From an uncultured Bacteroidales bacterium (GTDB lineage Bacteria; Bacteroidota; Bacteroidia; Bacteroidales; FEN-979), in the NCBI GenBank assembly GCA_903875045.1, contig CAIQUS010000184.1, positions 1-57,292 on the forward strand: a stretch of DNA of 57,292 nt, in the 5' to 3' direction. The first letter of the stretch is position 1. Every line of letters begins with the position of its first letter. This document shows positions 1 to 57,292 of the stretch, in pieces. The position numbers and the translations under genes were made by a program. The notes under the pieces were generated by a model. The model worked only from the letters and a program-made list of their open reading frames with translations. It ran no database searches and was not told the origin of the DNA.

Positions 1-387
1 AATCTCGATATTCCGGCCGATATAACTGTATTTGCCGACAGGAACATACTTCAAACAGTAATCAGGAACATCGTGTCCAATGCCGTGAAATTTACTCCTA
101 AAGGTGGAATAATAAGAGTGTCCGCTAAAGTCACCGATTACAATAATGTTGAAATTTCTATTAAGGATACAGGCATCGGAATGAGTAACAAAATTATCGA
201 TGATTTATTCCGGCTCGATGTTCAAACAAACAGAAAAGGCACTGAAGGCGAACCCAGCAGCGGTTTGGGATTGCTCCTTTGCAAGGATTTTATCGAAAAG
301 CACAGCGGAAAGATATGGGTGGAGAGCGAAGAGGGAAAAGGAAGTGTGTTTTTTTTCACCATTCCTGGCAAGAATCCCCTTTCGTAG
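1..387 (+). CDS. Sensor histidine kinase, C-terminal ATPase domain (5' end outside window)
   Basis: The reading frame is open from the first base and ends at 387, giving about 128 residues of a HATPase_c (GHKL) domain. The N box reads VIRNIVSNAVKFTPKGG (residues about 20-36), the G1 box DTGIGM, and the G2 region GLGLLLCKDFIEKHSGKIW followed by a typical closing strand (GKGSVFFFTIP). These bind ATP for autophosphorylation of a histidine that lies upstream, outside the window. No response-regulator receiver follows, so this is either a classical kinase or the kinase part of a larger hybrid. The sensor domain, dimerisation histidine and therefore the signal are not visible. No cognate regulator is adjacent on the right side. 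Confidence 0.9.
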   Translation, partial: NLDIPADITVFADRNILQTVIRNIVSNAVKFTPKGGIIRVSAKVTDYNNVEISIKDTGIGMSNKIIDDLFRLDVQTNRKGTEGEPSSGLGLLLCKDFIEKHSGKIWVESEEGKGSVFFFTIPGKNPLS

Positions 388-527
388 TTCAGAACAGCAT
401 TTTTTGTGTCATTATTTGCAATTCCCGTTCACCCGTTGATAACATTGGAAAAATAAAGCATTTTTTCGGTATTACCTTTTGCAAAAAACCGGATTAATCG
501 ATAAATAAACCAATAAAACCAATCACC

Positions 528-1266
528 ATGAAAACAACAGGTTCATTCCCAAACCTGCTGAATGAAATCTTCAGCGATTTTAGCAATGCTTCAGCCATTG
601 TGATCAACTACAGCATTTTGCGAAAAAACAACTTATATCAGCGATGTTGATGAGAATTTACGGTGGTTGATTTTTTCGAGTGACTATCCTCCTGCAATGG
701 TCATCCCTAAACCAGTTCCAGTACCGGATAAAAGAATTCCGATCCAACTTTCCGTTGAACAACTCGGAGCAATTATCCGACTGCTCTATGAAAACAATGC
801 ATTCGGAATAGCCAATAAAACTGAATTGATAGAGTTGATTGCCGATTCTTTTAGCACCACCAAACAATTTAAAATCAATGCAGGTAGCCTCAGGAACCAT
901 TTCAATGCACCTGTTCCCAAAACGCTTGATCAGGTATGCATCTTTATGAGTGAACAGATGGTTTGCCGCCACCGCGATGGGAGAAATAACATGGAATCAA
1001 AAAGCAACCTTTCCGGCATAAACATGGCTCAGGCAGTCAGCATCGCCAGCTTCATCATCGGGTTCGTCACCATTTGGATCCACCTCGAAATCCGCATCGC
1101 AGAAATCAACGTCGATCTCACCAACCTCAAACAGGACATGATCATCCACAAAACCGACAACCGGAAAGACATGGAAATACTGCGAAACGAAAACAACAAC
1201 AACACAAAGGCAATCCTCGAAAAGGTGGATGAAATACAGATTTATCTGAGAAACAAAAAAAACTGA
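528..1266 (+). pseudogene. Frameshifted hypothetical gene with a C-terminal membrane and coiled-coil segment
   Basis: An ATG at 528 opens a frame (MKTTGSFPNLLNEIFSD...) that stops at 648-650, while the next frame runs from 604 to 1266 without its own good start. The two join sensibly if one A is removed from the A6 run at 623-628: the protein then reads ...SILRKTTYISDVDENLRW and continues. The middle part (PIQLSVEQLGAIIRLLYENN and following) looks like a compact helical domain common in Bacteroidota hypothetical proteins. The end has one membrane helix (about MAQAVSIASFIIGFVTIWIH) and a polar helix rich in N, K and E that could form a coiled coil. The part from ATG 991 could be a separate small membrane protein. 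I do not recognise a function. A sequencing error in the homopolymer is as likely as a true mutation. Confidence 0.55.
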
Positions 1267-1278
1267 AAACGACAACCA

Positions 1279-1362
1279 TATCACATTATCACATCACCAC
1301 ATTATCACATCATCACATCATCACATCATCACATCATCACATCATCACATTATCACATCATA
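1279..1362. repeat. Octamer tandem repeat (unit ATCACATC)
   Basis: About ten tandem copies of an 8-bp unit ATCACATC, with a few variants (ATCACATT, ATCACACC-like), directly after the stop codon at 1266. It contains no reading frame of note. Similar 7-8 bp arrays of different sequence lie after other genes in this window (9563, 43371). Confidence 0.9.
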
Positions 1363-1379
1363 GCAACTGATACTCCCGG

Positions 1380-1493
1380 TCATACCGGCCAATCAGCTAT
1401 CACCCTGTAAACCGGGGCTCCTAATCTCAGCGGTAACTGAGCATTGTCGTAGTTGCCGTTGAGAACACCATCAGCATTGTTTAATTGTAACAT
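1380..1493 (-). CDS. Possible small ORF or gene remnant (37 residues)
   Basis: A 37-residue frame from ATG at 1493 to TGA at 1380 encodes MLQLNNADGVLNGNYDNAQL... ending in ADWPV. Its composition is protein-like, but nothing supports translation: there is no ribosome site or promoter box that I can see. It may be the surviving end of a longer gene. The rest of the 1267-1627 gap holds the octamer array and a short G-run/C-run hairpin followed by T5 at 1512-1538 that could act as a weak terminator. Confidence 0.2.
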   Translation of the reverse strand: MLQLNNADGVLNGNYDNAQLPLRLGAPVYRVIADWPV

Positions 1494-1627
1494 TTTTTAA
1501 TTCCATTTACAGGGGGGGGCGTCATCGTCCCCCTTTTTATGCTCCAACTGGATTAAAACAAAGGCACATTTCACTTTTACCAAGGAAAAAATTTGATTAC
1601 ATTAGCAATGTATTATTCTCTATACAG

Positions 1628-2464
1628 ATGAGCAACATTAAACTCTTCGAAAGCAAGCAAATCCGGTCAGTTTGGAATGAATCTGACCAAAAATGGTATT
1701 TCTCGGTTCAAGATGTAGTTCAGTTATTAACAGATACAGCTGACGTTAAGGATTACATCAAAAAAATGAAAAAACGAGATTCGGAGCTTAACTCCAACTG
1801 GGGGACAATTTGTCCCCTGGTTGAAATGATTGCTGCTGACGGGCGAAAACGTAAAGTTCAGGCCGCACAGGCACAAGGACTTCTAAGAATTATTCAATCT
1901 ATCCCATCTCCGAAAGCTGAACCATTTAAACTTTGGTTGGCACAAGTTGGCTCAGACAGATTGGATGAAATTGAAAATCCCGAACTAGCAGCACAACGAA
2001 CAAGAGAATTGTATAAAGCAAAAGGTTATCCTGATGATTGGATTGAAAAGCGGATGCGAAGTATTGCTATCCGGGAAGAATTGACCGAAGAATGGAAAAA
2101 CAGAGGTGTTAAAAAACAACTTGAATATGCAATTCTGACTGCTGAAATCTCAAAAGCCACATTTGGGTTGACCCCCACCGAATATAAGAAAATCAAAGGT
2201 TTGAAAAGTCAAAACTTGCGTGACCACATGTCTGACCTTGAGTTGATTTTTTCTATGCTTGGTGAAGCCTCAACTACTGAAATCGTCAAGACTCAGAACC
2301 CAAAAGGATTTATCGAAAACAAAAAAGCAGCAAGGCAAGGCGGCAAAGTTGCTGGCAATGCCAGAAAAGAATTAGAACAAAGAACCGGAAAGAAAGTAGT
2401 TACCGGAGAAAATTATTTACCTGAATCAACCAAAATCAGGCAATTAAGAAGAGGAGAAAAATGA
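1628..2464 (+). CDS. Bro-N family protein (phage antirepressor-like)
   Basis: 278 residues. The N-terminal ~110 residues match the Bro-N domain: KIRSVW-like opening (QIRSVWNESDQKWYFSVQDV), a central block around DGRKRKVQAAQAQGLLRIIQ, and FKLWLAQVGSDRLDEIENPE, which is a hallmark of this family. The C-terminal half (about 125-278) is a helical, lysine-rich extension found in the longer chromosomal members, ending in ENKKAARQGGKVAGNARKEL. Bro-N proteins bind DNA and in phages relieve repression; the role of free chromosomal copies is unknown. The gene stands alone between a hypothetical gene and pbpC, with no other phage gene nearby. Start at 1628 (ATG) fits the domain start exactly. Family call is firm, function is not. 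Confidence 0.85.
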   Translation: MSNIKLFESKQIRSVWNESDQKWYFSVQDVVQLLTDTADVKDYIKKMKKRDSELNSNWGTICPLVEMIAADGRKRKVQAAQAQGLLRIIQSIPSPKAEPFKLWLAQVGSDRLDEIENPELAAQRTRELYKAKGYPDDWIEKRMRSIAIREELTEEWKNRGVKKQLEYAILTAEISKATFGLTPTEYKKIKGLKSQNLRDHMSDLELIFSMLGEASTTEIVKTQNPKGFIENKKAARQGGKVAGNARKELEQRTGKKVVTGENYLPESTKIRQLRRGEK

Positions 2465-2490
2465 TTAAATTGTGAAAAGTCTGACAATTA

Positions 2491-4887
2491 ATGACACCAG
2501 AATTTCTGAAAAGCATGATTAAGCTGATGAAACAGACAATCTGGGTTCCTCGTTGTTTCTTTTTTGCATTTTTGTCACTTCTGGCGGTTCTTTTCTGGTT
2601 TTCCCTGCCTCGTCCATTATTTCAGGATCCGCTTTCAACGGTATTGCTCGATCGTAACGGGAATCTGCTGGGGGCGAAAATTTCGGCAGATCAGCAATGG
2701 CGATTTCCGGAAAGTGAGCGTGTGCCTGAAAAATTCAGGCTTGCCATCACCCATTACGAAGACCGGTATTTTGTGTATCACCCCGGGTTTAATCCTTTTG
2801 CGCTTATCCGGGCCGCCTGGCTCAATATCAAACACCGTAAAATTGTGAGTGGCGGGAGCACCATCAGCATGCAGGTGATCCGGCTGGTCAGGAAAAACCG
2901 GGAGCGAACCTTCACCGAAAAAATAAAGGAACTTTTTCTGGCATACCGGCTCGAATTTACCCACAGCAAGGCAGATATCCTGAGGCTCTATGCATCACAT
3001 GCACCCTTTGGCGGCAACGTGGTGGGGTTGGATGCGGCGGCCTGGCGTTATTTCGGCATAGATGCCACACACCTTTCATGGGCCGAAGCGGCAACACTGG
3101 CCGTGTTGCCAAACAGCCCCGGGTTGATCTATCCCGGGCGAAATCCACGTTTTCTGCTTGCCAAGCGTGATCATCTGCTCGATCTTCTTTGTGCAAGGGG
3201 CGTCATTGATGCCGTTACCTGCGACCTGGCGAAGAGTGAAAAATTACCAGAAAAGCCCTTTCCGTTGCCACAATGGGCCCCGCATCTGCTCGATCGTTCC
3301 ATCAGGGCAGGAAACAAAGGGACCTGTGTCAATTCGACCCTTGACATGGCGTTGCAAAAGCGTGTCAGCGATATTCTCGATATACACAGCATACAACTGA
3401 GGGCCAATGAAATTCACAATGAGGCAGCTCTTGTTCTTGAGGTAAATACGGGTCATGTGGTGGCTTATGTCGGGAATATTCCCGGAACGGCCTCCCGTGA
3501 GCATGGGAACAAGGTGGACATCATCACCGCGGCACGCAGTACAGGCAGTATTTTAAAACCTTTTCTTTATGCGGCCATGCTGAATGACGGGCTGCTGCTG
3601 CCCAATACGCTTGTTCCCGATGTTCCCATGCAGATCGGTGGCTTTATTCCCGAAAATTACAACCTTACCTATGATGGGGCTGTGCCTGCAAAAATGGCGC
3701 TGTCGCGGTCACTGAATATTCCGGCGGTGAAAATGCTGCAGACCTATGGCTATGAGCAGTTTTATGCCCTTCTCAGAAGATCGGGTGTGACTACGCTGAC
3801 AAAACCGGCCGACCATTATGGCTTGTCGATCATCCTTGGTGGTGCCGAAGCCAGTCTGTGGGATATTTCCGGTATTTATGCCTCTCTGGCTCGAACACTC
3901 AACCACTATTCGGAAAATGGGGCGAAATACAATAAATCCGATTTTCATCCGCCAGTTTATATCGACACGGAAGATCAGAAAGAGCAATCCTTCCGCGACC
4001 AGTCATCCTTGTTTGATGCTGGTTCCATCTGGCTTACGTTCGAAGCCATGGTAGAAGTATCGCGCCCCGACGCCGAATTACAGTGGCAGCAATTCTCTTC
4101 ATCTCATAAAATTGCATGGAAAACAGGTACCAGCTTTGGAAACCGTGATGCCTGGTCGATCGGGGTGACACCCGAATATGTGGTGGCTGTGTGGGTTGGA
4201 AATGCTTCGGGGGAGGGGAGGCCCGGGTTGACCGGGATCGGTGTTGCAGCACCGGTTTTGTTTGATATTTTTAAAACCCTGCCGCCAACATCCTGGTTCA
4301 AATCGCCGGTGGAAGCCCTGATGCAGGTGCCGGTTTGCCGGTACAGCGGATACCGGGCAACAGCAGTATGCGAGTTTACCGATACGTTGTGGATTCAGAA
4401 GGCAGGCGCAAAAACGGCACCCTGCCCTTTTCATCAGATCATTCACCTTGATAAAACCGGTCGGTATCAGGTTAGTTCCGACTGTGAATCACCTGAAAAT
4501 ATGCAACATGTTTCATGGTTTGTCCTTCCCCCGGTGCAGGAGTGGTATTTTCGGAATAAAAATCCTTTTTATAAGGTTTTGCCTCCATTTCGCAAGGATT
4601 GTGCAGGGAATACAGAGCGGAGAAACATGGATATCATTTATCCGAAAAATAACAGTAAAATTTATATTCCGGTCGATCTTGATGGCAAGCCGGGTAGTAC
4701 TGTGTTCAAAGTTGCCCATCGCCATGCCGGTAGTTTGGTTTACTGGCATATTGATGATCGTTTCATTGGCACCACCTCCCAGATTCACCAGATGGCGCTT
4801 TCTCCAACTCAGGGACAGCACAGGCTTACATTGGTCGATCAGGATGGGGAGCGTATGATGATTGGTTTTGAGGTGATAAGCAAATAG
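2491..4887 (+). CDS. pbpC: Penicillin-binding protein 1C (bifunctional peptidoglycan synthase-like)
   Basis: 798 residues, normal for PBP1C. A short cytoplasmic tail and one membrane anchor (about 18-38) are followed by a family 51 glycosyltransferase domain with catalytic E90 in the EDRYFVYHPG motif and GGST at 121-124. The transpeptidase domain has SxxK at S353-K356 (STGSILKP), an SxN-type motif in SRSLNIPAVK, and KTGT starting at K544. A C-terminal BiPBP_C domain (about 710-798) closes the protein. It acts on the outer face of the inner membrane, polymerising and crosslinking glycan strands. The partner alpha-2-macroglobulin gene often found next to pbpC is not adjacent. ATG codons at 2491, 2515 and 2527 are all possible; 2527 would give a shorter tail without affecting any domain. 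Confidence 0.95.
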   Translation: MTPEFLKSMIKLMKQTIWVPRCFFFAFLSLLAVLFWFSLPRPLFQDPLSTVLLDRNGNLLGAKISADQQWRFPESERVPEKFRLAITHYEDRYFVYHPGFNPFALIRAAWLNIKHRKIVSGGSTISMQVIRLVRKNRERTFTEKIKELFLAYRLEFTHSKADILRLYASHAPFGGNVVGLDAAAWRYFGIDATHLSWAEAATLAVLPNSPGLIYPGRNPRFLLAKRDHLLDLLCARGVIDAVTCDLAKSEKLPEKPFPLPQWAPHLLDRSIRAGNKGTCVNSTLDMALQKRVSDILDIHSIQLRANEIHNEAALVLEVNTGHVVAYVGNIPGTASREHGNKVDIITAARSTGSILKPFLYAAMLNDGLLLPNTLVPDVPMQIGGFIPENYNLTYDGAVPAKMALSRSLNIPAVKMLQTYGYEQFYALLRRSGVTTLTKPADHYGLSIILGGAEASLWDISGIYASLARTLNHYSENGAKYNKSDFHPPVYIDTEDQKEQSFRDQSSLFDAGSIWLTFEAMVEVSRPDAELQWQQFSSSHKIAWKTGTSFGNRDAWSIGVTPEYVVAVWVGNASGEGRPGLTGIGVAAPVLFDIFKTLPPTSWFKSPVEALMQVPVCRYSGYRATAVCEFTDTLWIQKAGAKTAPCPFHQIIHLDKTGRYQVSSDCESPENMQHVSWFVLPPVQEWYFRNKNPFYKVLPPFRKDCAGNTERRNMDIIYPKNNSKIYIPVDLDGKPGSTVFKVAHRHAGSLVYWHIDDRFIGTTSQIHQMALSPTQGQHRLTLVDQDGERMMIGFEVISK

Positions 4888-4893
4888 GGTATA

Positions 4894-5184
4894 TTATTTA
4901 ACTTTAACCCTGGATTTAACTTCAGTCATAAATTCCTTTGCCGGTTTGAAGGCAGGAATCATGTGGGCGGGAATTTTTACAGAAGTATTTTTTGTGATAT
5001 TCCTTCCGATCTTTGCTGCTCTTTTCTTCAAGAGAAAAGTTCCAAATCCTCTGAGATAGATATTTTCACCCTTCGCCATGGAAGTTTTAATGGTTTCCAT
5101 GATTGCCTCAACGGTTGCTTCAACTGCAACTTTTTCGGTTCCTGTTTTATTTACGATTTCGTTTACGATTTCTGCTTTGGTCAT
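4894..5184 (-). CDS. HU-family DNA-binding protein
   Basis: 96 residues, the usual HU/IHF length. It has the N-terminal helices (MTKAEIVNEIVNKTG), the signature GENIYLRGFGTFLLKKRAAK and the beta-arm region with IPAHMIPAFKPAKEF near the end. HU proteins are dimeric nucleoid proteins that bend DNA and assist replication, recombination and transcription. The arm reads GRNITKNTSVKIPAHMIPAF, with IPAH in place of the common IPA/Y-x-P, a form frequent in Bacteroidota. It is convergent with pbpC, only 6 bp apart, so the two genes probably share a bidirectional end. Single gene; its promoter should lie in 5185-5270, where I see no perfect -7 box. Confidence 0.95.
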   Translation of the reverse strand: MTKAEIVNEIVNKTGTEKVAVEATVEAIMETIKTSMAKGENIYLRGFGTFLLKKRAAKIGRNITKNTSVKIPAHMIPAFKPAKEFMTEVKSRVKVK

Positions 5185-5271
5185 GTTTTTAATGTTAAAA
5201 TGGTTAGGGTCGTTTTAGACCGGAAAATTAATAAATTCCTGAATACCTGAACAAACAGGAATAAAATATTT

Positions 5272-5470
5272 TTATGAAAAGGGACCAATGTTGTTGTTAA
5301 CTTTTGCAGCAGTCAATTTATCCTTTGGTGATGCGTTTAAAGCTGCATCGAGCATCGTGAGTTGTTCATCTTGCGACAAAGCCGTTTTACGATTTGGCAC
5401 TTTAAGTCCAAAAAAAGGTAATACCCGGTTGATTTCTTGAGAAACTCTTACTGAATAGGGATGGTTAGAT
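5272..5470 (-). pseudogene. Remnant of an unidentified gene (C-terminal end only)
   Basis: On the minus strand an open frame ending at TAA (5272-5274) encodes about 65 residues of protein-like sequence: NHPYSVRVSQEINRVLPFFG, then LKVPNRKTALSQDEQLTMLD and AALNASPKDKLTAAKVNNNI, ending GPFS. There is no start codon; the frame is closed upstream by a stop that lies inside the 3' end of the GH5 gene. It appears to be the tail of a gene whose front was lost, possibly when the GH5 gene arrived. Family not recognised. Confidence 0.35.
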
Positions 5471-5485
5471 TGAAAGCATGAAAAT

Positions 5486-7885
5486 CTATTCGTTTTTTAT
5501 AAATTTTACAGTTTCAGTTTTATTTCCATCAATTATTTTCAGAAAGTAAATACCATAAGATAAACCGCTGATATCAATAATTTTCTGAGTCCCTGTTAAA
5601 GCAGAAGTCATTAGGATTTTGCCAGTTATATCAGAAATAATTATGGAAGCTTTTCTGTTTACTGCTGAACTGATATTTAATACATTACTTGCCGGATTTG
5701 GAAAAATTCTGATCGTTGAAGGAGCTGAAATTTCGGTAACACTTAATGGATTGGCAATAATATTCCAGTTAAAAAACTCCCAGCCGGAAGGCGCTGTTCG
5801 TGTACAGTTTAAACCTGCGGTTGAACCGTTTTCTGATGAAACATATTTATTGTTGCTGCCTTTTATTGTGTATAAACCATTTAAGTTCTCCAATGTAAAC
5901 TTCTGATTATTTCCAACTGAATCACCGCTGCAATATAATCTATTATCAGAAGTATTCAGGGTTACATATTTTCCGTTATATGCTTTCATGGCCGTTAGTC
6001 CGTTGCCGGCATCAATTAATGTAAACTGCTCTGTTGTGCCTGCGCTTGCCCGTGTGCTCGACATCAAATCACTATTTCCGGAGTAAGTAACATATTTATT
6101 GTTGTTTCCGCGAAGAGATATTACTTTTGCTGCTACAGGTAACGGGGTTACAGGCGGAATGTTTGAATTTAAAAACACGAAATTTACGGATGCCACGTTA
6201 AACCCACCTGAAGTATTCACAATCCTGAAACTTTGGATTCCGGTTTCTGCAAAGCCACCGGTGCAGGATACGGTTGTCCAGGCTGACCAACTTCCGGTTG
6301 TAGGAACGATGGCTGTTGCCATTAATTCAGTACCATCAGCATTTTGTATTTGTATGGTACCGCTGGTTGAACCTCCGTTTGCCACACGAAATTCTATTGT
6401 ATAAGTTCCTGCCAATGATACATCGCAGGTGTATTTCATCCATTCAGCTTTGTTAAACCAGCCTACGTTATACCCGTTCGATAAAACATCTGTACACGCT
6501 TCAATGTCAACGCCATTGTTCCGGTACGTCCAGCCTTCATTCCATGCTGTATAAACACCTGTGGTAAGATGCAAATCTTCCCAGGCCTGGTCGGAATAGG
6601 CGTAATCATTCATGCCCATATCATAGTTTGTTGCGTAAATTCTGCCAGGAATTGTATTGATTGCAAAAGGTTCTGTATCCCGGTTGCCGGGTTGCGTAAA
6701 AATAGAGCGCAGCACTTCTGTTTGGGGAGTTGCATTTTCAAGTTTAAGATTTTCGGCTAATTGCATCAGGATGTTTAATGCCGTTGACGGAACAATATTT
6801 GGATTGGTTCCGCTCAAATAACTTAATATGCTGTTGTAACCGGCAGGCCAATTTGCATCTGCAAAATCGTTGGTGCTTTCAAATTTTTTCATGGGCCACC
6901 ACGACATGCCAATATTATTCCGGTTGAATAATTCTGTTATTCTGGTGAAATTATTGTTTGAGTTTTCGCCATGTTCGCCGCACCAAATCGGACGGTTTTG
7001 CTGGCTTCGTAAATTGAGCACCCATTGAATATCAACATCGTTTGTGTTCGACCAGTATTTGTGAAATACATAAACCATGTTGTTATCCCATGCAGGTGTG
7101 AGACCTGTATAATCGTTTGCATACCAGTTGCCTTCAATGAATAATATGTGGTCATCGCCATTTGATCTGATCGTATCGGTTAATCTCCCGTATAAATTTC
7201 GTAAAAGTGTTCCGTTTGGCAGGTTCCACGCAGGTTCGTTTATGAGGTCATAACCGGCAATCCATGGTTCGTTTTTGTATCTTTCTGAAAGCTTGCGCCA
7301 AAGACGAACAGTTTTCGATTGATTGGCGGCACTTTCCCACAACGATGGTTTTGTTTTATCGTAATCGCTGATGGCATTATCGCTTTGACCACCCGGAGCT
7401 GCATGTAAATCAACAATTGCATACATTCCGGCAGTACTGCACCATGAAATTACACTGTCTAAAATATCAAAACCCTGATTATTCCATACATCGGGAGTTT
7501 CAAGATTTACAAAATATTCGTAATGCAGTGGTAATCGTACCGCATTAAAACCCCACTCTTTCACCTGATTTATATCTGCCTGGGTTACATGGTTTGTTAA
7601 CCATGCATCGTAAAATTGTTTTGTTTGTCCGGCACCAAGTAAGGCAGTTAATTTTTGTTTCCAGTCGTGCTGCGCTGGTGCCTGACTATTGGAATTCATC
7701 ATATATCCTTCCATTACCATCCAGTTGCCAAAGTTGATGGCATTGAGAACTACTTCCTGATTATTTGAAGTATTGATAATTTTCTTACCGCTTACAGCCA
7801 TAAGTTGTGCTGTTGCATTTATTTGAAACATAGCACATAGAATTGCTAAGAATGCAATTGTTTTGGTGTAGTGTTTTTTTATCAT
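5486..7885 (-). CDS. Secreted GH5 beta-glucanase with CBM6, beta-trefoil/fascin-like domain and T9SS sorting domain
   Basis: 799 residues. A signal peptide (about 1-27, ending NATAQ) precedes a family 5 glycoside hydrolase domain (about 35-380). The acid/base glutamate is E217 in LINEPAW and the nucleophile is probably E304 in WCGEHGEN. RLPLHYEYF and the DLHAAPGGQ motif are typical of the exo-1,3-glucanase/endoglucanase branch. A CBM6-like module (about 395-560) contains YDMGMNDYAYSD and VGWFNKAEWMKYTCDV. A region with three repeats of N-NKYV/GKYV (about 570-700) resembles fascin or ricin-type carbohydrate-binding folds. The end (IRIFPNPASNVLNIS ... YGIYFLKI) is a type A sorting domain for the type IX system. 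The product should be surface-attached or released and degrade beta-glucans. Exact substrate cannot be told. Confidence 0.93.
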   Translation of the reverse strand: MIKKHYTKTIAFLAILCAMFQINATAQLMAVSGKKIINTSNNQEVVLNAINFGNWMVMEGYMMNSNSQAPAQHDWKQKLTALLGAGQTKQFYDAWLTNHVTQADINQVKEWGFNAVRLPLHYEYFVNLETPDVWNNQGFDILDSVISWCSTAGMYAIVDLHAAPGGQSDNAISDYDKTKPSLWESAANQSKTVRLWRKLSERYKNEPWIAGYDLINEPAWNLPNGTLLRNLYGRLTDTIRSNGDDHILFIEGNWYANDYTGLTPAWDNNMVYVFHKYWSNTNDVDIQWVLNLRSQQNRPIWCGEHGENSNNNFTRITELFNRNNIGMSWWPMKKFESTNDFADANWPAGYNSILSYLSGTNPNIVPSTALNILMQLAENLKLENATPQTEVLRSIFTQPGNRDTEPFAINTIPGRIYATNYDMGMNDYAYSDQAWEDLHLTTGVYTAWNEGWTYRNNGVDIEACTDVLSNGYNVGWFNKAEWMKYTCDVSLAGTYTIEFRVANGGSTSGTIQIQNADGTELMATAIVPTTGSWSAWTTVSCTGGFAETGIQSFRIVNTSGGFNVASVNFVFLNSNIPPVTPLPVAAKVISLRGNNNKYVTYSGNSDLMSSTRASAGTTEQFTLIDAGNGLTAMKAYNGKYVTLNTSDNRLYCSGDSVGNNQKFTLENLNGLYTIKGSNNKYVSSENGSTAGLNCTRTAPSGWEFFNWNIIANPLSVTEISAPSTIRIFPNPASNVLNISSAVNRKASIIISDITGKILMTSALTGTQKIIDISGLSYGIYFLKIIDGNKTETVKFIKNE

Positions 7886-8002
7886 TTGAATTTTTTTAAT
7901 AAATCAATTACTTGCATTTCGCCAGCGAAATTACATTATTTTTTATAATATGTAAGTGATTACTGAAATTAATTTCATTTTACAAGTAATAATTTGTTTC
8001 AC

Positions 8003-8010
8003 TACCTTTG
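8003..8010 (+). promoter_or_regulatory. Probable -7 box of the HxlR gene promoter
   Basis: TACCTTTG matches the Bacteroidota -7 consensus TAnnTTTG perfectly. Without the MITE the distance to the HxlR ATG would be only about 24 bp, which fits a short leader; with the MITE it is more than 220 bp. No TTTG -33 box is visible at the expected spacing. Confidence 0.55.
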
Positions 8011-8035
8011 CGTGTCAGTTTGAATAACAAAAGAT

Positions 8036-8228
8036 GAGGGCACTCCGATAAGTCTGCTAACAAATAATTTAACCGCAGAGGGCCGCAGAGTATTTTTGCA
8101 GAGTTTCGCAAAGTTATAATTATCTGCGAGTTATCTCTGCGGATCTTTGCGGTTTCTTTGTGTTCTTTGCGGTTTAACATTTTTTTAAATGGTGATTTGA
8201 TGAATAAACGACTTTTCGGAGTGGACTC
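8036..8228 (+). mobile_element. MITE copy 1 (193 bp, imperfect terminal inverted repeats, 6-bp target duplication)
   Basis: The element starts GAGGGCACTCCGATAAGTC and ends in the inverse of GAGTCCACTCCGAAAAGTC (15 of 19 end positions agree between the two ends or nearly so). It is flanked by a perfect direct repeat AAAGAT (8030-8035 and 8229-8234). Inside are long imperfect inverted segments built of CCGCAGAG / CTTTGCGG units, so the RNA can fold into a long hairpin. A second copy, about 90 percent identical, lies at 45553-45744 with its own different 6-bp duplication. There is no transposase; it must be moved by an enzyme elsewhere. It sits between the promoter box and the start codon of the HxlR gene. 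Confidence 0.85.
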
Positions 8229-8232
8229 AAAG

Positions 8233-8682
8233 ATGGATGTAAAATTTAAATGTAATTGCCCGTTTACTTCAGCCCTGGATGTTGTAGGCGACAAGTGGTT
8301 GTTGGTTATCGTAAAGCAAATGCTAATCGAAGGCAAAGAAACCTTCAAAGACTTTACGGAAAGTGAAGAAGCCATTGCTACCAATATTCTTACGACTAAA
8401 CTCAAATTTCTGGAGGAGGTGGGAATCATCATCAAAACACAACGTCCGGATAATAAAAAGACCAACCTCTATCATTTAACCGATAGGGGATTGGCTTTGA
8501 CACCTGTTCTTGCAGAACTTGCAATTTGGAGCGATAGTTATCTTAGGGACATCCATCCGACCATTGTAAATGATGAAGCAATGGAATTATTGAGAAATGA
8601 CAAAGCAGCTTTTGCAAGTGCGTTTGAGAAAAAATACAGGGAAAAACTGGCTGCAACATCGGTTTTGCAAAATGGAGGGTGA
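8233..8682 (+). CDS. HxlR-family transcriptional regulator
   Basis: 150 residues from ATG 8233, the normal size for the family. The winged-helix core starts with the family signature (CNCPFTSALDVVGDKWLLVI), followed by FKDFTESEEAIATNILTTKL (recognition region) and the wing LYHLTDRGLALTPVL. HxlR proteins are dimeric repressors or activators, often sensing thiols or aldehydes; here a CNC motif at the N-terminus supplies two cysteines. The frame extends upstream without a stop to an ATG at 8200, which lies inside MITE copy 1 and would add 11 residues (MNKRLFGVDSK). ATG 8233 overlaps the right target duplication and is the likely ancestral start. Target genes are unknown; no partner is divergently transcribed next to it. 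Confidence 0.9.
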   Translation: MDVKFKCNCPFTSALDVVGDKWLLVIVKQMLIEGKETFKDFTESEEAIATNILTTKLKFLEEVGIIIKTQRPDNKKTNLYHLTDRGLALTPVLAELAIWSDSYLRDIHPTIVNDEAMELLRNDKAAFASAFEKKYREKLAATSVLQNGG

Positions 8683-8747
8683 CGTGCTTCTGAAAAATTA
8701 ATCCCCTGATATGCATTTGTAATTGAAGCCGTCAAATCTGATCTATC

Positions 8748-9125
8748 ATGAAAGCAAAGATGTTAAAAATTTTCAGTTTGCTGGTCATGCTTCCCTGCTT
8801 CTCTTGTTGTCAGAATTATCTTCAGATTTCTCTTCCTGACAACCCGCTGAAAAAAGCAGTGAATGAGAAGTTTGAAATTACACTTGAAGCTTGTCATGAC
8901 GGCGGGTACAGATGGTTTTTAGAACCGGTTGACACGACTAAAATCAGGTTGCTTATGTGTACCAGTAAACCGGACAATGAGAAATTCACCTTCGGAGGAA
9001 ATGTCTACGAAATATGGACATTTGTCGGACTGCGACCGGGGGAGTATCAAATGATATTTAATTACAGGCGTCCGTGGCTGGATCAAATCGACGCAAATAA
9101 AAGCTTCACTGTAGTAATAAACTAA
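8748..9125 (+). CDS. Chagasin-like (I42 family) cysteine protease inhibitor, exported
   Basis: 125 residues. A hydrophobic leader (about 1-20) ends in PCFSCCQ, which allows either signal peptidase I or lipoprotein processing. The mature part shows the three loops of the I42 inhibitor fold in order: CHDGGYRW in place of NPTTGY, GGNVYEIWTF in place of the GxxG-loop, and YRRPW, the conserved RPW motif. These loops enter the active-site cleft of papain-type proteases. The NPTT part is changed, so inhibitory strength is uncertain. ATG 8760 is an alternative start. It is followed after 15 bp by another exported small protein, so the two may be co-transcribed. Family call is fairly good; biological target is not known. 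Confidence 0.75.
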   Translation: MKAKMLKIFSLLVMLPCFSCCQNYLQISLPDNPLKKAVNEKFEITLEACHDGGYRWFLEPVDTTKIRLLMCTSKPDNEKFTFGGNVYEIWTFVGLRPGEYQMIFNYRRPWLDQIDANKSFTVVIN

Positions 9126-9140
9126 AGCAATACAGGTTTT

Positions 9141-9551
9141 ATGAAGTTAAAAATCATATCTCTTCTTCTGTTGCCGGTTTTATATTTTTCATGTAAAACT
9201 GAGAAAGACGTTATGTGTACCCAGGAATACCGCACGATTGCAGTATCGGTGAGGGATGCTGCTGCCAAACCAATTCTCCTGAGCCAGTATTATGTTAAAA
9301 AAACCAGCACCAACGAAATCATTGATTTTTCGATGGAAGACCCGCTGATGGACAGCATCAACCGGTTGCAGGGCATTTATACTTTATTTACGGATGGTAA
9401 AATGGCAATGACTATAAAAACCGGCACTGAATTTGAATTTCACGGAATTCTCGACTCAACAGAACTGGTGATTGAAAAATACCTGATTGGAAATGATGAA
9501 TGCCATGTGACCAAACTATCCGGAAAAACCGAAATCATCCTCACAAAATAA
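9141..9551 (+). CDS. Hypothetical lipoprotein
   Basis: 136 residues, unrecognised. The N-terminus is a lipoprotein signal (MKLKIISLLLLPVLYFSC) with lipobox YFSC at C18, so the product is likely anchored in a membrane. The mature part is rich in beta-strand pattern (YRTIAVSVRDAAAKPILLS and LVIEKYLIGNDECHVTKLSG) and resembles a single small immunoglobulin-like or carboxypeptidase-regulatory-like module. A pair of cysteines (CTQ near residue 26 and ECH near 121) could form a disulfide. It sits 15 bp behind the chagasin-like gene and is probably in the same transcript. No function is suggested by the sequence itself. Confidence 0.75.
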   Translation: MKLKIISLLLLPVLYFSCKTEKDVMCTQEYRTIAVSVRDAAAKPILLSQYYVKKTSTNEIIDFSMEDPLMDSINRLQGIYTLFTDGKMAMTIKTGTEFEFHGILDSTELVIEKYLIGNDECHVTKLSGKTEIILTK

Positions 9552-9562
9552 AACCCTTCATC

Positions 9563-9640
9563 CGCCCACCTGCCCACCCGGCCATCAGCCCACTCGCCCA
9601 CTCGCCCACTTGCCCACTTGCCCACTTGCCCACTTGTCCA
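9563..9640. repeat. Octamer tandem repeat (units CCCACTTG / CCCACTCG)
   Basis: Variants of an 8-bp unit repeated about eight times directly after the stop codon at 9551 and before the epimerase promoter. An open frame passes through the array on the plus strand, but its amino acids (repeated CPLA) are an artefact of the repeat. Confidence 0.85.
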
Positions 9641-9650
9641 CCCTTTTTCC

Positions 9651-9658
9651 TACCTTTG
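9651..9658 (+). promoter_or_regulatory. -7 promoter box of the epimerase gene
   Basis: TACCTTTG fits TAnnTTTG exactly and lies 20 bp before the ATG at 9679. No clear -33 TTTG is present; the octamer repeat array occupies that position. Confidence 0.55.
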
Positions 9659-9678
9659 CCCCTCCAAAAACCCCAACT

Positions 9679-10701
9679 ATGATCCTTGTTACCGGCGGTA
9701 CCGGCCTTCTGGGTTCCCACCTGCTTCTCGACCTTGTTCAATCCGGCAAACCGGTGAGGGCGATCAAACGTGCCACCAGTCATACGGAGATGGTTCGTAA
9801 GGTGTTCTCCTATTATGTTTCAAATCCTGATGAACTTGCCGGGAAGATTACGTGGGTAAATGCCGATCTCATGGATTTTGGCGCCATTGAAGATGCCATG
9901 CAGGGCGTCACGGAAATCTATCATGCAGGTGCTGTCGTCTCTTTTTTTCCAAAGGACCACAAGCAAATGCTGAAGGTAAACATTGAAGGAACCGCGAACC
10001 TGGTAAACCAGGCCATTGAAAGCGGTGTAAAAAAATTCTGCTATGTCAGTTCTGTGGCTACCCTTGGCAGAGCTGAAAACAATGAAGTTTCCACCGAGGA
10101 GACCTACTGGGTACCTTCAAAGAAGAACTCGGTGTATGGCATTAGTAAATACGGTGCCGAGCGTGAAGTGTGGCGGGGAATGGAAGAGGGTTTGAATGCA
10201 GTGATTATCAACCCTTCGGTTATCATGGGCCCGGGCTTCTGGCAGGATAACTCGGGGCTGTTCCGGCTGGTATATGAAGGACTGAAATATTACACCCGTG
10301 GAGTAAATGGTTACGTGGATGCACGTGACATCAGCAAAGCCATGATCAGCCTGATGGATGGAAACCACTTTGGTCAACGCTATATCTGCTCGGCAGAGAA
10401 TCTTTCGTACCAGGATTTTTTCGGACTTATTGCCAGGCATCTGGGCAAACCTGCCCCTTCAGTGAATGTTCCTCCGGTGATGACCTCTGTTGCATGGAGG
10501 GTGGAGGCTGTGAGGGCCTTTATCCTCAGGGTGAAGCCTGAGGTTACGAGGGAGATGGCCACGACCACTTCGCAAGTGTACACCTATTCCAGTGAGAAAC
10601 TTTGTAAAACACTGAATTTCAGATTTCGTCCTGCAGAGGATTCAATCCGGGAAATATGCGGGTTTTATCTCCGTGACTTAACCAAAGGAAAAACCTCCTG
10701 A
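9679..10701 (+). CDS. NAD(P)-dependent epimerase/dehydratase (extended SDR)
   Basis: 340 residues from ATG 9679. The frame continues upstream through the CCCACTTG array to 9610, but the Rossmann fold begins at once with MILVTGGTGLLGSHLL, which fixes the start. The dinucleotide motif GGTGLLG, the catalytic YGISK (Tyr/Lys pair) with an upstream Ser in CYVSSVATLG, and the NPSVIMGPG strand are all in place. Length and the C-terminal pattern (GQRYICSAENLSYQDFFGLI) fit the group of NAD-dependent epimerases and 3-beta-HSD-like reductases. The substrate, a nucleotide sugar or another hydroxy/keto compound, cannot be decided. It stands alone, convergent with the MltF-like gene. Confidence 0.9.
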   Translation: MILVTGGTGLLGSHLLLDLVQSGKPVRAIKRATSHTEMVRKVFSYYVSNPDELAGKITWVNADLMDFGAIEDAMQGVTEIYHAGAVVSFFPKDHKQMLKVNIEGTANLVNQAIESGVKKFCYVSSVATLGRAENNEVSTEETYWVPSKKNSVYGISKYGAEREVWRGMEEGLNAVIINPSVIMGPGFWQDNSGLFRLVYEGLKYYTRGVNGYVDARDISKAMISLMDGNHFGQRYICSAENLSYQDFFGLIARHLGKPAPSVNVPPVMTSVAWRVEAVRAFILRVKPEVTREMATTTSQVYTYSSEKLCKTLNFRFRPAEDSIREICGFYLRDLTKGKTS

Positions 10702-10720
10702 TTACCCTCATTGCCTGCAT

Positions 10721-12145
10721 TCACTTAATCAGGTTCCTGTAGTGGTAATACCTTGTCACAATGTCATCAACAAACCCTTCGGTTTTGTAGTCGATCGGGT
10801 AAGAATCAACAGTATCCTGTTTAGCAACCGGGTTTTTTTTTGAACGGTGTAAAAGGTAGTAATCTACATGTCCGTTCCACCGGTTCTTATCTTTCCCGTA
10901 TTTTTCGGCTTTTGTCCTGGCCGCAAACACCCGGCCAAGCCCGACGTTATAGGCGGCAAGCACAAAATAGATCCTTTCGACCGGGCTCGTGATTTCTTCG
11001 GGGAGAAGCTTGTCAAGGTATTTCAGGTATTTCACTCCGCCTGCAATTTGCCGCGACGGTGTGGAGGCACTGTCGATGCCGAATTTTGCTGCCGTTTCGG
11101 GCATCAGCTGCATCAGGCCGCTGGCCCTGTGCGATGAAGTGAGCCCCTGACGGAAATTCGACTCTTCATAGATGAGGGAGGCCACCAATCTCCAATCCCA
11201 CATCACCTGCCTGCTTTGTTCACGGATGACCTCATCAAATGGGGAAAGTTTAGTACCATGGACTGAGAAGTACTCACTCTTCATGAAATTTGCGATACGC
11301 TGATTATCGAAATATGAGAGATAGGTTTGCTTTAACTTCCCGGAGGCTTTATACTCCTTCAGCCAGGCATTTAACTCAGTGGCAAGGGAATCAGATGCAA
11401 GTCCCATTCCCCAGGCATAAGAATAGAGCGGGAATGCCAGCACCGAAATATCGAGGTTGCTGTAATACCGGTGATACACCATGGCAACATTTTCCTGACA
11501 AATGGCAAAGCGGATTTTTCCGGTGGAAACGCTGTTTAACAAATCTTCCTGGCGGATGTCGGGGACTTCTTTTATGATGGCATGTTTGCCAGTCTTTTTG
11601 TAGAAAGCATGATACTGGGGTGCGAGGAAGGGGTTCATGGAAACATAGACGGTATCGTCGGGAAAATCTTTCAGGGAATTTAAAACTTTCGGCACCGAAG
11701 GTAGTCCGGTCCTGGCAGCTTTGCATTGAACCAGTACCAGCCGGGTTTCGCCAAACGGATCGGAATAACGGACAAGCTTTTTGCCATCGCCCGATACCGG
11801 AAGATTCAGTGCGATCAGGTCGGCAGCATTGTATTGCAGGTAGTATTCCAGTTTTGAAGCATGGGTGCTGGCAATGATCCTGAGTGGCACCCCAAGGTAT
11901 TTTGCAAATGACTCCAGCAATATAAGCTGATATCCCATCGGCTCACCTTTGTAAATGAAATAATTGAGGGTATTTTTGTCGGTGAGGGCGATCAGGTATC
12001 CGCGTTCACGGATCCGCCGGAGGGCGTCTTTTTTTGCATCTTCACGGTGATACAGGCTCCGTGTAACGAAAAATGCAATGGCAACCACTGCCAATCCCAG
12101 GAAAATTGCCCTGAGAATGATGAATATCCTGGATTTCTTGTTCAA
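10721..12145 (-). CDS. MltF-like membrane-bound lytic transglycosylase
   Basis: 474 residues with one N-terminal membrane anchor (about 8-28). Residues about 40-270 form a type 3 periplasmic solute-binding domain (RIRERGYLIALTDKNTLNYF, YQLILLESFAKYLGVPLRI), and about 290-430 a lytic transglycosylase (SLT) domain. Its catalytic glutamate is in SLIYEESNF, with ASGLMQLMPETA and the AAYNVGLGRV motif. MltF enzymes cleave the glycan chain by forming 1,6-anhydromuramic acid, with the binding domain as allosteric control by peptides. It is the last gene of a minus-strand run behind ABC-2 permeases (10 bp gap) and probably shares their transcript, though a functional link to the exporter is not evident. 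Confidence 0.92.
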   Translation of the reverse strand: MNKKSRIFIILRAIFLGLAVVAIAFFVTRSLYHREDAKKDALRRIRERGYLIALTDKNTLNYFIYKGEPMGYQLILLESFAKYLGVPLRIIASTHASKLEYYLQYNAADLIALNLPVSGDGKKLVRYSDPFGETRLVLVQCKAARTGLPSVPKVLNSLKDFPDDTVYVSMNPFLAPQYHAFYKKTGKHAIIKEVPDIRQEDLLNSVSTGKIRFAICQENVAMVYHRYYSNLDISVLAFPLYSYAWGMGLASDSLATELNAWLKEYKASGKLKQTYLSYFDNQRIANFMKSEYFSVHGTKLSPFDEVIREQSRQVMWDWRLVASLIYEESNFRQGLTSSHRASGLMQLMPETAAKFGIDSASTPSRQIAGGVKYLKYLDKLLPEEITSPVERIYFVLAAYNVGLGRVFAARTKAEKYGKDKNRWNGHVDYYLLHRSKKNPVAKQDTVDSYPIDYKTEGFVDDIVTRYYHYRNLIK

Positions 12146-12154
12146 TATATATAT

Positions 12155-13273
12155 TTAAGAGACTTTTCGATATCTAAAAATGGCCAGGCTTAAACTGCAA
12201 ACCGCATAAATGACCATGGACCAAAAGTAGTTGCTGATATCTGCAAATCCTGATCCTTTCAGTAACACCATCCGCATGATTTTGATAAAGTACATCAGCG
12301 GATTCAGCCTGTCGAGGTTTTGCGCCCATAACGGCATGCTTTCAATGGAAGTAAACAAACCGCTCATGAGGATGAAGACAACCATAAAAAAGAACGAAAC
12401 CAGCATGGCTTGCTGTTGTGTATGGGTGATGGTTGAGATCAGCAGGCCAAATGACAAAATTACAAAAAGATAGACAGATGCCGACAGGAAAATTAATCCG
12501 AGGCTTCCTTCCATCGGAATATTGAACAGCAACTTGCCGATGGTAAGGCCAAAGGCCAGTTCAAACAGCCCTATGATCCAGAATGGCATCAGCTTGCCGG
12601 TGATAAACTGGATTTTGTTAATTGGGGTTACATTGATCTGTTCAATGGTCCCAATCTCCATCTCACGAACAATGTTCATTCCTGAAAGCAGCAGCCCGAT
12701 GATGGTGATGAGCAATACGAGGATCCCGGGAACCATGTAGGTTTTATAATTCAGTTTGGGATTATACCAGTAACTGTAATCAGTTTGAATGGTTTTTACC
12801 CCGGCCATCATCGCAGGGGTTGCATTCTCCAGCAATACTTCGCGGTTATAATCAAGCAGGATCATGGTAGAATATGCATTGGTGAGCCCGGCGCTTTGCC
12901 CGTTGATGGCGTTGATCACAAACTGTACTTTTGCGTGGCCCTCTTTCAGCAGCTTCTTTTCAAAATCAGCGGGGATATGAAGGATCATGTCGATATTTCC
13001 CCGTTTCATCTCATCTTCGGCTTTGAGGTATGAAAATGTTGTGCCTTCAATCTGGTAAAAGGGCGAACCCTGGAGTTTACTCACCAGTTTGCGCGAAGTT
13101 CCCGACAGATCGAGGTCAACCACCGAAACTCGGATGTGTTTCATTTCGTAGGTGGCTGCATTGACCAGGATGATCAGTTGAAAAACCGGTACGATAAAAA
13201 TGATCGGCAACATTGACTTGTTGCGGAAAACCTGCAAAAACTCCTTCTGGATGATATATAGAATTGTCCTCAT
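12155..13273 (-). CDS. ABC-2 type transporter permease (second subunit)
   Basis: 372 residues with the layout of YhhJ/YbhR-type permeases. There is one membrane helix near the N-terminus (MLPIIFIVPVFQLIILVNAA), a long periplasmic domain (about 45-175), then five helices ending near residue 370. The conserved ABC-2 signature around EMEIGTIEQINVTPI is present after helix 2. Its ATG overlaps the TGA of the upstream permease gene (TGATG at 13271-13275), so the pair is translated coupled and probably forms a heterodimer. With the two ATPases and the HlyD/TolC proteins upstream it makes a complete tripartite exporter for an unknown drug or lipid-like substrate. Confidence 0.92.
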   Translation of the reverse strand: MRTILYIIQKEFLQVFRNKSMLPIIFIVPVFQLIILVNAATYEMKHIRVSVVDLDLSGTSRKLVSKLQGSPFYQIEGTTFSYLKAEDEMKRGNIDMILHIPADFEKKLLKEGHAKVQFVINAINGQSAGLTNAYSTMILLDYNREVLLENATPAMMAGVKTIQTDYSYWYNPKLNYKTYMVPGILVLLITIIGLLLSGMNIVREMEIGTIEQINVTPINKIQFITGKLMPFWIIGLFELAFGLTIGKLLFNIPMEGSLGLIFLSASVYLFVILSFGLLISTITHTQQQAMLVSFFFMVVFILMSGLFTSIESMPLWAQNLDRLNPLMYFIKIMRMVLLKGSGFADISNYFWSMVIYAVCSLSLAIFRYRKVS

Positions 13274-14376
13274 CAGGTAAGCCGGACGTTGAATTTTTTA
13301 ATACTGAGTGCCAGGAAAACTGCGGTAAATCCTATCAGGATAAGCGTTTCACGCCAAACATATTCAATCCCGTTTCCCTGGAGCATGATGCTTTTTATGA
13401 TGGTGATGTAATATTTTGGTGGCATGATGTGGCAGAGTACCTGCATGATCAGCGGCATATTCTCGACCGGAAAAATAAACCCGCTGAGCAGGATCGTTGG
13501 CAGCATCAGCACTACCAGTGAGATCATCATGGCTACCTGCTGGCTGTTGGTGATGTTTGAAATCAGGATACCGAGTGAAAGAGCCATACAGATGTAGAGA
13601 AAACTTTCGAGCAGCAACAGAAAAATGCTTCCCATGATGGGCATGCCAAATACGAGGTGACCCAGTAAAAGAATGATGCAGGCATCAAGGAAAGCCAGAA
13701 AAACGTAAGGAAAAACCTTGCCAATGATGATCTGGTAAGGTTCCATCGGGGATACGAGCAACAATTCCATGGTTCCCAGCTCTTTTTCTTTGGTGATGGA
13801 AAGTGAGGTCATCAGTGCCGAAATCAACATCAGCAGCATGGCCATCAGTCCGGGAACGAACATATAAACCCCTTTCAGCTCGCCGTTATACATCATCCGC
13901 ACTTCGGGGATGATCTGGATCGGAACCTTTTCAGAATTCATGGAGATCAGGTAGTTGCTGATAATTCCGCTGGCATAATTCACCAGCATATTGGCGGTAT
14001 TGGGGTCGGATGCATCTCCGATGAGCTGGATACGGGCCTTTCCTCTCTTCTCCAGTTTTTGCGCAAAACCGGGTTCATAAATAACAGCCAGTTTAACGTT
14101 TCCCTGCCTGAAAACCGGGTCAATTTCATCCACTGAGTTCAGATTGCGTTCAAGGATAAAATATCCTGAGGAGAGTATCTTATCGCTGATCTTGCGGGTC
14201 ACCACATCCCCGGAGGGGTCATATATGGCAATTTTTGCATCTTTGATCTCATTGGTGAGTACATATCCAAACAACATCATCTGCACGGCAGGCATGCCAA
14301 AGAGGATCAGCAGGGTACGATAATCCCTGAAGATATGGTAAAACTCTTTGATGACAAACCCGTTGAACCGTTTCAT
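13273..14376 (-). CDS. ABC-2 type transporter permease (first subunit)
   Basis: 367 residues, paralogous to the next gene. One N-terminal helix (about 20-40), a large extracytoplasmic domain, and five helices from about 170. The motif KEKELGTMELLLVSPMEPYQ is the characteristic coupling-helix region of ABC-2 permeases, where the ATPases touch. The start overlaps the stop of the membrane protein gene upstream by 4 bp (14373-14376). It pairs with the next permease to make the channel of the exporter encoded by 12155-19403. Confidence 0.92.
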   Translation of the reverse strand: MKRFNGFVIKEFYHIFRDYRTLLILFGMPAVQMMLFGYVLTNEIKDAKIAIYDPSGDVVTRKISDKILSSGYFILERNLNSVDEIDPVFRQGNVKLAVIYEPGFAQKLEKRGKARIQLIGDASDPNTANMLVNYASGIISNYLISMNSEKVPIQIIPEVRMMYNGELKGVYMFVPGLMAMLLMLISALMTSLSITKEKELGTMELLLVSPMEPYQIIIGKVFPYVFLAFLDACIILLLGHLVFGMPIMGSIFLLLLESFLYICMALSLGILISNITNSQQVAMMISLVVLMLPTILLSGFIFPVENMPLIMQVLCHIMPPKYYITIIKSIMLQGNGIEYVWRETLILIGFTAVFLALSIKKFNVRLT

Positions 14377-14819
14377 GCAATCTCCTTGTTTGTTGCCCAG
14401 AAATAAAAAAACCGTGCGGCCGAAATCAGCAATGGTACGCCCATGGTCACATAGAAATTATACAACCAGGCTTTGTTGATCAAATCAAACCGTCGTAACA
14501 TGATCCCTCCACTGATCATGATGGCCATCATCAGGTAGCCCCGGATATTGAAAAATGAAAAAGCACACGGGTAGGGAATGTTGAGCCCGCGTATTCTTTT
14601 AATGTGTTTGCGTGAAATTTTCGCAAAGAGCATTACGTAAAACAATGCTCCGAAAACAAGCCCCCCTGCAAGGCGCCATCCGAAGTATTGCCCATGCTGG
14701 CAGAGGTAATTTAACCCGCGCCCCGACAAAATTCCGCCTGCTGTGGTCCATGCCATGCCTGCGATGAAAAGCAGGTTTTTTTTGCTGACGGAGGGCTTAT
14801 ACCTTTGTAATAGATTCAT
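14373..14819 (-). CDS. Hypothetical membrane protein within the exporter operon
   Basis: 148 residues with about four predicted membrane helices (FIAGMAWTTAGGILSGRGL, LAGGLVFGALFYVMLFA, GYLMMAIMISGGIMLRRFDL, FYVTMGVPLLISAARFFYFW). The duplicated GG-I-L pattern suggests two similar halves. It overlaps the permease gene downstream by 4 bp, so it is translationally coupled to the exporter. I do not recognise the family; similar small membrane proteins occur near exporters in Bacteroidota, but a role in assembly is only an inference from position. Confidence 0.75.
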   Translation of the reverse strand: MNLLQRYKPSVSKKNLLFIAGMAWTTAGGILSGRGLNYLCQHGQYFGWRLAGGLVFGALFYVMLFAKISRKHIKRIRGLNIPYPCAFSFFNIRGYLMMAIMISGGIMLRRFDLINKAWLYNFYVTMGVPLLISAARFFYFWATNKEIA

Positions 14820-14833
14820 AGGTTTTTTATTGA

Positions 14834-14879
14834 CCCCACTCCCGGCCCTTCCCCTGAGAAGGGAGGGGCCTGGGGTGGG
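14834..14879. repeat. GC-rich imperfect palindrome between operon genes
   Basis: A 46-bp inverted repeat: arm CCCACTCCCGGCCCTTCCCC, loop TGA, and the near-complement GAAGGGAGGGGCCTGGGGTG. It ends one base before the stop codon of the ABC ATPase gene. It could attenuate transcription between ATPase and permease genes, or be a short mobile palindrome related in composition to the 23503 repeat. Confidence 0.7.
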
Positions 14880-15614
14880 TTAAGTTCTGGCCAATTTGAT
14901 AAATACTTCATTCATGGATGGTGCACTGAATTGACGTTTCAGGTTATCGGGGGTGTCAAGTGCTGCAATCCGCCCGTCAACCATGATTGAAACACGATCG
15001 CAGTATTCGGCTTCATCCATATAATGTGTTGTCACAAATACCGTAATACCCCCATGGGCAGCTTCGAAAATCATGTCCCAGAATTGACGGCGGGTAATCG
15101 GGTCGACCCCGCCGGTGGGTTCATCCAGAAAAACGATCTTTGGATTATGGAGGATCGCCACCGAAAAAGCCAGTTTTTGCTTCCATCCCAACGGGATATC
15201 CCTGATCAGTTTATTTCGGGCCGATTCAAATCCAAGGCGCTGCATCAGGTCATGGGAGCGGGAATCGATCTCTTTTTTCCTTAACCCGTAAATTCCGCCA
15301 TAAAACCGAATGTTTTCAAACACGGTCAGGTCATCGTACAATGAGAACCGCTGGCTCATGTATCCGATGTTCTTTTTCACTTTTTCACGCTGGGTATAAA
15401 TATCAAACCCGGCAACGGATAATTCCCCGGAAGTGGGATAGGATAATCCGCAGAGAATTTTAATGGCCGTGGTTTTACCTGCGCCATTGGCTCCTAGAAA
15501 ACCAAATATCTCCCCTTTTTTAACCTCAAATGTCAGATGATCATTGGCTACGAATGTGCCAAATTTCTTGACAAGGTTTTTAACGGTGATGATATTTTCG
15601 TTGGATAAAGACAC
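14880..15614 (-). CDS. ABC transporter ATP-binding protein (YbhF/CcmA-like, half 2)
   Basis: 244 residues, one nucleotide-binding domain. Walker A is GANGAGKTT (about 43-51), the Q-loop lies in YMSQRFSLYDDLTVFEN, and Walker B/D-loop is IVFLDEPTGGVDP, followed by the switch histidine in FVTTHYMDEA. The signature LSGGQ is replaced by PLGWKQKL, which is normal for one of the two ATPases in this exporter class. It would form a heterodimer with the neighbouring ATPase, whose signature is canonical. Separated from that gene by a 124-bp MITE-like insertion. Confidence 0.95.
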   Translation of the reverse strand: MSLSNENIITVKNLVKKFGTFVANDHLTFEVKKGEIFGFLGANGAGKTTAIKILCGLSYPTSGELSVAGFDIYTQREKVKKNIGYMSQRFSLYDDLTVFENIRFYGGIYGLRKKEIDSRSHDLMQRLGFESARNKLIRDIPLGWKQKLAFSVAILHNPKIVFLDEPTGGVDPITRRQFWDMIFEAAHGGITVFVTTHYMDEAEYCDRVSIMVDGRIAALDTPDNLKRQFSAPSMNEVFIKLART

Positions 15615-15633
15615 TGGATAATATTTAAAAATA

Positions 15634-15757
15634 AACCACTAAGGCACTGAGGGCACTAAGAAACACTAAGAACTTGTCAATAGGCATACTCATTATGTTA
15701 ACAAATACCAGCCACTTTCCCTTAGTGAACCTAAGTGTTCTTAGTGCCTGAGTGGTT
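15634..15757. mobile_element. MITE-like palindromic element between the two ABC ATPase genes
   Basis: Ends are inverted: AACCACTAAGGCACT at the left and the complement of AACCACTCAGGCACT at the right (14 of 15 match). Both arms continue with repeats of CACTAAG. The centre (about 15678-15710) is AT-rich and non-coding. The right end supplies the TAA stop codon of the upstream ATPase gene at 15756-15758. Elements built of CACTAAG units are a common dispersed type in Bacteroidota genomes. No target duplication is obvious. Confidence 0.65.
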
Positions 15758-16682
15758 ACTCTTTCATGGGTGAAGTCATCAATTCCATGAAACAATCTTC
15801 AATGTTGGCAACGGTTTCAATAATTTCAACCTGTTTGTGTCCTTTGGATTTAAGAAAAAAATGAAGCGACTCAGGGGTGATATCATTTTTTTGGTATGCA
15901 ACATGAGCTGATTGCCCGAAGGCATATACACTGTGTACACCCGGATATTCCCTGAGTTCACCAAGGAGGGTGTAAATATCACCAGATTTCACTGAAAGCA
16001 GCGAAAGCGGATAGTTGCTTATAACCTCCTGCGGTGTGCTGATGGTCATGATGCGGCCACTCTGCATCAGCGCAACCCGGTCGCAAAGGCTTGCCTCATC
16101 CATGTAAGGGGTTGAAACCAGAATGGTGATCCCGGATGCTTTCAGCCGTTTGAGCATTTCCCAGAATTCAAGTCGCGAAACGGCATCAACACCGGTGGTA
16201 GGTTCATCAAGGAAAAGAACTTCCGGTTTGTGGATCATGGCACAGGATAATGCAAGTTTCTGTTTCATCCCACCCGAAAGTTTTCCTGCTTTCCTGTTTT
16301 TGAAAGGTTCAATCTGCTGGTAGATTTCCTTTACAAGGTCGTAGTTTTCGCGAATGGTGGTTCCAAATATGGTTGCAAAGAACTTCAGGTTTTCCTCAAC
16401 AGTCAGATCCTGATAAAGAGAAAATTTTCCGGGCATATAACCGCTGATTTTTCTGATCTGTCTGTAATCCTTCACCACATCAAATCCTTCAACCGTGCAT
16501 ATACCGGCATCGGCCAGCAGCAGGGTGGTAAGGATGCGGAACAAGGAAGTTTTACCGGCCCCGTCGGGACCGATAAAACCAAAAAGTTCACCGCGACCGA
16601 CATCAAAGGAGATGTCGTCGAGTGCAAGGGTATCCTTAAACCGTTTGGTCAGTTGTTGAACATGAACGGAGGGAACCGACAT
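15756..16682 (-). CDS. ABC transporter ATP-binding protein (half 1)
   Basis: 308 residues. Walker A GPDGAGKTS (about 37-45), canonical signature LSGGMKQKLAL, Walker B VLFLDEPTTGVDA and switch region VSTPYMDEASLCD are all present; the H-loop histidine is replaced by proline-tyrosine in STPYMDEA. The C-terminal ~85 residues form the extra domain usual for drug exporters (DRR/YbhF type). Complementary defects in the two ATPases (this one lacks the switch His, the partner lacks LSGGQ) point to an asymmetric heterodimer with one working site. The last codon before the stop is followed directly by MITE sequence, so the original end may have been altered. Confidence 0.93.
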   Translation of the reverse strand: MSVPSVHVQQLTKRFKDTLALDDISFDVGRGELFGFIGPDGAGKTSLFRILTTLLLADAGICTVEGFDVVKDYRQIRKISGYMPGKFSLYQDLTVEENLKFFATIFGTTIRENYDLVKEIYQQIEPFKNRKAGKLSGGMKQKLALSCAMIHKPEVLFLDEPTTGVDAVSRLEFWEMLKRLKASGITILVSTPYMDEASLCDRVALMQSGRIMTISTPQEVISNYPLSLLSVKSGDIYTLLGELREYPGVHSVYAFGQSAHVAYQKNDITPESLHFFLKSKGHKQVEIIETVANIEDCFMELMTSPMKE

Positions 16683-16688
16683 AATTAA

Positions 16689-17159
16689 TTAATTCTGAGG
16701 AGGGGTGGATTTGGTCCAGAATGTATTTCTTCCGAGCAATGAAACACCAACATATCCCCGAACTTTCAGCTTGGTCGTACCTTCGAACTCAATGTAACAT
16801 TTGTAGGTTTTTCCGTTTTTCGGATCATAAATCGTACCGCCCGACCATTCATCCTTGCCATCGAAGGTGAAGTCCTTCATGTTAACCAGCCCGATGAGGG
16901 GAGTTGATTTTAATTTGGCATCCGGATTTTCCACATCGGTGCGTGGCAATCCTGATACCTTATCATTTGGTTCCCTGAGCCAGACAAGTTTGCCGAAATA
17001 CTTGCCATTTTCTTTATAAAGGGTAATCTTGCCTGTTGCTTCCTGGTTCAGCCAGGTGCCGATAATGTCATCGGCTTTGTGGTTTTGCGCTGATGCGCTT
17101 ATTCCCGACCATGCGGCGATGACAAGGATCAAAAGAAATGCTGAAGTGGTTTTTTTCAT
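16689..17159 (-). CDS. DUF2147 family exported protein
   Basis: 156 residues with a signal peptide (about 1-24, ending ASAQ). The mature protein fits DUF2147: DIIGTWLNQEATGKITLYKE at the front, GGTIYDPKNGKTYKCYIEFE in the middle and LKVRGYVGVSLLGRNTFWTK at the end. The family has a small beta-barrel (lipocalin-like) shape and no proven function. It is inserted between the HlyD-like gene (15 bp upstream) and the ATPase gene (6 bp downstream), so it is co-expressed with the exporter and may be its periplasmic accessory; that is inference. Confidence 0.9.
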   Translation of the reverse strand: MKKTTSAFLLILVIAAWSGISASAQNHKADDIIGTWLNQEATGKITLYKENGKYFGKLVWLREPNDKVSGLPRTDVENPDAKLKSTPLIGLVNMKDFTFDGKDEWSGGTIYDPKNGKTYKCYIEFEGTTKLKVRGYVGVSLLGRNTFWTKSTPPQN

Positions 17160-17174
17160 GGTTTTTGTTTTTGG

Positions 17175-18068
17175 TTAATTTGAAATCAATTTTATTTCGC
17201 CGGGCATGCCGATTTTCAGACTGCCATCGTTTTGAACCCTGACTTTTACAGCGTATACAAGGTTTACACGTTCCTCTTTTGTTTGAATGGTTTTTGGGGT
17301 GAATTCTGCCGTTTGTGAAATCCAGCTGATAACCCCATCCATTTTTGAATTTGTATTTTCATCTTTATCAATGCGAACCTCCACCTTTTCACCGATTTTG
17401 ATGTGTGGCAGTTGTGCCCCGCTCACATATACACGAAGTTGCATTTCACGCAGATCGGCAATTTTATACAATGGTTTTCCAAAGATAGCCACTTCATTGT
17501 TTTCCGCAAATTTTGTAAGCACGGTTCCTTTGACCGGGTTGATAATCCGGGCATTTTTAATGGATTCACGGATCTGGGCAATCTGTTGTTCCGTGCTGCC
17601 GATCTGGTCGTCGATGCCGTTGAACTGGGTTTTGATGGAGGCAATCTGTTTGTCGATGGTGTTCAGATTGGCATTGATGTCATCTAGTTGTTTCCGGGTT
17701 GCCGCGCCGTCTTTCAACAGTTTAATTACGCGGTTTTTCTCAATGAGGATATTTTCACGGTTCTGGTCCTGAACGGCGACCTGGGCTGCCAGATCCTCTT
17801 TCCGTGATCCCGTTGCATTTTTTTGATCCATGATCTGCAATTTTTTCAGGTGCAGGTCGGTGGTGTCAACAAAGCCAACCAGTTGGTTCGAGTCGAGCAC
17901 CTGGCCCTCCTCGATGTTGAAAAGCATGATTTTCCCATTGGCAAGAGAAGAAACCGTTACCTCTGTGGCTTCAAAGGAGCCATAAGCATCGGGCTTATCC
18001 TTGCTGCTGCTGCACGAAGTGCTCAGTAAAGTAAAAGTGATCAGAATAGCAAATAACAGTTTTTCCAT
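17175..18068 (-). CDS. HlyD-family membrane fusion protein (efflux adaptor)
   Basis: 297 residues. The leader MEKLLFAILITFTLLSTSCS carries a lipobox (LSTSC), so the protein is probably a lipoprotein of the inner membrane. A lipoyl-type half (GSFEATEVTVSSLANGKIML) is followed by a long coiled-coil hairpin (about 75-170, rich in Q, D and I), then the second lipoyl half (IINPVKGTVLTKFAENNEVA) and a beta-barrel domain (LREMQLRVYVSGAQLPHIKI). It bridges the ABC pump in the inner membrane to the TolC-like channel encoded directly upstream. Confidence 0.93.
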   Translation of the reverse strand: MEKLLFAILITFTLLSTSCSSSKDKPDAYGSFEATEVTVSSLANGKIMLFNIEEGQVLDSNQLVGFVDTTDLHLKKLQIMDQKNATGSRKEDLAAQVAVQDQNRENILIEKNRVIKLLKDGAATRKQLDDINANLNTIDKQIASIKTQFNGIDDQIGSTEQQIAQIRESIKNARIINPVKGTVLTKFAENNEVAIFGKPLYKIADLREMQLRVYVSGAQLPHIKIGEKVEVRIDKDENTNSKMDGVISWISQTAEFTPKTIQTKEERVNLVYAVKVRVQNDGSLKIGMPGEIKLISN

Positions 18069-18080
18069 ATTTATGGGATG

Positions 18081-19403
18081 TCAAAGTTTTCCTAATGTAT
18101 AAAGGTATGAAAGCTTTGCTTTAATTAACTGAATTTTATGTATCTCCAGATTTAGCTGCGACAGGGTTTCTTCATTCAGCCTTGCAATGTAGTCACTTGA
18201 AGTGATCACGCCATTATCTAACTGGGAAGAAGCTGTTTTGGTGATTTTTTTCCTCAGTGCGATGATTTGCTCATCCTGCGAAAGCAACTCAGTGAATTTC
18301 ATCACCTCGTTGAGGTCCTTTTGTGAGCTGATCTTCAGATTTTTATCAAAAGTTTCCTGCTGACTTCGCAACAGGTCGTTCTGAATGGAAAGGATCTGTT
18401 TTTCATTTTTATTCTGATTCCAGCTCCATGGGCTCCATGTCAGTTTTGCGCCGAAAAGCCACCATGGCTTAAAATTGTCGTCAAGCATGTTAAGGTTTGG
18501 CCTTCCGTAGCCTATTTGTCCGTAAGCAAAAATTTTCGGGTTCCATTTTGTGGTGATCATGTTCCTCATCAGATCCACCTTCGAGCGCTGAATGTTGAAT
18601 AAATCATTTTCAAGCCGCTTATCCTCAAAAAGAGTTCCGGGCAAAACGATCCGGGGGGTAACCAAAGGCGCTGTTTCCGGAACCGGGGTGGAGATGAGTT
18701 CAGCGAGCATTTTATAAGAGGTACTGCGGTCCATCCTGGTTTCAGTGAGCTGTTGATCCAGTCGCACCAGTTCGGCCTGAAGAAGGTCGGCATTCATTTC
18801 AAGAACTGCGCCGTTCCTGATTCCTGATTGCACCTCGGTGAGCTTTGCTTCGATACGTTCCTTATTGCTTTTCAGCAGAATTTCATTTTGTCTCAGAAGG
18901 ATTATGCTGAAAAAAATCTGGTTGATCCTGTCTTTGAGTTTATAAAGTTCAATTTCTACACCTTTTTGATCTGCCTGAAGATTGAAAGCTTCCACCTTTT
19001 TTTGATAATGGGTCACCTGACCATCATAGATAACCTGGTTAACATCAAGGGTAAGCTTGTACCAGTCTTTGCTCAGGGTGGGCATGGTTAGTTCGGGCAA
19101 CCCTTTGGGCAGGTCAATGGCTACTTTGGTTACATCCGATTGCAGGGAAGCGCCTCCGTTGAGGTTAATTTGCGGAAGATAATTTTTGTTCAGGTTCTGG
19201 ACTTTCAGCATGTTGGAGTTTCCCAGCATGTCCAGTTGCTGATGCAACGGGTAGTTCTTTTCTGCCTGCTTATAGCAATAATCAAGGGTGATGGAATCCT
19301 GTGCACGAATCAAATATGGCAGCAACAAGAAAAGGATGGCTGTCAGAAACAGAAAATTCCTGATGTGAATAGCCCTGGATATTTTCATAATCCTTAAAAG
19401 CAT
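18081..19403 (-). CDS. TolC-family outer membrane efflux protein
   Basis: 440 residues, normal for the family. A signal peptide (about 1-35, ending LIRAQ) precedes two repeated halves of long helices with the usual pattern, starting SITLDYCYKQAEKNYPL. The strand region FAYGQIGYGRPNLNML and the aromatic WWLFGAKLTWSPWSW belong to the second half's outer membrane part. It forms a trimeric channel through outer membrane and periplasm. First gene of the exporter operon; the TAnnTTTG box at 19472-19479 lies about 70 bp upstream. ATG 19388 is a possible alternative start. Confidence 0.92.
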   Translation of the reverse strand: MLLRIMKISRAIHIRNFLFLTAILFLLLPYLIRAQDSITLDYCYKQAEKNYPLHQQLDMLGNSNMLKVQNLNKNYLPQINLNGGASLQSDVTKVAIDLPKGLPELTMPTLSKDWYKLTLDVNQVIYDGQVTHYQKKVEAFNLQADQKGVEIELYKLKDRINQIFFSIILLRQNEILLKSNKERIEAKLTEVQSGIRNGAVLEMNADLLQAELVRLDQQLTETRMDRSTSYKMLAELISTPVPETAPLVTPRIVLPGTLFEDKRLENDLFNIQRSKVDLMRNMITTKWNPKIFAYGQIGYGRPNLNMLDDNFKPWWLFGAKLTWSPWSWNQNKNEKQILSIQNDLLRSQQETFDKNLKISSQKDLNEVMKFTELLSQDEQIIALRKKITKTASSQLDNGVITSSDYIARLNEETLSQLNLEIHKIQLIKAKLSYLYTLGKL

Positions 19404-19471
19404 TTAAAATGAATTCGGAAACAAAGCGATTCCCTTCTTCATAAACTGGCTGATCGGTTCATTCGGATAGT

Positions 19472-19479
19472 CAAAGATA
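19472..19479 (-). promoter_or_regulatory. -7 promoter box of the exporter operon
   Basis: Read on the minus strand this is TATCTTTG, a perfect TAnnTTTG. It lies 69 bp before the TolC-family start. A -33 TTTG is not clear. Confidence 0.5.
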
Positions 19480-19514
19480 GCAAGGAAGAGCGGTCGGGCA
19501 GCAGCCGAATAAAG

Positions 19515-21320
19515 TTATTTCGGAATTTTAATTTTTTGTCCCGGATTTAACCGGCTGTTGTTTTTCATTTTGTTGATTGACTTCAGCTGGGAAACAGTTA
19601 CATCGAATTTGGCAGCGATATCCCAAAGGTTGTCTCCTGATTGGATCGTGTAATAGGTGAACTTCTGTGAGCCCGACGGTGTGGTTTTCGGTTTTGTATT
19701 CGCCTCAGTCTTCACCTTCACCGGAACAGCATTCCCATCTGGTACAACTTTGATTTTTTGGCCAACCAACAGTTTCTGACTGCTCATAGAATTCCATTTC
19801 ATCAGATCAGCTACAGTGCAATGATATTTTGCGGAAATGATTCCAAGACTTTCACCGCTTTTTACGACATGAATGGTTGTTTTGGGATTTTCCTCAGCCT
19901 GGCCTGACGAAGGTGTGGATTTGGGTACGACAGGTGTTTGGGCTTCGTTTAAAGATGTTGCTTTTGCAGAAGTGTCTTTTGGAACCTGCTGCGGAACGTA
20001 TGTTGAAGTAACCCCGGTTTCCTGGCTTTTCCCTTTGGCCGGATTGGTATAAACCAGTATTTTTTTGTTCGGCCTGATCGAATTTTTCTTTAACCCGTTG
20101 AGTGACTTAAGTTCAGCAGTTGTCATGTGGAATTTCTTTGCCACAGATGAAACCGTTTCTCCGCTTTTAACGGTATATAGTTCTGATTCACGGTAAGTAT
20201 TGTAAACAAGTTGTGTCAAGGCATCACTGGCTAAACCTTCTTTTGTCCGGTAGGCATAAAGTGCGGTTTCATTGTTGATAAAGTTACCGATGTACTTTTT
20301 CCGCAGTCGGAGTCGGTAAGGATTTTCCTGGGTTGCCGGTATTACTTTGTGTTTAAAAGAGGGGTTTAAAAACATCACCTCCTCCATCGGGATGCTGAGC
20401 ATTTCTGAAATCTGATCGAACGAAAGGGGGTTACGCACTGTTACGGTATCCACTTCATAATAGAGAATTCCCGGATCAACGGGAAAAATTTTATGTTCAT
20501 TTGCGTAAGTGATCACGTAACTTGCTGCAATGAAAGCAGGAACATACGAGGCGGTTTCTTTCGGCAGGTATTTTTTTATTGCCCAGAAATTCTTAATGCC
20601 CCCTGCTCGTCTGATCGCTTTGTTCACATTACCGGCACCCGAATTATAGGCTGCAAGAGCCAGCGACCAGCTGCCGTAGATGTCGTATAGGTCGGTGAGG
20701 TGTTCGCAGGCCGCAATGGTTGATTTGTAGGGGTCGAAACGGTCGTCGACGTATGTGCTTACTTTCAGTCCGTAAACTTTTCCGGTGCCATACATGAATT
20801 GCCATAACCCCTTGGCTCCGGCGGGTGAATTCGCTGTCGGGTTGAGGGCCGATTCAATCACTGCAAGGTATTTGAGTTCCAGCGGCATATTGAATTTATC
20901 AAGCTGTTCTTCAAAAAGGGGAAAATAGATTTGCGATAACCCGAGAATACGGGCGGTAAGTTTACGTTTTCGGGCTCCATACAAATCGATAAATTTTTTC
21001 ACCTCTCCGTTATAAACAAATTCAAACGGCGACTGATCGTTCATCATGGCAATCCGTTCACGATAAACAGAATCAGAAAAAGAGGGGATATCATTGTCGG
21101 TATAGGTGTTCCAGTTTTGGTACTGATCGGCATTCGGGAATTTAGTGTCTTCAAATATCCGGAGGTTGGCAAGGCTGTCGAGCATCACCACTACCTGGTC
21201 ATCTTCGATTAAACGTTGATTTCTTTTGAGCGTATCGGGCTGAATGGGATTCTGGGCCGGGAGGCAAAATGGAAACAAAAACAGAGAAAGGAGTACGGCC
21301 AGTTTTATTTTCAATACCAT
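19515..21320 (-). CDS. MltD-like lytic transglycosylase with three LysM domains
   Basis: 601 residues. A signal peptide (about 1-22, ending LPAQ) is followed by an SLT domain (about 120-270): catalytic glutamate in [20 protein letters not shown], then [15 protein letters not shown] and [17 protein letters not shown]. Three LysM modules follow: [40 protein letters not shown] and [20 protein letters not shown]. They bind peptidoglycan and are joined by Ser/Thr/Pro-rich linkers. The enzyme cleaves glycan strands in the periplasm. Single gene, divergent from the deiminase gene with about 120 bp between them. Confidence 0.94.
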
Positions 21321-21395
21321 GCAGATAACTTTTTAATCAATAAGGGATTAAAGATTAACTGCAAAAATAGGGTTTTATTTTTGAAATTTACTGAT

Positions 21396-21425
21396 TTTGA
21401 AAGAACGGCGAATTTGTTAATTTTG
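21396..21425 (+). promoter_or_regulatory. Promoter of the deiminase gene
   Basis: TTTG at 21396-21399 and TAATTTTG at 21418-21425 with an 18-bp spacer match the Bacteroidota promoter form TTTG-N19-TAnnTTTG almost exactly. The start codon is 20 bp further on. Confidence 0.75.
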
Positions 21426-21444
21426 TAGAAACAACCTTTTCGAT

Positions 21445-23484
21445 ATGAAAAAGATTTTCATCAGCCTGATTTTATTTTTTCTGATGGCTTCCATGGCCAT
21501 GGCTCAGGATACCCCACAGAACAACCGGCCCGCACTTCAACACGAAATGACCCCGGATGAATTGCTGCGCAAAAGTGAGATCGGCAGGGGTTTTGTCGAA
21601 ACAGAACCTCCCTTTGCACCGGTCAGGAATGTTGCCGAGTTTGACCGTATGCAGGGAGCACTGGTACGGTACCCGTTCGGGATTCCGATTTCCCTCATCA
21701 AAGAGATGGCCATTGATGTTACTGTAACAACCATTGTAGCCTCTGTTGCCCAGAAGAACACGGTAATCAACCAGTATGTTTCCAACGGGGTGGATACCAG
21801 CCATTGTGATTTTCTGATCGCCCCGACCGACAGCTATTGGACCCGCGACTACGGCCCCTGGTTTGAATCGGATAGTGTTGATCAGATCGGGATCGTCGAC
21901 TTTCCCTACAACCGCCCGAGACCCAACGATGATGAAATACCAAAAAAGGTGGCAACCATGCTGGGAATTCCCTGGTTTGGCATGAACATTACCACTGCCG
22001 GCGGAAATTATATGACCGATGGCTGTGGTATTTCGGCCGCAACCGACTTGGTTTGGGTTGAAAATTCATCGCAAACACATGAGCAGATTGCACAAAAAAT
22101 GAACGATTATCTTGGCATCACAAATTTTCAGGTGGTACCGGATCCGAATATTTCAACCACCATCGATCATATCGATTGCTGGGGAAAATTTCTTACTCCT
22201 GATAAAATGTTGATCAGAAAAGTGCTGCCATCAGATCCTGAATATGCCGCCCTGGAATCAGCCGCAGCATACTGGGCTGGCCAAACCTGTTCGTATGGGT
22301 ATAACTACAAGATTTTCCGGGTGATGACCCCGCAGGATCAACCCTATTCCAATTCGGTGATCCTGAACAACAAAGTACTGGTGCCTTTCATGAATTCGAC
22401 CTGGGACGACAGTGCCAAAGCGGTTTATGAAGCTGCCATGCCCGGCTACCAGGTGATTGGTTTTACCGGAAATCCCTCCACCCCCTGGATGTCAACCGAT
22501 GCCCTGCATTGCCGGGTAATGGGCATTGCCGACATTGGCCTGCTTCACATCAAACATATCCCGGTGAGCGGAAATCAACCTTGTGAAAATGATTATGTGG
22601 TAGAAGCCGATATCATTGCCAGCAGCCATCAACCCATCATCAACGATTCGGTGATTGTCCACTATCAGGTTAACGGCGGATTGTATCATTCAGCGGTTAT
22701 GCTTAACACAGTCGCCAGCCACTACCGGGGCATCATCCCCAAACAGCCGGCTGGAAGTGTGATCAAATACTATCTGACGGCAGCTGATCAATCGGGCCGG
22801 CATGCTTCTGCACCCTTTATCGGTGCAGCCGACCCGTTCACCTTTCAAACGATTTATACCAATCTGACACCTGTCCCCGATACGGTTTGGGTGAATGAAG
22901 TCAGTCAGGGCAGGCAAATCATTCAACTGCATAATTTTACGGGTAGCGCAATCTCCCTGAATGCTGTTCAGCAATTTGGTACATCTGCGCCATGGTGGGT
23001 CGATTCCATGTCGGTGGCCATATTGCCACATCTTGTCAACCCCGGCGACAGCTTTGCCGTGAGGATAAACATGGCCTTCCCGATCGTTTCAAATTTTCTG
23101 ATTGATTATGTGATAGATAGTATGAGGGTTACTACTGCTATGGGCAGTTTTCATGTGATCATCATGGTGAACAAAGCCTTACTCACATCTGTCTCAGAAT
23201 CTTCACAGGATCAGGAAATCGGAAGCAATTACCCGAATCCGTTCAGTTCAGTCACCAATATTCCGCTGAAAATCAATCAGCGTGGTTTGGTTAACCTTGA
23301 AATACTGGATATCAGGGGTGCCCGCCTTAAAACGCTGGTTTCGGAAGTATTTGAACCCGGCCCGGCAACTATTCAATGGGATGGAACAGATGCATACGGG
23401 AACAAACTTCCGGCTGGAATTTACCTCTGCAGGCTCATCAGCGAAAACAGAACCCAAACAAAACGTTTAATCCTGGTAAAATGA
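21445..23484 (+). CDS. Secreted peptidylarginine deiminase-like enzyme with T9SS sorting domain
   Basis: 679 residues. Signal peptide about 1-20 (ending AMAQ). Residues about 50-375 form a guanidino-modifying enzyme domain. Catalytic residues can be placed: D135 (TRDYGPW), H242 and D244 (TIDHIDCW), N303 (PYSNSVIL), nucleophile C356 (STDALHCRV). Their spacing equals that of the Porphyromonas gingivalis enzyme (D130, H236, D238, N297, C351) within one residue. The two arginines that read the substrate C-terminus there (R152, R154) match R157 and R159 in YNRPRPNDDE. An Ig-like region (about 385-470) and further beta domains follow, and the end (GSNYPNPFSSVTNIPLKI ... LPAGIYLCRLI) is a sorting domain. 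The likely reaction is conversion of C-terminal peptide arginines to citrulline outside the cell. An agmatine deiminase role is less likely given the export signals. Confidence 0.9.
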   Translation: MKKIFISLILFFLMASMAMAQDTPQNNRPALQHEMTPDELLRKSEIGRGFVETEPPFAPVRNVAEFDRMQGALVRYPFGIPISLIKEMAIDVTVTTIVASVAQKNTVINQYVSNGVDTSHCDFLIAPTDSYWTRDYGPWFESDSVDQIGIVDFPYNRPRPNDDEIPKKVATMLGIPWFGMNITTAGGNYMTDGCGISAATDLVWVENSSQTHEQIAQKMNDYLGITNFQVVPDPNISTTIDHIDCWGKFLTPDKMLIRKVLPSDPEYAALESAAAYWAGQTCSYGYNYKIFRVMTPQDQPYSNSVILNNKVLVPFMNSTWDDSAKAVYEAAMPGYQVIGFTGNPSTPWMSTDALHCRVMGIADIGLLHIKHIPVSGNQPCENDYVVEADIIASSHQPIINDSVIVHYQVNGGLYHSAVMLNTVASHYRGIIPKQPAGSVIKYYLTAADQSGRHASAPFIGAADPFTFQTIYTNLTPVPDTVWVNEVSQGRQIIQLHNFTGSAISLNAVQQFGTSAPWWVDSMSVAILPHLVNPGDSFAVRINMAFPIVSNFLIDYVIDSMRVTTAMGSFHVIIMVNKALLTSVSESSQDQEIGSNYPNPFSSVTNIPLKINQRGLVNLEILDIRGARLKTLVSEVFEPGPATIQWDGTDAYGNKLPAGIYLCRLISENRTQTKRLILVK

Positions 23485-23502
23485 TTAGCCGCTCTAAAGC
23501 CC

Positions 23503-23637
23503 CTCCCTGTTTCGGGGAGGGGTTGGGGTGGGGCTTTTCCAGCCTCACTGTTTTGGGGTGGGGCCTTTTCTGCTCCCTGTTTCGGGGAGGGGTTGGGGTG
23601 GGGCTTTTCCAGCCTCACTGTTTTGGGGTGGGGCCTT
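23503..23637. repeat. Two perfect 65-bp direct repeats (period 70), GC-rich
   Basis: Copies at 23503-23567 and 23573-23637 are identical. Each contains a hairpin CTCCCTGTTTCGGGGAG and the runs GGGGTTGGGGTGGGGC. The block lies between the convergent stop codons of the deiminase and lysS genes and may serve as a bidirectional terminator made of a duplicated mobile palindrome. Open frames through it are artefacts. Confidence 0.85.
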
Positions 23638-23642
23638 CAGAT

Positions 23643-25151
23643 TTATCTCTCCGGTCTCATCTGCGGGAAGAACAGCACATCCTGGATGGAGGTTGAATTG
23701 GTCATGATCATGGTTAAACGGTCAATGCCAATTCCAAGTCCGGCGGTGGGAGGCATTCCGAATTCAAGGGCCCGCAGGAAATCTTCATCGAGTACCATCG
23801 ACTCATCATCGCCACGTTTTCCCAATTCGAGCTGTGATTCAAACCGTTCGCGCTGGTCGATGGGATCGTTCAACTCGGAAAAGGAGTTGCAGAGTTCTTT
23901 CCCGTTGCAAATGGCTTCAAAACGCTCCACCAGCCCCTCTTTGGTACGGTGCTTTTTGGCAAGCGGAGACATTTCAACCGGATAATCGGTGATAAAGGTG
24001 GGCTGGATCAGAAATGGCTCGCATTTTTCACCAAAAATCTGGTCAATGATCTTCCCCTTGGCCATGGTACGGTCGATGGGAACATCAAGTTCCTTTGCGA
24101 TGATGCCAAGCTCTTCTTCTGATTTGCCGTCGATGTTGACCCCTGTGAAATGTTCAATGGCCTCAAACATGGTATAACGTTGCCAGGGGCGTTGGAAATC
24201 AATCAGGTTTTCACCTACCTGAACCTTTGTGGTCCCATGCAGGTCAACGGCGATTTTCTCCACCATCTCCTCCACGAGGTCCATCATCCATTCATAATCT
24301 TTGTAGGCAACATAAAGTTCCATCTGGGTGAATTCGGGGTTGTGAAAACGGTCCATCCCTTCGTTGCGGAAATCTTTCGAAAATTCGTAAACACCGTCAT
24401 AGCCGCCAACAATAAGCCTTTTCAGGTAAAGTTCATTGGCAATCCTCAGATAGAGGGTCATATCCAGGGTGTTGTGAAATGTTTTGAACGGACGGGCTGC
24501 CGCACCGCCATACAAGGGTTGAAGGATCGGCGTCTCGACCTCCAGGTATGATTGGGCGTTAAGGTAGTTGCGCATTGAATTCAACAGGATGTTACGCTTT
24601 ACAAATACCGCACGGACATCGGGGTTTACAATCATGTCAACATAACGCTGGCGGTATCTCTGCTCGGGATCGGTGAATGCGTCAAACACCTCATCCTCTT
24701 TTTCCTTCACAATAGGTAGCGGCCTCAGCGATTTGCTCAACAGTTTCAGGGATTGAACATGAATGGTAATTTCACCCATCTGGGTTACGAAAACAAAACC
24801 GGTTATTCCGATGATGTCGCCTATATCGAGGAGTTTCTTGAATACGGTGTTGTAAAGGGTTTTATCCTCACCAGAGCAAATGTCATCGCGTTTCACATAG
24901 AGTTGAATCCTGCCGCTTTCATCCTGAAGCTCGACAAAAGAGGCTGCACCCATGATGCGCCTGCTCATGATGCGGCCAGCGATGCTTGCCTGTTGAAAAA
25001 GGGTATTGTCGGATGGAAACTGACTCTTTATTTCCGTGGATTTTACATTGACCACAAAAGTTTCCGGCGGATAGGGGTTGATCCCCAGCCTGATCAGCTC
25101 ATTTAATGAATTTCTGCGTATGGTTTCCTGTTCGGTTAGTCCTGGTGTCAT
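23643..25151 (-). CDS. lysS: Lysyl-tRNA synthetase, class II
   Basis: 502 residues, the usual length. An N-terminal OB-fold (about 55-150, [20 protein letters not shown]) binds the anticodon. The class II core shows motif 1 ([14 protein letters not shown]), motif 2 ([18 protein letters not shown]) and motif 3 ([12 protein letters not shown]). It charges tRNA-Lys in the cytoplasm. The frame begins [20 protein letters not shown], and a TAnnTTTG box lies 17 bp upstream, supporting ATG 25151. No T-box or other leader structure is seen. Confidence 0.97.
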
Positions 25152-25167
25152 GTTGCCAAATTTTCGG

Positions 25168-25175
25168 CAAAGATA
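25168..25175 (-). promoter_or_regulatory. -7 promoter box of lysS
   Basis: TATCTTTG on the minus strand, a perfect TAnnTTTG, in the 29-bp gap between recO and lysS. lysS can therefore be transcribed independently of the recO/porZ genes upstream. Confidence 0.5.
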
Positions 25176-25180
25176 CGGAT

Positions 25181-25918
25181 TTAGGCCAAAACATCATGAA
25201 GGATGTGATGCGACTGCAGCCCTTTGAACCCGGGAAGATGCAGTTGGTAGTAAACCAGGATCGTTTCCAGCATTTGGTCGCGGGTTTCGGGTTTTATTTT
25301 TGCAGAGACGCAATTCATTGCGTCTCTGCCGTCGCAGGTTGCAAGAAGATTGTGAAACAAAAGGCTGTTTCCCGGATCCAGGTAGTATGGATGGCCGGGG
25401 ATGTTAGGCTGAAAAAGCCCTTCACGCATATTGAATACCCTAAACCGAGCACTATAATTGTTTTGAGGGAAGATTCCCAGATGGTGCATCAGCCGGAGCG
25501 AAAAAAGGATATGGAAAAAAGTCACGCTTTCTTCAGTCTCATCAAGTAACAGAAAGGTATTCCAAACAAACCCGAACAAATCGGGGTTTGATTCCTCCTC
25601 GCGTATAGCCTTATATATCAGCTCATTGATGAAAAGTGTCACAGAGCTTTTACGGATATCAAACGGAATGGTTTTAAACGGCACCGCCAGATGTACTTCT
25701 TTCACCGATTGCAGCGACTGTTGTTCCTTGTGATAAACCACAAGGTCGAGCAACGTCATGGATTGAAAAAGGCCGGGTTTTATTTTTGATTTTGAGTTAC
25801 GGACCCCCTTGATTAAATAAGACTGAAGGCCAAATAGCTCGGTATAAATTTTAACGATGATACTGGTTTCTGAGTATTTGAGGGAATGAAAAACGATGCC
25901 TTTGGTCGAATGGAGCAT
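25181..25918 (-). CDS. recO: DNA repair protein RecO
   Basis: 245 residues. The N-terminal OB-fold starts [20 protein letters not shown], with [18 protein letters not shown] as the typical next block, and the helical C-terminal part contains [16 protein letters not shown]. The four-cysteine zinc site of some RecO proteins is not evident. RecO acts with RecR/RecF to load RecA on SSB-coated DNA. The start overlaps the stop of porZ (TGATG at 25916-25920). A 28-bp palindrome at 25302-25329 lies inside the coding part and encodes about nine residues of an otherwise variable region (around [12 protein letters not shown]). Confidence 0.9.
25302..25329. repeat. 28-bp perfect palindrome inside recO
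   Basis: GCAGAGACGCAA, loop TTCA, TTGCGTCTCTGC: 12-bp perfect arms. This type of AGAGACGCAAT palindrome is familiar as a small dispersed repeat; here it is read in frame as protein. Confidence 0.85.
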
Positions 25919-28239
25919 CAGTTAATAATGAGAATCTTGGTAACAACTTTCTCTGATCCGGTATCGTTGGCTGCAAAAACAAGGTACACACCGCTACGGG
26001 CCTTTTTTCCGTCGAAATTTTTTCCGTCCCATACCGCCTGTCCCCCTTCTGCCCGTGTTGAATATACAACAGTCCCATTCATGTCGGTGATCCTGACCTG
26101 GGCATTGTTTACAAGTCCTTTGACGGCGATGACCCCTTCAAAATCTTCTCTCACAGGGTTCGGGAAGGCATATACATTTTCATTGGTGTCGCCTCCGGGT
26201 GTAGCAGGGGCGCGAAAAGAGATAACGCCCTTGTCGGTGGCGAAAAACACCTCTCCATCCTTGTTCAGTGCAATACAGGTGATACGGTCAGATAGCAGAG
26301 GACTGGTTTCGGCAGTAAAGTGATAAATTTGTCTGGTGCCATCTTCAGAAAACAGAAACACCCCGCCACGGTCGGTTCCGACCCATTTTTGATTGGCCCC
26401 GTCGATGGCAATGGCCGTTACGGTCTCATTCTCCAGCAGGTATTGCACATAACTGCCCTGGGTGACCAGGATCCGCTGGGCGTCGAAATTTTGTCCGCTG
26501 AAAACATTCTCAGGGGAATAAAACACAGCAACCCCTTTTTCGGTCCCTACCCATATCTCCCCTTTCAGATCTTCGGCCATGGTATATACAGTGGTTCCGG
26601 GAATATTTCCATTGCCGGTTGTGGAGTTTAGCAACCTCGACTGGTCATCACCCGGATTATCCGGTGTGTCATTGTCGTCAAACACCATGATGGAATTGGG
26701 GTTCATATTCCCATAACGCATCTGGATCCATTTCTGTCCATGCTTGTCAACAAGTATCTGCCCCAGATCATTCTCATTCACAATGGGAATGTTAAAACCT
26801 GTCCATTTATTCCCTTTTTTCATGGAAAGACAGTTGTTGTTATGCGAAGTTACCACCCACAGATTACCTTTGGAGTCGTAGGTAATTCCCCCCACACGGA
26901 TATCAGCGGTATCGGAGGCAGAATGGTTGCGGAGCGTACTGTTTCCATAGGTAAACCTTCCGATGACCGAATCATTGTATAATTCCAGCAAACCTGTGCC
27001 GTAGGTTCCGGCAAAAACATGCTTGCTGTCATTCGGATCGATGGCAATGGTGACGATGTCATGTGTCTGGTTCATCATCGGATTGTTGAACCCCGAAAGA
27101 TTTTTCCAGTCGGAACTGTTGAAATGATAGATTTGGGGAGGGGTGTAAATTGGAATAAAGGAAGCATCCCTTCCACCTGGGGCAATATACAGGTCGTTTC
27201 CTTTGCTCGTCATGCTGAAGGCCAGGGCTGTTGTCGGACCACTGAGCTTCACATGATTGACCGTATAAGTTGCCGGATCATAGCTTAGCAATCCCGAATA
27301 AGTGTCGCCCACCCAGATCAATCCATCTTTGTCGGCAATGGCAATCTGTGGATATTGAGAAGCGTTGACAGTTGTAAACAACTCCAGGCTGGTGTTAAAT
27401 ACCCTGACAAAATAGTTGTAGGCAACAAGCAGATATTTATCATTTGCCTCCAGGTGCATCACCGGATTGTACTCTTCGCGTTGCCAGCGTTGCCATGCGC
27501 CGCTGCTGTATGAATAAATTGTATCGGAGGCAACATTTGCGACCTTTTTATTGACAAAGACTTTTCCGGCAAAAGAGGTAATGGTATTATAGGTTGCGGT
27601 AGAATCTAACAGGTGATCTTTACGCCATGAAGCGAAATTGGCAAGATTGGGATCTTTTGACCAGGCCTTGTAAATTCCTTTTTCCGTGGCGGCAAACAAA
27701 GTATCATGCTGATCTTTGGTCATGGCCAAAACATTTACCTGGCTTCCGTCTTTGCCAATATAATATGTGTCGCGGATCTCCTCCTTGCTGATATCAAGTA
27801 CAACGATACCAAATCCACACGACAAATAGGCGTCTTTTCCGATAAAGAAGATGTTGTTGATCGTTTTATTTCCCAGGATTGGCTTGCGTTTAATATCTGA
27901 AATATTGATGATGGAATTGTTTTTAATCAGGTCGATGTTTGCATTGCTGTAAGCGATGACAAGGGTTTGGTATTCCTTGTTGTAATTGATGCTGCTGATA
28001 CCGATGTCGGACAAACCCGAAATTTTGGTGATTCTGACAATGCTGTTATCCTCTTTGTCGAAGTAAAAAACAGCATAAGGGGTGGAGGCATAAATTCTGG
28101 TACCTGCATCTGTGAGGGAGTTGACAAGTGTATATGGCAGTTCGTCACGCCACTGGCCAATGGGGACCTGTTGTGCAAAAACCGTTGTTATACCTGAAAA
28201 TACTAAAAGAGATGTCAGAAGGTATCGGAAGAGCTGCAT
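25918..28239 (-). CDS. porZ: PorZ-like type IX secretion beta-propeller protein
   Basis: 773 residues from ATG 28239. An in-frame ATG at 28278 would add 13 residues before the signal peptide (MQLFRYLLTSLLVFSGITTV, cut after FAQ), so 28239 is preferred. The mature protein opens with the PorZ-type motif IGQWRDELPY and then carries many propeller blades of the two-component-regulator kind (VWVGTEKGVAVF, KWVGTDRGGVFLF, VFFATDKGVISF), forming two seven-blade propellers by analogy. The C-terminal ~85 residues (NVYAFPNPVREDFEG ... GVYLVF) are a sorting domain. In P. gingivalis PorZ is part of the surface attachment complex that links cargo to anionic LPS. Its presence fits the several sorting-domain cargo proteins in this window. 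Confidence 0.85.
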   Translation of the reverse strand: MQLFRYLLTSLLVFSGITTVFAQQVPIGQWRDELPYTLVNSLTDAGTRIYASTPYAVFYFDKEDNSIVRITKISGLSDIGISSINYNKEYQTLVIAYSNANIDLIKNNSIINISDIKRKPILGNKTINNIFFIGKDAYLSCGFGIVVLDISKEEIRDTYYIGKDGSQVNVLAMTKDQHDTLFAATEKGIYKAWSKDPNLANFASWRKDHLLDSTATYNTITSFAGKVFVNKKVANVASDTIYSYSSGAWQRWQREEYNPVMHLEANDKYLLVAYNYFVRVFNTSLELFTTVNASQYPQIAIADKDGLIWVGDTYSGLLSYDPATYTVNHVKLSGPTTALAFSMTSKGNDLYIAPGGRDASFIPIYTPPQIYHFNSSDWKNLSGFNNPMMNQTHDIVTIAIDPNDSKHVFAGTYGTGLLELYNDSVIGRFTYGNSTLRNHSASDTADIRVGGITYDSKGNLWVVTSHNNNCLSMKKGNKWTGFNIPIVNENDLGQILVDKHGQKWIQMRYGNMNPNSIMVFDDNDTPDNPGDDQSRLLNSTTGNGNIPGTTVYTMAEDLKGEIWVGTEKGVAVFYSPENVFSGQNFDAQRILVTQGSYVQYLLENETVTAIAIDGANQKWVGTDRGGVFLFSEDGTRQIYHFTAETSPLLSDRITCIALNKDGEVFFATDKGVISFRAPATPGGDTNENVYAFPNPVREDFEGVIAVKGLVNNAQVRITDMNGTVVYSTRAEGGQAVWDGKNFDGKKARSGVYLVFAANDTGSEKVVTKILIIN

Positions 28240-28350
28240 GAAAACTGGTTTTATGAAATGAACAATGGAAACACTCAAAATAACTGATTATTTTAGAATT
28301 TATTGCAGTAAAATGGTAGAAAAGAGGTTTGTAAGCAAGCATTCCGGTTT

Positions 28351-29631
28351 TCAGACAATCATACCTGCTGCAACGGTTTCGTTGGTTGCCTCATCGATGA
28401 GGATCAGGCTCCCTGTGATTCGGTTGGTGGTGTACGGGTCGAAAAACAATGGTTTGGTGGTACGCAGCCGGATGAGGGCAATATCATTCATCCTGACATT
28501 TTTATGCTCAGTGATTTTTTCCAGGGTGGTGATATTCAGTACATAGTCAACGTTTTGAACGATGCAGCGAACATCTCTGGTTGTATGTTTGAGTGCATAT
28601 TTTCCATTAAGTACCATGGGCTTTTGGTTCATCCAGCAGATCATGGCAGTTATATCGCAACTTTGAAGCGGAACATCCCCAACGCCAACAATCATATCCC
28701 CCCTGCTCAGGTCTACATCATCTTTCAGGGTAAGGGTTACCGACATGGGAGGATGGGCTTCAGCAAGCGCTCCTGAAAGGGTATCCACGGAAGTAATTTC
28801 ATTCTCAATGCCCGAAGGGAGCACAACAACTTTATCACCGGGATGGAAGAAACCCCCGGCTACCCTTCCTGCGTAACCGCGGTAATCATGGAATTCATCT
28901 GATTCGGGGCGGATGACATACTGCACCGGAAACCTTGGATGCTTCAGGTCATGGTCCTGGCTGATGGGGATGGTTTCAAGGTGGTGCAGCAGGGTTCCAT
29001 CTGTATACCAGGCCATGTTTTCTGATGGTTTTACCACATTGTCGCCTTTCAGGGCGCTGATGGGGATGAACCGCATGTCATGACCGGGAAAAATCTGATC
29101 GACAAAGATTTGATAATCATGTTTGATGTTGTTGTAAACATCCTCACGATAATCCATCAGGTCCATTTTATTGATACATACGATGATGTGCGGAATTCCG
29201 AGGAGGGATGCCAGAAATGTATGCCGGTGTGTTTGTTCGATGACGCCATTTCTCGCATCAATCAGCACAATGGCTGCGTTGGCCGTTGATGCGCCGGTAA
29301 CCATGTTGCGCGTATACTGAACATGGCCGGGGGTATCGGCAATGATAAATTTACGATGCGGGGTGGCAAAGTAGCGGTATGCCACATCGATGGTAATCCC
29401 CTGTTCCCGTTCGGCCCGCAGGCCATCGGTAAACAGGGCCAGGTTGATATGTTCGCCTCCTTTTTGAACGCTGGCGCGTTTTACAGCATCGAGCTGGTCT
29501 TCAAAAATGGATTTGCTGTCATATAACAGCCGCCCGATCAGCGTGCTTTTTCCATCGTCAACACTTCCTGCTGTGGTAAACCGCAGGAGTTCCATGTCGA
29601 GATAGGCTTTAGATGAAAAAGTCCGTTCCAT
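28351..29631 (-). CDS. cysN: Sulfate adenylyltransferase, GTPase subunit
   Basis: 426 residues. An EF-Tu-like GTPase domain with G1 TAGSVDDGKSTLIGRLL, G3 DTPGHVQYTRNM and G4 NKMDLMDY, followed by two beta-barrel domains. It drives ATP sulfurylase (CysD) to form APS from sulfate. There is no fused APS kinase (CysC) domain, and no cysC or cysH is next to it. Its ATG shares its base with the end of cysD (29631), so the two are translated coupled. Confidence 0.95.
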   Translation of the reverse strand: MERTFSSKAYLDMELLRFTTAGSVDDGKSTLIGRLLYDSKSIFEDQLDAVKRASVQKGGEHINLALFTDGLRAEREQGITIDVAYRYFATPHRKFIIADTPGHVQYTRNMVTGASTANAAIVLIDARNGVIEQTHRHTFLASLLGIPHIIVCINKMDLMDYREDVYNNIKHDYQIFVDQIFPGHDMRFIPISALKGDNVVKPSENMAWYTDGTLLHHLETIPISQDHDLKHPRFPVQYVIRPESDEFHDYRGYAGRVAGGFFHPGDKVVVLPSGIENEITSVDTLSGALAEAHPPMSVTLTLKDDVDLSRGDMIVGVGDVPLQSCDITAMICWMNQKPMVLNGKYALKHTTRDVRCIVQNVDYVLNITTLEKITEHKNVRMNDIALIRLRTTKPLFFDPYTTNRITGSLILIDEATNETVAAGMIV

Positions 29632-30536
29632 TAAAAATATCCCTCTTTTTTCCGGTCTTCCATGGCCGCCTCCGACCGTTTATCATCATACCGGCTACCC
29701 CGTTCGGTCACACGTGTGGCGGCAATTTCCTGAATAATATCTTCAACGGTATCAGCAGAAGATAAGGTCAATCCCGTGCAGGAAATATCCCCGACAGTGC
29801 GGCACCGGACTCTTCTGTATTCAATTTTTTCCGAAGGTTTCATCTCCATGAACGGAGCTGCCGCCAGCCATACGCCGTCGCGGTAAAACACATCCCGTTC
29901 ATGGGTGAAGTAGATGCTTGGCAGGTCAATATTCTCAGCAAGGATGTATTGCCAAACATCCATTTCAGTCCAGTTGCTGATCGGAAAAACCCTGAAATGT
30001 TCCCCTAACCTTTTTTTGCCATTGAACATATACCATAGTTCAGGACGCTGGTTTTTTGGATCCCATTGTCCGAATTCATCCCGGTGTGAAAAAAATCGTT
30101 CTTTTGCCCGTGCCTTTTCCTCGTCACGCCGGGCGCCCCCGATGGCTGCATCGAATTTGTTGGCTTCTATCGCATCGAGCAGTGTTACAGTTTGCAATAC
30201 ATTGCGGCTGGCGTTGATCCCTGTTTCCTCGACTGCCCTTCCCTGGTCAATGGATTGTTGAACTGATCCAACGAGAAGCCTTGCATTGACCGATTGGGCA
30301 AGCCGGTCCCTGAATTCGAGGGTTTCAATAAAATTGTGGCCGGTATCAATGTGCAGCAGGGGAAAGGGAATATTTGCCGGATAAAAAGCTTTGCGGGACA
30401 GGTGAACAAGAACAATGGAGTCTTTTCCACCGGAAAAGAGGAGTACCGGGCGTTCAAATTGAGCGGCAACTTCTCTTAAAACATAGATTGCTTCAGCTTC
30501 GAGTTCTTTCAGATGCGTTAGGTGGTAATTGCCCAT
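29631..30536 (-). CDS. cysD: Sulfate adenylyltransferase, catalytic subunit
   Basis: 301 residues. The PP-loop LLFSGGKDSIVLVHLSRKAF, the block DEEKARAKERFFSHRDEFGQ and the tail SERGSRYDDKRSEAAME are diagnostic for CysD. It makes APS and pyrophosphate with CysN. The gene starts 14 bp after the stop of the Wzc-like gene, so it is probably in the same transcript as the polysaccharide export genes. That arrangement leaves open whether APS is for sulfur assimilation or for sulfation of an exported polymer. Confidence 0.96.
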   Translation of the reverse strand: MGNYHLTHLKELEAEAIYVLREVAAQFERPVLLFSGGKDSIVLVHLSRKAFYPANIPFPLLHIDTGHNFIETLEFRDRLAQSVNARLLVGSVQQSIDQGRAVEETGINASRNVLQTVTLLDAIEANKFDAAIGGARRDEEKARAKERFFSHRDEFGQWDPKNQRPELWYMFNGKKRLGEHFRVFPISNWTEMDVWQYILAENIDLPSIYFTHERDVFYRDGVWLAAAPFMEMKPSEKIEYRRVRCRTVGDISCTGLTLSSADTVEDIIQEIAATRVTERGSRYDDKRSEAAMEDRKKEGYF

Positions 30537-30550
30537 TGTGCTTTTCCTGC

Positions 30551-33025
30551 TTATGATTTGCCAAATATCCGCTGAAGCAATGATTTATTTTTATTGGAGG
30601 CTTCTTTATCATCGGAGTAATATCCGTAGCCATATCCGTAGCCGTATCCTGAGCCGTATCCATAGCCATACCCGTAGCCATACCCGTAGCCATACCCGTA
30701 GGAACTATTGGTCAGTTTGACATCATTGATTAAAATTGCCAGGTTGGCGATTTCCCGCTTTTCCATATCATGGATAATCGAACCGAATATTTTTTTATGG
30801 GTAAATCCCTGACGTACCAGGAAAAGGTTGGCATCGGCATGCTTCATCAGCAGAAACGCATCAGTAACGAGACCAACCGGAGGAGTATCAATGATAATGT
30901 AATCATACATTTCCTTCAACCGGGTGAACATCTCGGTACACTTGGCCGAGGCAATCAATTCAGCCGGGTTCGGAGGGATAGGGCCAGCCATGATGATATC
31001 AAGGTTGTCAATACCGGATGGTTGAATAATATCCTCCAACTTGCTCTTTTTGATCATAAATGAACTGATCCCATCGGTATTGGTAAGGCCGAAATCCTGA
31101 AAAATTTTGGGTTTGCGTAAGTCAAATCCCATCAAAAGCGTTTTTTTACCATACAAGGCAAAAATGGAAGCCAGGTTGATGGAGACATAAGTTTTACCAG
31201 CATTCACCATGTCGGCGGTTATCAGGATCGTTTGTTTATCCTGTCCTTTAAGCAAATAATTGATGTTGGTCCTCACAGAGCGGAACGACTCGGCAATGGT
31301 CGATTTCGGAGAGTCAATAACGACTACCGTACTCGTTTTGTCACTGTGGATCACATGGCCGACAATGGGAAGTTTTGTCAGTTTTTCAACATCCTCACGC
31401 TCCATGACTTTATCATTGAAGTAGTCTCTCCCCAGGATATAAATGATGGGAACAAGGATCCCAAGGATCAGCGCGATGACGTAATTCAGAGTCTTTTTAG
31501 GAAAAACCGGTGATAACCCGAGGCTGGATGCCTGATCGACTACTTCGTTGTCGGAAAGGTTGGCTGCCAGGGAAATCTGGGCTTCTGAGCGTTTCTGCAG
31601 CAAATAGGTATAGATGGCATCCGTGAGCTTAAACTTGCGTTCAATTCCGAACAAAACACGCTGTGTTTCAGGCAGACTACTGATGCGGTCATTGATCATA
31701 TCAACCCGGTTATTGACCTCCGTCAGGGCAATGTCATTTGAATTGATCGCGCTTTTTACATTTTCAAACAACGCATTTTTGGTCGTCGCTATCTGCAAAT
31801 CAATGGCCATGAGGCTGGGGTTCTTTGATTTGGAATATTGCGATGTCTCCGTGCGTTTCATATACAGGTTGGTCAACTGCATGGTCAGATCATTCAACAC
31901 CGTATTTTCAATTCCCATGGAAGCCGGAACAATGAGTTCATCGAATTTCTGGTTTTTTTCGATATACTCCTTCATGTTCTGAAGGTACTTTGATTTAACC
32001 ATCAAAATTGCCTTCTCATCCTGAAGTTGCATCATCTTTTCAAATACCTGCCGGGCTTCATCATTCAGGTTCATGATTTCCTTGTTGGTCCGAAAAAGCA
32101 TCAGGGCTTTTTCAGAAGCATTCAGAGAATCGGTGATCCCTCTTAATTCATTGTCGATAAACGAGATGGTTCGGGAAGCCACAACGTTTTTCTTTTCAAG
32201 TCCTTTTGCCAGATACTCCTTTGAAAGCATATTTAAAAAATCGGCAAGCTTTTCAACGTTCCCGCCTTTAAGTTTGATTTCAACGATAGAGGCTTCTTTA
32301 TTGATAGGTTCAATGCTGAAAGCTTTGAACTCTGTAACCAGCGCATCATAATTTTTAAAAACGAATGTATATGATTTTTTCAAATCGTTTTGTGCATCAA
32401 ACTTGTCGCTCAGCACCACTTTGAATTTAAAGTGTTTTGTCTGAATCTCTTGTCCAAAGGAATAGGTTTGATCAACCACAACATTCTCCTTCCGGTCCTC
32501 AACCATTTTTCTGGTTGAAAAGTTGAAAAATTTTATGGCTTCATTGTTCGTTTCCAGATTGAACTTGTCATTTGAGAGCAACTTGATATTGAAGTACATG
32601 TTGACCGGCTGCGGGAAGGTGGTATCCATGATGACCTTGAACGGGCTATCAAGGTATAACTCCTTGGTAACAAAGTTGTCTTGTGTGAAATAGGAAACCT
32701 CGAATCCGATTTTTGTTAACGTGCGATAGGTAAGGGTATACGATGATAAAATGCCGATTTCATTCTGCAGATTCTGCATATTATTGAATAACCCCATGCC
32801 AAGCAGATCCTGTGGATTTATTTTATTCTCTGATTTGTCTTTGACAAGCAGGGTGGTCTTTACCTCATAAACCTCTTTGGTGTATTTATTGAAAATAAAG
32901 GCAACGATGAGTGCGATGAAAATGGTAACACCAAAGAAATACCAGTAACGGTAAAATTTATAAAGAATGAATTTGTAATCAACGGATTGTTGATGCTGGG
33001 ACAAATCTTGGAGATTATCGTTCAC
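30551..33025 (-). CDS. Wzc-like polysaccharide co-polymerase / bacterial tyrosine kinase with (GY)n tail
   Basis: 824 residues. Two membrane helices (about 32-52 and near 520) flank a large periplasmic domain with coiled coils, the Wzz part. The cytoplasmic BY-kinase domain (about 560-770) has Walker A ADMVNAGKT, Walker A' LLMGFDLRKP and Walker B YIIIDTPPVG. The tail holds 14 tyrosines: eight GY units, an SG break, four GY units and YY, followed by a basic end (LLQRIFGKS). In Wzc proteins this tyrosine cluster is autophosphorylated and controls chain length and export. The unusually regular tail is encoded by a 6-bp-period DNA repeat. Upstream lies its Wza-like partner. Confidence 0.93.
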   Translation of the reverse strand: MNDNLQDLSQHQQSVDYKFILYKFYRYWYFFGVTIFIALIVAFIFNKYTKEVYEVKTTLLVKDKSENKINPQDLLGMGLFNNMQNLQNEIGILSSYTLTYRTLTKIGFEVSYFTQDNFVTKELYLDSPFKVIMDTTFPQPVNMYFNIKLLSNDKFNLETNNEAIKFFNFSTRKMVEDRKENVVVDQTYSFGQEIQTKHFKFKVVLSDKFDAQNDLKKSYTFVFKNYDALVTEFKAFSIEPINKEASIVEIKLKGGNVEKLADFLNMLSKEYLAKGLEKKNVVASRTISFIDNELRGITDSLNASEKALMLFRTNKEIMNLNDEARQVFEKMMQLQDEKAILMVKSKYLQNMKEYIEKNQKFDELIVPASMGIENTVLNDLTMQLTNLYMKRTETSQYSKSKNPSLMAIDLQIATTKNALFENVKSAINSNDIALTEVNNRVDMINDRISSLPETQRVLFGIERKFKLTDAIYTYLLQKRSEAQISLAANLSDNEVVDQASSLGLSPVFPKKTLNYVIALILGILVPIIYILGRDYFNDKVMEREDVEKLTKLPIVGHVIHSDKTSTVVVIDSPKSTIAESFRSVRTNINYLLKGQDKQTILITADMVNAGKTYVSINLASIFALYGKKTLLMGFDLRKPKIFQDFGLTNTDGISSFMIKKSKLEDIIQPSGIDNLDIIMAGPIPPNPAELIASAKCTEMFTRLKEMYDYIIIDTPPVGLVTDAFLLMKHADANLFLVRQGFTHKKIFGSIIHDMEKREIANLAILINDVKLTNSSYGYGYGYGYGYGYGYGSGYGYGYGYGYYSDDKEASNKNKSLLQRIFGKS
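30625..30702. repeat. Coding hexamer repeat for the Gly-Tyr tail
   Basis: Repeats of TACGGN/TATGGN (minus strand), roughly 12 units, encode the (GY)n tail of the Wzc-like kinase. Length change by slippage in units of 6 bp would keep the frame and alter only tyrosine number. Confidence 0.8.
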
Positions 33026-33036
33026 GGGAATTTTTG

Positions 33037-33831
33037 TTATTTAAAATAATTTATCAGCAACAGGGCCATTGAAATCGAGGAAAATATCATTGCCCATGGG
33101 AACACAGATCCCAAACCCCACCGTTTGTAACCCAGTGGTGCCACATAAATGATGTCGTTTGGCTGGAGATAATAATATTTGGAACTGAGAATTTGCTCAC
33201 TGGTCAAATCGATGTAATGTACCTGTGAGCCTCCAACTACCTGACGGATAAGAGCTACCTTGGTACGGTTTGCAAATTCTGTGAGGTCGCCTGCCAGAGC
33301 CAGTGCTTCAAACAGGTTCAGGTCGTCTTTGTAGATCGTAAATTCACCAGGCTTGACCACTTCCCCGATCATAGTTACCCTGAAATTGACCATTTTAACG
33401 ACGACGGTCACCTCCGTCAGATATTCGCCAATCATTTTTTGAAGAATATCTTTTACCTGATCTACCGTTAATGCTTTGACATATACCTTGCCGATGATCG
33501 GAAAATCGATGTAGCCATCAGAATTAACGCTGTATCCATTTAGATAAATAGATGCATCGTTGGCGAAATCATTGTACGAATTTGACCCCGATTGTTTGTT
33601 GAAAAAGATGAAGGCCTTTTCGTCAAGTGCAAAAACACGGATATAGAGGTAATCTTTAATTTGAATTTTGTAGTCCACGTTACGCTTGTTGGGTAATATG
33701 GAGGTTGTATCCTTTGCCTGCTGCTTCTGAAGGTACTTTATTTTTTTCTGGGGAACGCAGGAACCCAGCAAAACTGCGATTAAAATATAAATCAGGGCAG
33801 GTTTGGAGACCAGCGTAAAAATGTTTTTCAT
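33037..33831 (-). CDS. Wza-like polysaccharide export lipoprotein
   Basis: 264 residues from ATG 33831. The frame runs up to 33957 into miaB, but the lipoprotein leader MKNIFTLVSKPALIYILIAV with lipobox LLGSC and a -7 box at 33853 show that 33831 is the start. The poly_export (PES) domain is at about 45-145 (VDYKIQIKDYLYIRVFALDE) with SLBB-type repeats (VTMIGEVVKPGEFTIYKDDL), and a final membrane helix (WAMIFSSISMALLLINYF) at the end. It forms the outer membrane channel through which the polymer made with the Wzc-like kinase leaves. No glycosyltransferases are directly adjacent. Confidence 0.92.
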   Translation of the reverse strand: MKNIFTLVSKPALIYILIAVLLGSCVPQKKIKYLQKQQAKDTTSILPNKRNVDYKIQIKDYLYIRVFALDEKAFIFFNKQSGSNSYNDFANDASIYLNGYSVNSDGYIDFPIIGKVYVKALTVDQVKDILQKMIGEYLTEVTVVVKMVNFRVTMIGEVVKPGEFTIYKDDLNLFEALALAGDLTEFANRTKVALIRQVVGGSQVHYIDLTSEQILSSKYYYLQPNDIIYVAPLGYKRWGLGSVFPWAMIFSSISMALLLINYFK

Positions 33832-33852
33832 AGAGGGGTGAAATTGAAGGGG

Positions 33853-33860
33853 CAAAAGTA
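33853..33860 (-). promoter_or_regulatory. -7 promoter box of the export operon
   Basis: TACTTTTG on the minus strand, a perfect TAnnTTTG, 22 bp before the Wza-like ATG. It lies in the gap after miaB and supports both the chosen start and a transcript covering the Wza-like, Wzc-like, cysD and cysN genes. Confidence 0.6.
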
Positions 33861-33916
33861 CATATTTTTTTTCACATCGAAAACCCGTCAAAACAAGCCG
33901 TTGATGATTGTCATGG

Positions 33917-35248
33917 TTAAAGGACAACATCGCCCAATAAGGTCGCAGAAGTAGCACCGGTGATTTTTACCGTTACATATTCGCCCGGACCGGCATCCGT
34001 CTTATTAAAAACAGCGACTTTATTGTGTGTATTTCTTCCAAAATATTGATTTTCCGATCTTTTAGACCGGCCTTCTATCAAAATTTCGAATTCTTTTCCA
34101 ATATCCTTCTGGTTATTGGTCAACGACAGTTGCTGCTGCAGGTCAATAATCTCCGTTAACCTCCGGTCTTTGACATCCTCAGGAACATTATCGCTCAGGG
34201 TATCGGCGGCAAGGGTTTGCGGACGTTCTGAATATTTGAACATAAAGGCGGCATCGTAACCAACCCATTGCATAAGAGAGAGTGTGTCACGATGGTCTTC
34301 TTCCGTTTCATCACAAAATCCGGAGATGATATCAGTGGATATGGTACACCCGGGAATTATTTGCCTGATGGAACGAATGCGCTCCTGGTAATCTTCACGG
34401 GTGTATTTGCGGTTCATAAGGTTGAGGACATGGTTGCTCCCCGACTGCACCGGCAGATGAATGGCTTTGCACAGATTATGATTGCGCGCAATGGTTTCCA
34501 GCAGTTCATTGGAAATATCCTTTGGATGTGATGTTGCAAAGCGGATCCGCATCAACGGGCTTACAGCGGCAACCTGCCCGAGTAAATCCGGAAAAGTGAT
34601 GGTGCCGTTTCCGGATTTCCATGAATAAGAGTTGACGTTTTGACCAAGCAGGGTCACTTCCCGGTATCCCTTCTCAAACAAATCGTTGGTTTCACGTACA
34701 ATGGATGCTGCATCCCGGCTGCGTTCCTGTCCGCGGGTGGAGGGGACCACACAATAGGAACAATAATTTTCGCATCCCCGCATGATCGAAATGAAGGCAG
34801 AAACCCCGTTGGAATCCAGTCGCACCGGCGTGATATCGGCATAAGTTTCATCCATGGATAAAATCGTATCGATGGCACGGCGACCGGTTCCCACCTCCGC
34901 AAGCAACCGGGGCAGGTGCCGGTATGAATCAGGGCCGGCAACCAGGTCGAGCAGTTGTTCCTCTTCCATCAGGGCGGTTTTCGTTCGGTCGGCCATGCAT
35001 CCCAGCAATCCAATCAGCAATTCAGGCCTCTTTTTACGCAACGATTTAAAGTACTGTAACCGCTTTCTGACCCGGTCTTCTGCATTTTCGCGAATGGAGC
35101 AGGTATTGACAAAAATAATATCCGCCGACATCAGATTTTCGGCATATTCATATCCATTTTCCTTAAGAATCGAGGCAACAATCTCACTGTCAGAAAAATT
35201 CATCTGACATCCATAAGTCTCGATATATATTTTTTTATTGTTTTCCAC
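33917..35248 (-). CDS. miaB: tRNA-2-methylthio-N6-dimethylallyladenosine synthase
   Basis: 443 residues. An N-terminal UPF0004 domain with three cluster cysteines (YGCQMN, NTCSIREN, GCMADR), a radical SAM domain with CENYCSYCVVPSTRG (CxxxCxxC), and a C-terminal TRAM domain (about 375-443, GKEFEILIEGRSKRSENQYF). It adds the methylthio group to i6A37 of tRNAs that read UNN codons. Sequence around NTCSIRENAEDRVRKR is the MiaB type, not MtaB or RimO. Divergent from topA. Confidence 0.95.
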   Translation of the reverse strand: MENNKKIYIETYGCQMNFSDSEIVASILKENGYEYAENLMSADIIFVNTCSIRENAEDRVRKRLQYFKSLRKKRPELLIGLLGCMADRTKTALMEEEQLLDLVAGPDSYRHLPRLLAEVGTGRRAIDTILSMDETYADITPVRLDSNGVSAFISIMRGCENYCSYCVVPSTRGQERSRDAASIVRETNDLFEKGYREVTLLGQNVNSYSWKSGNGTITFPDLLGQVAAVSPLMRIRFATSHPKDISNELLETIARNHNLCKAIHLPVQSGSNHVLNLMNRKYTREDYQERIRSIRQIIPGCTISTDIISGFCDETEEDHRDTLSLMQWVGYDAAFMFKYSERPQTLAADTLSDNVPEDVKDRRLTEIIDLQQQLSLTNNQKDIGKEFEILIEGRSKRSENQYFGRNTHNKVAVFNKTDAGPGEYVTVKITGATSATLLGDVVL

Positions 35249-35300
35249 GTTGTTGTATTACCTTATGGCCGGATGGCCGTTTAAGCATAAAAATGAGGTG

Positions 35301-35308
35301 CAAAGGTA
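35301..35308 (-). promoter_or_regulatory. -7 box of miaB
   Basis: TACCTTTG on the minus strand, perfect TAnnTTTG, 53 bp upstream of the miaB ATG. Confidence 0.5.
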
Positions 35309-35327
35309 AGGATTAAGTTAATTGTAC

Positions 35328-35335
35328 TACTTTTG
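35328..35335 (+). promoter_or_regulatory. -7 box of topA
   Basis: TACTTTTG on the plus strand, perfect TAnnTTTG, 34 bp before the topA ATG at 35369. The miaB and topA boxes lie back to back within 35 bp. This box excludes the longer topA frame starting at 35333. Confidence 0.6.
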
Positions 35336-35368
35336 CACTGGATTTTGAGTACCAAACAAGGTTTCCGA

Positions 35369-37690
35369 ATGACAAAGAACTTAGTGATTGTTGAGTCTCC
35401 GGCCAAGGCCAAAACCATTGGCGGGTTTCTGGGGAAGGATTTTACGGTGAGATCGTGCATGGGACATGTGGTCGATTTATCGAAGAAAGATCTGGGTGTT
35501 GATATTGAAAACGGATTTATTCCCAAGTATATCATTTCACCTGAAAAGAAAAAGGTTGTTGCTGAACTGACCAAACTGGCCAAAGAATCTGAAGTGGTAT
35601 GGCTGGCATCTGACGAGGACCGCGAAGGGGAGGCCATTTCATGGCACCTCATCGAAGCCCTTGGACTGGATGAAGGCAAAACGAAACGCATTGCCTTTCA
35701 TGAAATAACCAAATCGGCCATTCAGGAGGCCATTGAGCATCCGCGAAGTATTGATAAACACCTGGTTGATGCACAACAGGCACGCCGGGTGCTTGACCGT
35801 CTGGTGGGATTTGAACTTTCTCCGCTTTTGTGGAAAAAGATCAAGCCATCACTTTCAGCCGGACGGGTTCAATCTGTGGCTGTGCGCCTCATCGTGGAGC
35901 GGGAAGATGAGATAAAAAGTTTCCTCAGTACCTCTGCTTTCCGCATTTCAGGCGACTTTTTGCTGAGAAACGGGAATAAACGCAGTTCACTGAAGGCCGA
36001 ACTGAACAAGCGTTTTGTTAAAAAAGAAGATGCAGTGGCTTTCCTCAGGAAGTGCATCAATGCCGAATATACCATTGAAGATGTTGATACCAAGCCCGCA
36101 AAAAAATCACCGGCACCTCCCTTTACCACTTCAACGCTCCAGCAGGAAGCCTCACGTAAACTTGGCTTTTCGGTGGCCAATACCATGCGTGTTGCACAGG
36201 AACTGTATGAATCGGGACTTATTACCTATATGCGTACCGACTCTGTAAACCTTTCGGACATGGCCCTGGCGATGTCTCGTACAGAAATTACCGCTTCCTT
36301 CGGGCAGGAATATGTTAAAACCCGCAAATTCGCCACCAAAACCAAAGGGGCACAGGAAGCGCATGAAGCCATTCGTCCGACTTACATGAACAATAAAACC
36401 ATTGAAGGGGACAAATCGCACAAACGTTTGTATGAATTGATCTGGAAGCGTACCATCGCTTCACAGATGGCCGATGCGGAACTTGAAAAAACCAATGTCA
36501 CCATCGGAGTATCCACAGCAGTTGAAAAGTTCATCGCCAAAGGAGAGGTCATTAAATTTGATGGTTTTCTTAAGGTATATATGGAGTCGACCGATGAGGA
36601 TGAACAAAATGGTGAAGAAGGAATTCTGCCCCCTATGACTGCAGGGGAGAACCTCGATCTGCATGAAATGACGGCCCAGGAAAAATTCACCCAGCAACCA
36701 TTCCGGTATACCGAAGCCATGCTCGTTAAAAAACTGGAAGAACTTGGTATTGGCCGCCCTTCTACTTATGCCCCTACGATTTCAACGATCCAGAAAAGAG
36801 AATATGTCGTCAAGGAGGACCGGGAAGGTGTACAAAGAAGCTTTACCCTGGTCATTTTAAAGAATGCAAAGATTACCGAAGAGATAAAATCTGAAAACGT
36901 AGGGTACGAAAAGGCAAAACTGTTCCCGACAGATATCGGCACCCTGGTGAACAATTTTTTGGTGGAGCATTTCAACAACATCCTGGATTATAATTTTACC
37001 GCCAATGTGGAAGAGGAGTTTGATGAAATTGCCGAGGGCAGGATGGTTTGGAACCAGATGATCAAAGAATTTTACTTTCCTTTTCATAAACAGATTGAGG
37101 CCACACTCGAAAATACAGGAAAGGTAAGTGGCGAAAAACTGCTGGGGAAAGACCCTAAAACCGGCCAGAACGTTTTTGTGAAAATTGGCAGGTACGGTCC
37201 AATGGTTCAAATGGGGGATGCAGATGCCGAGGAAAAACCTAAATTTGCTTCCTTGAAAAAGGGCCAGAGCCTTGATACACTTAATCTTGAGGAAGCTCTT
37301 GAACTTTTCAAACTCCCGCGTTCATTGGGGGAATTTGAATCGACCGAAGTGGTGGTTGCCGTTGGCCGGTTCGGACCATATATCCGCCACCAGTCACTCT
37401 TTTATTCGCTCCCGAAAGAAGATGATCCGCTAACAGTGGAAATTGACCGCGCCGGGGAGATCATCCTTGCCAAACGTCAGGCAGATAGTCAGAAAATTCT
37501 CAAGGAATTTACTGATAATAAAATACTTATACAGGTGCTGAATGGCCGGTATGGCGCTTATATTGCCTGTAACAAGGAAAACTACAAGATACCCAAAGGG
37601 AAAGACCCCAAGTCACTTACCCTTGAAGATTGCAAAACCATCATGGCTGAAACTCAGCCTTCGAAATCAAAATCAAAGAAAAAAAAGTAA
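35369..37690 (+). CDS. topA: DNA topoisomerase I
   Basis: 773 residues from ATG 35369. The Toprim domain opens with LVIVESPAKAKTIGGFLG and has the acidic DEDREGE motif. The catalytic tyrosine is Y287 in LITYMRTDS. Domain blocks EAHEAIRPT and GIGRPSTYAPTISTIQKREY follow. The C-terminal end lacks zinc-finger cysteines and instead has TopoI C-terminal repeat-like segments (KIGRYGPMVQMG, AVGRFGPYIRH, LNGRYGAYIAC), as in many Bacteroidota, and a lysine-rich tail. It relaxes negative supercoils. The arginase-like gene starts 6 bp after its stop and is probably co-transcribed. Confidence 0.96.
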   Translation: MTKNLVIVESPAKAKTIGGFLGKDFTVRSCMGHVVDLSKKDLGVDIENGFIPKYIISPEKKKVVAELTKLAKESEVVWLASDEDREGEAISWHLIEALGLDEGKTKRIAFHEITKSAIQEAIEHPRSIDKHLVDAQQARRVLDRLVGFELSPLLWKKIKPSLSAGRVQSVAVRLIVEREDEIKSFLSTSAFRISGDFLLRNGNKRSSLKAELNKRFVKKEDAVAFLRKCINAEYTIEDVDTKPAKKSPAPPFTTSTLQQEASRKLGFSVANTMRVAQELYESGLITYMRTDSVNLSDMALAMSRTEITASFGQEYVKTRKFATKTKGAQEAHEAIRPTYMNNKTIEGDKSHKRLYELIWKRTIASQMADAELEKTNVTIGVSTAVEKFIAKGEVIKFDGFLKVYMESTDEDEQNGEEGILPPMTAGENLDLHEMTAQEKFTQQPFRYTEAMLVKKLEELGIGRPSTYAPTISTIQKREYVVKEDREGVQRSFTLVILKNAKITEEIKSENVGYEKAKLFPTDIGTLVNNFLVEHFNNILDYNFTANVEEEFDEIAEGRMVWNQMIKEFYFPFHKQIEATLENTGKVSGEKLLGKDPKTGQNVFVKIGRYGPMVQMGDADAEEKPKFASLKKGQSLDTLNLEEALELFKLPRSLGEFESTEVVVAVGRFGPYIRHQSLFYSLPKEDDPLTVEIDRAGEIILAKRQADSQKILKEFTDNKILIQVLNGRYGAYIACNKENYKIPKGKDPKSLTLEDCKTIMAETQPSKSKSKKKK

Positions 37691-37696
37691 TGTCCC

Positions 37697-38875
37697 ATGG
37701 ATATTTCGGCTTTTTTTGAACCCCTCGACCTGAATGAATTTCCTTCTATCCAGGAATCAACCGGCCTGGTTAGGCTTGGTAACATCATTGCACTGCATAC
37801 AGAAGCCGATGGTTTACCTGATTATTCAGCCTGCCATATCGCCCTGATCGGTGTAACCGACGACAGAAAAACGGTTGGAAATGCAGGATGCGGCCTGGCA
37901 CCCGATTCGATCCGGAAATTCCTTTTTCAGCTGAACATTGGCCCCTATCCGATTAAGATGGTCGACCTCGGAAATATTAAAACTGGATTTTCGGTCACCG
38001 ATACCTATTTTGCATTAAGTTCGGCGATTGCTGAACTTATTGAAAATAATGTTGTTCCGATAATCCTGGGTGGCAGTCAGGACATGACCTTCGCCAATTA
38101 TCAGGCCTATCAGAGCCTTGGCCAGATCATCAACATTGTGGCAGTTGATCCGATGTTTGACCTTGGAAAATCTGATGAGGAACTCAACGCGCAATCCTAC
38201 CTGAGCAGCATCATCCTGCACCAGCCCAATTTTCTTTTCAATTACGCCAACATTGGTTATCAAACCTATTTCATTGACCAGGATGCACTCCGGCTGATGA
38301 AAAACCTTTTCTTTGACACCTATCGGCTGGGGATTGTACGTGAATCCATTGAAGATGTTGAGCCGATTGTGCGCAATGCCGATATGCTTACCTTCGATGT
38401 TTCTGCCATCCGTAATTCCGATGCACCGGGTAACGGAAATGCCACCCCGAATGGTTTTTATGGTGAAGAAGCCTGCCAGATTGTGCGATATGCGGGATTA
38501 AGCGATAAGTTAACATCTATTGGCTTTTATGAAGTAAACCCAAGGTTTGATAAAACCGGGCAAACCGCTCACCTGGTGGCGCAGATGATCTGGTATTTTA
38601 TTGATGGTTACTATAACCGCGCCAACGATTTTCCATTTAAAAACGAAGAGGATTATCTGAAATACCGTGTGAGTATCAGAGATCACAAGGAAGAGATTGT
38701 TTTTTACAAGAGTAAAAAAACCGATCGCTGGTGGATGGAGATTCCGTTGCCGGCCGAACAGCGCATCAAGTATGAAAGGCACTACCTGGTGCCTTGTTCC
38801 TACAAAGACTACCAGATTGCCTGCGAAAACGATATCCCCGACAGGTGGTGGATGGTGTACCAGAAATTGATGTGA
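37697..38875 (+). CDS. Arginase-fold (ureohydrolase superfamily) protein with degenerate metal site
   Basis: 392 residues. The arginase fold can be followed (VGNAGCGLAPDSIRKFLF, VPIILGGSQDMTFANY, IINIVAVDPMFDLG, MLTFDVSAIRNSDAPG, SIGFYEVNPRFDKTGQTAHL). However, the metal ligands of active enzymes are changed. GGxHD/S reads GGSQD, DAHxD reads DPMFD, and the late DxD reads DVS. Without these histidine and aspartate ligands a dinuclear manganese site is unlikely, so this seems to be a non-hydrolytic homologue. The C-terminal ~90 residues (about 305-392, FPFKNEEDYLKYRVSIRDHK ... RWWMEIP) are an extension absent from ordinary arginases. It follows topA in a probable operon. Function unknown. Confidence 0.8.
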   Translation: MDISAFFEPLDLNEFPSIQESTGLVRLGNIIALHTEADGLPDYSACHIALIGVTDDRKTVGNAGCGLAPDSIRKFLFQLNIGPYPIKMVDLGNIKTGFSVTDTYFALSSAIAELIENNVVPIILGGSQDMTFANYQAYQSLGQIINIVAVDPMFDLGKSDEELNAQSYLSSIILHQPNFLFNYANIGYQTYFIDQDALRLMKNLFFDTYRLGIVRESIEDVEPIVRNADMLTFDVSAIRNSDAPGNGNATPNGFYGEEACQIVRYAGLSDKLTSIGFYEVNPRFDKTGQTAHLVAQMIWYFIDGYYNRANDFPFKNEEDYLKYRVSIRDHKEEIVFYKSKKTDRWWMEIPLPAEQRIKYERHYLVPCSYKDYQIACENDIPDRWWMVYQKLM

Positions 38876-38961
38876 TTGCCCTCTAAGAATTTCACCACTA
38901 TCTTACTTTAATTGAAGCGGGATACATGATTAATTGCTGACATGAGAAAAACAGGTTGAAT

Positions 38962-39493
38962 TCATACATGATCCAGTTGAATTTGCCCTGTAACAAAATC
39001 AATGGTGATCTGCAACAATTTTCTTAATCGGTAACTGAGCCGTTTTCTCTTTTCCACTTCCTGTGGTTATCAGAATGGAGTTACTGAAATCCTTACCGGC
39101 ATAGCAGATTTTTCCAATAAAGACCGGTTGATCACGGTGGTTGTAGCGCCGGTATCCAGGGCAAAACAAGCATCTTCAGTTCGTTTTGCACCTGATACGC
39201 TAACTTTAATCAGGATAAACCCCGTTTTGAATCGAATTGCTCCATCAGAGTACAAAAACCTGGTCTTTCGGGATATCACCTGTAAACATAATGGTATAAT
39301 GCTGAAGTAGCCCTGAGCCCTCTTTCATCACGAATTGATGAACTTTTCCTTTGTCCGTATGATAAAAAAGGAGCTGACCCGATTTCAGGCTCCCATCCTT
39401 GTCCGAATATACCGGATCTGCAATAAGCACCTAGTCGTCAACGGCTGTTTTTTTAATGTCATGTATTGACCTTGTTCTTATTTCAGTAATCAT
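38962..39493 (-). pseudogene. Decayed retropepsin-like aspartyl protease gene
   Basis: On the minus strand a start at 39493 gives MITEIRTRSIHDIKKTAVDD, then an in-frame TAG, then VLIADPVYSDKDGSLKSGQ and a frame shift near 39250. The next frame carries FALDTGATTTVINRSLLEK, the active-site DTGA signature of retropepsin-like proteases. Another shift near 39075 leads to SILITTGSGKEKTAQLPIKK and one more to the end at about 38962. At least one nonsense and two to three frameshift changes show the gene is dead. The intact protein would have been a roughly 160-residue cytoplasmic or exported protein; no signal peptide is seen. Confidence 0.7.
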
Positions 39494-39550
39494 ACATTGA
39501 TTTTTAATCGATTTATACATATAAAAATACAACAAAATACCAGATTAAAT

Positions 39551-39865
39551 AACTCAAGTTTTGGAGTTAACCGAGTGCCTTGATACTTCAATATTCATGA
39601 GGGTTTTCAGCGGTTTTCATTAAAAAAACTCATCATATCATCCCTTCGGGATTTTGTTGCAAATCCAACTTGTTTACCTACAATCATATCATCCCTTCGG
39701 GATTTTGGTGTGATTCAGGAAATGCCATTTTAATGATCTTAAGCCCGAAGGGCTGACATGATTATAGAAAGATCCAATTATAAAGTCTATCCATAAACCC
39801 CGAAGGGGTGAAATATCAAATAAGACAAACACAAATTACAAATATTCGACCCCGAAACTTGAGTT
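39551..39865. mobile_element. Non-coding palindromic element with inverted ends
   Basis: The ends AACTCAAGTTTTGG (39551-39564) and CCGAAACTTGAGTT (39852-39865) are inverted copies with one mismatch in 14. Between them are four small palindromes around a CCTTCGGG/CCCGAAGGG core: two direct copies of CATATCATCCCTTCGGGATT (39634 and 39685), AAGCCCGAAGGGCTGACAT (39741) and AACCCCGAAGGGGTGAAATA (39796). No reading frame is present. It fills the gap between the protease pseudogene and ruvC. Confidence 0.7.
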
Positions 39866-39927
39866 AAATAGCACCCCGGATAAGTCTCTAGCATCTAACC
39901 CTGAGGTAGCTGCAGTGTACAACCCAT

Positions 39928-40479
39928 TTACCCCAGCCTCTCCGGGTTTGCCGTCAGAAAACTTTTCCAGCCGGTAAATTTCTTGCCGGTTTCGGGACGC
40001 CCGTTTTGAAAATAATGGCAAACCGCGGCAGCCAGCCCGTCGGTGGCATCCAGGGTATCGGCTTCAAAGGGAATCTGCAGGAGGTGAACCAGCATGGCGG
40101 CTACCTGCTCTTTGGAGGCGGCGCCATTTCCGGTGATGGATTGCTTTATCTTCCGGGGGGAATATTCGAAAATGGGAAGTGATCGTGATAAGGCTGCAGC
40201 AATAGCCACCCCCTGCGCACGGCCGAGTTTTAACATCGATTGAACATTTTTACCGAAAAATGGCGCTTCGATCGATAATTCATCCGGGTGATACTGCTCA
40301 ATCAGTGAAATCATCCGGTCAAAAATAATTTTCAGCCGTAAAGGATGGTCGTCGTATTTGTTTAATTTTAACACGCCCAAAGCGAGCATCGATATTTTAT
40401 TCCCGGTGATACTGATCACCCCATAACCCATGATGGTGGTTCCGGGGTCAATCCCTAAAATAATTCGTTCGCCGGTCAT
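39928..40479 (-). CDS. ruvC: Holliday junction endonuclease RuvC
   Basis: 183 residues from ATG 40479 ([20 protein letters not shown]). The first catalytic aspartate is in GIDPG, the glutamate in [10 protein letters not shown], and the last aspartates in [14 protein letters not shown]. The [20 protein letters not shown] block is typical. An extended frame up to 40503 exists, but family length and the -7 box at 40501-40508 favour 40479. RuvC cuts Holliday junctions with RuvAB; ruvAB are not nearby. Divergent from the YbhN-like gene. Confidence 0.96.
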
Positions 40480-40484
40480 ACAGT

Positions 40485-41513
40485 ATGATAAATAATTTGT
40501 CAAAAGTACGGAAAATAGTGAACCTCCTGATCCAGCTGGCCATTTTTATCGTCACCTGCGTATTCATCTATCACCAGGTATTTCAAAAAACCGACCTGCC
40601 CGGATTGTTGCATACACTCGAGAAGGATTTTATGAAACCTGCTTTTCAAAAAGGTATTTTGGTTGTTTTTTTCATGATGTTTGTCAATTGGGGCCTTGAA
40701 GCATACAAGTGGAAATACCTGATCGGAAAGGTGGAAAGGGTCAGTTTTTTACAAGCATTTCAGGCGGTATTGACAGGTATCAGCATCAGTTCATTCATAC
40801 CCAACAGGGTAGGGGAGTTCTTCGGGAGGGTATATATCCTGAAATCGGCAAGCCGGATTGAAAGTATTCTGATCACGGTGGTTGGAAGCATGAGCCAGCT
40901 GCTGATCACTGTACTTGCCGGTTCCCTTGCTCTCCTGATTTTTATTCCTCATTATCTCCCGGCAGCAGGGTTCAGCCAGGGGTATCTCTATTATAGCCTG
41001 ATCACACTCGTACTGGCACTTGATCTTTTGCTGCTTGGCATGTTTTTCAAGCTCTCTTTTCTTACGACGCTCAAAGAGCGGCTTCTTCAGAATGGATTGA
41101 AGGGCATGCAGAAATTCTTCAGGGTTTTTGCATTCTATCGTAACCGTGAAATGGCCACAGTCATGATGCTGAGCCTGGCCAGGTACCTGGTTTTCTCTTC
41201 ACAGTTTTATCTCCTGCTGATATTGCTGGAGGTAAGGATTCCCTATTTGAATGCCCTTGTTTTAATTGCGCTCATCTATTTTATCATGGCCATTATTCCC
41301 ACCATCGCCCTCACCGAACTGGGTATCAGGGGATCTGTTGCGCTCTATGTTTTCGGTCTCTATTTCGGACAACTATTCCCCACCACAGAAGCATACAGCG
41401 TGGGGATTTTTGCCGCATCAACCCTTTTGTGGATGATCAATCTCGGCATACCGGCAGTGGTCGGTACGATTTTCGTATTCCGTCTGCAGTTTTTCAGAAA
41501 ACCCATTGATTGA
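40485..41513 (+). CDS. YbhN/UPF0104-type integral membrane protein
   Basis: 342 residues with about eight membrane helices, fitting the lysylphosphatidylglycerol synthase TM / UPF0104 family. Family features include [40 protein letters not shown] and the late block [18 protein letters not shown]. The cytoplasmic aminoacyl-transfer domain is absent, so it is a flippase-like or transport-related member. The stop overlaps the start of the glycosyltransferase by 4 bp (41510-41513), suggesting joint work on a lipid-linked sugar; that is inference. Confidence 0.85.
40501..40508 (-). promoter_or_regulatory. -7 box of ruvC
   Basis: TACTTTTG on the minus strand, perfect TAnnTTTG, 22 bp from the ruvC start. 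It lies inside the first codons of the divergent membrane protein gene, so the two promoters must overlap the opposing coding region. Confidence 0.5.
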
Positions 41514-42664
41514 TGTTACTTCCTGAAACCTTTTCCCTGCTTTTATGGTCGATCATGATCCTTTATGGGTCTATTATCCTGGTCTTTACCATCGGATTGG
41601 TAAAATCGCCATATCGGTCAGGACGCCTTTCAACCCGAACCCCTGGGTTTGTTTCTGTTATTGTTCCGGTCCGCAACGAGGAGGGCAATATTTTACGGAT
41701 CCTGGATGAATTATGTGGGCAGGATTTTCCTGCAGATTTGCTGGAGGTGATCGTGACCGATGATTTTTCAACAGATGACACCATGGCAATAGCCGGTCGG
41801 TATGCCATCGGGCATCCTGAATTTCCGCTGATCATGGTATCATCCAAAGGCGCTGACCCAACCGTCCCCGGGAAAAAAATGGCCATTGAAAGGGCTGTGG
41901 CGAAGGCACAAGGAGAAATATTGCTCTTTACCGATGCTGATACATTCAGGGGGTATCACTGGATTTCTTCGATGGTTTCCGGTTTCGGATCATCCGGGGT
42001 TCAAATGGTCCTGGGCCCTGTTTACTTTTGCCATGAGAAAAATCTGTTGCAGAAAATCCAATCGCTCGAATTTCTGGGACTGATGGGAACCACTGCAGGG
42101 AGTGCTGCATTAGGCTTTCCGGTCATGTGCAATGGTGCAAACCTGGCCTACCGGAGAGATGCATTCTTTCAAACCGGTGGTTTCAGCGCCAATCTGCAAT
42201 ATAGTTCGGGAGATGACCAGTTTATAATGAGTTCCATCAGAAAACACTATGGGAGGGGAGCCGTGGTTTTCAGCTATCATTCGTTGTCGTCGGTGGGTAC
42301 TGAGCCGGAGGCCACCCTGGCAGGTTTTTTTAACCAGCGAATACGCTGGGTTTCCAAGAGCCGGGGTTACCGCGATCCGGTTGTTATTTTCGTCGGCATC
42401 GTTACCTGGTTAACCCATTTTCTATTGCTGACCGGCATTTTGACGGGTTTCTGCTTTCCGATGATTCTATCACTTTCACTCCTGCTTTGGTTTGTGAAAA
42501 TTTTAATGGAATACCCGATGGTTTGGATCATGATCCGGTTTTTCGAAAGAAAAAAACTTCCACGAAACTACGTGATCGCACAGGTTTTTCAGTTGGTTTA
42601 TGTACCCCTGGCCGGCATGTTGGGTTTGTTTCTTCCATACCGGTGGAAAGGAAGAAAAGGATAA
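41510..42664 (+). CDS. Family 2 glycosyltransferase, membrane-bound
   Basis: 384 residues. One N-terminal helix (about 8-28), then a GT-A domain with VSVIVPVRNEEGNILRILDE, a metal-binding LLFTDADT, ANLAYRRDAFFQTGGF and GDDQF (acceptor-side acid), and the QRIRWVSKSRGYRD motif (Q/RxxRW class). Two to three C-terminal helices follow (LTHFLLLTGILTGFCFPMIL). Processive or single-addition sugar transfer to a lipid or polymer is likely; donor and acceptor are unknown. Coupled to the YbhN-like protein gene. Confidence 0.9.
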   Translation: MMLLPETFSLLLWSIMILYGSIILVFTIGLVKSPYRSGRLSTRTPGFVSVIVPVRNEEGNILRILDELCGQDFPADLLEVIVTDDFSTDDTMAIAGRYAIGHPEFPLIMVSSKGADPTVPGKKMAIERAVAKAQGEILLFTDADTFRGYHWISSMVSGFGSSGVQMVLGPVYFCHEKNLLQKIQSLEFLGLMGTTAGSAALGFPVMCNGANLAYRRDAFFQTGGFSANLQYSSGDDQFIMSSIRKHYGRGAVVFSYHSLSSVGTEPEATLAGFFNQRIRWVSKSRGYRDPVVIFVGIVTWLTHFLLLTGILTGFCFPMILSLSLLLWFVKILMEYPMVWIMIRFFERKKLPRNYVIAQVFQLVYVPLAGMLGLFLPYRWKGRKG

Positions 42665-42669
42665 TGGGA

Positions 42670-43359
42670 TTATAATTTTCGCAGGATGGATTCAGCTGCG
42701 GTGAGATCGTACGGATGGGTGATTTTAATGTTGGCCGGGTCGCCGTCAATCAGGTGTATGGTCTCGCCAATACTCTCAGCAACTGTGGCATCATCGGTAA
42801 AACTATCCCGGAATTCCTGATCGTATGCCTTTTTGAGGGTAGCCAGATAAAAGACCTGTGGGGTTTGTACGATTCGGACATCCTCACGCGGTAGCCTCAC
42901 GCTACAGCATGAGGCAATATGGTGTATGTCTCCCGACAGGATCCTCAACGACTCGGTGGCCGGTATCACCGGGATACAGTTTCCCGACTGACCGGCTGTA
43001 AGAAACGCAGTGCGGATGAGTGATTCAGAAATCAGCGGCCTTGCACCGTCGTGAATGGCAACCAATCCATCACCGTCGAGGGTCGAAAGTGCGTTTTTAA
43101 CCGAAAGAAACCGGGTTTCCCCACCTGCAACAACCTGATGGGGAATCATAAAGAAATATTGATCACAAAGCTTTTGCCAGGAGTGAAAATGTTCGGCAGG
43201 CAAGGCCAGAACCATCGAAATTTCGGGAAATGCGTGGTAAAAAGCCTCAAGGCTGTACATCAGCAGCGGTTTTCCGTTCAGGAGGAGAAATTGTTTCGGG
43301 ATACCGGCATTCATCCTGGTTCCCACACCGCCTGCCACAATAACCGCCCACTTTTTCAA
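42670..43359 (-). CDS. ispD: 2-C-methyl-D-erythritol 4-phosphate cytidylyltransferase
   Basis: 229 residues. The nucleotide-binding start is WAVIVAGGVGTRMNAGIPKQ with the second lysine context LLLNGKPLLMYSLEAF, then VAIHDGARPLISESLI and the C-terminal TDDATVAES and DPANIKITHPYDL motifs. It makes CDP-ME in the non-mevalonate isoprenoid path. It faces the glycosyltransferase gene with a 5-bp gap and follows queA on the same strand over a tandem repeat array. Confidence 0.96.
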   Translation of the reverse strand: MKKWAVIVAGGVGTRMNAGIPKQFLLLNGKPLLMYSLEAFYHAFPEISMVLALPAEHFHSWQKLCDQYFFMIPHQVVAGGETRFLSVKNALSTLDGDGLVAIHDGARPLISESLIRTAFLTAGQSGNCIPVIPATESLRILSGDIHHIASCCSVRLPREDVRIVQTPQVFYLATLKKAYDQEFRDSFTDDATVAESIGETIHLIDGDPANIKITHPYDLTAAESILRKL

Positions 43360-43370
43360 AGAAACATCCT

Positions 43371-43424
43371 GTTTACCAGTTTACCCGCTTACCCGTTCAC
43401 CCGTTTACCCGTTCACCCGTTTAC
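43371..43424. repeat. Octamer tandem repeat (units CCCGTTTA / CCCGTTCA)
   Basis: About six copies of an 8-bp unit between queA and ispD. Non-coding; same period but different sequence from the arrays at 1279 and 9563. Confidence 0.85.
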
Positions 43425-44470
43425 AAAATCAACATCGGATTCCCATACGTGAAAAACTTATACTTCTTGTCAATGGCCACTTCATAAGCCTTCATCAGAA
43501 GATCATATCCTGCAAAGGCAGCCACCATCATCATCATAGGCGATTGCGACATGTGCAGGTTGGTGATCATGGCATTGGCAATGCTGAATTCATAAGGAGG
43601 AAAGATGAATTTATTGGTCCAGCCGCGGTATGGTTTGAGTGTACCGGCAACAGTTACCGACGATTCGATGGCTTTCATGGTGGTTGTTCCTACAGCTACG
43701 ATGCGTCCTTTGCGGGCCATGGAACGGTTCACGATTTCGGCTGCTTCAGCTTCAATGATCATCTCCTCCGAATCCATTTTATGCTTGGTCAAATCTTCTA
43801 CATCGATTGTGCGGAAGTTGCCGAGCCCGAGGTGTAAGGTGATTTCGGCAAAAGAAACACCCTGAAGTTCAAGGCGTTTGATGATTTCACGGCTGAAATG
43901 CATGCCGGCCGTAGGTGCGGCTACAGCCCCTTCATGCTTGGCAAAGATGGTTTGATAACGCTCTTCGTCCTCAGTGGTGGCCTGTCGGTTATGGATTTTA
44001 GGCAACGGGGTTTCGCCCAGTCGCTGAATGGTCTTTTTGAACTCTTCGTAAGGTCCGTCAAACAAAAAACGGATGGTACGTCCACGAGAAGTGGTGTTGT
44101 CGATTACTTCAGCAACCAGGGAATCATCGTCGCCGAAATATAATTTATTGCCGATCCGGATTTTACGGGCAGGATCTACCAGCACATCCCAGAGGCGCGA
44201 TTCACGGTTCAACTCGCGAAGCAGAAACACTTCAATTTTGGCGCCAGTTTTTTCTTTTTCCCCGTAGAGTCTCGCCGGGAAAACCTTTGTATTGTTGATA
44301 ATAAAAACATCACCATCCCCAAAATAGGTCAGTATGTCTTTGAACTGGGCATGTTCAATGGTTTGAGTTTTGCGGTCGAGCACCAACATTGGAACTTCGT
44401 CACGATGTTTCGACGGATGGTTGGCGATCAGTTCGGGGGGTAGGTGGAAGCGAAACTGGGATAATTTCAT
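43421..44470 (-). CDS. queA: tRNA preQ1(34) S-adenosylmethionine ribosyltransferase-isomerase
   Basis: 349 residues, the usual length. The first block [20 protein letters not shown] is diagnostic, and [39 protein letters not shown] and [14 protein letters not shown] follow. QueA transfers and isomerises the ribosyl part of SAM to preQ1 in tRNA to give epoxyqueuosine. The stop lies within the tandem repeat array edge. A -7 box (44497-44504) precedes it. Confidence 0.97.
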
Positions 44471-44496
44471 GGGATTCTGCCGGTTAAAAAGGGCGG

Positions 44497-44504
44497 CAAA
44501 GGTA
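44497..44504 (-). promoter_or_regulatory. -7 box of queA
   Basis: TACCTTTG on the minus strand, perfect TAnnTTTG, 27 bp before the queA start. Confidence 0.5.
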
Positions 44505-44523
44505 ATGATTTATTAGATATTTG

Positions 44524-45204
44524 TCAAGTGTTTTTATGAAAAAGATCGGTAATCTGTTCTCCCGTATCAATTGCAAGGTGATATGCATGGATTCCGGCAT
44601 TTCTGGCACCTTCAACGTGTTTAAGTGTATCGTCGATGAACAGGGTTTCAGAGGGATCAAGGTGGCTGTGTTCCAGCACATACCTGAAAATTTCCAGCGA
44701 GGGTTTCTTTAATCCGATGCGGTATGAAAACCAGGCTTTTTCGAACAAGGCGTCAAAGTCGGCATATCCGAACTGCTTCCTGAACCTTTCAAGGTAGCAC
44801 AGGTAATGGATTTCGTTGGTGTTGCTGAGCAGGAATATGCGGTAATGTTTCCGTACCTCTTCGAGCAGCCTGATCCGCGGTTCAGGAATATCAAGTAACA
44901 AAGCGTTCCAGGCTCCATCGATTTGATCATCGGTTACCGGGGTGACAAAAAATTTTTTCAGTTCATCGCGAAAATGTTGCGAAGAGGTGGCGCCGGTCTC
45001 AATATCTTCGAACAATCCCGCGGAATCAGAGATTGACCGCCCCGTATCAAACTTTTTTAACCCCAGATCCATGAAAGCTTTTTCGGTCAGTTTTACATCG
45101 ATATTGCAGATGACCCCGCCAAAGTCGAAGATGATGTTTTTAATCGATTTGGGATTTACGATTTGAGAATTACGATTTGAGATCTTTGCCGGGTTGAGTT
45201 CCAT
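44524..45204 (-). CDS. HAD-superfamily hydrolase (IA type, YihX-like)
   Basis: 226 residues. Motif I is IIFDFGGVICNIDV (nucleophile Asp), motif II LLSNTNEIH, motif III LKKPSLEIF and motif IV FIDDTLKHVEGA. The alpha-helical cap follows motif I, as in sugar-phosphate phosphatases of the YihX type; note that the residue two after the nucleophile is glycine (DFGGV), typical for that branch. Substrate unknown. The first ~20 residues (NPAKISNRNSQIVNPKSIKN) are encoded by a stretch resembling the intergenic ATCGTAAATC-type repeats near 45262, so the N-terminus may be a recent addition or the true start may be a non-ATG codon closer to motif I. Confidence 0.9.
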   Translation of the reverse strand: MELNPAKISNRNSQIVNPKSIKNIIFDFGGVICNIDVKLTEKAFMDLGLKKFDTGRSISDSAGLFEDIETGATSSQHFRDELKKFFVTPVTDDQIDGAWNALLLDIPEPRIRLLEEVRKHYRIFLLSNTNEIHYLCYLERFRKQFGYADFDALFEKAWFSYRIGLKKPSLEIFRYVLEHSHLDPSETLFIDDTLKHVEGARNAGIHAYHLAIDTGEQITDLFHKNT

Positions 45205-45226
45205 TTGAAACAGCGTTAAACAACAG

Positions 45227-45258
45227 TTTGCAAAAATCGTAAAAATTATCTACTTTTG
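45227..45258 (+). promoter_or_regulatory. Promoter of the tRNA gene
   Basis: TTTG at 45227-45230, a 20-bp spacer, and TACTTTTG at 45251-45258, followed 45 bp later by the tRNA. It fits the Bacteroidota promoter form closely. Confidence 0.7.
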
Positions 45259-45302
45259 CAGTCCCAAATTCGAAATCGTAAATCGAAATTCGTAATTTGC
45301 CC

Positions 45303-45376
45303 GGGCCCATAGCTCAGATGGTTAGAGCAGTAGACTCATAATCTATTGGTCCCAGGTTCAAGTCCTGGTGGGCCCA
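45303..45376 (+). tRNA. tRNA with anticodon CAT (elongator Met or lysidine-type Ile)
   Basis: Seventy-four bases fold as a full cloverleaf. The acceptor stem GGGCCCA pairs with TGGGCCC; discriminator is A and CCA is not encoded. The D arm contains AGCTCAGATGGTTAGAGC, the anticodon stem GTAGA/TCTAT closes the loop CTCATAA, and the T arm has GGTTCAAGTCC. Anticodon CAT is at 45337-45339. It is not the initiator type (no GGG/CCC anticodon stem). Features such as TTGGTC before the T arm resemble tRNA-Ile2 as much as elongator Met, so the amino acid is left open. Confidence 0.95.
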
Positions 45377-45552
45377 CTTCAAAATCAGCCACTTACACGT
45401 TAAACGGTAGGTGGTTTTTTGTTTTCCGCCAGGTTTTGGCCAGGTTTTGAGGATCAAGAAGAATTTCTGGGGGGAGGTAGCAAAGCATGAAATTCAGATT
45501 TCAGATTTCAGATTTCAGATTTTTTACCTCCAATTTTATGTATCTTAATCTT

Positions 45553-45744
45553 GAGGGCACTCCGATAAGTCTGCTAACAAATAATATAACCGCAGAGGGC
45601 CGCAGAGTTTTTCGCAGAGGTTCGCAAAGTTATAATTATCTGCGAGCTATCTCTGCGGCTCTTTGCGGTTTCTTTGTGTTCTTTGCGGTTTAACAATTTT
45701 TTAAACGGTGATTTGATGAATAAGCGACTTTTCGTAGTGGACTC
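45553..45744 (+). mobile_element. MITE copy 2 (192 bp, 6-bp target duplication)
   Basis: About 90 percent identical to the element at 8036-8228, with the same ends. It is flanked by the perfect direct repeat AATCTT (45547-45552 and 45745-45750). Comparison with element B, which lacks it, shows the empty site directly. Confidence 0.85.
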
Positions 45745-45755
45745 AATCTTTGATT

Positions 45756-45830
45756 TTATCGCGTTGAACAATTTGCAGCCACGGATGATGAACTCCGAAT
45801 GATTTGATTCACGCCAGGGCGGATGATAAG
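45756..45830 (-). pseudogene. Four-helix-bundle protein gene remnant (in element A)
   Basis: Minus-strand frame: LIIRPGVNQIIRSSSSVAAN and then a stop. VNQIIRSSSSVAAN matches the conserved core of the four-helix-bundle family related to 23S rRNA intervening-sequence proteins and DGR Avd proteins (typically NQ-RS-TSVGAN). Only the core remains. Confidence 0.5.
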
Positions 45831-45965
45831 TTGTTTGAATGTGAAATGTGAAATGTGAAATGTGAAATTCCCTTCCCTCCCCCCCCAACCCAGAAATTCA
45901 TCTTGATCCGTTTTGGGGGGGAATCATGCTTTTTGACTGACTTTCCGTAGTGCCCTTTAAATGTC

Positions 45966-45973
45966 TACCTTTG
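45966..45973 (+). promoter_or_regulatory. -7 box of the propeller protein gene
   Basis: TACCTTTG, perfect TAnnTTTG, 65 bp before ATG 46039. It lies inside the longer frame that begins at 45961, which argues against that earlier start. Confidence 0.5.
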
Positions 45974-46038
45974 TTATCATCAGTTTCAGGATTTTATTTT
46001 TCAGGAACCATCCCGGCTGTTCACCAAAAAGCGGTTTT

Positions 46039-47394
46039 ATGAAAAGGCTGATTTACCTCTTGTTATTGTCTTTCCCAATATCCTTATTTGCACAGGTCGG
46101 ATCATTCAAATTCCCATCCTCTGTTCAGGGTTGGCAATTTGTGGGTCAGGAGGGATTTTCCGATGGAGAAATTAACACTCCGGGTTTCGCATTGAGTCCA
46201 TCAGGGGAGCCCTATGTAGGAATTCAGGATGCAGGCGGCGCTTTTAAGGCCTCCGTTTTGAAATTTGACGGTACAAGCTGGACCTACGTTGGCAATCAGG
46301 GCTTTTCTGATACAACGGCCATTCTTGTTTCCATAAAATTCAATTCGTTAGGCGAACCGGTTGTTTTAATACTTGATGGTACATTGAGTTTGACGGTAAT
46401 GAAATTTAACGGAACTCAATGGGAGCATATCGGAAATCCTCAATTTACCAGGGCTGGCTCCATCAGTCTTGCTATTAGCCCCACAGATGTTCCCTATGTT
46501 GCCTTCGAGGACCTGGGTGGGATCAGTGTCATGAAGTACGACAGTAACCAATGGGTTTATGTGGGTCCGCGAACCTTTGTTTCCTATGCAACTCATCCAT
46601 CCCTTGCCATCAGTGCATCTGGTGTTCCTTATTTGGCATTTATCGACTACTTATTTCTGAATGGCTGCACTGTCATGGAATTTATCAGTGGGAATTGGGT
46701 GCTTGTCGGACCACGCCCCCTGACTGCTGCTGCCGAATTTGTCCAAATCCGATTCAGTCCTTCAGGTATTCTCTACATCGCTTCAGATGGCAACCATCTT
46801 CAACAGGCCAATGTCAGGAAGCTATTAGGCGATTATTATTGGGTTACTGTTGGAGCACCGATCATTTCCGAAGGCCGCGCATTTCGGGTCAGAATTGCTT
46901 TTTCTCCATCTGGCGACCCGTATATATCTTACTCCGACTGGACAAATGAATGTTGGAGGAAAGCCACGGTTAAGAAATTTGACAGTACCTGGACAAATGT
47001 GGGTACGCGCGGATTCACCCCCGATGAGGCCGAAGGAATCGGGATAGAAGTAAATCAGGCCGGAGTTCCGTATGTTGCTTTCATTGATTATGCCGATTCA
47101 GCCAAAGCCTCAGTCATGATGTTTGATTATCCTGTGGGGTTGCCGGCTCATCCTGCCTTTGATTTGAAAGTATACCAGGATCCTGTTGAGAATATGATCA
47201 ACATTGAATTCAACGCCCAATCGAACTCAGGTCGATCAATTTACATTTATAATTTTTTGGGGGAAAAGATATTCGAAACCGTTTTTTCAGGCAAGTTAAA
47301 AATGATCGATGCCGAAAACCTTCCTCCAGGTATCTATTTCGTAAAGGTTGTGGAAGAAGATATCTTCCGTGTGAGCAGGTTTTACAAGAAATGA
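46039..47394 (+). CDS. Secreted seven-blade beta-propeller protein with T9SS sorting domain
   Basis: 451 residues from ATG 46039, where a signal peptide begins (MKRLIYLLLLSFPISLFAQ). Seven repeats of about 45-50 residues follow, each beginning with W-x-x-V/I-G-x-x-x-F (GWQFVGQEGF, SWTYVGNQGF, QWEHIGNPQF, QWVYVGPRTF, NWVLVGPRPL, YWVTVGAPII, TWTNVGTRGF) and containing SPSGxPYVAF and VMKFD strands. That is the number needed for one closed propeller. The last ~80 residues (DLKVYQDPVENMINIEFN ... LPPGIYFVKVV) form the sorting domain; the usual PNP is DPV here. Binding partner unknown. The upstream -7 box and signal peptide fix the start. Confidence 0.88.
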   Translation: MKRLIYLLLLSFPISLFAQVGSFKFPSSVQGWQFVGQEGFSDGEINTPGFALSPSGEPYVGIQDAGGAFKASVLKFDGTSWTYVGNQGFSDTTAILVSIKFNSLGEPVVLILDGTLSLTVMKFNGTQWEHIGNPQFTRAGSISLAISPTDVPYVAFEDLGGISVMKYDSNQWVYVGPRTFVSYATHPSLAISASGVPYLAFIDYLFLNGCTVMEFISGNWVLVGPRPLTAAAEFVQIRFSPSGILYIASDGNHLQQANVRKLLGDYYWVTVGAPIISEGRAFRVRIAFSPSGDPYISYSDWTNECWRKATVKKFDSTWTNVGTRGFTPDEAEGIGIEVNQAGVPYVAFIDYADSAKASVMMFDYPVGLPAHPAFDLKVYQDPVENMINIEFNAQSNSGRSIYIYNFLGEKIFETVFSGKLKMIDAENLPPGIYFVKVVEEDIFRVSRFYKK

Positions 47395-47439
47395 ACTGAT
47401 TTTCTCCTGTTATGAGGAGCCTTTCATGGTGGTGTCTGG

Positions 47440-47639
47440 GGTGTACAACGAATTTGACCAAGACTCTTACCCGATATACCAAGACCAGTTTTAGCCAAGT
47501 TTCAATGACAAAAACACCGGTGTCATCCAAAACGAAGCCCTCATCAAGCGTTAAAGAAGGGTAGCGAATATGTAGAATAGGGAAACCATTCCTGGCAAAG
47601 CTGGTTCAATTCTTCAACAAAAGATTTAATTGTTGCCAT
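47440..47639 (-). pseudogene. Frameshifted remnant of a hypothetical gene
   Basis: From ATG 47639 on the minus strand: MATIKSFVEELNQLCQEWFP, then a frame change near 47560, then RYPSLTLDEGFVLDDTGVFV and IETWLKLVLVYRV before decay. The two parts look like one acidic, small protein. Family not recognised. The remaining sequence of the 47395-47819 gap shows nothing else. Confidence 0.4.
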
Positions 47640-47819
47640 AATTGGGTTTGCTTATGGCAAAGATAATGTGTTACTACACCAAAGAGTGACGTTGTAGGAC
47701 AATTTCCAGAAACATTGACTTAATGCGTTACAACTTCATTTTATCGTATATTAGATGATTCTTTGGGATGATGCCGAATAATATGACATCTAATGGTTGT
47801 CAAATGCAAAATTTTGAGC

Positions 47820-49673
47820 ATGAAAAATCTATCCATCCTTTTATTCTTGCTATTTCTGTCATTCACTGGATCATCACAATCATGCTTGCCACAAGGCATC
47901 ACATTTTCCACTCAATCCCAAATCGACAACTTTCATATAAATTATCCAAACTGCACTCAAGTTGAAGGGAGTGTCGGAATTTATGGAAATGACATTACCA
48001 ACCTCAATGGATTAAGCGTATTAACATTTATTGAGGAGGGCCTTTACATTATGAATACCACCTCATTGACCAGTTTAACAGGGCTGGAACAGCTTGATTC
48101 AATAGGCCAACTTACTATCGAAAACAACTCAATCCTCACAAACCTTATTGGGATTGAAGGCATTAAACGCATTAAAGGTGACCTGTCGGTCACGAAGAAT
48201 CCAGCTCTCTCCAATTTTACTGGTTTGAACAATCTCTCATCACTGGGTGGTTCCTTGTTTGTTGAACAAAACCCTGTTCTGATAAAATTCAGTGGGTTAA
48301 ACAACCTGACAAACTTTGATGGTAATTACATGACCATCAAAGACAATAATTCGCTTTCCAGCCTCACAGGATTAAACGGTTTGACCACAATTCACGCAAA
48401 CTTTTATATTGAAAAAAATCCTGCCCTTGTCACATTGACGGGTTTAAACAATATTAGCCATATTGGCCAATTGTTTATCGGTGAAAATAATTCACTTCCG
48501 AATTTGTCGGGGCTTGATAATCTCCACTCGATTGGAGCCATGCTTGATGTTTCTCTCAACAGTGCCCTGACAAGTTTTTCTGGTCTGGACAGTCTTGTAT
48601 CTGTAGGTGATGCTCTTTCGGTAAACAACAACCCAGCCCTTACCAGTGTGGTCGGTCTTGAAAAACTGGAAACTGTTGGTTTGATACATTTGGTGGATAA
48701 TAAACTGTTATCAAGTCTTAACGGGTTGAATAAACTGACATCAATAGGATACAGTCTTACTATTAGAGGTAGTGATGCCCTTAGCAGCCTTGCGGGATTA
48801 AATAATCTAACAGAATTAGGAGGGTATTTAACAATTGAGACCAATATTTCTCTTACCAGCCTTTACGGGCTTAACAAATTAAAATCCATTGGAGAGGGTT
48901 GCTATATCTTTGACAACAAGGCTCTTTCAAGTCTGTCGGATTTCGACTTACTTGATTCGATTGGAACCAACCTGTGGATTGCAAGTAATCCTGTATTGAG
49001 CGACCTGTCAGGGCTGAGTAAAATTAAATCCATCACTGGCAGCCTCAAAATTTCAAACAACTCATCCCTGACAACGCTGAACGGACTTAACGGGTTAACT
49101 AATGTTGGGGATGCACTTCAAATCGGGGAATATTTCGGAGGTAATTCGTCACTAAACAACTTGAAAGGTCTTGATAGTTTGGTTTCAATTGGCGGAGCCC
49201 TTGGGATTGAGAAAAACATGGCACTTGCCAGTCTCACAGGTCTTGATCAAATAAAATCAAATTCAATCCATGACCTTCTGATTTCGGAAAATCCACTTTT
49301 AACCTATTGTGCGGTGAAAAGTATATGCGATTATTTGGGCAGTCCTGGTGGCACCATCGAGATTCACGACAATGCGGCTGGTTGCAATAGTCAGGCAGGT
49401 ATAGATTCGACTTGCAGGAATTTATCCGTAGAGAATTTGACAATCGATGGAGGATGGTTAATATACCCCAACCCCGCATCCAGCAGCATCACCATAGAAA
49501 CCTCTAAAAAGGGTTCCTTTACCATTTCAAGTATTAATGGAAAGCAACTCATAAAACAGGAAATTACCGAACACATCCATACTGAAGATATTAGTGTTTT
49601 GCCCAATGGCATCTACATTGTCAAACTGGATGGTGAGAAAATGGTGAAGATTGGGAGGTTCGTGAAGCATTGA
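47820..49673 (+). CDS. Secreted leucine-rich repeat (receptor L-like) protein with T9SS sorting domain
   Basis: 617 residues from ATG 47820 (signal peptide MKNLSILLFLLFLSFTGSSQ). About 17 repeats of 22-24 residues follow, of the form L-x-x-L-x-G-L-x-x-L-x-x-I/L-G-x-x-L-x-I-x-x-N (for example LTGLEQLDSIGQLTIENNSI, FTGLNNLSSLGGSLFVEQNP). They build a right-handed solenoid like the receptor L-domain. A small cysteine-containing cap (YCAVKSICDYLGSPGG ... NAAGCNSQAGIDSTC) ends the solenoid. The end (WLIYPNPASSSITIETSK ... LPNGIYIVKL) is a sorting domain. Surface adhesion or ligand binding is likely by analogy. The earlier ATG at 47793 is out of keeping with the signal peptide. Confidence 0.9.
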   Translation: MKNLSILLFLLFLSFTGSSQSCLPQGITFSTQSQIDNFHINYPNCTQVEGSVGIYGNDITNLNGLSVLTFIEEGLYIMNTTSLTSLTGLEQLDSIGQLTIENNSILTNLIGIEGIKRIKGDLSVTKNPALSNFTGLNNLSSLGGSLFVEQNPVLIKFSGLNNLTNFDGNYMTIKDNNSLSSLTGLNGLTTIHANFYIEKNPALVTLTGLNNISHIGQLFIGENNSLPNLSGLDNLHSIGAMLDVSLNSALTSFSGLDSLVSVGDALSVNNNPALTSVVGLEKLETVGLIHLVDNKLLSSLNGLNKLTSIGYSLTIRGSDALSSLAGLNNLTELGGYLTIETNISLTSLYGLNKLKSIGEGCYIFDNKALSSLSDFDLLDSIGTNLWIASNPVLSDLSGLSKIKSITGSLKISNNSSLTTLNGLNGLTNVGDALQIGEYFGGNSSLNNLKGLDSLVSIGGALGIEKNMALASLTGLDQIKSNSIHDLLISENPLLTYCAVKSICDYLGSPGGTIEIHDNAAGCNSQAGIDSTCRNLSVENLTIDGGWLIYPNPASSSITIETSKKGSFTISSINGKQLIKQEITEHIHTEDISVLPNGIYIVKLDGEKMVKIGRFVKH

Positions 49674-49823
49674 GTCGATTCAAAAAGTTAACCTGGTGGC
49701 ATTATGAAAAACCGGATTTGCATTTTAATTTTCTTTTGTCCGGTTGTAAGTTTTTCTCAGCAACCAAAAGAACCCATCAAATCAATGCGGTTTTGATGTA
49801 AGATTGTTCCGCCAGGTTTTTAG

Positions 49824-50255
49824 GGATCAAGAGGAATTTCCGGGGGGAGGGGAATTTCGGATTTCAGATTTCAGATTTCACATCTCACATCTCACATTCA
49901 GACAACTTATCAACACACCCTTCATTTTTATGCCACAACCCTGATTAAACATACAAAAGTATGGACTCAATGGAAAATCAGGACAAATTAAAATTTAACG
50001 ACCATCTGCGTGACAGAACCATTCAGATGGCAGCGACACATTATTGGCTATTGAAGGATAGAAAGGTTTCCTGGATCATCCGCCCTGGTGTGAATCAGAT
50101 CATTCGGAGGTTGAACAACTGGTGAGATTGTTCAATGCGATAAAATCAAAGATGAAGATAAAAATTGGGGGTAAAAAAGGTGAAATCTGAAATCTGAAAT
50201 GTGAAATGTGAATTTCATGCTTTGCTATCACCCCCCCATAAATTCCTCTTGATCC
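49824..50255. mobile_element. Repeat element B: inverted ends with dead four-helix-bundle gene
   Basis: Ends GGATCAAGAGGAATTT (left) and its inverted copy (right, ending TTGATCC at 50255). It contains ATTTCAG arrays at both sides and, on the plus strand, the front of a four-helix-bundle gene (49961-50125). It is the fuller relative of element A and lies in the opposite orientation. The region 49674-50373 holds nothing else. Confidence 0.7.
49961..50125 (+). pseudogene. Four-helix-bundle protein gene remnant (in element B)
   Basis: A 54-residue frame: MDSMENQDKLKFNDHLRDRT, IQMAATHYWLLKDRKVSWII and RPGVNQIIRRLNNW, then TGA. The opening and the VNQIIR block match the first two helices of the four-helix-bundle (S23/Avd-like) family, but the SxGAN core is destroyed and the last two helices are missing. 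Dead copy. Confidence 0.5.
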
Positions 50256-50373
50256 CAAACGCTATAAAAATGGAAGGACTTTATTATTACCACGATTAGC
50301 AGGGGGTCAGCTTTTTATACAGTTCAGCCAATTTCACTAAATTTACAAAAAAACGGGGAACGGAGAGCGAAAA

Positions 50374-52077
50374 TTAGTTGGCTGGTTCTGAAAAATAGTG
50401 CATTTCCCATCCTTTTCCGGGATGATAGGCATCGGTTAAGAACCACACCAAAACTTTATTGGTAAAGGAGGTAATGACCGGAGGTTTATTGGTGCCTGAA
50501 AACTTGGCCAGGAGATTTTCAGGCAGGGTGGATGTTCCATCGAATATCCATACAAAATCAACATTTGGCTCGGTATCGATATTCGAAAATTCTATCCGGA
50601 TCCTTTTTCCGACAGGAACGTTGATCTGCCATTTGCAGGAGCAATTGTTTGCATAGTTTTCATGGCCGCTTCCATCCATGATGACACCTTCCTCCCGGTC
50701 CGGGAATTGAACGTCATGACAATAAAGTGATGTGGAATCGATGGTTTCCATGTAGTAGCTCAGTTCAAGGTTCTTTGGCAGTCCGGTTTCAGGTTGCAAC
50801 TCAATTTTAAACCTGCTTCCGGGGATGAAAATCAGGTTTGAGGTTTTTCCTATCGGACCGTTATACCAAAGCGAATCACCACTGTAAATTTTAATTATTT
50901 TCTGAGGATCCGGACAAACTGATGTGAGGTGTATTCCTTTATAGGCTCCTTCCGGATGAATTTCCCAACTATGCCTGCTTTTCTTTTTTCTGAAATAGAT
51001 TTGGCCTTCCGGGCGTGCAGGAGAACAGGCTGAAAACTTATATTCAGGATCAACCAGGAATTGAATTGCCTTTGCCATATCAGGCAACCCGGAGCCAAGT
51101 TTTCCACAGTATGTCATATTCAGGCTGTCAACCGGTGTGGAGGTGTTTCTGATCGCCTCAAATATTTCACTGGAAGTAGCCCCGGGATCAGCCGCTTTTA
51201 ATATAGCGGCACACCCTGCAACAATTGCAGCAGCAGGGGATGTGCCGTTTTCATGAACGAATGCATTGTCGGCCAGCGGATGCGGCCCATACACCGAATC
51301 GCCCGGGGCGGCGATGTCAATTCTCATTCCATAGTTAGAATACCGGCTTTTTTTCAATAAAGTGTCAAGGGAAGCAACACAAAACACACCGGGATAGGAG
51401 GAGGGCGGGTCTGCTTTTTCAGCATAAAAATTCCCTGAGGAACCGATGATGATGATCCCTTTGCGAAGGGCTGCATCAAGAATTGACTTTTCTTCGTCTT
51501 TTAACTGGCCGCCGCTCCAGGCACAGCAGATGATGTCGGCCCCCAGGTCACTGGCATATCTGATCCCTTTGTAGCCATCGGAAATATAGGTGTTGCGGGC
51601 ATAATCGGAAAGGACCTTGACCGGGATGATCTGCAGTACTTTTATGGCATCCTCGCCGTAACATTTTTCAAATATGGTTGCAATTATTCCGGCAATATAG
51701 GTTCCATGGTAATAAACATTCTCTTTCCCTTTGGGAACCGATACGTCATTGTCATTATCAGAAATATCCCATCCATGGATATCATCGGTGTAACCATTGT
51801 GGTCGTCATCCTGGAAATTTTCCGGTGTTTCCTTCCCGTTGGTGTAAATGAAATCCCTGATGGTTTTATGGGTAAGCCTGAAACCATCGTCTACAATCGC
51901 CACCTTGACAATGGTGCCGGCTTTGGCTTTCTGCTGAACAATGTTCAGGATGGCATAGGCCCAGTTGTCTGACACTTTCTGCCTTGAAGAATCTGATGGA
52001 ACGTAAGAACTAGCTATTGCGAAACCTGTTGATAAAGAAGACCAAAATAATATAACCGTCAGGAGGATAAATTTCAT
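50374..52077 (-). CDS. Secreted subtilisin-like serine protease with CUB domain
   Basis: 567 residues. Signal peptide about 1-22. The S8 domain (about 55-345) has catalytic D63 (VAIVDDGF), H124 (YYHGTYIAG), oxyanion N216 (GSSGNF) and S280 (NGTSPAAA). A middle beta domain (about 350-445) leads to a C-terminal CUB domain (about 448-565, CHDVQFPDREEGVIMDGSG ... CKWQINVPVGKRIRIEFSN), a module that binds proteins or sugars and often calcium. No type IX sorting domain is present, so it may stay in the periplasm or leave by another route. No pro-peptide is obvious. Single gene on the minus strand. Confidence 0.92.
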   Translation of the reverse strand: MKFILLTVILFWSSLSTGFAIASSYVPSDSSRQKVSDNWAYAILNIVQQKAKAGTIVKVAIVDDGFRLTHKTIRDFIYTNGKETPENFQDDDHNGYTDDIHGWDISDNDNDVSVPKGKENVYYHGTYIAGIIATIFEKCYGEDAIKVLQIIPVKVLSDYARNTYISDGYKGIRYASDLGADIICCAWSGGQLKDEEKSILDAALRKGIIIIGSSGNFYAEKADPPSSYPGVFCVASLDTLLKKSRYSNYGMRIDIAAPGDSVYGPHPLADNAFVHENGTSPAAAIVAGCAAILKAADPGATSSEIFEAIRNTSTPVDSLNMTYCGKLGSGLPDMAKAIQFLVDPEYKFSACSPARPEGQIYFRKKKSRHSWEIHPEGAYKGIHLTSVCPDPQKIIKIYSGDSLWYNGPIGKTSNLIFIPGSRFKIELQPETGLPKNLELSYYMETIDSTSLYCHDVQFPDREEGVIMDGSGHENYANNCSCKWQINVPVGKRIRIEFSNIDTEPNVDFVWIFDGTSTLPENLLAKFSGTNKPPVITSFTNKVLVWFLTDAYHPGKGWEMHYFSEPAN

Positions 52078-52132
52078 TGCCAGGTTTCTTGGCCCCCTTC
52101 ACTTTTTGGGGTAGGGAATGGGGTAATAGTTC

Positions 52133-52894
52133 TTATTGAAATGTAATCGGATGTGTATGAGCCGGAAGTTGCGAAACAGAAAGCGTAAAGTTTTCAATAC
52201 CGCCAATCTGCCCAAGAGTTTTGGGTATTAAGCCCGGGCCTGTTCCCTGGTTGATGGCAACCCGGCCCCGCAGATCGGGCAATCCGAAAGTTGTTTGTCC
52301 ATCCCCGCCATAAATGGTTCCAATGAGGGCAAAAAGGGTCGAATACTGTGAAATAGGCAATAGCGAGCCATCACATGAAGCATACCATAGGGGTGCAAAG
52401 TTGAACCCAAAGAATCCTATCTCTCCGATAAAGGTATCAGTGCCATTCCTTGAAGGGAAAATGCCCTCCAACGCGATGCTATAGTTCATGCAGAGGTACG
52501 GCTGCAAATTGCTGATAGCTGTGCCGTTGCCTGTTGAACCAAAAATGAGGTTTTTAGCCACCCAGTTGGTGCCGTCGAACGTCAGCAGGTCGTTGGTAGG
52601 AGGATTGGCTGCAGTTGAGGCTTTATCGATCATCTGTTTCCAGATGGTGCCATTGTAGAAGTAATAGCCCTTGGGGACATCGGTCTGGTAAACCAGCAAC
52701 CCTGCCACCGGACTGGCAATCAACCCGCGTTGCGCTGCAGACATGCGTGGCACGAGTACTCCCTTCGTGGTCGACTTTACATCGAGCATGGCAGATGTAC
52801 CCGGGGCGCTGCCATCGGTGGTAATGGCCACCTGGGCAAGACTGGAAAAGGTGCTTAATAAAATAAAGGCCAGAAATATGATGGAGGTTTTCAT
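52133..52894 (-). CDS. Exported phage tail-collar-domain protein
   Basis: 253 residues. A signal peptide (about 1-20, ending SLAQ) is followed by the segment [20 protein letters not shown], common at the front of Bacteroidota fibre-like proteins. The C-terminal ~95 residues form a tail collar domain ([51 protein letters not shown]), as in microcystin-dependent proteins. The signal peptide argues for an exported, non-phage use. A second, incomplete paralogue lies directly upstream. Confidence 0.85.
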
Positions 52895-52932
52895 TTTTTT
52901 GAGTTGATAAATGAATCAAACATTGAAATTTA

Positions 52933-53304
52933 TTACTGAAATGTTACGGTGTGTGTATGCGCCGGAAGTTGTGAAACAGAAAGTGTAAAGGTTTCAACAC
53001 CACTAACCTGGCCAAGAGTTTTAGGTGTCAGGCCTGGGCCTGTTCCCTGGTTTATGGCAACCCTTCCCCTCAGATCGGGCAATCCGAAAGTTGTTTGTCC
53101 ATTCCCGCCATAAGTAGTTCCCAGGAGTGAAAAAAGGGCCGTATTTAGTGAAATTTGCATCAGCCGGCCATCACACGAAGCATAATTCTTGGGCTCAAAA
53201 TCGAACCCAAAGAGTCCTATCTCTCCGATAAAAACCTCAGAGCCATTCCTTGAAGGGGCTAACTTGGCTTCTGGACAGGCAGTATTTACTAATGTTTTAA
53301 AGGG
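52933..53304 (-). pseudogene. Truncated second tail-collar-domain gene
   Basis: The minus-strand frame ending at 52933 encodes the same C-terminal domain as the neighbour ([36 protein letters not shown]). It can be followed upstream through SRNGSEVFIGEIGLFGF to about 53258, where similarity to the neighbour stops. The frame then closes at a TAG near 53311 with no start codon or signal peptide. It is a tandem duplicate that lost its front, possibly to the element that begins here. Confidence 0.75.
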
Positions 53305-53462
53305 TAGTGTCTAAAAACTGTCAACTTTACTGACACGTATTCAAATCGTACACGCCTAATTTGTAAACAAATGACAAGCTAAATAATTGCTTGTAACCCC
53401 TTGTAAAATTACGTTAATTTCCTTTCAAAAAATCTGAAGCTACCTGAAATAGTTTTATAAAA

Positions 53463-53484
53463 AAAATTAGCCGTCGCTAATTTT
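53463..53484. promoter_or_regulatory. Perfect 22-bp hairpin in the leader of the mobile element
   Basis: AAAATTAGC, loop CGTC, GCTAATTTT: 9-bp perfect arms. A transcription end or protein-binding site is possible. The surrounding 53311-53735 stretch has no gene and is AT-rich. Confidence 0.6.
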
Positions 53485-53590
53485 GAACTATTATTTCGTA
53501 TCGAAAATCACCTTTTCAGATAGCAAAATAAAAATCCATTTCCGGGCAAAAAAATAATATCGGGATCTCTTCAGGATACCTCGAAATTTT

Positions 53591-53640
53591 TTATTTGTAT
53601 ATCCTTGTATTTATTTGTATTATTCTGTACTAATTTGTAT
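53591..53640 (+). repeat. Five phased TTGTAT-type repeats, 10-bp period
   Basis: Five 10-bp units end in TTGTAT, TTGTAT, TTGTAT, CTGTAC and TTGTAT, spaced exactly one helical turn apart. They lie about 100 bp upstream of the HTH gene. Such spacing places all copies on one face of DNA and suggests a binding array. Confidence 0.7.
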
Positions 53641-53702
53641 TAAATAGTTCACTATCAAGTAGTTGTTCATAACTTTATTTTTTTTTATCACTCATGATTG
53701 TC

Positions 53703-53710
53703 TACTTTCG
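53703..53710 (+). promoter_or_regulatory. Probable -7 box of the excisionase-like gene
   Basis: TACTTTCG differs from TAnnTTTG at one position and lies 26 bp before ATG 53736. Confidence 0.4.
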
Positions 53711-53735
53711 CCGCCGGTAATTTAAACTATAAATC

Positions 53736-53918
53736 ATGGACAAAATGTTAAGAATCGAAAAACCGGTAACGGCCAAATATGTTTGCAAAATTATAGGGGT
53801 TAGCCGACCTGCACTTCACAGATATAGTAAATCAGGGATGGTCCGCTCTTATAAACTGGGAGGAAAGCTTTTTTACTTTGAAACGGAAGTTCTTGAAGAC
53901 CTGCGAAAGGGCCGGTAA
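53736..53918 (+). CDS. Excisionase/MerR-type helix-turn-helix protein
   Basis: 60 residues. The HTH_17 pattern is clear: VTAKYVCKIIGVSRPALHRY (helix-turn-helix), then the wing SYKLGGKLFYFETEVLEDL. Such small proteins direct excision or regulate genes in integrative elements of Bacteroidota. It is preceded by a phased repeat array and is the first gene of the element. A role as excisionase or replication control is inferred from type and position. Confidence 0.85.
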   Translation: MDKMLRIEKPVTAKYVCKIIGVSRPALHRYSKSGMVRSYKLGGKLFYFETEVLEDLRKGR

Positions 53919-53992
53919 GCCGGTCAGCGAAAAAAATCAGTTCAGATGAACTATCTCCTTCAAACACTTGGAAACCTTAATAACGACATTTT

Positions 53993-54229
53993 ATGAAAAC
54001 ATTTTCAAATACATCGAGGATGGACCTCGATCTTTTACGGGATGCGTTGAGAAATTATTCAGCGCTCATTCAGGAACTTCAGAGTCAAGACGGTAATAAA
54101 ATATGTTATATGCATACCGACAAGTATGGCAAACGGCTCCCTTTGGCTCCAACCCGTATTGAGAATCGTGTACGTGAGCTTATTGCAGCTATTGATTCTG
54201 AAAAGAAAATTCTCAATGGCGGTGATTAA
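53993..54229 (+). CDS. Hypothetical small protein of the mobile element
   Basis: 78 residues, unrecognised. It is helical in pattern (MDLDLLRDALRNYSALIQEL and APTRIENRVRELIAAIDSEK) with a short basic middle (HTDKYGKRLPLAP). It lies between the HTH gene (74 bp) and the next small gene (64 bp). Coding is supported by frame length and composition only. Confidence 0.6.
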   Translation: MKTFSNTSRMDLDLLRDALRNYSALIQELQSQDGNKICYMHTDKYGKRLPLAPTRIENRVRELIAAIDSEKKILNGGD

Positions 54230-54292
54230 ACAATTTACCAGCCCCAAGCCACACACGATCACTCCCCTCCCAAAATAACCAATTCAATTATT

Positions 54293-54676
54293 ATGGCAAA
54301 ACTACAACGCTCACTATACGAGGGTGCCCCCGGTATGCTCATGGACAGGATCCATGAAGTCAATTCCCTGTTGGCTAATTCTGAATTAAAAACGGGACAG
54401 ACTGAATCCTGGAAATTCTGGAAAAAGACTAGTGATATCATGAAATACGCCTGGGACTACATGCAAAATCTCAATTGGGTGCTTAAAGAAAATTATGCAC
54501 TCAAAGAAGAAAACTCCTATTTGCGAGCTGCCCTGGCTCATGAGAGAGAAATCAACATGCACATTTCTGTACTCACTCATTTGAAATTGACTGATCAGTT
54601 TGAAGAGAGAGTAAAATTGGTTGATCAAATAATGGCTCTTGGTGTTAATGATTTAGGAGGAATATTCCGTGGATGA
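54293..54676 (+). CDS. Hypothetical helical protein of the mobile element
   Basis: 127 residues, unrecognised. Predicted almost all helix, with a likely coiled coil around WVLKENYALKEENSYLRAAL. Its stop (54674-54676) overlaps the start of the primase/helicase-like gene, so the two are translationally coupled, and it may be a replication accessory factor. That role is inference. Confidence 0.65.
   Translation: MAKLQRSLYEGAPGMLMDRIHEVNSLLANSELKTGQTESWKFWKKTSDIMKYAWDYMQNLNWVLKENYALKEENSYLRAALAHEREINMHISVLTHLKLTDQFEERVKLVDQIMALGVNDLGGIFRG
54655..54660 (+). promoter_or_regulatory. Ribosome binding site AGGAGG
   Basis: A perfect AGGAGG lies 8 bp before the GTG at 54669. Strong Shine-Dalgarno sites are rare in Bacteroidota; here it decides for the GTG start over any later ATG. 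Confidence 0.7.
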
Positions 54677-56837
54677 AAATATCGATCTCCTTGAGACAAA
54701 TGCCGGCAAAAAAGAAAAGATTTGTACCGAAGCTGAATTGTTGCTCACCCAAGCCGGTGACAATATCTTTCAGCAATCCGATGCAATTTCAGTAATCTGT
54801 CAGAACTTCATTGAACTCAAAGATCCAGCTTCGGCTGATCTGTTCTTCAAATACGTTTCCAAGAAGTTCAAAATATCAAAAAAGATTTTCACAGACACTT
54901 TCAAGAAACAATCTGATGAATCTAAAAAACCAAAGTTTGCAAGGGTAGCTGATTTCATCGAAGATGAAAATGACCCTGAACATAAACAAGGATGGTTCGT
55001 AAGAAAAAACTGTTATTGGTTCCATACCAAAGAGGGAGGTCCGGTTTGCGGATCAAATTTTATCATCATTCCCTTATACCATATCTATTCTAAAATCGAC
55101 AACAAACGCCTTGTTCGTATCACCAATGAACATGGCGATTCAAAGATCATTGACATACCATCAAAGAACTTTATTTCAGTTGAGCAGTTCCAGGCTTATG
55201 TTTATGGTGAAGGAAACTTTATCTGGACAGGTGGCAAAGCTCATTATCTTAAAATATTGAAATTTATCTCAAATGATTTCCCAGAGTGTGATGAACTCAA
55301 AACGTTAGGCTGGCAGCGTGAAGGATTTTACGCTTTCGCCAATGGCATTTATAACGGCTCCTGGCAGCCTGTAAATGAATTCGGGATAACATCCCATAAT
55401 GAAAAAAGGTACTTTTCTCCGGCCTTCTCAGTGGTGTACAGCAATGTCAGAGAAGATGATGATGAGTATGAAAACGACCGCTATTTTGTTTATAATGAAG
55501 CTCCCTGTAATTTCGGCCAGTGGTCGCAACTTATGACAGATGTTTATGGTAGCAATGCTACGATCGCTGTCTCTTTCGCCATCGCTACGGTTTTCCGCGA
55601 TCTTATCTATGAGAAATATAAAATCTTTCCTCACCTGTTCCTGTTCGGTGAAAAGCAGTCCGGTAAAAGTCAATTGGCCTGGTCATTGTCAAACCTCTTT
55701 TTCCATAATATGCCTGCATTCAACCTCAATTCAGGTACTCATGTCGGCCTTTCAAGAAAGGCTTCCCGGGCTAAAAATTCTATCGTTTGGGCCGATGAAT
55801 ATACCAATGATATTGACCCCCGGCGCTTTCAGTTGTTGAAAGCTGCCTATGACGGGGTTGGGCATGAGAAAGGAAAGTTGTCAAATGACAGCAGAACGAT
55901 GATTAATAAAATCAATGGCGCGTTCTGCATTTCCGGCCAGTATCTTCCAACGCTTGATGACAATGCACTTTTAACCAGGGCTTGCCTGCTTTCTTTTATC
56001 AAAAAGAAATATTCAAAACTGGAAATGGAAAAGTATGAGCAGCTTAAAAAGTTGGAGGTTGCAGGGATAAGTTCCCTTGTCTGCAAAATTGTTGATTTTC
56101 GGAAGGTCATGGAAGAACAATTCGCAATGACCTTTTCCGCTATCCAGGAAGAACTGAAGGCAGACATGACCAATGAAAACCTTCCTTACGATGAAAGACT
56201 GGTTCGCAATTATTGCTGTTTGCTTGCACCGGTGAAGATAATCCTTGAAAGCGCGAACCCACTTGAGCTTAGTTTCACCTATGAAACACTTTACGCTCAG
56301 GTTAAACATGATATTGCTTCCATGTCAAAGCAGATCAGCAGTTCAGAATCTATTTCAAACTTCTGGAAGACCGTTGAGTATTTGCTTGATGAAGGAAAGA
56401 TACAGTCTGGGGTGGATTTCAAAATCAATGTTACTCCTTCCCTGTCATATACGGATAAGGACGGGAAAGAAAAGACCGGTCCTTTTGATAAACCCCAAAA
56501 CCTCCTGTTCATCCGGTTTTCAAGGGTTCATCCGCTTTACATGGAAAAATGGCGCCAACAGACCGGTAAAAACGGGATCGACCTGATTTCAATTCTCCAT
56601 TACCTTAAAAACAATAAGTCTTATGTTGGTAACGCTTCTGGGGTTCGCTTCGATACCAGTAACACTTCCGCTTATGTGTTCAAATATGGACCTGGTGAAC
56701 TAGATGTGAACCTTGAAAGGACTGTCCGGGATTCCTTTTCAAAAGCCAATAGTGCTATTGAACAGGAACTTACACCAGTGAAACCGCCCGAGGACCTGCA
56801 GTCGGAGATCGATCTGAACCCTGAACCACCATTCTGA
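54669..56837 (+). CDS. Primase/helicase-like replication ATPase (DUF927-like) of a mobile element
   Basis: 722 residues from GTG 54669. The middle (about 170-300) resembles the DUF927-type region of plasmid and phage replication proteins (DELKTLGWQREGFYAFANGI). An ATPase domain follows with Walker A GEKQSGKS (327-334) and Walker B NSIVWADEY, then a sensor-like stretch (GAFCISGQYLPTLDDNALLT) with the arginine in TRACLL. No Toprim or polymerase motif is recognised at the N-terminus, so primase activity is not certain; helicase-type replication initiation is the better guess. A putative origin with iterons lies directly behind the stop. Start chosen by the AGGAGG site and overlap with the upstream gene. 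Confidence 0.75.
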   Translation: MDENIDLLETNAGKKEKICTEAELLLTQAGDNIFQQSDAISVICQNFIELKDPASADLFFKYVSKKFKISKKIFTDTFKKQSDESKKPKFARVADFIEDENDPEHKQGWFVRKNCYWFHTKEGGPVCGSNFIIIPLYHIYSKIDNKRLVRITNEHGDSKIIDIPSKNFISVEQFQAYVYGEGNFIWTGGKAHYLKILKFISNDFPECDELKTLGWQREGFYAFANGIYNGSWQPVNEFGITSHNEKRYFSPAFSVVYSNVREDDDEYENDRYFVYNEAPCNFGQWSQLMTDVYGSNATIAVSFAIATVFRDLIYEKYKIFPHLFLFGEKQSGKSQLAWSLSNLFFHNMPAFNLNSGTHVGLSRKASRAKNSIVWADEYTNDIDPRRFQLLKAAYDGVGHEKGKLSNDSRTMINKINGAFCISGQYLPTLDDNALLTRACLLSFIKKKYSKLEMEKYEQLKKLEVAGISSLVCKIVDFRKVMEEQFAMTFSAIQEELKADMTNENLPYDERLVRNYCCLLAPVKIILESANPLELSFTYETLYAQVKHDIASMSKQISSSESISNFWKTVEYLLDEGKIQSGVDFKINVTPSLSYTDKDGKEKTGPFDKPQNLLFIRFSRVHPLYMEKWRQQTGKNGIDLISILHYLKNNKSYVGNASGVRFDTSNTSAYVFKYGPGELDVNLERTVRDSFSKANSAIEQELTPVKPPEDLQSEIDLNPEPPF

Positions 56838-56885
56838 CTTTGAAAAAAATAAAAATCAGTGATATTTTTCATGAAAACCGATTCT

Positions 56886-57017
56886 ACCTTTCCAACAGTC
56901 CAACAATTTTATATTTTATTGATTTATAATATATTAAAGGTATAAAAGGTGTTGGAACCTGTTGGAACGTGTTGGAACGTGTTGGACGCTGTTGGACTGT
57001 TGGACTGTTGGAAAGGT
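56886..57017. other. Putative replication origin: iterons, AT-rich stretch, 20-bp inverted repeat
   Basis: A perfect inverted repeat (56886-56905 and 56998-57017, arm ACCTTTCCAACAGTCCAACA) bounds the block. The left arm is followed by an AT-rich stretch (56906-56947, mostly A/T). Then come seven direct copies of TGTTGGA at 56950, 56960, 56970, 56980, 56990, 56998 and 57006 (spacing 10,10,10,10,8,8), and two inverted copies lie in the left arm. Position just after the replication ATPase gene fits an iteron origin. Alternatives are a conjugation or integration site. Confidence 0.6.
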
Positions 57018-57082
57018 AATTTGCCTCTGGCAAACCCCAAATATATTTTTTTTTTTGAAAATTCAGCCAAACTCTACCCGAA

Positions 57083-57292
57083 ATGAATCTGCCACCTTTT
57101 AAGAAAAATCAAAGCGGCTTCGCATACTTTAGCGAGCTTCCGGAAAACTTTCGTCTGGCGACCATTGATGATTTTATTGTGGATGGGAAACGCAGGATTG
57201 GTCTGATGTTCCTCATTCAATGGATTGATGATGCCTGCTTTTATCAGATATGTTATGTCTCGATGAACCTTACTCGTAAGATCCTTGGGCCG
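57083..57292 (+). CDS. Hypothetical protein, 3' end outside window
   Basis: Seventy codons from ATG 57083 to the window edge: MNLPPFKKNQSGFAYFSELP, then ENFRLATIDDFIVDGKRRIG and LMFLIQWIDDACFYQICYVS. Unrecognised. It lies behind the putative origin on the same strand as the replication ATPase and is probably part of the element. Confidence 0.55.
   Translation, partial: MNLPPFKKNQSGFAYFSELPENFRLATIDDFIVDGKRRIGLMFLIQWIDDACFYQICYVSMNLTRKILGP

Follow-up and report, generated by a model that had tools for sequence, protein, structure and literature searches.

A putative iteron-type replication origin directly downstream of a Rep-like helicase gene in a probable Bacteroidota prophage

We analyzed a stretch of 57,292 nucleotides from an uncultured Bacteroidales bacterium (contig CAIQUS010000184.1; hereafter, the window) that contains, close to its right end, an array of short repeats located directly behind the gene for a predicted helicase. 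This array is very probably the replication origin of a Bacteroidota prophage, with the 722-aa protein encoded by the preceding gene being an initiator of the SaPI Rep/SCCmec Cch type. Computation yields the array itself, its coupling to the helicase gene in many relatives, a conserved layout, the change of the repeat unit as a set, covariation between the unit and a winged-helix-like part of the helicase, a fold match, and an IHF-type site in relatives.

Two sets of repeats flank an AT-rich region

The stop codon of the helicase gene ends at position 56837, and an inverted repeat that encloses the entire array starts at 56885 (Table 1). Nine exact copies of TGTTGGA are present in 56891-57012, seven direct ones (starting at 56950, 56960, 56970, 56980, 56990, 56998 and 57006) and two inverted ones, just as the initial annotation had described them, down to the spacing of the direct copies. 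The perfect inverted repeat reported there is present as well, and is 21 bp rather than 20 bp long, with 56885-56905 pairing with 56998-57018; the AT-rich stretch between the units is likewise real, with a length of 44 nt instead of 42. The two iteron sets lie on either side of this stretch (56906-56949). By eye, an element of the form AATCAATAAT / TTATTGATT recurs in the AT-rich centres of relatives.

The hexamer GTTGGA occurs nine times within 56838-57083, against a maximum of five copies for any 6-mer in 2000 dinucleotide shuffles. Across the window, there are 12 copies of TGTTGGA, with 12.87 expected, and nine of these 12 are inside the array. The spaced pair TGTTGGANNNTGTTGGA is found four times in the genome to which the window belongs (5.96 Mb, 253 contigs), each time within this array. 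A 30-bp match on another contig of that genome (C83) falls inside an ORF resembling an ATPase and was taken as chance. Elsewhere in the window, one place scores equally, with nine copies of ATCACA/TCACAT around 1151-1500, the ATCACA copies all direct; the array scan also detected a second dense 6-mer repeat, eight copies of GCCCAC, around 9561-9730.

Table 1 Features of the putative replication region in the window.
Feature	Coordinates	Strand	Details
Small helix-turn-helix protein, 60 aa	53736..53918	+	First gene of the putative replication operon; HTH_17 E = 7.4e-6, 26.6 bits against a cut-off of 27; phrog_66 (excisionase/regulator) 1.2e-4
Small ORF, 78 aa	53993..54229	+	No family match
Small ORF, 127 aa	54293..54676	+	No family match above the cut-off; overlap with the start of the helicase gene; DNA matches in several relatives
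Predicted initiator helicase (Rep-like) gene, 722 aa	54669..56837	+	GTG start as listed; P-loop GEKQSGKS; primase part not recognisable
Codons of residues 616-675, predicted C-terminal winged-helix-like part	56514..56693	+	Predicted secondary structure; fold name from element order
Whole putative origin	56885..57018	.	Perfect inverted repeat of 21 bp around the iterons and the AT-rich centre; recurrence in relatives
Left iteron set	56891..56905	-	Two inverted TGTTGGA, 56891-56897 and 56899-56905, 8 bp apart
AT-rich centre, putative melting region	56906..56949	.	44 nt, unit-free, 39 A/T (89% AT), counted by eye
IHF-type near-match AATCAATAAAATA	56912..56924	-	One mismatch to WATCARNNNNTTR; in the AT-rich centre
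Right iteron set	56950..57012	+	Seven direct TGTTGGA; steps of 10, 10, 10, 10, 8 and 8 bp
Next ORF, start only (contig end)	57083..57292	+	Neighbourhood, not part of the origin; the match of relative L017 to the window ends at 57087

The gene preceding the array encodes a predicted helicase

The product of the preceding gene had been recognized from the sequence as a replication ATPase, and this assignment is borne out by matches to phrog_22657 (E = 1.3e-31) and phrog_1139 (DNA primase; E = 6.2e-17), which identify a replication-type ATPase/helicase, as well as by structure comparison. A structural model built on an alignment of 38 sequences (pLDDT 83.6, pTM 0.68) has, as its best solved Foldseek hits, 5dgk (SCCmec Cch; 1.5e-14) and 8tch (SaPIBov1 Rep; 9e-13); the Foldseek TM values are 0.47 by query and 0.62 by target for 5dgk_B, and 0.44 and 0.62, respectively, for 8tch_B. 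The window protein is accordingly modelled as an AAA+ helicase, with a predicted fold of the SaPI Rep/Cch kind. It has no match among the Pfam (at 0.1) or NCBIfam (at 0.01) models, and sequence searches with two alignments retrieved no relevant solved structure. Among the 38 aligned family members, five match DUF927 (best 5.4e-6) and two match NCBIfam Cch1 (best 8.3e-7). In some relatives, for example, the one on contig C150 of the same genome, motifs suggest a DnaG-like part N-terminal of the helicase; the window protein is too short for such a part.

In the model, the C-terminal part of the protein consists of two helices (residues 617-632 and 639-647) followed by two strands (652-660 and 665-673). 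We read this order of elements as a winged helix. The part includes residues 655 (codon 56631-56633) and 657 (codon 56637-56639), both of which covary with the iteron. At the very C-terminus, 69 of 116 helicases end with Pro-Phe or Pro-Tyr, 35 of these 69 with at least three acidic residues among the preceding eight; the respective positions in the window are 56829-56834. The SSB of the same genome ends with EDDLPF, and the helicases of four relatives (L020, L035, L051 and L079) end with DDLPF. Judging by sequence, this tail seems to copy the tip of SSB through which replication proteins are recruited.

The array recurs behind the helicase gene in relatives

Relatives were collected from viral contigs, bacterial genomes and phage records, resulting in 152 loci, all with the helicase gene; from the viral-contig scan, the best 80 of 157 viral relatives were taken. 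The table of loci leaves out the pieces of the window's own genome except L011 (including the truncated L009 and L010), the truncated L033, the near-copy L041, and the contigs fetched twice (L136-L140 and L142-L145). Counting that genome in each case, the helicase family is represented in 35 of the 393 sampled genomes of the order (E = 1e-40), 5 of 395 of the class (1e-40), and 3 of 395 of the phylum (1e-20). Requiring at least 390 bp 3' of the gene and removing near-identical helicases left 116 non-redundant relatives. An array was counted where, in the 600 bp following the gene, a single 6-mer had six or more copies within 220 bp.

By this definition, 70 of the 116 relatives carry an array no more than 600 bp 3' of the helicase gene. 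The controls yielded none, be it between 700 and 100 bp ahead of the gene end (0/116), upstream of the gene (0/81), or in shuffled sequences (0/116, taking the best of five shuffles per locus). The helicases of relatives with this arrangement are down to 22-25% identical to that of the window. This recurrence, together with the covariation of the unit with the predicted DNA-binding domain described below, upholds the proposal of the initial annotation that an iteron origin directly follows the replication ATPase gene.

The absence of a nearby array in the remaining 46 relatives is in part due to the strict test: arrays are visible in L018, L020, L026 and L029, with scores below six. A two-direction array elsewhere in the available DNA was detected in 15 of the 46, compared to 0/46 in one whole-locus shuffle each, and some of these 15 may be coding repeats; the other 31 also lack an array in the rest of the available DNA, which for many is only little. 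In a Porphyromonas gingivalis phage (BK068108), GTTGGA units are located about 2.4 kb behind the primase gene.

The latter record, 44 kb in length, is that of a phage with genes for terminase, portal, capsid and tail. Head protease genes are found in relatives, with a head maturation protease downstream in L016, and L021 has an integrase gene about 6 kb upstream of its array. The virion genes in the relatives would speak for a phage rather than a satellite; the element in the window itself is cut at 57292. Between its array and its head protease gene, L021 additionally carries a reverse transcriptase gene (9940-10908; PF00078, E = 1.4e-18). One close relative with a full array, L030 (PWDX01000171.1), comes from a bin named Phycisphaerae, reflecting either a jump between hosts or misbinning. 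Cumulative GC skew did not turn at the array in either of two complete relatives, in which nearly all genes are on one strand; as an origin test, it is here uninformative or mildly against.

The layout is kept and the unit changes as a set

In the 25 close relatives, the array consists of inverted units, an AT-rich centre, and direct units mostly in 10-bp steps, with the 8-bp steps last. On the left, there are two inverted units, 7-8 bp apart, in 19 of these relatives and one in the other six. The inverted units, which had been considered unusual for an iteron array, are therefore a regular component here, and flanking sets are the published form of PICI origins in the pertinent passages of PMC6092414.

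The unit itself varies as a set, appearing across the close relatives as TGTTGGA, TGTAGGG, TGTAGGA, TGTAGGT, TGTAGTT or TGTAGCA. Two forms are mixed at a few loci (L018, L026, L027 and L029), with weak majorities in L027 (3/5) and L029 (5/8). Because the units change together and the spacing stays, this pattern points to one DNA-binding protein.

An IHF-type site in the arrays of relatives

The AT-rich centre of the window contains a near-match to WATCARNNNNTTR, the E. coli IHF consensus. The exact form of WATCARNNNNTTR is present in 49 of the 70 relatives with an array; the window is outside these 49. For the same 70 loci, shuffling gave a mean of 6.1 and a maximum of 15, the inside of the gene contained the sequence in two, and six scrambled patterns occurred in four to eight. 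The site is located within the array span in 42 of the 49 relatives, and in the largest unit-free gap in 34. The motif was first spotted by eye and then tested; its frequency is 33/46 among array loci that had not been inspected before the test and 16/24 among the inspected ones, and under a laxer list, 40/54 among the uninspected. The genome of the window encodes five HU/IHF-family proteins; we infer that Bacteroidota proteins read the E. coli-type consensus. In the passages on SSB and AT-rich regions in PMC6092414 and PMC7581432, IHF is not mentioned.

The iteron unit covaries with the predicted winged helix

The covariation was noticed by eye first and then tested. In a scan of the whole protein across the 25 close relatives, Tyr655 is, of all columns, the one that best tracks a G at base 7 of the unit, being present in 8/8 relatives with G and in 1/17 without it (Fisher 8e-6, with no correction for kinship or for how many columns were compared). 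With rows of more than 85% identity and the same base merged, the proportions are 7/7 and 1/11. Between L027 and L026, GGG is replaced by GGA along with I640V, Y655S and N657T, the sole differences in 60 winged-helix residues; between L035 and L036, the same replacement is accompanied by Y655S and N657S among 8 differing residues out of 58. The move from GGG to GGA is thus found in parallel in two distant clades, each time with Y655S and either N657T or N657S. Tyr655 and Asn657 are common to L018, L027, L019, L020, L021 and L035, which are up to 47% different, and L022 and L030, also with GGG, combine Tyr655 with Asp657.

On a tree built without the winged-helix domain, using residues up to 535, base 7 requires seven changes; this tree includes some long branches and one doubtful join, and the well-supported branches force fewer changes (taken one by one, 4 A, 4 G, 3 T). 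In a partial matrix correlation over 562 columns that allows for overall divergence, residue 655 is in fifth place for the unit core and in second place for base 7. The winged helix, with 45 of the 562 columns, contributes six of the top 20 columns for the unit core (p = 0.003) and four of the top 20 for base 7 alone (p = 0.07). Residues outside the domain rank above 655 in this test, with 404 being first for the unit core and 364 for base 7, and unit base 8 shows no relation (ranks 97 and 113 of 562). There are exceptions, with Tyr655 accompanying base T in L031, and Asn655/Asn657 accompanying GGA in L146, and the residue-to-base relation, as read from these alignments, is not a clean code.

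Comparison of whole loci adds to this picture. In L027, identity to the window amounts to 83% for the left small ORFs and 87% for the right ORF, as against 57% for the ORF at 54293, 65-73% for the helicase and 56% for the array region; for L018, the values are 84%, 77%, 60%, 61-71% and 59%, respectively. The helicase and the array appear to differ together in both loci, chimeric assembly of contigs being an alternative source of this pattern. Altogether, the comparisons suggest that the helicase and its site change in step among relatives.

Neighbouring genes and ends of the element

The window is contig C184 of its assembly and terminates at the last base of the contig, 57292. It is 99.8% identical over 4045 bp to L023, an uncultured Bacteroidales assembly whose near-identity assigns the host to the Bacteroidota, and both assemblies break at the same base (57292 in the window, 4156 in L023), probably at an assembly fork; at its left end, L023 carries different DNA. 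The likely left end of the element is around 53248-53340, where similarity to L018, L023, L033 and L034 begins near 53266 and the DNA outside differs. Just outside this end, L033 and L034 contain, by eye, a tRNA-like sequence; the window has a truncated ORF there, similar to its neighbour at 52133-52894. Upstream of the small helix-turn-helix gene, at about 53593-53645, several TTGTATT-like repeats were spotted by eye and are possibly an operator.

The same genome contains three further fragments with this helicase family, on contigs C144 (L009), C150 (L010) and C4 (L011), so that several such prophages probably reside in one host. The fragment on C4 has an array of its own, with a different unit, directly 3' of its helicase gene.

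Alternative interpretations of the array

Short repeats in two directions can also be sites for recombinases, partition systems or packaging. The array being an arm or resolution site of a site-specific recombinase, or else a partition or packaging site, instead of an origin, appears unlikely to us, even if some of the distant arrays invite this reading. In L040, L046, L090 and L087 (the Cellulophaga phage Ingeline, whose array is weak), the array is 2-6 kb away from the helicase and directly behind a tyrosine recombinase gene (11084-11917, 12813-13616, 7692-8495 and 9332-10123, respectively), with matches to PF00589 (phage integrase family) at E values of 1e-36, 2e-39, 2e-40 and 7.7e-23; the ORF before the L050 array looks recombinase-like by eye. 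However, among the eight genes scanned in front of distant arrays, these are the four recombinases, the others being YopX, a DnaA-like C-terminal part, a YhgA-like transposase, and one without a match. No recombinase, ParA or ParB is encoded by the ORFs scanned near the window array, with the helix-turn-helix gene giving a weak excisionase-type match (phrog_66), and the integrase gene of L021 lies about 6 kb upstream of its array. Given that the helicase is the direct neighbour of the array in 70 relatives and that the unit covaries with it, we favour a scenario in which a recombinase gene came between the helicase and the origin in L040, L046, L090 and L087 over one in which the repeats serve the recombinase.

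The position of the repeats between two genes on the same strand, with the helix-turn-helix gene (53736) close by, would also suit an operator, through which that small protein or another phage regulator controls the next gene or the early operon. This we consider highly improbable: the array follows the helicase and not the next gene, as illustrated by L017, in which the helicase gene and the array match the window and similarity then ends at 57087; furthermore, 70 of the 116 relatives have an array behind the helicase, and its unit covaries with the helicase's own winged helix. Least of all do we expect the arms to form a large hairpin, as RNA structure or as the cruciform suggested in the initial annotation. 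The arms are perfect in the window, and the RNA fold of 56880-57025 has a z-score of -6.9; among the 25 close relatives, however, all 21 pairs are retained in only four, with 14-19 of the 21 in the other 21. Moreover, the left and right spacings are unequal (7 and 8) in L036-L038 and L147, which puts the arms out of register, the middle direct units, which are outside the arms, change along with them, and neither a terminator-like site (terminator scan) nor an Rfam family (Rfam scan) was found. Because the perfect inverted repeat is not conserved, a cruciform or RNA hairpin was rejected as the main function.

Discussion

With the array read as a replication origin, we infer the following course of initiation in the cell. 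The 722-aa protein would be a self-loading hexameric helicase of the SaPI Rep/SCCmec Cch kind that binds the TGTTGGA units through its C-terminal winged helix. The head-to-head iteron sets, two units on the left and seven on the right, would seat two facing helicase assemblies across the AT-rich centre; this centre would then melt, probably aided by a host HU/IHF-family protein that bends it, and two forks would leave from it.

A much broader proposal, which we put forward tentatively and consider somewhat doubtful, is that this is the general origin of a large lineage of temperate Bacteroidota phages. Under it, the specificity of a SaPI-type self-loading helicase would shift by paired moves of an iteron base and residues 655/657, a bend made by host HU/IHF would load two head-to-head rings, the SSB-tip-like tail would recruit the host replisome, and the unit would serve as an incompatibility tag for coexisting prophages.

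The origin reading would extend the PICI-type plan to phage genomes of another phylum. The units form a natural series (GTTGGA, GTAGGG, GTAGGA, GTAGGT, GTAGTT, GTAGCA and others) with matching helicases, which offers a direct test of how an initiator and its origin change together without loss of function. The array pattern provides a route to finding origins in Bacteroidota prophages and to predicting which of these can coexist, and the IHF-type site in 49 of the 70 arrays would add a host factor to such origins. Among the matches listed from the open-licence PMC literature, none dealt with iteron-type origins in Bacteroidota phages.

Classical iteron plasmids of the Rep_3/RepA type and the lambda O system likewise have repeated sites for the initiator next to an AT-rich region. 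The initial annotation saw in the window the classical form of an iteron origin; the origin part of that reading stands, and a prophage with a SaPI/PICI-type initiator helicase fits better than a classical iteron plasmid. The putative window initiator, as opposed to those of Rep_3/RepA plasmids, is itself helicase-like and has no Rep_3 match, and a plasmid of that type was dismissed on account of the predicted helicase fold and the lack of a Pfam match at 0.1. The lambda origin, according to the relevant passage of PMC6022878, lies inside gene O. A lambda-type origin was discarded given that the window array is outside the gene and no array (0/116) was detected in the stretch 700-100 bp before the gene end. 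The alpha protein of phage P4 is a phage primase-helicase whose C-terminal domain binds short repeats, and carries its own primase. The window protein is without a recognisable primase.

The Cch protein of SCCmec (5dgk) is the top Foldseek hit of the window helicase, and two of the 38 family members match Cch1. As described in the passages of PMC7581432 on Cch2, the C-terminal domain of that protein bound a putative origin 3' of its gene in vitro, the direct repeats being required, and deletion of inverted repeats left binding unaffected; there are three 5-nt iterons in that case, compared to nine 7-nt units in the window, and SCCmec is a different element.

The closest likeness in layout is to the rep-ori of SaPIs and PICIs, exemplified by SaPIBov1 Rep and E. 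coli EcCICFT073. In the parts of PMC6092414 and PMC7581432 that deal with these origins, the origin, like the array in the window, is directly 3' of the helicase gene, with SaPI Rep recognizing the iterons immediately downstream of its gene via the C-terminal domain (PMC7581432). The origin passages of PMC6092414 describe PICI origins as always consisting of two iteron sets that flank an AT-rich region, immediately 3' of the initiator gene, which matches the two sets of short iterons in the window; they report that a PICI rep-ori maintains a plasmid, and call this organisation unique to PICIs. SaPIBov1 Rep is among the best-matching solved folds of the window helicase, with a remote sequence relation. 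The differences are that the relatives of the window element are Bacteroidota phages with virion genes rather than established satellites, and that the 8/10-bp layout, the IHF-type site in arrays of relatives, and the SSB-like tail on many helicases are found here. As the window array shares the plan of PICI origins, we place it with that kind, in Bacteroidota phages: on the sequence comparisons, it is to be regarded not as a new category but as a putative variant of the PICI-type origin plan.
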